Below, piece after piece: positions 1 to 31,781 of a DNA stretch of 31,781 nucleotides. A model generated the notes under the pieces. That model did no database searches and was not told the DNA's origin. It saw only the letters and a list, made by a program, of their open reading frames with translations. Source of the stretch: a virus; the IMG/VR virus record IMGVR_UViG_3300030108_002764, positions 1 through 31,781 of that record, one strand, 5' to 3'. Positions within the stretch are counted from its first letter, which is position 1. Every line of letters begins with the position of its first letter. The translations under genes and the position numbers were made by a program.

Positions 1-1
1 C

Positions 2-46
2 GGCGGATCGTCTAAAAAGAATCAAGAACAAAATAAAAATAAATAA
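2..46 (+). CDS. C-terminal end of an upstream gene (partial)
   Basis: Reading frame 2 is open from the window edge to a TAA at 44-46 and gives a Gly/Ser then Lys/Asn/Gln-rich tail (GGSSKKNQEQNKNK). The next gene starts two bases later in the same tight arrangement seen elsewhere, so this is probably the 3' end of a gene lying outside the window. Fourteen residues are too few to name it. Confidence 0.45.
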   Translation, partial: GGSSKKNQEQNKNK

Positions 47-48
47 TT

Positions 49-384
49 ATGGGAATAAATTCAACAGAAGTCTCTTATGGCTTTGGCCAATTAGGTAGCG
101 GCCACTTACAAGCTGGCTCAAGTGCTTTAACTCCTCCAACTGGTAAAGTTATTGTAGCTATTACTTTTTTAGATAATATAGCTTTATCGGCTTTAGTGCC
201 AGAGCAAGTTTACGGTGTTGACGCTTATTTTGGTACAGGAACTACTGCAAATACAGCTAATAATAGCGTTGTAATAGATACTAGTGTTACTTTTCCTAAA
301 GGAGTTACAATATATGGTAGATTTACTTCAGTAACAATGAACGCTGCTAATGATAATGGTATAATCTGTTATTTTGGAGAGTAA
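49..384 (+). CDS. Small beta-rich virion-associated protein (conserved phage family, function unknown)
   Basis: The 111-residue product begins MGINSTEVSYGFGQLGSGHL and is rich in Gly, Ser, Thr and Val, with alternating hydrophobic strands and no signal peptide or membrane segment. From memory, proteins with the same opening (NSTEVSYGFGQLGS) and the same ending pattern (TIYGRFTSVT...GIICYFGE) are common in marine tailed phages near structural genes, but I know of no proven function. Its stop overlaps the start of the LamG-like gene (TAATG at 382-386), so the two are probably translationally coupled. The start is preceded by AATAATT directly before ATG, the start context repeated through this genome. 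It could be a small decoration or fibre-associated protein; that is inference. Confidence 0.6.
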   Translation: MGINSTEVSYGFGQLGSGHLQAGSSALTPPTGKVIVAITFLDNIALSALVPEQVYGVDAYFGTGTTANTANNSVVIDTSVTFPKGVTIYGRFTSVTMNAANDNGIICYFGE

Positions 385-1265
385 TGTTAGGATTAAGTAG
401 TTCGTTAACAGGAAGTATTGGATCACTTGACACATTTTCTCCAGAGCAAATAACTGGCTTAATGGCATGGTTTGATTTTACTGATATAACAACAGTATTT
501 AAAGATGATGGTAGTGGCGGTTTTGCAACACCTAGTGATGGAGAAAATATATCAAAAGTAACAAACAAAGCCGCGGCATTTGCTTCTAACTTTAGAATAA
601 ATGAGTTTGTAGCCCAGGCTACTAGTAGCAAACAGCCAACAATTGCTTTTTCTAGAGTAAATGGTTTAAACACTATGAATTTTTTAGCTGGTGGAGATTA
701 TCTTGAATCTAATAAAAGCACAGGTAATGTAGCAACAGATCAAATGTCTTTAGTTAATCTTGACACTGATAAGTTTACAGCGTTTGTTGTTTATAAATCT
801 GGTCAAGCAACAATAGCTGGATCTAGTCATATTGACGATGAATTTGTTTTTGCGTTTCAAGATCCACTTAGAAAATCAGCTGGTTGGGCTTGTGATGCAG
901 GTGATGATCATATAAAATATCATTTTACTTACACTAACACTGATAGTACTGTTATAGACTCTAATACAGCTTGGCCTAATTCAAATTTTGAATACTGGGC
1001 TTTAAGATCAGATAGTGGGCCTCAACAACGTATATATAAAAATGGTAGTGTTTTAGCTACAACAACAACTGATTTTAGTATACAAGATAAAGTTTTAACT
1101 GTAAACAGTTCTTTTATAGAATTTACTATAGGTAGTGGATTTGGCCATGGTACTGGTAGGCAATTTAATGGCGAGATAGCAGAAATAATTATGTATACTC
1201 AAGTTTTAACTGACGAGCAGTTTAATAATGTAAACAATTATTTAAGTTCAAAATACGCATTATAA
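384..1265 (+). CDS. LamG/concanavalin A-like domain protein, putative adhesin or fibre component
   Basis: The 293-residue product looks like a single concanavalin A-like/LamG beta-sandwich. Residues from about 25 read GLMAWFDFTDITTVF, typical of phage and bacterial LamG-like proteins that start with a 'W-[FL]-D' strand. The last 30 residues contain the family's characteristic ending (EIAEIIMYTQVLTDEQ then VNNYLSSKYAL). The long middle is strand-rich with many aromatic residues. Such domains commonly bind carbohydrate; in a phage the likely job is attachment to host surface glycans as part of a fibre or head decoration. It overlaps the preceding small virion-type gene by TAATG. There is no obvious N-terminal virion-anchoring domain, so how it attaches is unclear, and no catalytic residues can be identified. 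Domain call fairly sure; role inferred. Confidence 0.7.
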   Translation: MLGLSSSLTGSIGSLDTFSPEQITGLMAWFDFTDITTVFKDDGSGGFATPSDGENISKVTNKAAAFASNFRINEFVAQATSSKQPTIAFSRVNGLNTMNFLAGGDYLESNKSTGNVATDQMSLVNLDTDKFTAFVVYKSGQATIAGSSHIDDEFVFAFQDPLRKSAGWACDAGDDHIKYHFTYTNTDSTVIDSNTAWPNSNFEYWALRSDSGPQQRIYKNGSVLATTTTDFSIQDKVLTVNSSFIEFTIGSGFGHGTGRQFNGEIAEIIMYTQVLTDEQFNNVNNYLSSKYAL

Positions 1266-1270
1266 ATTAT

Positions 1271-1289
1271 AAATTAAATTAAATTAAAT
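1271..1289 (+). repeat. Short AAATT tandem repeat in a leader
   Basis: The gap between the LamG-like gene and the 89-residue gene is mostly an AAATT pentamer repeated three times plus AAAT, directly abutting the ATG at 1290. It is A/T-rich leader sequence of the kind expected before Bacteroidota genes; no promoter or hairpin is discernible in it. Confidence 0.5.
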
Positions 1290-1559
1290 ATGAAAAAAGA
1301 AAAAATAGTTGACCTTAAACCTAAGGTTGATAAAATATCAGATAAGCATCTAGAAGAATTACAAGGTGTATTAAATATAACAAATAACTTACAATATAAT
1401 ATAGGTAAGTTAGAAGGACAAAAACATAACTTGCTTCACGAATTATCTATTACGCAAAAGCGCATTATTGATATGCAAGATATGTTGTCTAAAGAGTATG
1501 GCACTTATGATGTTAATATAGCAGATGGAACTATTAATAGAAAAAAAGATGAAAAATAA
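1290..1559 (+). CDS. Small coiled-coil protein, conserved in marine phages
   Basis: The 89-residue product is almost entirely helical. Residues about 18-70 have heptad-like hydrophobic spacing (LQGVLNITNNLQYNIGKLEG onwards), followed by a short conserved-looking end, SKEYGTYDVNIADGTI. I recall small proteins with the same 'LEGQKH...EYG...VNI.DGTI' pattern in many uncultured marine phages, usually without annotation. No membrane segment or signal peptide is present. It sits first in a run of small genes leading into the terminase operon and overlaps the next gene by 11 bases. Function unknown; a virion assembly or chaperone-like role would only be a guess from context. Confidence 0.6.
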   Translation: MKKEKIVDLKPKVDKISDKHLEELQGVLNITNNLQYNIGKLEGQKHNLLHELSITQKRIIDMQDMLSKEYGTYDVNIADGTINRKKDEK

Positions 1560-1773
1560 CATTATAAGAAAAATTACTATAGGTAAGGATTACAAAAACG
1601 ACTCAATGCATTATGCCGTTGATCAAGAAGTTTATGGTGGTCATAAAATATGTGACATAATAGAAGAGGAAGATAAGTATTCTATTTATATTAGAAAAGA
1701 CAAAGTTGTTATACCTTGGAAAGATTTTAATAAAAATATGGCTATATCAGTTGAGTATAACTTAGAATATTAA
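1549..1773 (+). CDS. Conserved hypothetical phage protein (74 residues)
   Basis: The ATG at 1549 (MKNNIIRKITIGKD) is preferred over an in-frame ATG at 1525. It follows an A-rich stretch, gives the smaller overlap (11 bases) with the upstream coding end, and matches where the conserved-looking sequence begins. The product is a small mixed alpha/beta protein with the recognisable stretch VDQEVYGGHKICDIIEEEDK, then WKDFNKNMAISVEYNLEY. I recall relatives next to terminase genes in marine phages but none with a known role. Its stop overlaps the next start (TAATG at 1771-1775). Confidence 0.6.
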   Translation: MKNNIIRKITIGKDYKNDSMHYAVDQEVYGGHKICDIIEEEDKYSIYIRKDKVVIPWKDFNKNMAISVEYNLEY

Positions 1774-2354
1774 TGAATGCTGCTTACAAAGATTTTATTA
1801 TCAAGCCTATTGGTGATAGGTATAATAACAGTATACGAGTCGATGACAAAGAACTAATACTTAATACTGAAATATTTAATCATCAATATATAAATAGATT
1901 AGCAAAAGTAATCGCTACTCCACTATTATTTCAATCACCTGTTAAAGTAGGTGATGAAGTAATAGTACATCACAACGTGTTTAGAAGATGGCATGACATG
2001 AAAGGAGTTGAGCGTAATAGTAGATCGTATTGGAAAGAAGATAAGTATATAATATCTCAAGATCAAATATATTTATATAACAACAAAGCTATGCCTGGCT
2101 ATAGTTTTGTAAAGCCAATAAAATCAAATAATAAATTATCTACAAATATAGAACAGCCACTAGTTGGTGTTGTAAAATATACAGATACCACTTTTGATAT
2201 AAATACATTAGTTGGTTTTACGCCTAATAGTGAATATGAGTTTGTTATAAACGGAGAAAGATTATATAGAGTTATGAATAAATTTATTACAATTAAATAT
2301 GAATATCAAGGAAACGAAGAAGAATATAATCCAAGCTGGGCAAAAAGCGGTTGA
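1773..2354 (+). CDS. GroES-like co-chaperonin (T4 gp31-like in role), putative
   Basis: The 193-residue product has a GroES-like pattern at residues 46-103: VIATP then SPVKVGDEVIVHHNVFRRW, a 20-residue polar stretch where GroES and T4 gp31 carry the mobile loop, then YWKEDKYIISQDQIYLY. The second half (residues about 128-175) contains VGVVKY, then GFTPNSEYEFVINGERLYRV. It looks like a related beta-barrel half, making the protein about twice the length of bacterial GroES. Phage co-chaperonins pair with host GroEL to fold the capsid protein, and a place just upstream of the terminase, portal and capsid genes fits. The final 18 codons and stop overlap the next gene out of frame. Fold call moderately confident; function inferred. 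Confidence 0.55.
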   Translation: MNAAYKDFIIKPIGDRYNNSIRVDDKELILNTEIFNHQYINRLAKVIATPLLFQSPVKVGDEVIVHHNVFRRWHDMKGVERNSRSYWKEDKYIISQDQIYLYNNKAMPGYSFVKPIKSNNKLSTNIEQPLVGVVKYTDTTFDINTLVGFTPNSEYEFVINGERLYRVMNKFITIKYEYQGNEEEYNPSWAKSG

Positions 2355-2571
2355 AGAATTAATTAAAGTAGCAAAAGAACCTATAGTTGATAGTGATGAT
2401 GATATATCAGCTGACAGATTAAAAAATGCAGCGGCTACAAAAAAACTAGCTATATTCGACGCTTTTGAAATACTTAATCGTATAAATGAAGAAGAAAATA
2501 TGCTAGAAGGTAAAGTTGAAGAAAAAAAAGAAGCTAAGTTTAAAGGTTTTGCAGAAGGTAGATCAAAATGA
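2299..2571 (+). CDS. Putative small terminase subunit-like protein
   Basis: The 90-residue, strongly helical and charged product begins MNIKETKKNIIQAGQKAVEE, has a central DRLKNAAATKKLAIFDAFEI stretch, and ends in a Lys/Glu-rich tail. It lies immediately upstream of the large terminase and overlaps it by ATGA (2568-2571), the classical small/large terminase coupling. I recall the same short protein directly before terminase genes in other marine phages, normally unannotated. No helix-turn-helix can be assigned with certainty. The start lies inside the preceding gene, giving a 56-base out-of-frame overlap. No later Met exists before residue about 66, so the overlap is probably real. Calling it TerS rests on position and size. 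Confidence 0.5.
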   Translation: MNIKETKKNIIQAGQKAVEELIKVAKEPIVDSDDDISADRLKNAAATKKLAIFDAFEILNRINEEENMLEGKVEEKKEAKFKGFAEGRSK

Positions 2572-4805
2572 AATATCAACAAAACTTATACAAAATAGTA
2601 GAACCAATAAGAGAAAATACTATTAAAAGATTAAACAGAAGCAAGAAGTGGGAATATGGATATAACAAAGAAAATGATGTAATTGTTATATCTAAGACTG
2701 GAACTGTTGGTGAAGTTATAGAAATACAAGGCTTGCAAATAGCTTTACCTAAACAACCTAAAGAAATATATAGTTGTAGTAAAGACAAGGCAGGACAAAA
2801 ATGGAAACAGTTTCCAGCTAATCCTGCTTTTAAAAAAATTAAAACTGTATTTGACTGGCAAGATTATCCAGATGATTTTAAACAAGATCATTACGAATAT
2901 ATAGACGAAGAGTTTAAAAGAAGAGAACAAGGTTTTTGGTTTATGAATAACGGTAAACCAACCTATATAACAGGTACACACTATATGTACTTACAATGGA
3001 GTAAAATAGACGTAGGTGCACCAGACTATAGAGAAGCTAACAGGTTATTCTTTATATTTTGGGAAGCTTGTAAAGCAGATAAAAGAAGTTACGGAATGTG
3101 TTATTTAAAAAATAGACGTTCTGGTTTTTCTTTTATGAGTTCAGCTGAAACAGTTAATCTAGCAACGCTAGCTAGTGATAGTAGATTCGGTATATTATCT
3201 AAGACTGGTGCTGATGCAAAGAAAATGTTTACAGATAAAGTTGTGCCAATAAGTCTTAACTATCCGTTTTTCTTTAAACCAATACAAGACGGCATGGACC
3301 GACCAAAGTCTGAACTTGCATATAGAGTGCCAGCTAAAAAGTTTACGCGTAAAAAAATACGTGAGCGTGAAGAGATGGATGATGTTGAAGGATTAGATAC
3401 AACTATAGACTGGAAAAATACAGGTGATAATAGTTATGATGGTGAAAAGTTAAACTTATTAGTTCACGATGAAAGTGGTAAGTGGGAAAGACCTGATAAT
3501 ATAAGAAACAACTGGAGAGTTACAAAAACTTGTTTACGTTTAGGTAGTAGAGTAGTTGGTAAGTGTATGATGGGTAGCACTAGTAATTCGTTAGAAAAAG
3601 GTGGCGATAATTTTAAAGACTTATATAATAATTCTGATGTAACAAAACGTAATCGTAATGGACAAACTAAATCAGGTTTATATTCTTTATTTATACCAAT
3701 GGAGTGGAATTACGAAGGATTTATTGATGAGTACGGTCAGCCAGTATTTAACACACCTAAACAAGATAGGCAAGATCCACATGGGTTGGTAATAGACCAA
3801 GGCGTTATAGATCATTGGGAAAACGAAGCTGAAGGCTTGAAAGATGATCAAGATGCTTTAAACGAATTTTACAGACAGTTTCCAAGAACTGAAGAGCATG
3901 CGTTTAGAGATGAAACAAAAAATAGTTTATTTAATCTTATAAAAATATACGAGCAAATAGATTATAACGAAGGTAACAGAAACTCTTCGGTAATAACGCC
4001 AGGTAACTTTCAATGGTTAAATGGTAAAAAAGATACTATGGTAACTTTTAATCCAGATCCTAACGGTAGATTTAATATTAGTTGGGTGCCAGGAAGTAAA
4101 TTACAAAATAACGTTATATTAAAAAATGGCGTAAAACATCCAGGTAACGAACACATAGGTGCATTTGGTTGTGACTCGTATGACATATCTGGAACAGTAG
4201 ATAAACGAGGATCAAAAGGTGCTTTGCATGGATTGACAAAGTTTTCAATGGAAGATGCTCCAGCTAATACTTTTTTTCTTGAATACATAGCAAGACCACA
4301 AACAGCTGAGATATTTTTTGAAGATGTTTTAATGGCGTTGGTATTTTATGGCATGCCAATACTTGCAGAAAATAATAAACCAAGATTATTATACTACTTA
4401 AGAAGAAGAGGGTATAGAGCGTTTAGCATGAACAGACCAGATAAAACGTGGAATAAATTATCTGTTGCAGAAAAAGAAGTAGGTGGTATACCAAACTCTA
4501 GCGAAGACATAAAGCAAGCTCATGCGGCTGCTATTGAAATGTACATCAACGATCACGTTGGTTTATTAAAAGACGGAACTTATGGAACAATGTATTTTAA
4601 CAGTACGTTAAATGATTGGTCAAAGTTTGATATAAATAGAAGAACTAGGCATGACGCCTCAATAAGCTCTGGCTTAGCTATTATGGCTTGCAATAGACAT
4701 TTGTACCGACCAAACCCAAAACAAAAAAGACAACCATTAAATTTAAATATATCTAAATATAATAATAAAGGATTTTCATCACAGATAATTAAAAATAATA
4801 TATGA
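2568..4805 (+). CDS. terL: Terminase large subunit (packaging ATPase and nuclease)
   Basis: The 745-residue product drives DNA into the prohead and cuts concatemers. Motifs in order: a deviant Walker A at residues 181-188 (K181-N-R-R-S-G-F-S), in which the lysine sits at the front of the loop as in phage lambda gpA; a Walker B LLVHDE with D301-E302; an RNase H-like nuclease motif AFGCDSYDISG with D536 and D539; and a late acidic motif RTRHDASISSG with D696. The N-terminal 150 residues carry the aromatic-rich TYITGTHYMYLQWSKID region seen in related marine phage terminases. Length is somewhat above the usual 500-650 residues. It overlaps both neighbours by ATGA, so small subunit, large subunit and portal are translated as a coupled set. 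Confidence 0.9.
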   Translation: MKYQQNLYKIVEPIRENTIKRLNRSKKWEYGYNKENDVIVISKTGTVGEVIEIQGLQIALPKQPKEIYSCSKDKAGQKWKQFPANPAFKKIKTVFDWQDYPDDFKQDHYEYIDEEFKRREQGFWFMNNGKPTYITGTHYMYLQWSKIDVGAPDYREANRLFFIFWEACKADKRSYGMCYLKNRRSGFSFMSSAETVNLATLASDSRFGILSKTGADAKKMFTDKVVPISLNYPFFFKPIQDGMDRPKSELAYRVPAKKFTRKKIREREEMDDVEGLDTTIDWKNTGDNSYDGEKLNLLVHDESGKWERPDNIRNNWRVTKTCLRLGSRVVGKCMMGSTSNSLEKGGDNFKDLYNNSDVTKRNRNGQTKSGLYSLFIPMEWNYEGFIDEYGQPVFNTPKQDRQDPHGLVIDQGVIDHWENEAEGLKDDQDALNEFYRQFPRTEEHAFRDETKNSLFNLIKIYEQIDYNEGNRNSSVITPGNFQWLNGKKDTMVTFNPDPNGRFNISWVPGSKLQNNVILKNGVKHPGNEHIGAFGCDSYDISGTVDKRGSKGALHGLTKFSMEDAPANTFFLEYIARPQTAEIFFEDVLMALVFYGMPILAENNKPRLLYYLRRRGYRAFSMNRPDKTWNKLSVAEKEVGGIPNSSEDIKQAHAAAIEMYINDHVGLLKDGTYGTMYFNSTLNDWSKFDINRRTRHDASISSGLAIMACNRHLYRPNPKQKRQPLNLNISKYNNKGFSSQIIKNNI

Positions 4806-7192
4806 GACAAGAACACTCTATACATTTTCCATCACAAGCAGTTAGTGATTTAGAAAAGCTAAGTGAAGATTACGGCTTAAAAGTAGCAAGAGCAATAAGG
4901 CACGAGTGGTTTTCAGGAACTACATCAAAATATAATAGTTATAAAAATAATTTTCATAACCTTAGATTATACGCTAGAGGCGAACAGCCAATACAAAAAT
5001 ATAAAAATGAATTATCAATTAACGGCGATTTGTCTTATTTAAACTTAGACTGGAAGCCAGTGCCTATTATACCTAAGTTTGTAGATATTGTTGTTAATGG
5101 CATGGCTCAAAGAAGCTACGAAATAAATTGCTTTTCACAAGATCAGTTTGGTGTAGATAAAAGAACTAAATACATGGAGTCTATATTAAGAGATATAGAA
5201 GCCAAAAAGTTTAACGATGTGGCTTTGCGTACTTTTGAAGTAGACTTGTATGAAAATAACCAAGAGACAGCGCCACAAAACGAAGATGAACTTGCACTGC
5301 ACATGCAGTTAGATTACAAGCAAGCTGTAGAATTAGCAGAAGAACAAGCTATAAATATGTTGTTAGAAAAAAGTGATTACGATTTAATTAGACGTAGAGT
5401 ACTTTATGATTTAACAGTATTAGGTATTGGTGCAACTAAAACTACATTTGATTTTAGCAATGGCGCTAAAGCTAAATATGTAGATCCTACAGATCTAGTA
5501 TACTCTCATACAGAATCACCTTATTTTGATGACATATACTATGTTGGCGAAGTAAAAGAATTACCAATAAACGAATTAGTGAAAGAGTTTCCAGAATTAA
5601 CTGAAGAAGATATAAAAGATTTAGTTGATAAGTATGCATATCCTTTAGATTATGTAACAAACAGAGATAAAAACAAAGTTCAAGTGTTATACTTTAACTA
5701 TAAAACACACATGAATAATGTTTTTAAATTAAAAACAAATGCTGCTGGTGGTGAAAAAGTTATAGAAAAAGATGATACTTTTAATCCACCTGAAAATAAA
5801 GAAGGCGATTTTGAAAAATTAGAAAGAGTTGTAGAAGTTTTATACGAAGGCGTTTATGTTATAGGTGCTGATACTTTGTTAAAATGGAGAATGTGTCCTA
5901 ATATGATGAGAACAGATTCTGATTTTAGTAATGTTAAAATGAATTACCAAATAGTAGCTCCTAGATTATATGAAGGTAGAATAGAAAGTTTAGTTAGTAG
6001 AATAACTAGCTTTGCTGATATGATACAACTCACACATTTAAAGCTACAACAAGTAATGGCTCGTATGGTACCAGACGGTGTTTACTTAGACGCTGATGGT
6101 TTAGCTGAAATAGATTTAGGTAATGGAACAAACTATAATCCACAAGAAGCTTTGAATATGTTTTTTCAAACAGGTAGTGTTATAGGTAGAAGCTTTACGC
6201 AAGACGGTAATCCTAATCCTGGAAAAGTTCCAATACAGCAAATAAGTAATAATGTAAACGGTGGTAAGCTACAAAGTTTAATATCTACATATAATTATTA
6301 TTTACAAATGATAAGAGATACTACTGGGCTTAATGAAGCTAGAGATGGTAGTATGCCAGACAAAAACGCTTTAGTTGGCGTACAAAAGTTAGCAGCTGCA
6401 AATTCAAATACAGCAACAAGACATTTATTACAGTCTATGTTATTCATAACAGCAGAACTAGCTGAATGTTTATCTTTACGTATAGCTGATATAATAGAAT
6501 ATTCACCAACAAAAGACGCTTTTATAAGAGCGTTAGGTTCTCACAATGTGGCAACGTTAGACGAAATGAAGAACTTACATTTATATGATTTTGGTATATT
6601 TATAGAATTAATGCCAGATGACGAAGAAAAAGCTATGTTAGAAAATAACATACAAGTTGCATTAGGCCAAAAAACAATAGATTTAGACGATGCTATTGAT
6701 TTGCGTAACGTAAGAAATGTAAAGCTTGCTAATCAACTATTAAAAATAAAACGTAAGGCTAAAATAGTTAACGATCAAAAAATGCAGCAAGAAAATATTA
6801 AAGCTCAAGCCGAAGCAAATGCTCAACAGCAACAAGCAGCAGCTCAAGCAGAAGCACAAAAAGCTCAAGCTAAAACTCAAGCTGAAGCTCAGTTAGAGCA
6901 AATCAAAAATCAATTAAAAATACAATACTTACAACAAGAAGTTCAAAACAAAAAAGAATTAATGCAGTTTGAGTTTGAATTAAACTCTCAACTAGAAAAA
7001 ATGAGAGGTGATTCAAGTAAAGAAATAGAAGCTAAAAGAGAAGATAGAAAAGACGCAAGAATAAACATGCAAACAAATGCTCAAAAAGAAATGATTGAGC
7101 AAAGAAAGCAGGGTGATTCACTTAATAAATTTGAATCATCAGGTAATGATATACTTAGTGGAGGTGCAAATATGGAAAGATTTGATCTCTAA
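4802..7192 (+). CDS. Portal protein
   Basis: The 796-residue product forms the dodecameric vertex ring through which DNA enters and leaves. The first 130 residues read like portal N-termini of Bacteroidota phages (YNSYKNNFHNLRLYARGEQP, then PIIPKFVDIVVNGMAQRSYE). A central region includes ITSFADMIQLTHLKLQQVM and a stem-like helix QMIRDTTGLNEARDGS. From about residue 655 onward the protein is a long Ala/Gln/Glu/Lys coiled coil (QAEANAQQQQAAAQAEAQKA and on), longer than in typical portals and perhaps forming a barrel or scaffold-contacting extension inside the head. It follows the large terminase with an ATGA overlap and precedes scaffold and capsid, the usual order. No single catalytic residue exists to check, so the call rests on sequence style, length and order. 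Confidence 0.82.
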   Translation: MRQEHSIHFPSQAVSDLEKLSEDYGLKVARAIRHEWFSGTTSKYNSYKNNFHNLRLYARGEQPIQKYKNELSINGDLSYLNLDWKPVPIIPKFVDIVVNGMAQRSYEINCFSQDQFGVDKRTKYMESILRDIEAKKFNDVALRTFEVDLYENNQETAPQNEDELALHMQLDYKQAVELAEEQAINMLLEKSDYDLIRRRVLYDLTVLGIGATKTTFDFSNGAKAKYVDPTDLVYSHTESPYFDDIYYVGEVKELPINELVKEFPELTEEDIKDLVDKYAYPLDYVTNRDKNKVQVLYFNYKTHMNNVFKLKTNAAGGEKVIEKDDTFNPPENKEGDFEKLERVVEVLYEGVYVIGADTLLKWRMCPNMMRTDSDFSNVKMNYQIVAPRLYEGRIESLVSRITSFADMIQLTHLKLQQVMARMVPDGVYLDADGLAEIDLGNGTNYNPQEALNMFFQTGSVIGRSFTQDGNPNPGKVPIQQISNNVNGGKLQSLISTYNYYLQMIRDTTGLNEARDGSMPDKNALVGVQKLAAANSNTATRHLLQSMLFITAELAECLSLRIADIIEYSPTKDAFIRALGSHNVATLDEMKNLHLYDFGIFIELMPDDEEKAMLENNIQVALGQKTIDLDDAIDLRNVRNVKLANQLLKIKRKAKIVNDQKMQQENIKAQAEANAQQQQAAAQAEAQKAQAKTQAEAQLEQIKNQLKIQYLQQEVQNKKELMQFEFELNSQLEKMRGDSSKEIEAKREDRKDARINMQTNAQKEMIEQRKQGDSLNKFESSGNDILSGGANMERFDL

Positions 7193-7218
7193 TTTTTAAT
7201 ATTTTATAAAATTTTATT

Positions 7219-8388
7219 ATGGAAGAACTAAACGAAGAAGTTGTTGAGCAAACAACTGAAGAACAAAATGAACAACCATTAGATGAAGCTATAGAAGAAG
7301 CTATAGACGAAACTAAATTTGATAGCGCTGATGATCCAAGCGTTATTAAAGTAGATTTAAGTAAACCACCTCCAGAAAAAAAAGAAGTGGTTGAAGAACA
7401 AAAAGAAAACGTAGAAGAAAAACAAGAAGAAACTGTAGAAGAAGTGACTGAAACTCCAGTTATGGAAGAAGTTACTGAAGAAGAAAAAATAGAAGAAGTT
7501 GCAGAAGCTGTTGAAGAAGCTGTTGAAGAAGCTGTTGAAGAAGCTGTAGCTACTGGAAAGCCACTACCTGAAAACATACAAAAGCTTGTAGATTTTATAG
7601 ATGAAACAGGTGGTGATATACAAGACTACGTAAATTTAAATAGAGATGTTTCTAAGCTAGACGACTCTGATGTACTAGATGAGTATTATAAAACAACTAA
7701 ATCTCATTTAACAGCAGAAGAAAGAAACTTTTTATTAGAAGATACGTTTGGTGTTGATGAAGAAATAGATGATGAAAAAACTATACGTAAAAAGAAAATA
7801 GCCCTCAAAGAGCAAGTTGCCGAGGCTAGAGCCTACTTAGACAGGCAAAAGTCTAAATATTATGAAGAAATTAAAGCTGGAAGTAAACTTACAGAAGAAC
7901 AACAAAAGGCTATTAATTTCTATAATGAATCTGAAAAACAAAAAGAAGAAGCTACAAAAAGCAAAAGAACGTTTTTAAATAAAACCGATAGTTTCTTTGG
8001 GCAAAATTTCAAAGGTTTTGAATATAATGTCGGAGATAAAAAATATAGGTTTAATATTAAAGATGTTAATAAAGTAAAAGAAACTCAAAGTGATATTAAT
8101 AATTTTGTTAGTAAGTTTACTAGTAAAGACAACACGTCTATTGAAGACACTGCGGGTTATCATAAATCTTTATTTACAGCTATGAACGCAGACGCTATTG
8201 CTAAACATTTTTATGAACAAGGCAAAGCAGATGCTATTAAAGACACTGTTGCTAAAACTAAAAATATTGATTTAAATCCTAGAAAAACTCATGGCGAAGT
8301 AAACGTTGGTGGTATTAAAGTTAGGGCGCTAGGTCAATCTTCTTCTGATATTAAAAACAGATCATTTAAAATTAGAAAGAAAAGTTAA
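7219..8388 (+). CDS. Acidic scaffold-like protein
   Basis: The 389-residue product lies between portal and capsid, where scaffolding proteins are encoded. The first 112 residues are extremely acidic and low in complexity, dominated by Glu, Val and Ala, including three and two-thirds copies of an in-frame 12-base repeat encoding EAVE. Residues about 113-330 are helical and charged (PENIQKLVDFIDETGGDIQD, and further coiled-coil-like stretches). The protein ends in a basic tail (DIKNRSFKIRKKS), as in scaffolds whose basic C-terminal helix docks onto the coat protein. No protease motif was found, so a fused prohead protease is not supported. The ATG has the ATTATG context. Confidence 0.65.
   Translation: MEELNEEVVEQTTEEQNEQPLDEAIEEAIDETKFDSADDPSVIKVDLSKPPPEKKEVVEEQKENVEEKQEETVEEVTETPVMEEVTEEEKIEEVAEAVEEAVEEAVEEAVATGKPLPENIQKLVDFIDETGGDIQDYVNLNRDVSKLDDSDVLDEYYKTTKSHLTAEERNFLLEDTFGVDEEIDDEKTIRKKKIALKEQVAEARAYLDRQKSKYYEEIKAGSKLTEEQQKAINFYNESEKQKEEATKSKRTFLNKTDSFFGQNFKGFEYNVGDKKYRFNIKDVNKVKETQSDINNFVSKFTSKDNTSIEDTAGYHKSLFTAMNADAIAKHFYEQGKADAIKDTVAKTKNIDLNPRKTHGEVNVGGIKVRALGQSSSDIKNRSFKIRKKS
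7504..7548 (+). repeat. In-frame 12-bp tandem repeat in the scaffold-like gene
   Basis: GAAGCTGTTGAA is repeated three times exactly (7504-7515, 7516-7527, 7528-7539), followed by a partial copy GAAGCTGTA. It encodes EAVE units in the acidic N-terminal region. Exact copies suggest recent slippage; gain or loss of units would keep frame. Confidence 0.9.
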
Positions 8389-8409
8389 ACAATTTAAAAC
8401 AAATTAATT

Positions 8410-9915
8410 ATGGCAATTACAGGAGGAAGTAATTTGAATAGTGTTCCATCTGCTATAAAGCAAACACTAAACACAAATTACATCGATTTTACAGCGACAG
8501 CCACTGCTGGTTGGGCGCAACAATACCTGCCTGACTTAATGGAAAAAGAAGCTGAAGTTTTTGGACCAAGAACTATTTCAGGTTTTTTAAATCAAGTTGG
8601 AGCAGAAGAGGCTATGACCTCAGACCAAGTAATTTGGTCAGAACAAGGTAGATTACACCTTTCATTTAAAGGGCACGTTGAATCAAATGCTGGTGGTACA
8701 GCATCAGGTGGTCAAATACAATTAGAAACAGATATCGACGATAGAGCTGTTACATCTGGTAGTCTTCCAATTAGAGTAAACGATACAATTATCGTTGCTA
8801 ACTCTGAAGGAGTTGTTAGATGTATAGTAGAAGCTGTTGCTACTGATATTATTGACGTACAACCATATTCTCACGCTTCTTTAAATACTGCTGGACTATC
8901 AACAACTGGTGGATCAAAAACTACTACTATTTTAGTTTATGGTTCTGAATACGGTAAAGGTATGAGTTATCTTACTGCTGGTGATGGTTCTGCAACTGAC
9001 ACAAGAGGATCTAACGAGCCTCAGTTTACAACTTTTACTAACAAACCAATTATAATGAAAGATTATTACGAAGTATCTGGATCAGACGCTTCAAGAATTG
9101 GTTGGGTAGAAGTATCAACTGAAATGGGGCAATCAGGCTACTTATGGTACTTGAAAGCTGAAGCTGACACAAGAGCTAGATTTAATGACTACTTAGAAAT
9201 GGCAATGTTAGAAGCTGAGTTAAACTTAGCTGATTCTACTATTGACGGTAGCGCTCTTGTAGATGGTTCTGCTGCTGGTGCAGGAAACGTTGGTACTGAA
9301 GGTTTATTTGCTGCTATTGAATCAAGAGGTAATGTTACTACTGGTGTTACTGGTGTTAACGCTGCTACTGATTTAGCTGAATTTGATGCTATATTAGCTG
9401 AGTTTGATAAACAAGGTGCTATTGAAGAATACATGATGTTTATTAATAGATCAACTAGTTTAGCTATTGATGACATGTTAGCTTCAATGAACTCTTACGG
9501 AGCTGGAGGTACTTCTTACGGGGTATTTGACAACGACGAAGATATGGCGTTAAATTTAGGTTTCTCAGGTTTCCGAAGAGGTTCTTACGACTTCTACAAG
9601 TCTGACTTTAGATACTTAAATGACAAAGCTACAAGAGGTGGTATTAATGATGCTGCTGGTGCTGAGGCTATTAGAGGTGTTATGATACCTGCTGGAGTTT
9701 CTACTGTTTATGACCAACAAATGGGTAAAAACATGAAGAGACCTTTCTTGCACGTTAGATTTAGAGCTTCTGCAACAGATGACCGAAGAATGAAAACTTG
9801 GACAACTGGTTCTGTTGGAGCTGCCACATCAGCGCTTGATGCAATGCAGTTACACTTCTTATCAGAAAGATGTTTAATCACTCAAGGTGCAAACAACTTT
9901 ATGTTAATGAAGTAA
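8410..9915 (+). CDS. Major capsid protein
   Basis: The 501-residue product follows portal and scaffold and is followed by a strong terminator, the position and size expected for an HK97-fold coat protein. It opens MAITGGSNLNSVPSAI, then NYIDFTATATAGWAQQYLPD and GPRTISGFLNQVGAEEAMTS, a pattern I recall from coat proteins of marine Bacteroidota phages. A long helix-like stretch near residues 255-285 (RARFNDYLEMAMLEAELNLA) could be the spine helix. Its codons use more C-ending choices (ttc, tac, aac) than its neighbours, consistent with high expression. No cleavage site or prohead protease gene is evident. The leader is 21 bases of A/T with the ATTATG start. Confidence 0.85.
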   Translation: MAITGGSNLNSVPSAIKQTLNTNYIDFTATATAGWAQQYLPDLMEKEAEVFGPRTISGFLNQVGAEEAMTSDQVIWSEQGRLHLSFKGHVESNAGGTASGGQIQLETDIDDRAVTSGSLPIRVNDTIIVANSEGVVRCIVEAVATDIIDVQPYSHASLNTAGLSTTGGSKTTTILVYGSEYGKGMSYLTAGDGSATDTRGSNEPQFTTFTNKPIIMKDYYEVSGSDASRIGWVEVSTEMGQSGYLWYLKAEADTRARFNDYLEMAMLEAELNLADSTIDGSALVDGSAAGAGNVGTEGLFAAIESRGNVTTGVTGVNAATDLAEFDAILAEFDKQGAIEEYMMFINRSTSLAIDDMLASMNSYGAGGTSYGVFDNDEDMALNLGFSGFRRGSYDFYKSDFRYLNDKATRGGINDAAGAEAIRGVMIPAGVSTVYDQQMGKNMKRPFLHVRFRASATDDRRMKTWTTGSVGAATSALDAMQLHFLSERCLITQGANNFMLMK

Positions 9916-9927
9916 GACTATTTATTT

Positions 9928-9963
9928 ATAAGGGCGGTCTAGTATCGCCCTTATATTTTTATT
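9928..9963 (+). terminator. Intrinsic terminator after the major capsid gene
   Basis: A perfect 9-bp stem (ATAAGGGCG at 9928-9936 with CGCCCTTAT at 9946-9954), a 9-base loop and a T-rich tail (ATTTTTATT). It is conspicuously GC-rich for this genome and starts 13 bases after the capsid stop codon, so it probably ends the packaging/head transcript. Confidence 0.88.
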
Positions 9964-9984
9964 AATTATATTATATATTATATT

Positions 9985-10836
9985 ATGGCAAAGAAAAAAG
10001 AAACAACTAAGGTTGAAGAGCCTATAGTTAAAGAAACAATAGCTGTTAAAGAACAGCCGGTTGTAAAAGAACAACCAAAGGTTGAAGCTCCTAAAATAAA
10101 AGCTAAACCAAAAAATAGCTGGGAAGTAAAAGATAGAATTTACTATTTAAAAGGTAATAAAAAACCATTGTCTTATACAGTTAGAGCTTCAAATTTATTT
10201 TGGTTTGATAAAGAAAAAGGTTACGAAAGAGAAATAAAATATTGTCAAAATCAAAGAACTGTATTTGTTGATGAAATGCAAGGTGAGCAAAGATTAGAGC
10301 ATATTGTTTTTAGAAGCGGTAGTTTGTTTGTACCAAAAGAAAAAGTAACACTTCAAAAGTTTTTATCTTTATATCATCCACATAATAAAAAAATTTTTTA
10401 CGAATACAAGCCAGTTGAAATAGCTGAATACCAAATTGATAGATTAGAAATGGAAGCCGATGCAATATTAATGGCTAGACAAATAGATATTAATATGGCA
10501 GAAGCTATTATGAGAGTTGAAAAAGGATCCGAGGTAAATAAGTTAAGTTCAAAAGAATTAAAAAGAGATTTGTTGTTATTTGCTAGACAAAACCCATCTT
10601 TATTTTTAGAGCTTGCTAATGACGAAAATGTTCAACTTAGAAACTTTGGAATTAGAGCTGTTGAAGAAGGAATAATAAAATTATCAACTGATCAAAGATA
10701 TTTTATGTGGGCATCAACTAATAGAAAGTTAATGACTGTTCCTTTTGAAGAACATCCATATACAGCGTTAGCACATTGGTTTAAAACTGATGAAGGTATG
10801 GAGATATACTCAAATATAGAAAAAAGGTTAATATAA
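9985..10836 (+). CDS. Conserved phage protein of unknown function, possibly head- or neck-associated
   Basis: The 283-residue product has a Lys/Glu/Pro/Val-rich, disordered-looking N-terminus (residues 1-42). A mixed domain follows (WEVKDRIYYLKGNKKPLSYT, then FRSGSLFVPKEKVTLQKFLS), and then a helical half containing MARQIDINMAEAIMRVEKGS and LFLELANDENVQLRNFGIRA. I recall homologues with this exact architecture after the capsid gene in marine phages, always unnamed. It is the only gene here bracketed by two intrinsic terminators (9928-9963 upstream, 10855-10888 downstream), so it probably has its own promoter or is reached by readthrough from the capsid gene. No enzyme motif, signal peptide or membrane segment is seen. 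The basic, Pro-rich arm could bind nucleic acid or capsid; that is a guess. Confidence 0.65.
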   Translation: MAKKKETTKVEEPIVKETIAVKEQPVVKEQPKVEAPKIKAKPKNSWEVKDRIYYLKGNKKPLSYTVRASNLFWFDKEKGYEREIKYCQNQRTVFVDEMQGEQRLEHIVFRSGSLFVPKEKVTLQKFLSLYHPHNKKIFYEYKPVEIAEYQIDRLEMEADAILMARQIDINMAEAIMRVEKGSEVNKLSSKELKRDLLLFARQNPSLFLELANDENVQLRNFGIRAVEEGIIKLSTDQRYFMWASTNRKLMTVPFEEHPYTALAHWFKTDEGMEIYSNIEKRLI

Positions 10837-10854
10837 TAACAATTAACTAATATT

Positions 10855-10888
10855 AATAGCCACTCATTACGGGTGGCTATTTTTATTT
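10855..10888 (+). terminator. Intrinsic terminator after the 283-residue protein gene
   Basis: A 9-bp stem (AATAGCCAC at 10855-10863 with GTGGCTATT at 10873-10881), extendable by a T-G and a C-G pair, around a short loop and followed by TTTATTT. It ends the single-gene unit and lies about 25 bases before the promoter-like motif of the tail genes. Confidence 0.85.
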
Positions 10889-10912
10889 AGATACTAACCT
10901 TTCACTTTATTA

Positions 10913-10934
10913 TGTAACTATATAATAGTAAAAT
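10913..10934 (+). promoter_or_regulatory. Promoter-like motif, copy 1 (before the ring/adaptor genes)
   Basis: This 22-base sequence (TGTAACTATA then TAATAGTAAAAT) differs from copy 2 at 20270-20291 by one base and shares its fixed positions with copy 3 at 30321-30342. It contains a TATAAT hexamer. It sits directly after a terminator and 8 bases before the start codon at 10943, in the only 106-base gap of the window, which argues for transcription initiation here. The motif core is TGTAA-n2-ATA-n2-ATAGTA-n-AA. Whether it is read by a host sigma factor or a phage-encoded factor cannot be told. Confidence 0.6.
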
Positions 10935-10942
10935 AAAAGACA

Positions 10943-11662
10943 ATGGCAGTAAATATAAACAGAGTATATCAAAAAGTTTTAGCATTACTTAACAAAGAGC
11001 AAAGAGGCTACTTAACACCACAAGAATTTAATTTATTAGCAGATAGAGCTCAAAATGAAATATATGAAAATTATTTTCATCAAGCAAGAAACTCAAATGC
11101 TAAAATAAAAGATGACGATCAGTATACAGATAAATTAGAAATGATTGAAGCTAAATTATCTCCTTTTTTAAAATCAGCTGGTGGTACAACATCTGATAAT
11201 CAAGGAGTTTATACATTACCAACTGATCTTTATAAAATAATAACAGTTCAGTTAGGTTTGTATGTAGCAGAAGAAGTTAATAGAAAAGAACTTGAATATA
11301 TATTAGCGCTTGGTAATAGTGTTAATAGCAAATTAAAACCAACAGTATCAAGGCCAGTTTATATTAGAGATAGCGCTACAACTATAAAAATTACAGACGG
11401 AGGTGCTAGTGGTAATTCTAACACTACTGTTGTTTTTGATTATTATAAAGAGCCTGCAACCCCAAGCTGGAATTACGTTGTTTTAAATGAAAAAGCTTTA
11501 TACAACTCTAACACAAGTATTGATTTTGAGTTATCAACTTCAGAAGAAGAGCCATTAGTTTCAAGAATATTAATGCTAGCAGGATTTACAATAAAGCAAC
11601 CAGATGCTCAACAAGCAGGTGGAGCGTCTATACAAATGACTAACCAAGAACAAAATAGTTAA
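10943..11662 (+). CDS. Tail ring/adaptor-like protein (head-tail connector), putative
   Basis: The 239-residue product opens MAVNINRVYQKVLALLNKEQ and continues RGYLTPQEFNLLADRAQNEI, a helical opening I recall from structural proteins of crAss-like and related marine phages at this genomic position. After residue about 75 it becomes strand-rich (TTIKITDGGASG, TVVFDYYKEPATPSW), then a short helical end. The two-part organisation, helix bundle plus beta domain, is what head-tail adaptor and ring proteins of short-tailed phages show. It leads the tail operon, three bases upstream of a second protein of similar size, and both precede the giant nozzle-like gene. The order connector, connector, nozzle supports the role. 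No direct motif proof. Confidence 0.6.
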   Translation: MAVNINRVYQKVLALLNKEQRGYLTPQEFNLLADRAQNEIYENYFHQARNSNAKIKDDDQYTDKLEMIEAKLSPFLKSAGGTTSDNQGVYTLPTDLYKIITVQLGLYVAEEVNRKELEYILALGNSVNSKLKPTVSRPVYIRDSATTIKITDGGASGNSNTTVVFDYYKEPATPSWNYVVLNEKALYNSNTSIDFELSTSEEEPLVSRILMLAGFTIKQPDAQQAGGASIQMTNQEQNS

Positions 11663-11664
11663 TT

Positions 11665-12540
11665 ATGGGATTACTAGGATCAACAACTCAAAGCACTTAT
11701 TACTCAGGTAGTGATTTTGGAAATTATCAATTTATTAATCTTGATACTATTATAACTAATTTTATGTATATTTATGTTGGTGAAAACAAAATAATATCTA
11801 AAGTTAATAGAACAGACGTACAATTTCACGCGATGAGAGCTTTACAAGAATTATCATACGACGTGTTAAAATCTTTTAAGTCTCAAGAAATAGAAGTGCC
11901 TAATACATTAGTTATGGTATTACCACAAGATTATGTTAACTATAGAAAAATAGCAAGAATTGGATCTGATGGATTAGAAAGAGTTTTATATCCAACTAGG
12001 CACACGTCTAATCCTTTTGCTATAACTCAAAATGCAGAAGGCGTATATCAGTTTACAGGTGATAATTTAACAGAACAAACACCAAGTGATACTTTAACTA
12101 AATTTCAAGATGTAACTCCAGTAAACTATCAATTATATGATATTAACTATTCTTCTGATATAGAAATATCAACTGAAGGTAGAAGATACGGTTTAAATCC
12201 TGAAACTTCTCAAATTAATGGTAGTTTTTTTATAGATAATTTAAGAGGTAAAATACATTTTGGCGCTGCGTTAGCTGAAGAGACAATAGTATTACATTAC
12301 GTTAGTGATGGCTTAGGCACTGATGCTGAAATGGTAATACATAAGTTTTGTGAAGAAGCTTGTTATAAACATATAATGTATGGCGTGCTTTCTAGTAGAT
12401 CTAATATACCTGAATATATTGTACAAAGATATAAAAAAGAAAAGTTTGCTGAAACTAGAAAAGCAAAGATTAGATTATCAAATATTAAGATAGAAGAATT
12501 TACTCAGATAGTAAAAGGTATGGGTAAGCAAATTAAATAA
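11665..12540 (+). CDS. Second tail ring/adaptor-like protein, putative
   Basis: The 291-residue product starts MGLLGSTTQSTYYSGSDFGN. Residues about 25-85 carry a helical region (NLDTIITNFMYIYV, RTDVQFHAMRALQELSYDVL). A hydrophobic strand follows (VPNTLVMVLPQDYVNYRKIA), then a beta-rich middle, and a C-terminal helical part (EEACYKHIMYGVLSSRSNIP, then KEKFAETRKAKIRLSNIKIE). I recall proteins with the 'VLPQDYVNY.KI' strand from marine phages between capsid and nozzle genes. It is separated from its neighbours by 2 bases on each side. Likely a dodecameric ring joining portal to tail, comparable in place to the T7 gp11 or crAss-like ring proteins. Inference from order and architecture. Confidence 0.58.
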   Translation: MGLLGSTTQSTYYSGSDFGNYQFINLDTIITNFMYIYVGENKIISKVNRTDVQFHAMRALQELSYDVLKSFKSQEIEVPNTLVMVLPQDYVNYRKIARIGSDGLERVLYPTRHTSNPFAITQNAEGVYQFTGDNLTEQTPSDTLTKFQDVTPVNYQLYDINYSSDIEISTEGRRYGLNPETSQINGSFFIDNLRGKIHFGAALAEETIVLHYVSDGLGTDAEMVIHKFCEEACYKHIMYGVLSSRSNIPEYIVQRYKKEKFAETRKAKIRLSNIKIEEFTQIVKGMGKQIK

Positions 12541-12542
12541 CT

Positions 12543-15500
12543 ATGCCAGAGATTAAAAATAATTTTGCACAAGGTAAAATGAACAAAGACGTTGATGAAC
12601 GTATTGTTCCTAATGGCCAATATAGAGATGCTTTAAATATTAAAATATCAAGCACCGATGGTACTAATGACGGTATAGGTAATGCTGGCACTGTTCAAAA
12701 TTTACAAGGTAATAGATTAGTAACTACAACTTCTAGCACTCAAGATTACAGTGGTAATAAATCTAAAATAATAGGTAGCGTAGCAGACGAAGGTAATAAT
12801 AAAGTTTACTTTTTTACAGCAGCACCAGTTCCAATTGAAGGTATTGAGTCTATTACTAACGCAACTATAACAACCGGTTATGAAGGCGCGACAGAAATAC
12901 AATGGGTTGATAGTATAGTTGAAGTTGAGTCTGTTGGTGATGCTGATATAAACAAATGGGTTTTTATAGATAAGTTTGCTGTAACTGGAACTAAAGCAGA
13001 TACCATGAATACTTTTCCTTCATCTCCAGCAAATGGTTATACTCAAATAACTGTTATTGATGGTAGTAAGTATAGAGTTGGTATGAATATTTATGCTAGA
13101 GATACTAATGGTAATAATTTATTATCTGATGATGAAAAGCCATATGCTGAAATAATTAGAATAAGTGATAACGTAATAACACTAGCAAAGCAACAAACAG
13201 CAGATTTAAATAATGCTGTAGTATTTTTATTTATACATCCAAATAGAGTTTTAGAGTTTGATTACTATAAAGGAGATATTTTTGAAACTATAAATATAAT
13301 ACCGTCTGCTTCTATAAATATATTAGATAATCTTTTATTATGGTCTGATGGTAAACACGAACCTAAAAAAATAAATATAGATAGATCAATAGCTGGTACC
13401 GATGTTAGCAGTAGTTTAATATCTACTCAAGATGGCAAAACACATACCAAGCTTTGCGTTAACGAACCTGTTGTTAATGATTTAAATATTATAAGTGAGT
13501 TTGAATATACTTTGTTAAACGGAATATCTAGTGACGTAAAAAAAGAACATATAACTGTAATTAAAAAAGCGCCAACGTCTCCACCTAGCATAGAAGTTAA
13601 TAATTTAGATAGAGGACAAGACCAAGACTTTCCTATACAATTTAACTTTATTCAAAATGATATCGTTCCTGTTTCTGGAGATATTAAATATATTACATTT
13701 CCTAACATTATAGATTTTAGAGTAGATGATGTTTATAATTTTGAAGCATCTAATGTAATTAACCCTATTACAATACGTCTTAAAATATTAGAAATAATTG
13801 ATGGTGTGTCAACTGTAGAACTTTTGTTTGTAGACAATGATTTACAAGGACCATCAAATACAGCTGTTACTAATTGGCTTGTTAATTTAGAAGTAAAACA
13901 ACCTTTTTTTGAAACTAAATTTGGTAGGTTTGCTTACAGATATCAATATGAAGACAACGAATACTCTAGCTTTTCACCTTTTTCAGAGCTAGCTTTTTTA
14001 CCTGGTGAATTTTTATATACGCCCAGCAAAGGTTTTAATGAAGGTATGGCTAATACAGCTAGAGAAATAATAGTTAGAGACTGGTTACCTACAAATTATA
14101 CTAGACCACTTGACGTTAAAACTATAGATATATTATGGAAAACTACTGATGACGCTAATGTTTATATTGTTAAAAGTATAAAAAGAGGTATTGACACAGA
14201 GTGGAACGATATGATTACTAACAGCGATTTAAGTAACACTGGAGAGTTTACTATAACTTCAGAAATGATAAATAGAGTTGTTGATCAAAACCAAATCCTT
14301 AGAGCTTTTGATAATGTTCCAAGATTTGCAAGAGCTCAAGATGTAACTAGCAATAGAGTTGTTTACGGTAATTACACGCAAGGTTATAATGTTGAAGCTA
14401 ATATTGGTTTATTGCAAACTGTAGTTTCTAAAAAAGTATTATTTCCAAATCCTAAAAAATCTATTAAGTCATTACGAGAATACCAATTTGGTATAGTAAT
14501 AGGTGATAAATACGGAAGAGAAACACCTGTTATATCTAATGGTTACAAAACTTCTGATGGGCAATTAATGCCTGGAACTTCTAAAGTATCAAAAAGCTTA
14601 TCTAGCTTTTCAAATAAATTTAAATTAGAGCAAAGTTGGACAGACTCAGATCCTACGCAGCTAGAGTGGATGGAATATATAAAGTACTATGTTAAAGAAA
14701 CTTCAAACGAATATTATAATTTAGTACTAGACAGAGTTTATGATGCTGGAGATAACAACGCTTGGTTAGCTTTTAATTCAGCAGATAGAAATAAAGTTGA
14801 TGAAGAAACTTATTTAATATTAAAAAACGAACATGGCAGTCAAATACCAGTTGATGAAGAGGCTAGATATAGAATATTAGCTATATCAAACGAAGCTCCT
14901 GACTTTATTAAAACTGATGAAAGAGAGTTTGATTTAATAGAAATAAACAAAGCAAATGTTTATGGTGATGATGACGGTAATGGAGTTGCTAATGACGTTA
15001 CGGATGCTATTCCTGTTTCTTTAGTTGATAATAAAACTATAAGAACTACATTTTTTCCTTTAGATGAAAATGGAAATGTTAAAGATATGGATTTTAAAGG
15101 AATACCTAAAGCTAGAATAGTAGCTAAATTTACAACAGGTGGCACAACCTACGAAGCCAAAAGTCCACTTAAAACCATATCTAGAGCTTTTGCAGACGAA
15201 GATGGTAACTCAGGAGGAGTAAATATTAGAGATGCCTTTAATTCAGGTGACGTTAACATGTATCAACGTATACTAACTCAATTACCTGACGCTAGTGCCT
15301 TAGCTCAAGCCACGGCTGACACTAACAATGATTTTAAATATTTTTTGCAAATTGTAGATGCTGTTGTAGAAAACAAACCTCAATTTGATGGAAAGTTTTT
15401 TGTTAAAGTAGCCAAAGATAGTATTTTAGAAAATAGAGTTTTAGGTAATTCTTTAGGTGAATATCAAGTTTTAAATACTTATGAAGTTGCATTTATATCA

Positions 15501-18317
15501 GATGAAGCAACTAATCCAGCGTTAGACGATAACGAATATGCTTCTGATCCATCAATGCTTTATGAAAGTAGCAGTTGGGAAACTATTGGTGACTTTACTT
15601 CTAGTAATATAGGTGGAACTACTGATGATTTACCTAACTTTATAAATTTAAATAGCCAACTAGGTGGTTCAGCTACTGATAATTTTTGGACTTTATTAAG
15701 CACTAACACTAATAGAACAGCTGATATATTTATAGATAATGTTCCTGCTATGAGTGGATTTAATTTACAAACAACTAATGGCGTGGATGCTTTAACTGAT
15801 TTTAATTTTGGTTATAATCCTATTAATACAGTAGACGAAGTAACTAATTGGAACCCGCCAGGACTTTCTAATGGACCATTTGAAGATGGTACTTTAGGTC
15901 AGTTTGTTTTTTCTATTATTGGTCCTGCTAGATTTAGTGGCGCTAATTCTTATTTTAAATCTAAAATGCAAACTACTGGAACTTTATTTAGATTTAGAGA
16001 CGATCCAAATCAAGAAGTTTATTTTGTTGAGACAGCTCAAGAGCAACCTATAGGCAACTCTGGTGAAGTTATTTCAGGGCCTATAACTATAGAAAGCACA
16101 AACTTTGATAACGATGGCACTAGTAATTACGTAGATAGAACTTCAATAATAGTAAGATTTAAAAGATTAGGTGCTAATGGTGAACCAATATACGCTGGAC
16201 TAGACCCAACAGTATGGGATCCTAGAGGCACCGTAAAACATAATGGCCTTACAAGTATGACCATAGACTTTGTAGAAAAAGTTTCTGTTGGTAGCTTATC
16301 AGAAGATTCAATAAGTACTAGCGCTGCTTGTTTTGAGACAGAACCAAAAGAAGACGCAGGCTTAGATATATATTATGAAGCTAGCGGAGCAATACCAGTT
16401 AGATTAAAACAAGATAATATAATTGCTTTTACTGGAGCAAATCAAGTTAAAGAAAGAGCAAGTGGTTTTAGCGTAGAAGATAGACAAGTTACAGTTAGTA
16501 ATATTGTAAATGTAAACTTAACTGGTGAACCATTTGTTAATCAAGCTATAGGAGACGATGGTATACATATTAAAAGAATTATTAGTGGCGGTGAAATTAA
16601 TTTACAAACAATAGTTACCGATGGAGTTTCTGATAGTATTTGTGCGGCCATAGGTGATGTTGTAAGATTTGAAAACAAAAATGGATTAGTTACTAAGTCT
16701 AAAATTTTAGATCATTATAAATTAATAACAACGTCTCCAGTAGTTACAGCGGCTTTAGTTCCATCAAATAGATATACATTAACAGGCGATGGCGTAAACA
16801 GTGTTGTAACAGATATTCCTCCTTTTATTACGGTAAGTCTTAGTGATGCTAACTATAGCAATGTAACTGTTGGCATGCAAGTTACTGGAGATAATGTTAA
16901 GCCTGGTACTTTTGTCGAAAGTATTCAAGGCGCTTCATTTAAATTAAATCAAACTTTAATTACAGAAGGTAGTTCTAGTTTTACATTTATTGACGTCACT
17001 GGATATTTTAAAATAGAAAAGCAAGTATGGAAATATTCTGTAGAGTTAGGCTGGTTTAATTGTTATTCGTTTGGTAATGGCGTTGAATCTGATAGAATAA
17101 GAGATGACTTTAACGCACCGCAAATAGACAATGGTATTAAAGTATCTTCTACATTTTTAGAGTATGGAGAAGAAAACAAAACTAGTAGTATGATATTTTC
17201 AGGTTTATATAACTCTACATCAGGTGTTAATAACTTAAATGAGTTTAACATGGCTGAAAAAATAACAAAAGATTTAAATACTGATTACGGTTCTATTCAA
17301 GCAATGAAAACTAGAGATAATGACGTTGTGGTTTTTGCTGAAGACAAGGTGTTACGAGTTCAGTCAGGCGGTAAAGATGCGTTGTTTAATGCTGATGGTC
17401 AAGCTCAATTAACTGCTACTAGTAAAGTTTTAGGAACGGCTATACCATTTGCAGGAGATTATGGCATTTCTAAAAATCCAGAGTCTTTAGCTCTTGATGC
17501 TTATAGAATGTATTTTTCAGACAAGCAAAGAGGTGCTGTTTTAAGATTATCAAACAATGGCATAATACCTATATCAGACGCTGGTATGAAAACTTATTTT
17601 AGAGAAAATTTAAAATATCACATTAATATATCAGGCTCATTTGATGGTGTAGACGACGAGTATCATTTAACATTACATAAGACTAATCAGTTTGGTCAAA
17701 ACACAACTTCATTTGATTCTAAAACAATAGCTTTTAGTGAAGCAGCTAAAGGCTGGATTAGCTTTAGATCTTTTACTCCATTAACTGCAGTTAGTATAAC
17801 AGATAGATATTATTCAATTAATGACAATACAATATGGAGGCATCATAGCGACACCGCTTTTAGAAATAATTTTTATAATTCACAATATGAATCTAATGTT
17901 GAAATTATATTTAACACACAACCAGGCTCCGTAAAAGCTTTTAAAGCTATTAACTATGAAGGAAGCCAAGCTAAAGTAAATCAATTTACACAACAAAGCG
18001 CTACTGATGCTGCTGGAAATACAGCCACTTATACTGATGGTGAGTACTATAATCTATCTTCAAAAAATGGTTGGCATGTTGACAGTGTACAAACTGATTT
18101 AGAAAAAGGTTTTATAGGCGAATTTATTGACAAAGAAAACAAATGGTATAATTATGTTAGAGGTAGTAATACAAGCTTAACAACTAGCAGTGACTATAAT
18201 CAATTTGAAAAACTAGCTGTTCAAGGCATTGGTTTTCCTTTAGTAAATCCAACAGACACACAAACAGAAAGTAATGTGACAATACAAGCGGTTAGTCCCG
18301 ATGGAGAAAATTTATAA
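12543..18317 (+). CDS. Very large tail nozzle/muzzle-like protein
   Basis: The 1,924-residue product opens with MPEIKNNFAQG followed by KMNKDVDERIVPNGQYRDA. This 'few residues, G-x-M-N-K-D-x-D-E-R-x-x-x-x-G-x-Y-R-D-A' opening resembles the start of T7 gp12-like nozzle proteins. The C-terminal third returns to a nozzle-like pattern from about residue 1595 (VVFAEDKVLRVQSGGKDALF, then SLALDAYRMYFSDKQRG and NGIIPISDAGMKTYF). Between these lie about 1,000 residues of beta-rich sequence with no recognised motif, including CFETEPKEDAGLDIYYEASG near residue 1270. T7 gp12 is about 800 residues, so this protein is more than twice that length, probably through insertions decorating the tail. It should form the distal channel of a short tail. 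No frameshift or stop interrupts it. Confidence 0.65.
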   Translation: MPEIKNNFAQGKMNKDVDERIVPNGQYRDALNIKISSTDGTNDGIGNAGTVQNLQGNRLVTTTSSTQDYSGNKSKIIGSVADEGNNKVYFFTAAPVPIEGIESITNATITTGYEGATEIQWVDSIVEVESVGDADINKWVFIDKFAVTGTKADTMNTFPSSPANGYTQITVIDGSKYRVGMNIYARDTNGNNLLSDDEKPYAEIIRISDNVITLAKQQTADLNNAVVFLFIHPNRVLEFDYYKGDIFETINIIPSASINILDNLLLWSDGKHEPKKINIDRSIAGTDVSSSLISTQDGKTHTKLCVNEPVVNDLNIISEFEYTLLNGISSDVKKEHITVIKKAPTSPPSIEVNNLDRGQDQDFPIQFNFIQNDIVPVSGDIKYITFPNIIDFRVDDVYNFEASNVINPITIRLKILEIIDGVSTVELLFVDNDLQGPSNTAVTNWLVNLEVKQPFFETKFGRFAYRYQYEDNEYSSFSPFSELAFLPGEFLYTPSKGFNEGMANTAREIIVRDWLPTNYTRPLDVKTIDILWKTTDDANVYIVKSIKRGIDTEWNDMITNSDLSNTGEFTITSEMINRVVDQNQILRAFDNVPRFARAQDVTSNRVVYGNYTQGYNVEANIGLLQTVVSKKVLFPNPKKSIKSLREYQFGIVIGDKYGRETPVISNGYKTSDGQLMPGTSKVSKSLSSFSNKFKLEQSWTDSDPTQLEWMEYIKYYVKETSNEYYNLVLDRVYDAGDNNAWLAFNSADRNKVDEETYLILKNEHGSQIPVDEEARYRILAISNEAPDFIKTDEREFDLIEINKANVYGDDDGNGVANDVTDAIPVSLVDNKTIRTTFFPLDENGNVKDMDFKGIPKARIVAKFTTGGTTYEAKSPLKTISRAFADEDGNSGGVNIRDAFNSGDVNMYQRILTQLPDASALAQATADTNNDFKYFLQIVDAVVENKPQFDGKFFVKVAKDSILENRVLGNSLGEYQVLNTYEVAFISDEATNPALDDNEYASDPSMLYESSSWETIGDFTSSNIGGTTDDLPNFINLNSQLGGSATDNFWTLLSTNTNRTADIFIDNVPAMSGFNLQTTNGVDALTDFNFGYNPINTVDEVTNWNPPGLSNGPFEDGTLGQFVFSIIGPARFSGANSYFKSKMQTTGTLFRFRDDPNQEVYFVETAQEQPIGNSGEVISGPITIESTNFDNDGTSNYVDRTSIIVRFKRLGANGEPIYAGLDPTVWDPRGTVKHNGLTSMTIDFVEKVSVGSLSEDSISTSAACFETEPKEDAGLDIYYEASGAIPVRLKQDNIIAFTGANQVKERASGFSVEDRQVTVSNIVNVNLTGEPFVNQAIGDDGIHIKRIISGGEINLQTIVTDGVSDSICAAIGDVVRFENKNGLVTKSKILDHYKLITTSPVVTAALVPSNRYTLTGDGVNSVVTDIPPFITVSLSDANYSNVTVGMQVTGDNVKPGTFVESIQGASFKLNQTLITEGSSSFTFIDVTGYFKIEKQVWKYSVELGWFNCYSFGNGVESDRIRDDFNAPQIDNGIKVSSTFLEYGEENKTSSMIFSGLYNSTSGVNNLNEFNMAEKITKDLNTDYGSIQAMKTRDNDVVVFAEDKVLRVQSGGKDALFNADGQAQLTATSKVLGTAIPFAGDYGISKNPESLALDAYRMYFSDKQRGAVLRLSNNGIIPISDAGMKTYFRENLKYHINISGSFDGVDDEYHLTLHKTNQFGQNTTSFDSKTIAFSEAAKGWISFRSFTPLTAVSITDRYYSINDNTIWRHHSDTAFRNNFYNSQYESNVEIIFNTQPGSVKAFKAINYEGSQAKVNQFTQQSATDAAGNTATYTDGEYYNLSSKNGWHVDSVQTDLEKGFIGEFIDKENKWYNYVRGSNTSLTTSSDYNQFEKLAVQGIGFPLVNPTDTQTESNVTIQAVSPDGENL

Positions 18318-18327
18318 AATTTAAAAA

Positions 18328-19863
18328 ATGGCTTTTAACTATACAGTATCAGAATTTACATTTACAGAAGCAACTACAGACGCTGTTTTTGCTGGCAATA
18401 TGATTAGTGGTGGAACTATGACTATAACTCCAAATTCAGGTTATGTAGTTTCAGCTTCTAACTTTTCAGCCTCAGGTACTTTACCTGGACAGTTTGCTAG
18501 CATAGCGTTTACTGATACAGCCGTAGCTGGTGAAATAAATAATACAGTGTTAGTTACATTTACTTTTTCCGCTTTATTTCAAATGTCACCTACGCTAAAC
18601 AACATCAACTTACCGATAACTGGGCACGCTGACTTAATAGATGACAAGCGATCAATAGATTTTAGCATTGACTTTGTTGATAATACTACAAATAATACAA
18701 ACGGTTCTGTAACAAGCTTAACACCTAATGGTACTATAGTAGAAAATCCATCATTTGAATCAAGCCTTGATGTATCTACTGGCCTTCAACAAACTAATTT
18801 ATCTGGAACAATAGATGCTAATAACACAATAGTATTAGCTACTATACGATTAACAGCTGATAGTAATTTTCATTTTAATGATAATGCTACTATTACTATA
18901 GAAAATGCGCCAAGTAGTTCTAATTTCTTATTAACACCAAGCACAGTTCAATCAAGTAATAGTGAAGGACAGGTTGTTAGTAGAGATTACATGTTAAAGT
19001 TATTTAGTGATGTTAGCATACCAAGTGGTTTAAGTTGTAAAATTTTTATAAACTATGATGGCGTTGCTGATTTAAGTTCTACAAAAGAAATAAAACAAAT
19101 TATATATGGAGAGCCTGAAATATCTATTAAAGGAGCTACAAAAAGAATACAAATAGTAGGCGATGTTGGAGCTGAGTTTGATTTAACAATTACTAAAAGC
19201 AGTGATAATACTTCTATAATAGATACTAACTTAGCAAATGCTGATATTATTCATACTCCAGCTGGATTAATAAGAGGTATAAACAAAACTTTAACTTCTA
19301 ATAATACAAATCAACTATTTGCTACATATCAATTTTTACAAGAGTTTCCAGCGGCTAGCGCTAATGAAATATATCATATAAATGTTACACCTAAAAACGG
19401 TACTATATTAAATTCAAATCTAACACAAACAGCGCCACAAGCAATAATATATCAATATATAAATCCTACAATAACACTAGTTGGTACTTTTAGTGGTACT
19501 AGTGGTAGAGTTACTGATATTGTTTATACTGGTAGACCAAATAAAACTCCTGGTCAGTTAGGTAATATTAAAACTGTAGTAGAGACTTTTCAAATTAATT
19601 ATCAGTTAACTCATGGTAGCGCAATTAGTAAAGGTAGTAATATAACTTGGTCAAGCACTGGAACTTCTAGTTGGTCTAATTCAGCTTATGATAGCGCTAG
19701 CACTACGCCAGCTAATCATGGTAACCATATTGAGATAGTTAATATTGTTCATACAGCAGATGGCTCAACTACAGCTTCTCTTACAGCAGATGTTATAGTA
19801 AAAAGATTTGGAACAAAAAGCGTAACAATGACTATAAATTTAGACACTTTCTTTACAATTTAA
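18328..19863 (+). CDS. Beta-rich tail appendage or fibre protein, unassigned
   Basis: The 511-residue product is dominated by Ser, Thr, Asn and Gly with alternating hydrophobic residues, the composition of repeated Ig-like or fibre beta domains. It opens MAFNYTVSEFTFTEATTDAV. Several segments resemble immunoglobulin-like strand pairs (ANNTIVLATIRLTADSNFHF; GDVGAEFDLTITKSSDN), spaced roughly 90-120 residues apart, suggesting four or five tandem domains. Cysteine is almost absent (one at about residue 232) and there is no catalytic or collagen-like motif. Its place directly after the nozzle gene and before a small beta protein suggests a tail-attached appendage contacting the host. No specific family recognised. 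Confidence 0.55.
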   Translation: MAFNYTVSEFTFTEATTDAVFAGNMISGGTMTITPNSGYVVSASNFSASGTLPGQFASIAFTDTAVAGEINNTVLVTFTFSALFQMSPTLNNINLPITGHADLIDDKRSIDFSIDFVDNTTNNTNGSVTSLTPNGTIVENPSFESSLDVSTGLQQTNLSGTIDANNTIVLATIRLTADSNFHFNDNATITIENAPSSSNFLLTPSTVQSSNSEGQVVSRDYMLKLFSDVSIPSGLSCKIFINYDGVADLSSTKEIKQIIYGEPEISIKGATKRIQIVGDVGAEFDLTITKSSDNTSIIDTNLANADIIHTPAGLIRGINKTLTSNNTNQLFATYQFLQEFPAASANEIYHINVTPKNGTILNSNLTQTAPQAIIYQYINPTITLVGTFSGTSGRVTDIVYTGRPNKTPGQLGNIKTVVETFQINYQLTHGSAISKGSNITWSSTGTSSWSNSAYDSASTTPANHGNHIEIVNIVHTADGSTTASLTADVIVKRFGTKSVTMTINLDTFFTI

Positions 19864-19874
19864 AATAATAAATT

Positions 19875-20258
19875 ATGCCAGATATATCAATACAAGTATC
19901 AAGAAAAGATTATCCATCTTTACAAGTTGGAGATACAGCTTATTACGCAGGAAACGTAGGTAGTTCGGGCGGATTTACTACAGCTGGTCAAAGCGACGTG
20001 GTGCAAATGGGTCAAGTAAAATCTATAAACAATACAACATCATTAGACGATGGCACAGAAACAACAACTATAACTTGTGAAATAAGTGAGTCTACAGTAG
20101 CGCCAACAACTTCAGATTTTATTTTATTTGCTAAAAACTTTGGTCCAAACGTAGCTTCATTAACTGGTTATTTTGCTTCTGTTACTTTTGCTAACGACTC
20201 TACAACTAAAGCAGAATTATTTTCAGTTGCTTGCGAAATACATGAAAGTAGTAAATAA
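19875..20258 (+). CDS. Small beta-rich structural protein
   Basis: The 127-residue product (MPDISIQVSRKDYPSLQVGD, then TAYYAGNVGSSGGFTTAGQS) is a single compact beta-type domain with two cysteines. I recall proteins with this 'ISIQVS...LQVGDTAYY' opening beside tail genes in marine phages. No enzyme motif is visible. It is the last gene before the second promoter-like motif, so it probably closes the tail transcript, although no hairpin terminator follows it. The ATG has the ATTATG context, 11 bases after the appendage gene. Confidence 0.55.
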   Translation: MPDISIQVSRKDYPSLQVGDTAYYAGNVGSSGGFTTAGQSDVVQMGQVKSINNTTSLDDGTETTTITCEISESTVAPTTSDFILFAKNFGPNVASLTGYFASVTFANDSTTKAELFSVACEIHESSK

Positions 20259-20269
20259 TAAGTAAAAAA

Positions 20270-20291
20270 TGTAATTATATAATAGTAAAAT
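20270..20291 (+). promoter_or_regulatory. Promoter-like motif, copy 2 (before the internal protein genes)
   Basis: TGTAATTATAT then AATAGTAAAAT, identical to copy 1 except for one base (T for C at position 6), in a 40-base gap and 7 bases before the start codon at 20299. It includes TATAAT. Near identity of two intergenic 22-mers about 9.4 kb apart, both directly before the first gene of a functional block, is hard to explain by chance even in AT-rich DNA. Confidence 0.6.
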
Positions 20292-20298
20292 TAATAAT

Positions 20299-20955
20299 AT
20301 GATAGGTTCAATATTACAGTTAGGCGGAAGTATATATGGTTTGTCTCAAGCTAATAAAGCTAATAAGGCTGCTGAAAAAGATTTAAAAAAAACACAAAAA
20401 GAACTAAATAAAGCTAAAGAAGCTTACTCTAATGTAGATACTAGTAATCCTTTTGCAGACTTAACTAATCCATACGCTGGTTTAGAAAACACATTAGAAG
20501 ACTTGACAGTTAATCAAAAACAAGCAGAGTTTCAATCTCAACAATTTCAACAAAGTCAAGCTAATATATTACAAGGTTTACGTGGAGCGGCTGGCGGTAG
20601 CGGTATAGCAGCACTAGCACAAACACTAGCGAGGCAAGGGCAGTTAGCAGCACAGCAATCAGCGGCTAGTATAGGAACTCAAGAAGCAGCAAATCAATTA
20701 GCGGCAGCTAAAGAAGCTGGTAGATTACAAACCGCAGAAGCTAGGGGTGAAGAACAAATGCAAGCAAGGATAGCACAAGGAGAGCAAGCTGCTCAAAAAA
20801 TGGAAATGGATAAACAAAAAGGATTATTTCAATTAGCGCAAAACGAACAGCAATTTGCTCAGCAACAACAAGTGGCAACTCAACAAGCAAAAGATCAAGC
20901 TGTAGCTGGAATATTTGAAGGCGTTGGAGAAATAGCAACTGGCTTAGGCATTTAA
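20299..20955 (+). CDS. Internal virion (ejection) protein, putative
   Basis: The 218-residue product starts with a short hydrophobic glycine-containing segment (MIGSILQLGGSIYGL), then becomes a long, Ala/Gln/Lys/Glu-rich helical protein with coiled-coil spacing. Inside it is a Gly/Ala-rich hinge at about residues 95-115 (LRGAAGGSGIAALAQTLARQ) and a hydrophobic end (GIFEGVGEIATGLGI). This composition, with amphipathic Ala-rich helices and hydrophobic ends, is typical of the small ejection proteins packaged in short-tailed phages and extruded to build a trans-envelope conduit. It is the first gene after promoter-like copy 2 and is followed 10 bases later by the next internal-protein gene. No enzymatic motif seen. 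Confidence 0.6.
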   Translation: MIGSILQLGGSIYGLSQANKANKAAEKDLKKTQKELNKAKEAYSNVDTSNPFADLTNPYAGLENTLEDLTVNQKQAEFQSQQFQQSQANILQGLRGAAGGSGIAALAQTLARQGQLAAQQSAASIGTQEAANQLAAAKEAGRLQTAEARGEEQMQARIAQGEQAAQKMEMDKQKGLFQLAQNEQQFAQQQQVATQQAKDQAVAGIFEGVGEIATGLGI

Positions 20956-20965
20956 AAATTAAATT

Positions 20966-21937
20966 ATGGCACAATATATACCACAAACACAAAGAGAAGG
21001 AGGAGAAGCTAAGCCACAATCAGTGCCTAGCAATAACGAAGCTTTATCTAAAATAATAAAAAATGAATTAAGTAGAACTGGCATGCATGACGAGTTTGAA
21101 AGAAATAGCTTAATCATGGATTTAGATAATAAAAAAGAAAATTATATTAAACAAAAAGATAATAAAATAGAGCAAAATAGAATTATTGAAGGATTAAATG
21201 AAAGAGCTAATATTGAAGTTTTTCATGATAGCCAAAAAAGAAATATGGCTACTATATTAAATGATCCATCTAGGTTTGGTTCAAATGCGTATGATAGATT
21301 AGGTGATGAAAACGCAAAGTTTTTTAGCTCAATAATAAGTAGTAGTATAATGCCTACTAATAGAAATAATATAATGGGATATGTTAATCCTGAAACAAAT
21401 GATTTTGTTTCTGCAGAAGAAATAAATGATATCTTGTCTTCTAACAATGTTGATAAATCTAGTATTGAAACAATGAAAGTTTTACTTGATGATACAATAA
21501 GACAAGCTGGAGAAATACAACCTTCTGAAAACTCAGATTTTAATTATCAAAAAGAGTTTGATAATATAAAAAATAAAGTTGTTGAAACTGGTAATTTGTA
21601 CTCACTAACTAACGATAAAATATTTGGTAATAGAGTATTTAAAAATGATTTAGAGTCTGCTATAATGAAAGGAACATATACCGATTTAGGAATAACAGCA
21701 GATCAAATAAAAGACCCAACACCAAAAGATGGTAAGATTACTGAAGCTGATGCTAAAAAAATTAGTGAAGCTTTGATAAAAGATGAAAACATGTTAAAAG
21801 ATTATTTAGCAGAATATTATACTAAAGCTTTAGAACAAAACTTTAATAACAACTTAAGCCCTGCTGTAAAAAGAAATAAAAAAATGAACCAATACACACC
21901 TCAGGCTATAGCATATAAGCCTGGCATGCAATTATAA
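20966..21937 (+). CDS. Probable internal virion protein, helical, unknown function
   Basis: The 323-residue product is hydrophilic, Asn/Lys/Asp/Glu-rich and mostly helical (DLDNKKENYIKQKDNKIEQN; FDNIKNKVVETGNLYSLTND). There are no cysteines, membrane segments or enzymatic motifs that I can identify. It sits between the small ejection protein and the giant multidomain protein in the same apparent transcript, so it is probably co-packaged and ejected with them. A short acidic stretch near residue 255 (DPTPKDGKITEADAKK) partly resembles a calcium loop but lacks the first and third ligands. Name withheld; role from context. Confidence 0.5.
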   Translation: MAQYIPQTQREGGEAKPQSVPSNNEALSKIIKNELSRTGMHDEFERNSLIMDLDNKKENYIKQKDNKIEQNRIIEGLNERANIEVFHDSQKRNMATILNDPSRFGSNAYDRLGDENAKFFSSIISSSIMPTNRNNIMGYVNPETNDFVSAEEINDILSSNNVDKSSIETMKVLLDDTIRQAGEIQPSENSDFNYQKEFDNIKNKVVETGNLYSLTNDKIFGNRVFKNDLESAIMKGTYTDLGITADQIKDPTPKDGKITEADAKKISEALIKDENMLKDYLAEYYTKALEQNFNNNLSPAVKRNKKMNQYTPQAIAYKPGMQL

Positions 21938-21965
21938 TATTAACGGGTAACTAACGAAACAGTTT

Positions 21966-24900
21966 ATGGAAAGAGAAATGTATGTTATCACTGATAGTGA
22001 TGGTAATGAAAAGCCATATTTTGTCGAAAACGAAAACGACAAAATTGATTTATTTAATAATGCAAAAACAAATAATAAACAAGTGTATGACCAGTTTGGT
22101 AATACTGTAGATCTTAATAATATTCCTCAGCCGGGAAAGCAAGAAGGCTCCTCGACGGAAACGAAGACGGAGCAAATACAAGTCAACGAGACAAAATCGT
22201 CTCAAAACAATCAACAAGAAAATACGGAATCATCTTTGGTAGATACTTCTTCGGAATCACAATCAGTTAATAAAAGTAATTTTACTTCAGGTTTAGATTT
22301 TCAAAAAATATTAAAAAATAAAGAAAAAATAGTAAAATCTATACAATCAAAAAATATAATAAATTTAAATGAAGATGGAGCTTATTACACAGATCAAAAC
22401 GGTGAAATTGTTAATGAAGAAAATTTAACCAAAGACGAAAAGAATGCTTTAGAAGCAAAAAACAATGAGCTTAAAAAACCAAATATATATGATAAAGAAA
22501 ATATAACAAATAAAATATTAACTGGCAAGGCTGATACTACAGAAAAACAAGTTTATGCTTCTTTTGCTAATAAAAATAATTTATTTAGTAAACCAATAAA
22601 ATATACTGAAACTGATGACATACCGCCAGATGGTGGATTTTTTGAAGACTTATATATTAATTGGCAGCAAGGTCTTAATAATGCAAAAACTACAGATGAA
22701 GCATTAACTATTTTTAAAAGTGGTAATGAAGTTACTGATGAAGATATAAGAGCTTGGATTGACGCTGTTAATAAAATGGATGAAATAGGACCTACTCAAG
22801 AGCAAGTTTTATTTCAGAAAAAACAACAAGAATTAGGTGGTGGAGTTTTTGGCACATTAGGAGCTTTATATGAAAATCCAGGTTTTTTTCCGCAAATGCT
22901 AACAAGCTCTATAGCTACAATGATAGGCTCTTTTGTTGATTCAGATGAAATTAGAGAAGTAACTGCAGCATCTGCTGTTGTTGGGGCGGGAGCTGGTGCA
23001 GGTATTGGAGCTAGTTCAACGCCATATATTGGCGGTGCTGGTGCTATACCTGGCGCTATAACAGGTGCTATATCTGGCGCTATGGGTGGTTTAATTGGTT
23101 CTATGGAAACAGCTTTAACTTTTACAGAACTGTTTAAAGAAGAATTAGGTGAAAATGATTTTAATGAAGAAAATATTAGAAATATACTTAACGACCCTGA
23201 TGCTATTAAAAGAATGAAAAACCGAGCTGTAGGTAGAGGTATTGCTATTGGAGCTTTTGAATCTTTTACTTTAGGTTTGTCAAGAGGATTTGGGTCTGCT
23301 TTAGCAAAAACTGGATCATCAACATCAAAAGTATTAGCTGTAACAACGGCTACTGAAACAGGCGGTGCGTTCGTTGGTGAATTAGCTGGTCAAACAGCGG
23401 CTGGTCAAGAACTTGATTTTGGCGAAGCAACGTTGGAGGCTATTGGTGATATTGGTGACGTTTCTTTAGTTTCTGATATTGTATCTCAAACTTTTAAAAA
23501 AAGTGAGTATACAATAAATGGCGAAAATAGAACTAAACAAGAGGTAAATAATATAATAAACGATCCTGATATATCAACAGAAGATTTAGCCAAGATAGAT
23601 GTAAAAGTAAAAGGAGATAAAAACTTTTCTGACTTTGTTAAATCTAAACAAAATGATGCTGTGCTTGAAACTCAAATAGATCCTACAATAACTGGCATAG
23701 AAGACAGAAAAAAATTAGTAGATTTACAAAAAAGAAAAATTAAAGCAGAACAAGATGTAAAAAAGACAGGTGTTTTTAAGGTTATAGGCGCTGAAAAAAA
23801 ATTAGAAAATATTAATAACGAGATCAATGAAATTATAACTCCATATGAAGCTGTAGACGCTAGAACTTCAGATGTTAGAGCTCAGAAAAAAACTGCGAAA
23901 GAAGTTAGAGAAACAGTTGCTGATAAAGAATTTAAATCAAATTTAGAGTTTGCCAAAAAGCATAGTTCTATATATGGATTAAAAGTTGATGATACTCTAA
24001 CGCCTGAGCAAATAAAAAATGAATATGGAGAAGAAGCAGCAAGCTCAGATGGTTTTATAGTAGATGACAAAATAATAATAAACAAAAAAGTCGCTAGACA
24101 AGCTAGAGCTGTCAACGTAGGTAATCATGAACTTTTACATGGTATACTAAGAAAACAAATGAAAAATAAGCCTGACGCATTTAAAAACATTAGGCAAGAT
24201 TTAAAAAATGAAATTGGAGAACAATGGAACTCTGTAGAGCAAAGAGTTAAAGATGCTGGCTACACTGATCAATACATGCAAGATAATCCTGACGAGTGGA
24301 TAACGTTAACTTCTGATGCTATTGCTAACGGTGATATAACTTATTCTGAAAGTATATTTCAACCATTAGCAGATTTTTTCTTACCTATTCTTAGAGCTGC
24401 TGGATTTAAAAAAATAAAATTTGAAACAGGTAAAGATGTATTTAACTTTTTAAAAGAATATAATAAAAGTATACATAAAGGAGCTTTAAGTACTGGTATT
24501 ATTAGCGAAACAAAAGCTGAAGTAAAATCTGATGACATAAAGTTTTCAAGATCTTCGTTAATTGAGGATATAAATAAAATGCAAAAAACAGCTAAAACAA
24601 AAGCTGAGTTTCAAAATAGAAAAATATTTAATCCTATATATAGCTCTGTTACTCAACCTGGTGGAGCTGTAAATAACTACATAAGAAGTTTAAATCTAAC
24701 GCCAGAGCAAACCGAAAAAACTATAGATAATGTTGCTGACAGATTAATGAATTTTAATCCACAAACAACTAGAAAAACTGGTAGTAAAGAACCTATTACA
24801 TTAGGTGAGTTTATAATGTCTAATGTTGGCTTTGGTAGAAAAGATGCTGCTAAAGATTTAGCTATTGAAGCTGCTAAAACTAAACAAGAATTTAGAGTTG

Positions 24901-27900
24901 ATGTTACTAAAGATGGTGAAAGAAGCTTTGATATTGAAGACACAGCAGAGCAACAAGAAATTACATTAAATAGAACAAAAGATCAAGAATATTCTAAGCT
25001 AAGAAGAAAATTAAAGCTAGACAAGCCGATGATGGATCGGGTTCGTCAAGCTGTTACTAAAACTTTTGGCACAAAACTACCTGATGTTGAGTCAAAAAAA
25101 TTCAAACAAGAACTTCAAAAAAGATATAGAACAGAATTAAAAAAGCCTATACAAGATATGATAGGTACTAGAGATAATTATAAAAATTTCTTAGATAATA
25201 ACTTTGAATCTGTATACGAATTTTTACCTACATCGACATTGACTCAAATGGAAAGAAATATTCCTAATGAAAATAGAATATTTGTAAAAGCTAAAGAAAC
25301 TAATATATCACCTACTAGAGTTGATGAATTAGTTAGTCAAGGTAAGCTACCTAAAAATACTAATAGAACATCAGGGCCTACATTATTTGAAAAACAACCA
25401 TATCCTGGTAATGAAAAAGTAAATGCCTATTTTTTAGGAACAGACATGCAAAACCAATTAGGTTATGAAAGAGGAGCTTCTACGTTAGGTACCAGAAAAG
25501 ATAAATTAGCAATGTCTATAGCTGAAGAGCTTGGTTTCGATGCTACAATGGAAACTATACAAGATCCAGCTATACAAGAAAAGAGAGAGTTTTTAGTTGG
25601 TAAAGAAAAAGCTAGAACAGAAAGACCAACAATAGCAAAGCAAATAGATAGAGACCCTACTATTAAGTTTAGCAAACAAGTTAAAAATGCTTACAGAAAA
25701 AGCCCAGCTAATTTAGCTAAAGATAATAATATAAAATTAATACCTGGATCTTCTAAAACTAGAGTAAAAGATGCTATTTACAATAAAGAAACTAGAGAAA
25801 CGTTTGGACAAGCTAGAAATAGAGTTGTTAAAGATTTTTTAACAAAATATCCACAGTACAGATTAATATTACAAAAAGCTTTAACTGGTGGTAGCAAAAG
25901 ATCTATGTACGTAAGCGTTGGCGAATTTAATGAAGCAGCTGGCCCAGTACCAAAAGGTGTTAAGCTTATAAATGTTAAAAGAACAACTTACAATGAAAAT
26001 AGAAGATTTACTGAAAAGGCTTTTAAAAAATTTAAAACAAAAGAATTTAAACAAAACGAAGCAAAAAAATTAAAGGCTTTAAAAGACTTTTTTATAACAA
26101 TACAAGATTATTCAAAATCTATAAAAATTGACGGCAAAGTAAACCCTGATATGTTTGTATTTTTTGAAATGCTAAGAGACAGTAGCGCTGCTGGCCAAGG
26201 TCATATTATTAGAGTATTAGCTCCAGTTAAATTTTATACAGTTGACCAAAAAACTAAAAAACCTATATTTAATAAAGAAGTTGTTGAAGAACACACTGAT
26301 CCTCAAAATCAAATAGGCACAGCTTTAATGGACGCCGCTATAAATGAAAATGTAAATGAAGTGTTTGATGTTATAGGTGGTTCTTATATGCAAGGTTCTT
26401 TATTATTAGAAGGTGATAATTTAATAGCTAATAAAGAAAAAAATCCTAAAAAAAGAGATTTAACTAGAGATATGCCAGATATTTATTTTAATAAAATAAT
26501 ACCTAGAATAATATCAGGTGAATTAAAATTACCACCTGGCATGGCATCAGTTGTTAGGATGGCAGTGCAAGGGGTTAATTTAAATCAATTAATGCTTATT
26601 GATTCTAATCAAACAATGACTGAATTTTTTGATGTCGATATTAATACTAAAGACTTAACTAATGCTCAAATAGATTTTTTAGTTCCATATCAAAATGAAT
26701 TAATAGTAAAGCAGCTAACTAATAAAGACTTCACTAAAGCAAAAGCTCGTAATTCAATAAAAGAAATATCTAATACTGTTATAGATAATACTAATTTAAA
26801 ATCTAATAACAATATACAAAAAGCTTTGCAAAATAGAATTAAGTTTAGCAAAACAAATAAACGTAAAGGTATATCTGTTTTTGATTTTGATGACACGTTA
26901 GCTAAAACAAAATCAGGTATTAGAGCAACAATACCTAATCCTGATGGCACACCAAAGCCAAATCGTAAAGTTGTGTTTTTAGCTGGTGGAGCTGGTAGCG
27001 GTAAAGGTAACGTTATAAGTAAATTAGGTTTGTCTCAACAAGGATTTAAAATAGTAAACTCTGACATATCACTAGAGTGGTTAAAGAAAAACTCAGGTTT
27101 ACCTGCAGACATGAGAGATTTAACAAAAGAACAGAGAAGTACTTTAGGTAAGTTAGGAGCTCAAGCTAGAAAAATAGCTAGAGGAAAAATGATGAAATAC
27201 CAAGGTAATGCTAATGGAGTTGTGGTTGACGGCACTGGTGGTAGCGTAAAATCAATGCAGAAGCTCGTAGATGAATTTAAATCTAAAGGATATGATGTTA
27301 GTATGTTATTTGTAGATACTTCGTTAGATGTAGCCTTAGAGCGTAATAGAGCTAGAAAAGAAAGATCGTTGTTAGATGTTATAGTTAAGCGTAACCATGA
27401 GTCAGTACAAAATAATAAATCTACATTTCAAAGTATGTTTGGTGATAGATTTATGGAAGTTAATACTGATAACCTAACTCAAGCTAGCCCCATGCCTATG
27501 AATCTAGTAAATGACATGAACGATTTTGTTAGTGGTTATGAAAAAGTTAGATTAGACGCTGAGCAGTTTGCAGCTGAAGGTGAATCTATATTAGAGCGAG
27601 GTGGCGAGTTTGATTTTTCAGAGTTTAATGATGTTGTTGACGGAACACCTGGTCCATTGCTAGACAAAGCAAAACAAAGAATAGATAAGTTTGGAAACAA
27701 AGATGTATTTGTTTTAACTGCTAGACCTCAAGCTTCAGCTGGACCTATACAGCAATTTTTAAAATCACAAGGTTTAAATATACCTATAGACAACATAACT
27801 GGTTTAGCTAACAGCACTGGTGACGCTAAAGCAGAGTGGATGTTAGGTAAATTTGCAGAAGGATATAACGATATGTATTTTGTAGACGATGCTATACAAA

Positions 27901-30317
27901 ATGTCGAAGCTGTTAAGCAAGTTTTAAATCAATTAGATGTTAAGTCTAATGTTGTTCAAGCTAAAGTAAAGTTTAGTAAAAATGCTAGCAAAGAGCTAAA
28001 CGATATGATTGAGCGTAAAAAAGGTATTGGTAGTGAAAAAGTATTTTCTGGAGCTGAAGCTAGAGCTCGCGGTAAAAATATAGGTAGATTTGATTTTTAT
28101 ATACCACCATCGGCTGAAGATTTTAAAGGTTTATTATATTACTTTTTAGGCAAAGGTAAGCGAGGCGATGCTGATATGAAATTTTTTAGCGATAACTTAT
28201 TAAAACCTTTTGCAAATGGCATTAGAACTTGGAATACATATAAGCAAAACATGGCTGACGATTTTAGAAATCTTAAAAAACAAAATCCTAAAGTTGTTAA
28301 AAAATTAAATAATAAAATAGAAGGGACTAGTTTTACTAACGATACTGCCATAAGGGTTTATTTATGGGACAAAGCTGGTAAAGAAATACCTAATATATCT
28401 TCAAGCTTACAAACAAGATTAGTTAATCACGTGAATAATAATTTAGATTTAAAATCTTTTGCTGATAATATTTCAACTATAACTAAAATAAGTGAAGGTT
28501 ATACTACACCAGGACAAAATTGGGTTGTTGGTAGTATTGCTAGAGATTTATCTGATACTGTAAACAAAGTTGGTAGAAAACAGTTTTTAGCTGAGTGGAT
28601 AGATAATAAAGATCAAATATTTACTACTGAAAACTTAAATAAAATAGAAGCTGCTTACGGAACTAGATATAGAGAAGCTTTAGAAAATATATTATTTCGT
28701 ATGGAAAATGGCGGCAATAGAGTTATGAGTAAAGATAGAGACACTAACTTTATTGTTAATTGGATTAATGGCGCTGTTGGTTCTATAATGTTCTTTAATA
28801 TGAGATCGGCATTGCTTCAAACTATATCGGCTGTTAACTTTATAAACTTTAGCGATAATAATATATTTAAAGCAACAAAAGCTTTTGCTAATCAACCACA
28901 GTTTTGGAAAGACTTTACAATGTTATTTAACTCTGACCAACTTAAACAAAGAAGAAGAGGTTTGCAAACAGATGTTTCTTCTTCTGAGCTTGTTAAATCG
29001 TTTAAAGAAAATGGCAATTCATATCAAGCTGTAGTTAACTTTTTATTAGAAAAAGGTTTTACACCTACGCAAATAGCAGATAGTACAGCTATTGCTTTTG
29101 GTGGTGCTAGTTTTTATAGAAATAGATATAACAAATATATTAAAGACGGTAAGTCGCCTAAAGAAGCCAATGAGCAAGCGATGTTAGACTTTCAAGAAAT
29201 AGCAGAAGAAACACAACAGTCATCAAGAGAAGATTTAGTTTCTAAACAACAAGCTAGCGTACTAGGTCGTATTATATTAGCTTTTCAAAACGTTACAATG
29301 CAATACGGTAGATTAACCAAGAAAGCTTTATCTGATTTAGTTAATCGTAGAGGTGATACTAAAACTAATATATCTAAAATATTATACTATGGTGCTGTGC
29401 AAAATATAGTATTTGCTAGCTTACAATCAGCTTTATTATTTATGATGTTTGGGGGCAGTGACGAAGAAGATGAAGTAATACAAGAAAAAGAAAATAGAGT
29501 AGCTAATAGCGTATTAGATTCATTTTTAAGAGGTACTGGTATTTACGGAGCGTTAGCATCAACATTAAAAAACGTAGCTGTAGAGTGGCACGTGCAATCA
29601 CAAAAAGCTAAAGAAGGTTTTAAAAGAGATGATGTAATGAAAATAGCTCAAGAAGCTTTAAACTTATCTCCTCCAATTGGTGCTAAAGTTAGAAAAATAG
29701 TTCAAGCTTATAAAATGAAAGAGTTTGGTAGAACTGCTGTTAGAGATAAACTAAATTTTAGATTAGAAGATCCTAAACTAGCTTCAGCCGCAGCTATAAT
29801 AGAAGGTATTACAAATATACCTACACAAAGACTTTTAAATAAAGCTAATAACTTAGAAGAAGCTATAACTAGTGATCATGAAACATGGAAGCGTGTAGCT
29901 ATGGTTTTAGGTTGGAGTAGATGGGAGCTAGGATTAAAAGATGAAGAAGTTGAAGCCGCTAGAGAAGAAGTAAAAGAAGAAAAGAAAGAAGAAAGAAAAG
30001 AAAAATTAGAAATAATAAAAAAAGAAAAAGAAAAAAAGAAACAAGAGCAAAAGAAAAAAGAAGAAGAAGAAAAGAAAAAGAAAGGTATTAAAACAGTTAG
30101 ATGTTCTGGTATAAAATCTGATGGTAAAAGATGTAAAATAACTACTGAAACAGCAGATAAAAAATTCTTATGTGTTCATCATGCTGAGTTTAAAGATGGC
30201 ATGGATAGAGACGGTGATGGCAAGAAAGAATACAGATGTACTGCTACAACTTCTTCAGGTAAAAGGTGTAAGAACAAAACAGAGAATAAAAACAAAAAGT
30301 GTTATGCTCACCAATAA
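21966..30317 (+). CDS. Giant multidomain (polyvalent-type) ejected protein: peptidase-like, kinase-in-HAD phosphatase, membrane segments, zinc fingers
   Basis: 2,783 residues, uninterrupted. In order: residues 1-105, an N-terminal cap and a polar linker; about 335-385, a Gly/Ala-rich hydrophobic stretch (VVGAGAGAGIGASS onward) suited to membrane insertion; 721-725 HELLH with a likely third zinc ligand E777 (NPDEWITLTSDAI); 858-1624, two modules with no recognised fold; 1640-1644 HAD motif I (DFDDT); 1674-1681 P-loop (GGAGSGKG) of a zeta-toxin/polynucleotide-kinase-like domain; 1918 HAD motif II (VLTAR); 1974-1975 HAD motif IV (VDD); about 2262-2500, a C-terminal module with two hydrophobic segments (IMFFNMRSALLQTI; NIVFASLQSALLFMMF); a Lys/Glu coiled coil 2659-2710; and two C-C-C-H fingers at 2713-2782. 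Pentapeptides [IV]KFS[KR] at 858, 1233, 1625 and 2001 mark module joints. It closes the ejection-protein operon, so delivery with DNA is likely. Start at 21966; an in-frame ATG at 21978 is possible. Confidence 0.75.
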   Translation: MEREMYVITDSDGNEKPYFVENENDKIDLFNNAKTNNKQVYDQFGNTVDLNNIPQPGKQEGSSTETKTEQIQVNETKSSQNNQQENTESSLVDTSSESQSVNKSNFTSGLDFQKILKNKEKIVKSIQSKNIINLNEDGAYYTDQNGEIVNEENLTKDEKNALEAKNNELKKPNIYDKENITNKILTGKADTTEKQVYASFANKNNLFSKPIKYTETDDIPPDGGFFEDLYINWQQGLNNAKTTDEALTIFKSGNEVTDEDIRAWIDAVNKMDEIGPTQEQVLFQKKQQELGGGVFGTLGALYENPGFFPQMLTSSIATMIGSFVDSDEIREVTAASAVVGAGAGAGIGASSTPYIGGAGAIPGAITGAISGAMGGLIGSMETALTFTELFKEELGENDFNEENIRNILNDPDAIKRMKNRAVGRGIAIGAFESFTLGLSRGFGSALAKTGSSTSKVLAVTTATETGGAFVGELAGQTAAGQELDFGEATLEAIGDIGDVSLVSDIVSQTFKKSEYTINGENRTKQEVNNIINDPDISTEDLAKIDVKVKGDKNFSDFVKSKQNDAVLETQIDPTITGIEDRKKLVDLQKRKIKAEQDVKKTGVFKVIGAEKKLENINNEINEIITPYEAVDARTSDVRAQKKTAKEVRETVADKEFKSNLEFAKKHSSIYGLKVDDTLTPEQIKNEYGEEAASSDGFIVDDKIIINKKVARQARAVNVGNHELLHGILRKQMKNKPDAFKNIRQDLKNEIGEQWNSVEQRVKDAGYTDQYMQDNPDEWITLTSDAIANGDITYSESIFQPLADFFLPILRAAGFKKIKFETGKDVFNFLKEYNKSIHKGALSTGIISETKAEVKSDDIKFSRSSLIEDINKMQKTAKTKAEFQNRKIFNPIYSSVTQPGGAVNNYIRSLNLTPEQTEKTIDNVADRLMNFNPQTTRKTGSKEPITLGEFIMSNVGFGRKDAAKDLAIEAAKTKQEFRVDVTKDGERSFDIEDTAEQQEITLNRTKDQEYSKLRRKLKLDKPMMDRVRQAVTKTFGTKLPDVESKKFKQELQKRYRTELKKPIQDMIGTRDNYKNFLDNNFESVYEFLPTSTLTQMERNIPNENRIFVKAKETNISPTRVDELVSQGKLPKNTNRTSGPTLFEKQPYPGNEKVNAYFLGTDMQNQLGYERGASTLGTRKDKLAMSIAEELGFDATMETIQDPAIQEKREFLVGKEKARTERPTIAKQIDRDPTIKFSKQVKNAYRKSPANLAKDNNIKLIPGSSKTRVKDAIYNKETRETFGQARNRVVKDFLTKYPQYRLILQKALTGGSKRSMYVSVGEFNEAAGPVPKGVKLINVKRTTYNENRRFTEKAFKKFKTKEFKQNEAKKLKALKDFFITIQDYSKSIKIDGKVNPDMFVFFEMLRDSSAAGQGHIIRVLAPVKFYTVDQKTKKPIFNKEVVEEHTDPQNQIGTALMDAAINENVNEVFDVIGGSYMQGSLLLEGDNLIANKEKNPKKRDLTRDMPDIYFNKIIPRIISGELKLPPGMASVVRMAVQGVNLNQLMLIDSNQTMTEFFDVDINTKDLTNAQIDFLVPYQNELIVKQLTNKDFTKAKARNSIKEISNTVIDNTNLKSNNNIQKALQNRIKFSKTNKRKGISVFDFDDTLAKTKSGIRATIPNPDGTPKPNRKVVFLAGGAGSGKGNVISKLGLSQQGFKIVNSDISLEWLKKNSGLPADMRDLTKEQRSTLGKLGAQARKIARGKMMKYQGNANGVVVDGTGGSVKSMQKLVDEFKSKGYDVSMLFVDTSLDVALERNRARKERSLLDVIVKRNHESVQNNKSTFQSMFGDRFMEVNTDNLTQASPMPMNLVNDMNDFVSGYEKVRLDAEQFAAEGESILERGGEFDFSEFNDVVDGTPGPLLDKAKQRIDKFGNKDVFVLTARPQASAGPIQQFLKSQGLNIPIDNITGLANSTGDAKAEWMLGKFAEGYNDMYFVDDAIQNVEAVKQVLNQLDVKSNVVQAKVKFSKNASKELNDMIERKKGIGSEKVFSGAEARARGKNIGRFDFYIPPSAEDFKGLLYYFLGKGKRGDADMKFFSDNLLKPFANGIRTWNTYKQNMADDFRNLKKQNPKVVKKLNNKIEGTSFTNDTAIRVYLWDKAGKEIPNISSSLQTRLVNHVNNNLDLKSFADNISTITKISEGYTTPGQNWVVGSIARDLSDTVNKVGRKQFLAEWIDNKDQIFTTENLNKIEAAYGTRYREALENILFRMENGGNRVMSKDRDTNFIVNWINGAVGSIMFFNMRSALLQTISAVNFINFSDNNIFKATKAFANQPQFWKDFTMLFNSDQLKQRRRGLQTDVSSSELVKSFKENGNSYQAVVNFLLEKGFTPTQIADSTAIAFGGASFYRNRYNKYIKDGKSPKEANEQAMLDFQEIAEETQQSSREDLVSKQQASVLGRIILAFQNVTMQYGRLTKKALSDLVNRRGDTKTNISKILYYGAVQNIVFASLQSALLFMMFGGSDEEDEVIQEKENRVANSVLDSFLRGTGIYGALASTLKNVAVEWHVQSQKAKEGFKRDDVMKIAQEALNLSPPIGAKVRKIVQAYKMKEFGRTAVRDKLNFRLEDPKLASAAAIIEGITNIPTQRLLNKANNLEEAITSDHETWKRVAMVLGWSRWELGLKDEEVEAAREEVKEEKKEERKEKLEIIKKEKEKKKQEQKKKEEEEKKKKGIKTVRCSGIKSDGKRCKITTETADKKFLCVHHAEFKDGMDRDGDGKKEYRCTATTSSGKRCKNKTENKNKKCYAHQ

Positions 30318-30320
30318 ACG

Positions 30321-30342
30321 TGTAATAATACTATAGTATAAC
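30321..30342 (+). promoter_or_regulatory. Promoter-like motif, copy 3 (before the small-gene/lysin cluster)
   Basis: TGTAATAATAC then TATAGTATAAC aligns without gaps to copies 1 and 2, keeping TGTAA, ATA, ATAGTA and AA at the same spacing while varying elsewhere. It lies in the 41-base gap after the giant gene, 16 bases before the start at 30359. In this copy the centre is also a perfect 12-base palindrome (ATACTATAGTAT), which the other two lack. It probably starts the transcript for the 59-residue, small and lysin-like genes. Confidence 0.5.
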
Positions 30343-30358
30343 AAAAACAAAAAAAAAT

Positions 30359-30538
30359 ATGATAAACTGGATTAATTCTTGGAAAGCAGGAAATAAAAAA
30401 GAAATATATGAATTAACATTTAGATTAGGAACATGGACCATGTTTGAACTTATGTTTTGTCCTTGTTGGAAATGTGATAATAAAGGAACGTGCCCTAGAT
30501 TTAGATTTATGATTTTAAATTTTGGATTTGAAATATAA
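30359..30538 (+). CDS. 59-residue cysteine-rich protein, putative zinc-binding
   Basis: The ATG at 30359 opens a 59-codon frame ending TAA at 30536-30538, and that stop overlaps the next start (TAATG), as is usual here. The product contains aromatic residues (MINWINSWKAG; LTFRLGTWTMFELMF), then a tight cysteine cluster FCPCWKCDNKGTCPRF with cysteines at 34, 36, 39 and 45, and ends RFMILNFGFEI. The C-x-C-x2-C-x5-C spacing could bind one zinc ion or an iron-sulphur centre. It is the first gene after promoter-like copy 3 and fills an otherwise gene-sized gap exactly, which is good evidence that it is real. No family name known to me. Confidence 0.65.
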   Translation: MINWINSWKAGNKKEIYELTFRLGTWTMFELMFCPCWKCDNKGTCPRFRFMILNFGFEI

Positions 30539-30759
30539 TGAAATTTATAAGTGGCGAACAATTAAAATATAGAAAAGCTATAAAAGATGGTAAGGTTGTT
30601 GAAAAAACTAGAGACAACCTTATTACTATTCCTGATGGAACTACAATATCTTTTGGTGATATGATAGAAGATAGAGGTAGATATTCTATAGTAATGACTG
30701 TTGTTAAAGATTTTGGCAGTGGCAACGTATCTAAGTCAACAACACTAACTTTATCGTAA
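30538..30759 (+). CDS. Small hypothetical protein (73 residues)
   Basis: The product opens MKFISGEQLKYRKAIKDGK and has an internal beta-type stretch TIPDGTTISFGDMIEDRGRY, then SIVMTVVKDFG and a Ser/Thr tail. It looks like a compact beta protein without cysteines, signal peptide or membrane segment. Both ends overlap neighbours by TAATG, which supports a real, coupled gene. Function unknown; its company with a virion-type protein and a lysin suggests a late role. Confidence 0.55.
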   Translation: MKFISGEQLKYRKAIKDGKVVEKTRDNLITIPDGTTISFGDMIEDRGRYSIVMTVVKDFGSGNVSKSTTLTLS

Positions 30760-31061
30760 TGGCAGGAATATATAAAAGATTTGCAGGCGCAGCTAGTAAT
30801 CAATCTTTAATAACTAAAGGTAGTGGAGTAAGTGGTAATATTAGAAAAATATTAATAGCTAACGAAGACTCTGCTATTACTAAAGTAACAATTGATTTAC
30901 ACGATGGTTCAACTACTTTTGTTATAATAAAAGAAGTTGAAATACCAGTTAGCTCTTCGCTAGTATTATCAGATAATGTTTCTTTTGATAGTAATATTTT
31001 TAGTTTAAGAATAACAACGTCAGGTACAGGTACGCCTACAGTAACAGTAATAATAAAATAA
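30759..31061 (+). CDS. Small beta-sandwich-like virion protein, putative
   Basis: The 100-residue product opens MAGIYKRFAGAASNQSLITK and is then built of regular alternating strands (KILIANEDSAITKVTIDLHD; TFVIIKEVEIPVSSSLVLSD), ending SGTGTPTVTVIIK. I recall proteins with this 'YKRF...' opening and the 'IANEDS...V.I.L.DG' strand from many marine phages, where they are unannotated or called structural. Composition resembles that of the 111-residue protein at 49-384, although I see no convincing alignment between the two. TAATG overlaps both neighbours. A decoration or appendage protein is plausible. Confidence 0.55.
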   Translation: MAGIYKRFAGAASNQSLITKGSGVSGNIRKILIANEDSAITKVTIDLHDGSTTFVIIKEVEIPVSSSLVLSDNVSFDSNIFSLRITTSGTGTPTVTVIIK

Positions 31062-31669
31062 TGGAATTAAATAAAGACATAATAGAAAAAGCAGTAAAAT
31101 GCAAAGGTTATAGATGGTTTGAAAATGGTGATTATAACCTTAATATAGTAGGTATTAGAAACTCTGATACTGGAAATGAAGTAACAAATAAGTTTGACGA
31201 TAAAATAACATTGTCATTTAAGTGTGATGATCAATGGGAATTTTATTGCTATGACTGCACTACAGACCCAGGTAGATATTGGGTAGAAAATATAATGAGA
31301 GTAGAAGGCGTGGCAGTATTAAAAGAAGGACAGTTTCCTGGCTCACATAAAATTAGATTACATCAAGGTAGATATGAAGCGTTAGGTCAGTGTAGACCAG
31401 TTACAGTTTACCGTGATGCTAATAGAGACGGTAAGTTTGATTTAAGCGATGATAATACACAAACAGGTTTGTTTGGAATTAATATACATAGAGCAACAAA
31501 GTGGGGTGGTAAAAAATCTACTAAGGTAGATAAATGGTCTGCTGGTTGCCAAGTAATAGCAGCTAATGATGATTGGCACGAGTTTATGGATATATGTAGA
31601 GTTGCTAGAGATAAGTGGGGTAATAGCTTTACTTATACATTATTAGAAAGTAACGATTTAGATATATAA
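31061..31669 (+). CDS. Putative peptidoglycan-acting enzyme (L,D-transpeptidase/YkuD-like signature), candidate lysin
   Basis: The 202-residue product contains INIHRATKWGG, then VDKWSAGCQVIA: H143, sixteen residues, then S160-A-G-C163. This matches the spacing of the L,D-transpeptidase signature (H-x14-17-[ST]-H-G-C), with Cys163 as the likely nucleophile, but the His of HGC is replaced by Ala161. Upstream, D119-A-N121-R-D123-G-K-F-D127 looks like a calcium-binding loop. The N-terminal half has the pattern NLNIVGIRN ... TTDPGRYW, which I recall from a family widespread in Bacteroidota phages and prophages. There is no signal peptide, so export would need a holin or tail delivery. As a phage enzyme of this fold it more likely cleaves than cross-links the wall. 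Family fold moderately sure; activity inferred. Confidence 0.6.
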   Translation: MELNKDIIEKAVKCKGYRWFENGDYNLNIVGIRNSDTGNEVTNKFDDKITLSFKCDDQWEFYCYDCTTDPGRYWVENIMRVEGVAVLKEGQFPGSHKIRLHQGRYEALGQCRPVTVYRDANRDGKFDLSDDNTQTGLFGINIHRATKWGGKKSTKVDKWSAGCQVIAANDDWHEFMDICRVARDKWGNSFTYTLLESNDLDI

Positions 31670-31670
31670 A

Positions 31671-31781
31671 ATGAAACATTTATTATTATTATTTTTGCTA
31701 ATAAGTACTATAAGTACAGCACAAATAAAAGACTTCTTTAAATTTTCAACTTTCTATACATCGATGTCTATGAACACGTCG
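31671..31781 (+). CDS. Start of a secreted protein with a flavobacterial-type signal peptide (partial)
   Basis: The frame opens at 31671 one base after the lysin stop and runs off the window after 37 codons. The first 18 residues, MKHLLLLFLLISTISTAQ, form a clear Sec signal peptide: a Lys, a Leu/Ile core and a TAQ end typical of flavobacterial exported proteins. The mature part begins IKDFFKFSTFYTSMSMN. No lipobox cysteine is seen, so it is not an obvious outer-membrane spanin lipoprotein. Being exported from the infected cell and next to a lysin, it could act in envelope disruption or sit in the outer membrane. The rest is outside the window. Confidence 0.65.
   Translation, partial: MKHLLLLFLLISTISTAQIKDFFKFSTFYTSMSMNTS

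Follow-up and report, generated by a model that had tools for sequence, protein, structure and literature searches.

A giant polyvalent protein at the end of a phage virion gene block, with exchangeable modules, a kinase fold nested in a phosphatase and a recurrent motif at its module junctions

The window analysed here is the complete 31.8-kb virus record IMGVR_UViG_3300030108_002764 (31,781 nucleotides, GC 31.5%). The giant gene described below, with its parts, and the two genes before it lie on the + strand. Terminase, portal and capsid-type proteins were recognised by matches to PHROG families, and the genes for TerL, portal, MCP and virion proteins all lie upstream of a giant gene at positions 21966..30317. 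As stated in the original prediction, this gene is a single uninterrupted frame with an ATG start, encoding 2783 amino acids (aa). This gene closes the virion block and follows two small internal-type genes, of which one encodes a 218-aa Gln/Ala-rich protein (20299..20955) and the other a 323-aa protein (20966..21937) with weak similarity (E=1.7e-4) to the 644-aa protein directly before the giant gene of MW202828. A GroES-like co-chaperonin gene (phrog_13932, 1773-2354) adjoins the terminase, as it does in Elemovirus and Cellulophaga relatives, and an endolysin-like protein (phrog_3000, phrog_33083) is encoded downstream of the giant gene at 31061-31669.

The terminase is closest to that of MW202828 (62%), followed by Elemovirus (46%) and by Maribacter phage Panino, Pachyviridae and Pervagoviridae (31-42%). 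Because of these similarities the window phage is probably short-tailed. It is a marine-type phage related to Elemovirus, Pervagoviridae and Pachyviridae. Flavobacteriia are the hosts of its cultured relatives, and its own host is probably a member of the Bacteroidota. A host search in genome contigs gave nine MAG contigs only, two of them from Bacteroidota (Sphingobacteriales and Saprospiraceae), which are probably phage contamination.

In MW202828, elemoA, phi38:1/phi40:1, phi46:3 and Panino the TerL-portal-capsid-virion block ends in one or two long genes, while Tenacibaculum phage Gundel_1 has a different order with the giant gene before TerL. The position of the window gene is that of gp101 in Cellulophaga phage phi40:1. 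Both gp100 (549 aa) and gp101 (1691 aa) of phi40:1 carry the GenBank note 'annotation based on experimental MS/MS proteomics analysis', and elemo gp21, at the same position, is annotated as structural. No sequence similarity was detectable between the giant protein and phi38:1 gp101, which is 99.9% identical to phi40:1 gp101, and a search for proteomics data on the window phage or its close relatives found none. We thus infer the presence of the giant protein in the virion from its position, with experimental support in the relative phi40:1. The placement after two internal-type genes, on which the idea of ejected cargo had originally been built, agrees with this.

From N- to C-terminus the giant protein consists of a leader, variable modules, a HEXXH...E metallopeptidase, two further variable modules, a HAD phosphatase with an inserted kinase, a helical C-terminus and two zinc fingers, and it combines at least two unrelated functional domains (peptidase motif, HAD, kinase and zinc fingers). 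Most of the features that had been predicted are present: the Gly/Ala segment at residues ~334-378 (58% G+A), the HELLH motif at residues 721-725 with a conserved Glu downstream (E777), HAD motifs I-IV, the first two of which are separated by an inserted P-loop kinase, and two C-terminal zinc-finger-like CxnCxnCxxH sequence motifs at residues 2713-2739 (30102..30182) and 2758-2782 (30237..30311). The predicted membrane modules are not supported: at a mild Kyte-Doolittle threshold a single segment passes, residues 2476-2499, and this hydrophobicity peak (1.57) is no higher than in shuffled sequence (mean of maxima 1.66). Structure prediction, which had been proposed as a check, gave separable domains with fair to good confidence, and therefore speaks against a chain that lacks them.

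The N-terminal leader (residues 1-60; 21966..22145) is defined by a family profile and is followed by a Ser/Gln/Asn-rich linker. The profile, made from 30 N-termini, recovered the first ~50 residues in 22 of 30 held-out relatives. Its matches are almost always confined to the N-terminus, sometimes in two copies, and the leader seems to be tandemly doubled at the N-termini of four relatives (L028, L069, L075 and L095). The phi38:1 gp101 and MW202828 giant proteins also start with tandem short repeats, of another kind. Since the profile did not match other ORFs of the same loci, a tag common to other virion genes was rejected. Followed as it is by the variable region, the leader may be the packaging or ejection signal.

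The variable N module (residues 217-640; 22614..23885), which includes the Gly/Ala segment, shares homology with phrog_32588 and with the N-terminal third of the 3859-aa MW202828 giant protein, where it matches residues 510-714 (HHalign E 2.2e-9). The domain that follows (residues 660-850; 23943..24515) matches elemo gp21 residues 1518-1660 around a HEIFH motif (HHalign E 2.5e-6). HEXXH is present in all 72 complete non-redundant relatives (1.5 expected from composition) and precedes the HAD motif by 1019 aa in the median, and the Glu ~55 residues after HELLH is kept in most aligned rows. The Pfam family MPTase-PolyVal (PF18818) gave no sequence match to the giant protein, whose HEXXH domain fits a putative zincin metallopeptidase.

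The conserved all-helical C-terminal region (residues ~2040-2690; 28083..30035) was searched with Foldseek against BFVD, where it matched family members (35-69% identical) and many giant phage proteins over 700-1200 columns, with E 1e-7 to 1e-13 and TM-scores of ~0.3-0.43. Several of these matches carry polyvalent annotations (PolyVal ADP-ribosyltransferase, large polyvalent protein associated domain), which is in line with the predicted polyvalent type and, alongside gene position and the phi40:1 equivalents, supports the inferred role as virion cargo. A Pfam scan of the giant protein found no LPD match; LPD38 (PF18857) gave no sequence match, a search in which the controls were silent too, and one relative has a sub-threshold LPD14 match. 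In the fold search of residues 640-1640, chains of the T7 core and the PhiM1 ejectosome appear only at E 7 to 9, a meaningless level.

The giant protein belongs to a large, unnamed family. Whole-protein searches found 11 relatives, and a search with an alignment of the C-terminus found 266 IMG/VR stretches that encode relatives; 80 loci were retained from these. Identity among relatives is 44-90% over the C-terminal ~930-1170 aa, and relationship in the N-terminal regions is often undetectable. Terminases in a sample of 21 family phages are mostly 81-93% identical, so the N-terminal differences reflect replacement and not age; modules are swapped even between phages with ~90% identical terminases. 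Two relatives, L011 (contig G011:C1:32818-35041) and L040 (contig G018:C1:15974-18200), have a terminase split between two ORFs, due to a frameshift, an assembly error or an intervening element.

Between the peptidase and the HAD phosphatase lie the exchangeable modules A (residues 866-1232; 24561..25661), with no known fold, and B (residues 1240-1620; 25683..26825), with a confidently predicted fold and no PDB match. A fold search against the PDB with a 1001-residue model of residues 640-1640, spanning the peptidase and both modules, gave nothing significant. Combined alignments with many partial rows were misaligned, and a smaller curated set was used for folding. In one relative (L040) the peptidase and module B are both kept at 73%, but module A is not; two others (L066 and L077) have kept module A (54% and 46%) with an identity of only 54-55% in the chassis, the leader and helical C-terminus taken together, and a fourth (L001) combines a chassis identity of 90% with 48% in module A and no module B. 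The kinase can be more alike than the chassis (76% vs 47% in L057). In these comparisons the modules move independently of each other.

The sequence IKFSK, or a close variant of it, occurs exactly four times in the giant protein, as IKFSR at residues 858-862 (24537..24551), IKFSK at residues 1233-1237 (25662..25676) and 1625-1629 (26838..26852) and VKFSK at residues 2001-2005 (27966..27980). These are all four of the module junctions drawn in the original prediction, whose boundaries 857/858, 1232/1233, 1624/1625 and 2000/2001 coincide exactly with the motif and with homology ends. The flanks of the four sites are mutually unrelated. Using the pattern [ILVM][KRML][FY]S[KR], which was chosen after the giant protein's own sites had been seen, we counted 71 copies over 75 proteins vs 8.2 in shuffles; same-junction copies in different relatives are partly homologous, so these counts are not independent events. 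Controls with reversed order or with Thr were not enriched. In 73 complete proteins, 66 of 67 copies lie at four equivalent junctions: 44 are in windows that directly follow the peptidase or lie on either side of the HAD, three windows that together cover 9% of the length, and 22 of the remaining 23 are at 0.50-0.65 of the peptidase-to-HAD distance, which is the A|B junction, a fourth window that was recognised only after the count. Some relatives have no recognisable copies at some or all junctions. In the structure models the four sites of the giant protein fall within or next to segments of low confidence. The rate in the family is 0.295 per 1000 aa vs 0.007 in the other ORFs of the same loci (one copy in 144,118 aa).

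The HAD phosphatase is split into a first part with DFDDT at residue 1640 as motif I (residues 1635-1654; 26868..26927) and a second part with LTAR at 1917, K1955 and DD at 1974-1975 (residues 1856-1998; 27531..27959). These motifs flank a P-loop kinase domain of the polynucleotide-kinase/zeta-like type (residues 1655-1855; 26928..27530), in which Pfam matched residues 1665-1816 with AAA_33 (E=2e-9) and Zeta_toxin (E=1.2e-7). The kinase insert is missing in half of the family, where relatives such as L007-L010 have an uninterrupted HAD, and its presence and absence requires at least five gains or losses on a tree of the chassis built without the insert. No stand-alone copy of the kinase was found by sequence in 15 contigs of kinase-less relatives. 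Kinase relatives (L020, L021 and L022) are ~220-aa proteins in T4-like Pelagibacter and Methylophilales phages and part of a 778-aa protein of Agrobacterium phage Atu_ph07. The best PDB matches of the AlphaFold model (pLDDT 76) in Foldseek are T4 Pnkp and the Pnkp1/Rnl/Hen1 complex (E 5e-5 to 1e-4), and when superposed by itself the kinase reaches a TM-score of 0.64 with clostridial polynucleotide kinase; whole-model TM-scores to Pnkp are low and the domain arrangement differs. A P-loop kinase and a HAD phosphatase fold are combined in one protein, as in Pnkp, but the tandem order of Pnkp is not kept.

An Rnl2-like RNA ligase is encoded in 8 of 45 relative contigs, and 7 of these 8 are among the ten contigs of at least 60 kb. 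The ligases are ~283-292 aa long (contigs of L004, L008, L009, L066, L068, L070, L091 and L037), and the L037 frame is shorter and near the contig end. Six of the eight carriers lack the kinase, so a ligase partnership specific to kinase carriers was rejected and a dedicated RNA-repair pair is not favoured. A search for T4 Rnl1-type ligases found none, with the control silent too.

The presence of one short motif at each module junction suggests that the giant protein may be cut into parts. We regard the motif as a candidate site at which the built-in peptidase processes its own chain, because the chain never lacks a peptidase and the motif is hardly seen outside it; self-cleavage at the motif is a possibility that we rate at somewhat below even odds. 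A packaged polyvalent protein might alternatively use the motif for docking, or as a threading pause, by binding a component of the portal, the tail or a chaperone. This reading, which we consider rather doubtful, fits the location of the four sites in or beside flexible linkers, the near-confinement of the motif to the giant protein and the behaviour of crassvirus cargo proteins, which are thought to unfold partly and pass through portal and tail (PMC10172136), but no binding partner is known and every chain also carries a peptidase. The junctions could also be recombination joints, short shared DNA for module exchange without a function at the protein level. Of 207 homology ends, 50 do lie within 15 aa of the motif (10 expected), and two of the four sites are identical over 15 bases, yet the codons differ between sites (TTTTCAAGA vs TTTAGCAAA) while the peptide is unchanged, and the motif persists where the flanks are unrelated. 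DNA repeats as the full explanation were therefore rejected, and recombination joints are an unlikely reading.

For the nested kinase-phosphatase, which resembles RNA-repair enzymes, healing of RNA or DNA ends is plausible, at only slightly less than an even chance. A serious rival, with a chance of about one in three by our estimate, is a kinase of zeta or nucleotide type with a small-molecule substrate, for example UDP-GlcNAc, paired with a HAD nucleotidase and aimed at host metabolism or signalling nucleotides. Zeta_toxin scores 31.8 bits against a Pfam cut-off of 22.3, the Foldseek matches include structures of zeta toxin and adenylate kinase, the closest relative is named 'UDP-N-acetylglucosamine kinase' in UniProt, and the HAD stands alone in half of the family. 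AAA_33 outscores Zeta_toxin, however, and the best structural matches are RNA-repair kinase-phosphatases that pair the same two folds. For the protein as a whole, the 'structural' annotation of equivalent proteins would also suit a structural protein of the tail or the virion interior (inner core or tape-like) with incidental enzymatic modules and no delivery to the cytoplasm. Conserved catalytic residues and extreme module exchange beside a near-fixed terminase suit effectors better than architecture, and make a purely structural protein improbable.

We therefore favour, with a probability of roughly 0.6, a packaged, modular polyvalent protein. The virion of a short-tailed phage would package the giant protein and deliver it together with the DNA. 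The leader and the helical C-terminus would serve as a chassis, with exchangeable effector modules between them around the ever-present zincin metallopeptidase. The IKFSK-type junctions would most likely mark cuts by the protein's own peptidase, at packaging or after delivery, after which the modules would act separately. The HAD with its polynucleotide-kinase-like insert would most likely heal RNA or DNA ends as a counter to host RNase-based defences, converting 5'-OH to 5'-P and removing 3'-P. The full sequence of events is rather unlikely to be correct in every step: the virion would deliver a polyprotein that brings its own protease and has a dedicated cleavage motif per module boundary, and effectors exchanged between these fixed cut sites would be freed separately in the host, among them an end-healing kinase-phosphatase that arrives ahead of phage gene expression.

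Once delivered, polyvalent proteins might work as a single chain or as parts set free from it. The passages on autoproteolysis in Iyer et al. (PMC5512222) propose it mainly from the presence of peptidase domains, and a junction-confined motif gives this idea a specific target. The motif also makes it possible to read module borders straight from the sequences of hundreds of environmental phages. RNA repair would travel in the virion, with no need for prior expression, if the kinase-phosphatase heals RNA ends.

T4 Pnkp and bacterial Pnkp1, the top Foldseek matches, likewise combine a P-loop 5'-kinase-like fold with a HAD phosphatase with DxDxT. In T4 Pnkp the kinase is N-terminal to the phosphatase. 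The same order is found in jumbo-phage forms of Pnkp (PMC7824862), whereas in the giant protein the kinase lies after HAD motif I and is optional. Zeta toxin and AAA_33 kinases share Pfam matches above cut-off with the inserted kinase, which is embedded in a giant virion-type protein and not encoded by a small toxin-antitoxin gene as zeta toxin is. Elemovirus gp21 (3694 aa), the MW202828 giant protein (3859 aa) and phi40:1 gp101 (1691 aa) occupy the same place at the end of the virion gene block; gp21 shares a homologous metallopeptidase and MW202828 a homologous N module, but nearly all other modules of the Elemovirus, MW202828 and Pervagoviridae giants are unrelated and the junction motif is essentially absent from them. 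The crassvirus cargo proteins (PMC10172136) are likewise very large, and are carried in virions of Bacteroidota phages; the largest of them differ in being associated with RNA polymerase. Large polyvalent proteins (DdrB/DarB-like, LPD, MPTase-containing), as described in the passages considered from Iyer et al. 2017 (PMC5512222), share with it a very long chain, several unrelated enzymatic domains, a zincin metallopeptidase (putative in the giant protein), a virion-gene neighbourhood and a structurally similar helical C-terminal region; the MPTase-PolyVal and LPD38 models are silent on the giant protein, and the same passages make no mention of a P-loop kinase inserted in a HAD or of the junction motif. 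The giant protein is a polyvalent protein with a new arrangement, in which the exchangeable-module anatomy, the optional kinase inside the phosphatase and the junction motif are new.

Follow-up and report, generated by a model that had tools for sequence, protein, structure and literature searches.

The window analysed here, by which we mean the whole stretch of DNA, is the 31,781-base record IMGVR_UViG_3300030108_002764, from a marine bacterial virus. Its terminase, portal, capsid and further structural genes match PHROG models, and the closest kin of the terminase and the major structural protein are found in podovirus-like phages infecting Flavobacterium or Cellulophaga and in the isolate ctfjg026. 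Just before the terminase, positions 1773-2354 hold an ORF with a match to phrog_13932 (E 1.3e-13), a family of phage GroES-like co-chaperonins. Towards the other end, a 2783-aa ORF is followed by three short ORFs and then by the gene of interest (31061..31669, plus strand), which begins with ATG and encodes a protein of 202 aa, P0001, considered a putative YkuD-fold endolysin on the basis of the translated ORF and a structure model. Its start is overlapped by 1 base by a 100-aa ORF on the same strand (30759..31061), which appears in the ORF list and has no PHROG match. Beyond it lies the start of another plus-strand gene (31671..31781), recognised from the ORF list, with a signal peptide apparent from hydropathy and its remainder cut by the window end. 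The counterpart of this gene in a related viral locus (L004, 5605-6645) is a similar 346-aa ORF with no Pfam match, and the two may encode an outer-membrane protein. The window is a genome fragment that stops 112 bases past the lysin gene, and no holin is recognisable in it. Hydropathy predicted neither a signal peptide nor a membrane segment in P0001 and its close relatives.

Translation of 31061-31669 confirmed the residues singled out in an earlier sequence-only reading of this DNA, namely H143, S160-A-G-C163 and D119-x-N-x-D-G-x-F-D127. The putative catalytic histidine, H143 (31487..31489, plus strand), was assigned from its conservation and its position in strand 142-144 of the model, and is separated by 16 residues from S160, which opens the catalytic-loop motif S160-A161-G162-C163 (31538..31549, plus strand); alignment and conservation identify C163 within that motif as the putative nucleophile. 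Just before the strand bearing H143 is an acidic, EF-hand-like loop, D119-A-N121-R-D123-G-K-F126-D127 (31415..31441, plus strand), recognised from its sequence as a candidate calcium site. A further invariant residue, H101 (31361..31363, plus strand), was retained in 78/78, 8/8 and 3/3 of the proteins in the groups compared.

Conservation of these positions was assessed in sets of differing independence. Relatives in IMG/VR were gathered with peptide patterns that omit H143, S160-C163 and D119-D123, which avoids circularity; 80 proteins (the best 80 of 93) were taken and two truncated ones dropped, leaving 78. Eight annotated phage proteins found by tblastn formed a second set. H101, Y105, R118, D119, G139, N141, H143, S160, G162 and C163 were invariant in all 78 of the pattern-independent IMG/VR relatives (best 80 of 93, less two) and in 8/8 of the tblastn proteins. 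Position 161 was more permissive, with 76 Ala and 2 Glu among those 78 proteins of the best 80 and 6 Ala and 2 Leu among the eight. A broader alignment, A2, comprised 85 representatives of 224 sequences at below 78% identity, the start codons of its bacterial members being picked by rule and possibly wrong. Part of A2 was gathered with patterns containing FGINIH and SAGCQ, and its perfect counts for H143 and C163 are therefore partly imposed. Loss of Cys163 from relatives was one of two outcomes named beforehand as refuting the sequence-only reading; in the event Cys163 and His143 were kept in 78/78 and 8/8, and the sole exception was a copy on a Tolypothrix plasmid, with Ser at both positions, which on this evidence is probably a dead enzyme. 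That copy (L253, 2294-3106) also carries a possible, weak TAT signal (E 0.0067). Judged from the alignments, conservation of the motif residues exceeds chance.

The acidic loop is retained nearly as well. The pattern D119-x-[ND]-x-[DN]-x3-[DN] was present in 78/78 IMG/VR relatives (best 80 of 93, less two) and in 7/8 of the tblastn phage proteins, being absent from that of Bdellovibrio phage phi1422. Within A2, 83 of the 85 sequences have N or D at position 121, 83 have D or N at 123 and 83 have D, N or E at 127. D127 is replaced in all three plasmid copies, where the loop is incomplete. The D119-D127 segment resembles an EF-hand loop, and D119, N121, D123 and D127 are a possible calcium site; alternatively, D119 could be structural. 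The control by calcium put forward in the sequence-only reading is a stronger claim than the conserved loop supports, and some relatives do without the complete loop.

Searches with sequence profiles placed P0001 in no family of described mechanism. No Pfam match was obtained; phrog_3000, of unknown function, matched residues 39-198 (E 8.3e-35), and phrog_33083, labelled endolysin, matched more weakly (E 7.2e-14) through the C-terminal part of its profile, neither PHROG family being labelled with a fold or a mechanism. The YkuD model PF03734 scored over its cut-off in 0/85 members of A2 and reached an E value of up to 1 in 2/85 (best 0.0091). In profile-profile comparison with YkuD there was no whole-domain match, only the SxGC loop being aligned (probability 6.9 and 2.9); the register of the profile alignment places SAGC on the [ST]xGC loop of YkuD. 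No credible match was found in NCBIfam or in a single-sequence search against solved structures. Nanobody matches obtained in profile searches of solved structures (E 0.01-0.8) were judged to be due to chance. Searches of an open-access library brought up no paper describing the P0001 family.

Structure prediction was more informative. An AlphaFold model of the window protein, built from 85 sequences, had a pLDDT of 97.3 and a pTM of 0.93. Foldseek against the PDB gave no match at E 0.001 for this model, the best YkuD row being Pgp2 at rank 10 (E 0.34, prob 0.51). When the same candidates were realigned with VIA-align, ranks 1-37 were all YkuD-fold chains (Z 9.2 to 5.9), the next chain scoring Z 2.6; among them were Pgp2 (Z 9.2, rmsd 4.0, 128 residues aligned), Csd6 (9.1), Bd1075 (8.7), DpaA (7.9) and Tlde1a (5.9). 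A second AlphaFold model drew on 33 bacterial sequences and on no sequence found in the viral scans; its pLDDT was 94.4. With this model VIA-align ranks 1-46 were all YkuD-fold chains (Z 9.5 to 6.1, next 2.2; Pgp2 9.5, DpaA 8.2), and Foldseek placed DpaA first (prob 0.99, E 0.011), followed by 4xxt, a Clostridium entry (0.85). An uncultured marine phage supplied the third BFVD match to the window model, a protein named "Lysin" (E 9.8e-15). Transpeptidases fill most rows of these structure lists, and the hydrolases Pgp2, Csd6 and DpaA are among the highest. The YkuD-like fold anticipated by the sequence-only reading is thus borne out by two models that match YkuD-fold chains only until Z falls below 3, and because both do so, a YkuD or L,D-transpeptidase-like fold is well supported as a prediction for P0001 despite the missing whole-domain profile match.

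The family is widely distributed. By tblastn, 26 of 50,697 phage records carry relatives, in crAss-like phages (such as crAss002 and 'Rudgehvirus jaberico'), in Bacteroides phages DAC16 and SJC03, in Pseudoalteromonas phages ACA1 and ACA2, in Bdellovibrio phage phi1422 and in very large uncultured phages; the relative in one crAss-like record is labelled a peptidoglycan-binding domain protein. Scanning IMG/VR with P0001 as query yielded 93 relatives and with an alignment as query at least 588 confirmed stretches, the best 80 being analysed in each case. Bacterial and archaeal genome contigs supplied 128 relatives (best 80 analysed), and 9 of 72,556 plasmid records match. The class had been described as one of Bacteroidota phages, which is too narrow in view of the relatives in Pseudoalteromonas and Bdellovibrio phages and at gammaproteobacterial loci. 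Five of the contigs carrying the gene (L161, L163, L164, L188 and L223) have been assigned by binning to Woesearchaeota, Nitrosopelagicus, Nanoarchaeota, Tenericutes and Acholeplasmatales. These groups are not known to have murein, and for that reason the five contigs are judged to be probably misbinned phages.

The loop motif itself is less peculiar than it appeared. SAGC had been presented as a variant of the L,D-transpeptidase signature, yet when three bacterial genomes, reached through loci with the P0001 family, were searched with PF03734, the loops of the 11 matches over cut-off read SHGC (5), TVGC (2), SSGC, SAGC, TAGC and TNGC (1 each). As only 5/11 have SHGC, the histidine of HGC is no constant feature of the fold; SAGC is an ordinary form of the loop, and this variety also ruled it out as a defining signature. 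The HGC histidine is absent from P0001, where Ala161 takes its position. In Tlde1a the corresponding residue, H129, is proposed to orient D-Ala4 (PMC9638812), and its absence from P0001 may entail a different substrate pose. Two residues beyond the cysteine, all 85 members of A2 have Val (V165 in P0001) rather than the Arg that is a mark, not a universal one, of L,D-transpeptidases. The account of DpaA in PMC10653827 describes the Arg of many L,D-transpeptidases as replaced at this position (Ala145, for Cys143) and the pocket as having one entrance, as in L,D-carboxypeptidases. L,D-endopeptidase and amidase activities are both described for YkuD enzymes in PMC12729407, which attributes the former to LdtCd2 and LdtCd3 of C. 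difficile; there is thus precedent for cutting cross-links with this fold, and by analogy P0001 may cut them as these two enzymes do.

The genomic surroundings of the relatives also bear on lysis. Neighbours were counted at 143 of 147 distinct viral loci, leaving out two with truncated proteins of at most 185 aa (L041, L046) and two with partial matches (L122, L136), and the holin search model was built from the lysin-adjacent gene of four relatives. Against the Pfam model GTA_holin_3TM, the copy at L017 scored 24.2 bits (cut-off 24.8) and that at L217 63.7 bits. Among the viral loci of the best-80 scans with at least 1 kb downstream, a GTA_holin_3TM-like gene lies directly 3' of the lysin gene in 28/129 and does not in the other 101; for the closest viral loci (L001-L035 and L077) the figure is 11/29. 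Where such a gene is present it nearly always adjoins the lysin gene (34 of the 35 viral loci containing one). In 30 loci it comes immediately after the lysin gene and in 3 immediately before it; one further copy lies about 100 bases downstream, and the last is elsewhere in the stretch.

In bacterial loci (best 80 of 128) the gene is paired or fused with wall-hydrolase domains: Amidase_2 is fused N-terminally in 3/80 and encoded directly upstream in 21/80, Pfam having confirmed the domain for one such upstream gene. SLT and PG_binding_1 are fused to a P0001-type domain in a plasmid-encoded protein of Rhizobium jaguaris, and PG_binding_1 is in one of Methylobacterium currus. No Amidase_2 was seen fused or adjacent at the viral loci of the best-80 scans. 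Seventeen of the 80 bacterial members (L170, L172, L174 and 14 more; best 80 of 128) end in a hydrophobic segment, often with a basic tail, as if membrane-anchored, and most of these have Amidase_2 directly upstream.

A particular case is that of Pseudoalteromonas phage ACA1, whose gp35, a "hypothetical protein", is a relative encoded between the tail tube and tail chaperone genes. P2-like lysis genes usually lie among the tail genes, and the authors who described ACA1 state in PMC10612066 that a lysis module is absent from its tail genes and that its endolysin was unidentified. We propose that gp35 is the missing endolysin. By ORF order, loci in Moritella and Pseudoalteromonas luteoviolacea have a similar gene setting. 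The lysin role suggested by the sequence-only reading thus gains support from gene context, through holin adjacency, amidase fusions and pairings, and the position of the ACA1 gene.

We also searched 18 virus records carrying the gene for eight other lysin families (Amidase_2, Phage_lysozyme, SLT, M15_4, GH19, M23, GH108 and Amidase_3). SLT scored over cut-off in three records (L037, L128 and L138), with M23 in L037 too, and none of the eight families did so in the remaining 15/18; the GH19 and GH108 searches gave no control match, so that absence of these two carries no weight. In the larger phages with SLT (3/18 records) the lysin gene may be accessory. Two near relatives of the window phage by structural genes are annotated with other enzymes: elemoA 7-9A has a D-alanyl-D-alanine carboxypeptidase, and in ctfjg026 a peptidase M15 is annotated upstream of the terminase. 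One lysin may therefore have been exchanged for another.

The bonds that endolysins cleave are as a rule glycan, amide or peptide bonds, and the enzymes draw on a few well-known folds. The ORF, the predicted fold and the conserved Cys and His were computed for P0001, and holin adjacency and wall-hydrolase fusions were observed in its relatives; for the window phage itself we infer a role in lysis. We consider it probable, with some reserve, that P0001 is a holin-released, YkuD-fold endolysin, or one of the lysis enzymes, which hydrolyses bonds of the stem peptide. The soluble protein would stay in the cytoplasm until a holin opened the inner membrane. C163, as the putative nucleophile, with H143 as its putative base, would then attack the bond following the L-centre of the meso-diaminopimelate at position 3 in the stem peptide. 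The acyl-enzyme would be resolved by water and not by a second stem peptide, so favouring hydrolysis over transpeptidation. As a result 4,3 cross-links would be cut (L,D-endopeptidase), stems would be trimmed (L,D-carboxypeptidase) and the wall would fail; calcium may have some part in this.

Other functions of such a fold were weighed against this reading. The protein might detach rather than lyse, acting like DpaA as a YkuD-fold amidase that frees outer-membrane proteins or lipoproteins from peptidoglycan and aids disruption of the outer membrane while another enzyme cuts the wall; DpaA is, after all, ranked first by Foldseek for the model built on bacterial sequences, scores Z 7.9-8.2 in both models and likewise lacks Arg at Cys+2. 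Yet 15/18 records have no other lysin of the eight families over cut-off; the fusions and pairings, moreover, involve wall hydrolases, and the specificity of DpaA is reported to depend on loop residues of its own. We regard such a detaching role as unlikely. That the phage instead encodes an L,D-transpeptidase for reshaping the host wall in the course of infection, perhaps to strengthen it or to exclude other phages, would suit a fold family made up mostly of transpeptidases and the retention of H143 and C163, and seems quite improbable when set against the Val at Cys+2, the holin adjacency in relatives, the domains found paired with it (amidase, transglycosylase), and the lack of an apparent signal peptide, which would put the wall out of reach before the holin opens.

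The same holin adjacency argues against a virion-borne wall hydrolase acting at entry and not at exit, a function we think very improbable, even though the window gene comes just after structural genes and the ACA1 relative lies between tail genes; the notes of the ACA1 record cite detection by mass spectroscopy for some proteins, gp35 not among them, a weak argument in that many of those notes are incomplete. Finally, the loss of both His and Cys from the Tolypothrix plasmid copy might point to a YkuD-like fold without wall activity, such as a binding module, and the invariance of H143, S160, G162 and C163 in phage copies (78/78 and 8/8) makes this extremely improbable for them.

DpaA (LdtF/YafK), the peptidoglycan-lipoprotein amidase of E. 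coli (PDB 8ikr), has in common with P0001 a YkuD-type fold and the lack of Arg at Cys+2, but is a bacterial housekeeping enzyme with conserved loop residues of its own, whereas P0001 is a phage protein with an acidic loop; the comparison is one of structure, in contrast to the absence of whole-domain sequence similarity between P0001 and YkuD profiles. The L,D-carboxypeptidases Pgp2 (6xj6/6xj7), Csd6 (4xzz) and Bd1075 (7o21) head the VIA-align lists, with Z from 8.7 to 9.5, and are bacterial cell-shape enzymes with 14-18% identity to P0001 over about 130 aligned residues; Csd6 and Pgp2 are treated as L,D-carboxypeptidases in PMC9638812 and PMC10653827. With the L,D-transpeptidases (PF03734, LdtMt2, Ldtfm and YkuD of B. 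subtilis) P0001 has in common the fold, the order of His then Cys and the [ST]xGC loop, but it differs in going unrecognised by PF03734, in having Val for Arg at Cys+2 and in lacking the HGC histidine. Since membership of the L,D-transpeptidases or of PF03734 is not borne out by these comparisons, we do not file P0001 under either.

The sequence-only reading had also held that L,D-transpeptidases are usually not phage lysins. This is correct as a generality, and needs amending in that YkuD is already listed as a rare class of phage lytic domain, with 10 entries in the PhaLP table (PMC8310338); a YkuD domain is also mentioned in the description of one 15-domain gut lysin in PMC13284279. Those domains were found by known models, whereas the P0001 family is missed by Pfam and occurs in at least 588 IMG/VR stretches. 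YkuD as a rare lytic domain was therefore already known, and what is new is a divergent and widespread phage version.

A more far-reaching proposal is that these proteins form a large, Pfam-missed class of endolysin that has converted the YkuD fold from building walls to cutting them. Many marine flavophage-like and crAss-like phages would rely on it as their main enzyme for exit, and ACA1 and similar phages would owe to it the endolysin they seem to lack; it would act as an L,D-endopeptidase, switched on outside the cytoplasm by calcium held in the loop that precedes the catalytic His. Taken as a whole we hold this to be doubtful, if worth stating. If true, the exit enzyme would be identified for many uncultured marine and gut phages, ACA1 included, and the YkuD fold would serve as a lysin on a large scale. 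The family poses a clean question, that of why one fold cuts rather than joins, and an endolysin cutting at the L-centre of diaminopimelate would, if confirmed, be useful for cell-wall analysis.

Some viral loci hold a further gene pair near the lysin gene, in which a one-TM coiled-coil gene overlaps a gene for a secreted thioredoxin-fold protein (L004, 7330-7674 and 7671-8060; L012, 1036-1711; L030, 5954-6702). Of 87 viral loci, 35 have the coiled-coil gene within 3 kb of the lysin gene and 38 the thioredoxin-fold gene, and in loci with both they are adjacent for 59 of 62 thioredoxin-like matches. A phage-borne reductant for C163 had been considered for the secreted thioredoxin-fold neighbour, and was dropped when CxxC proved absent from 65 of 72 of these proteins, which have NxxN instead. 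The two genes possibly constitute a new spanin-like pair.
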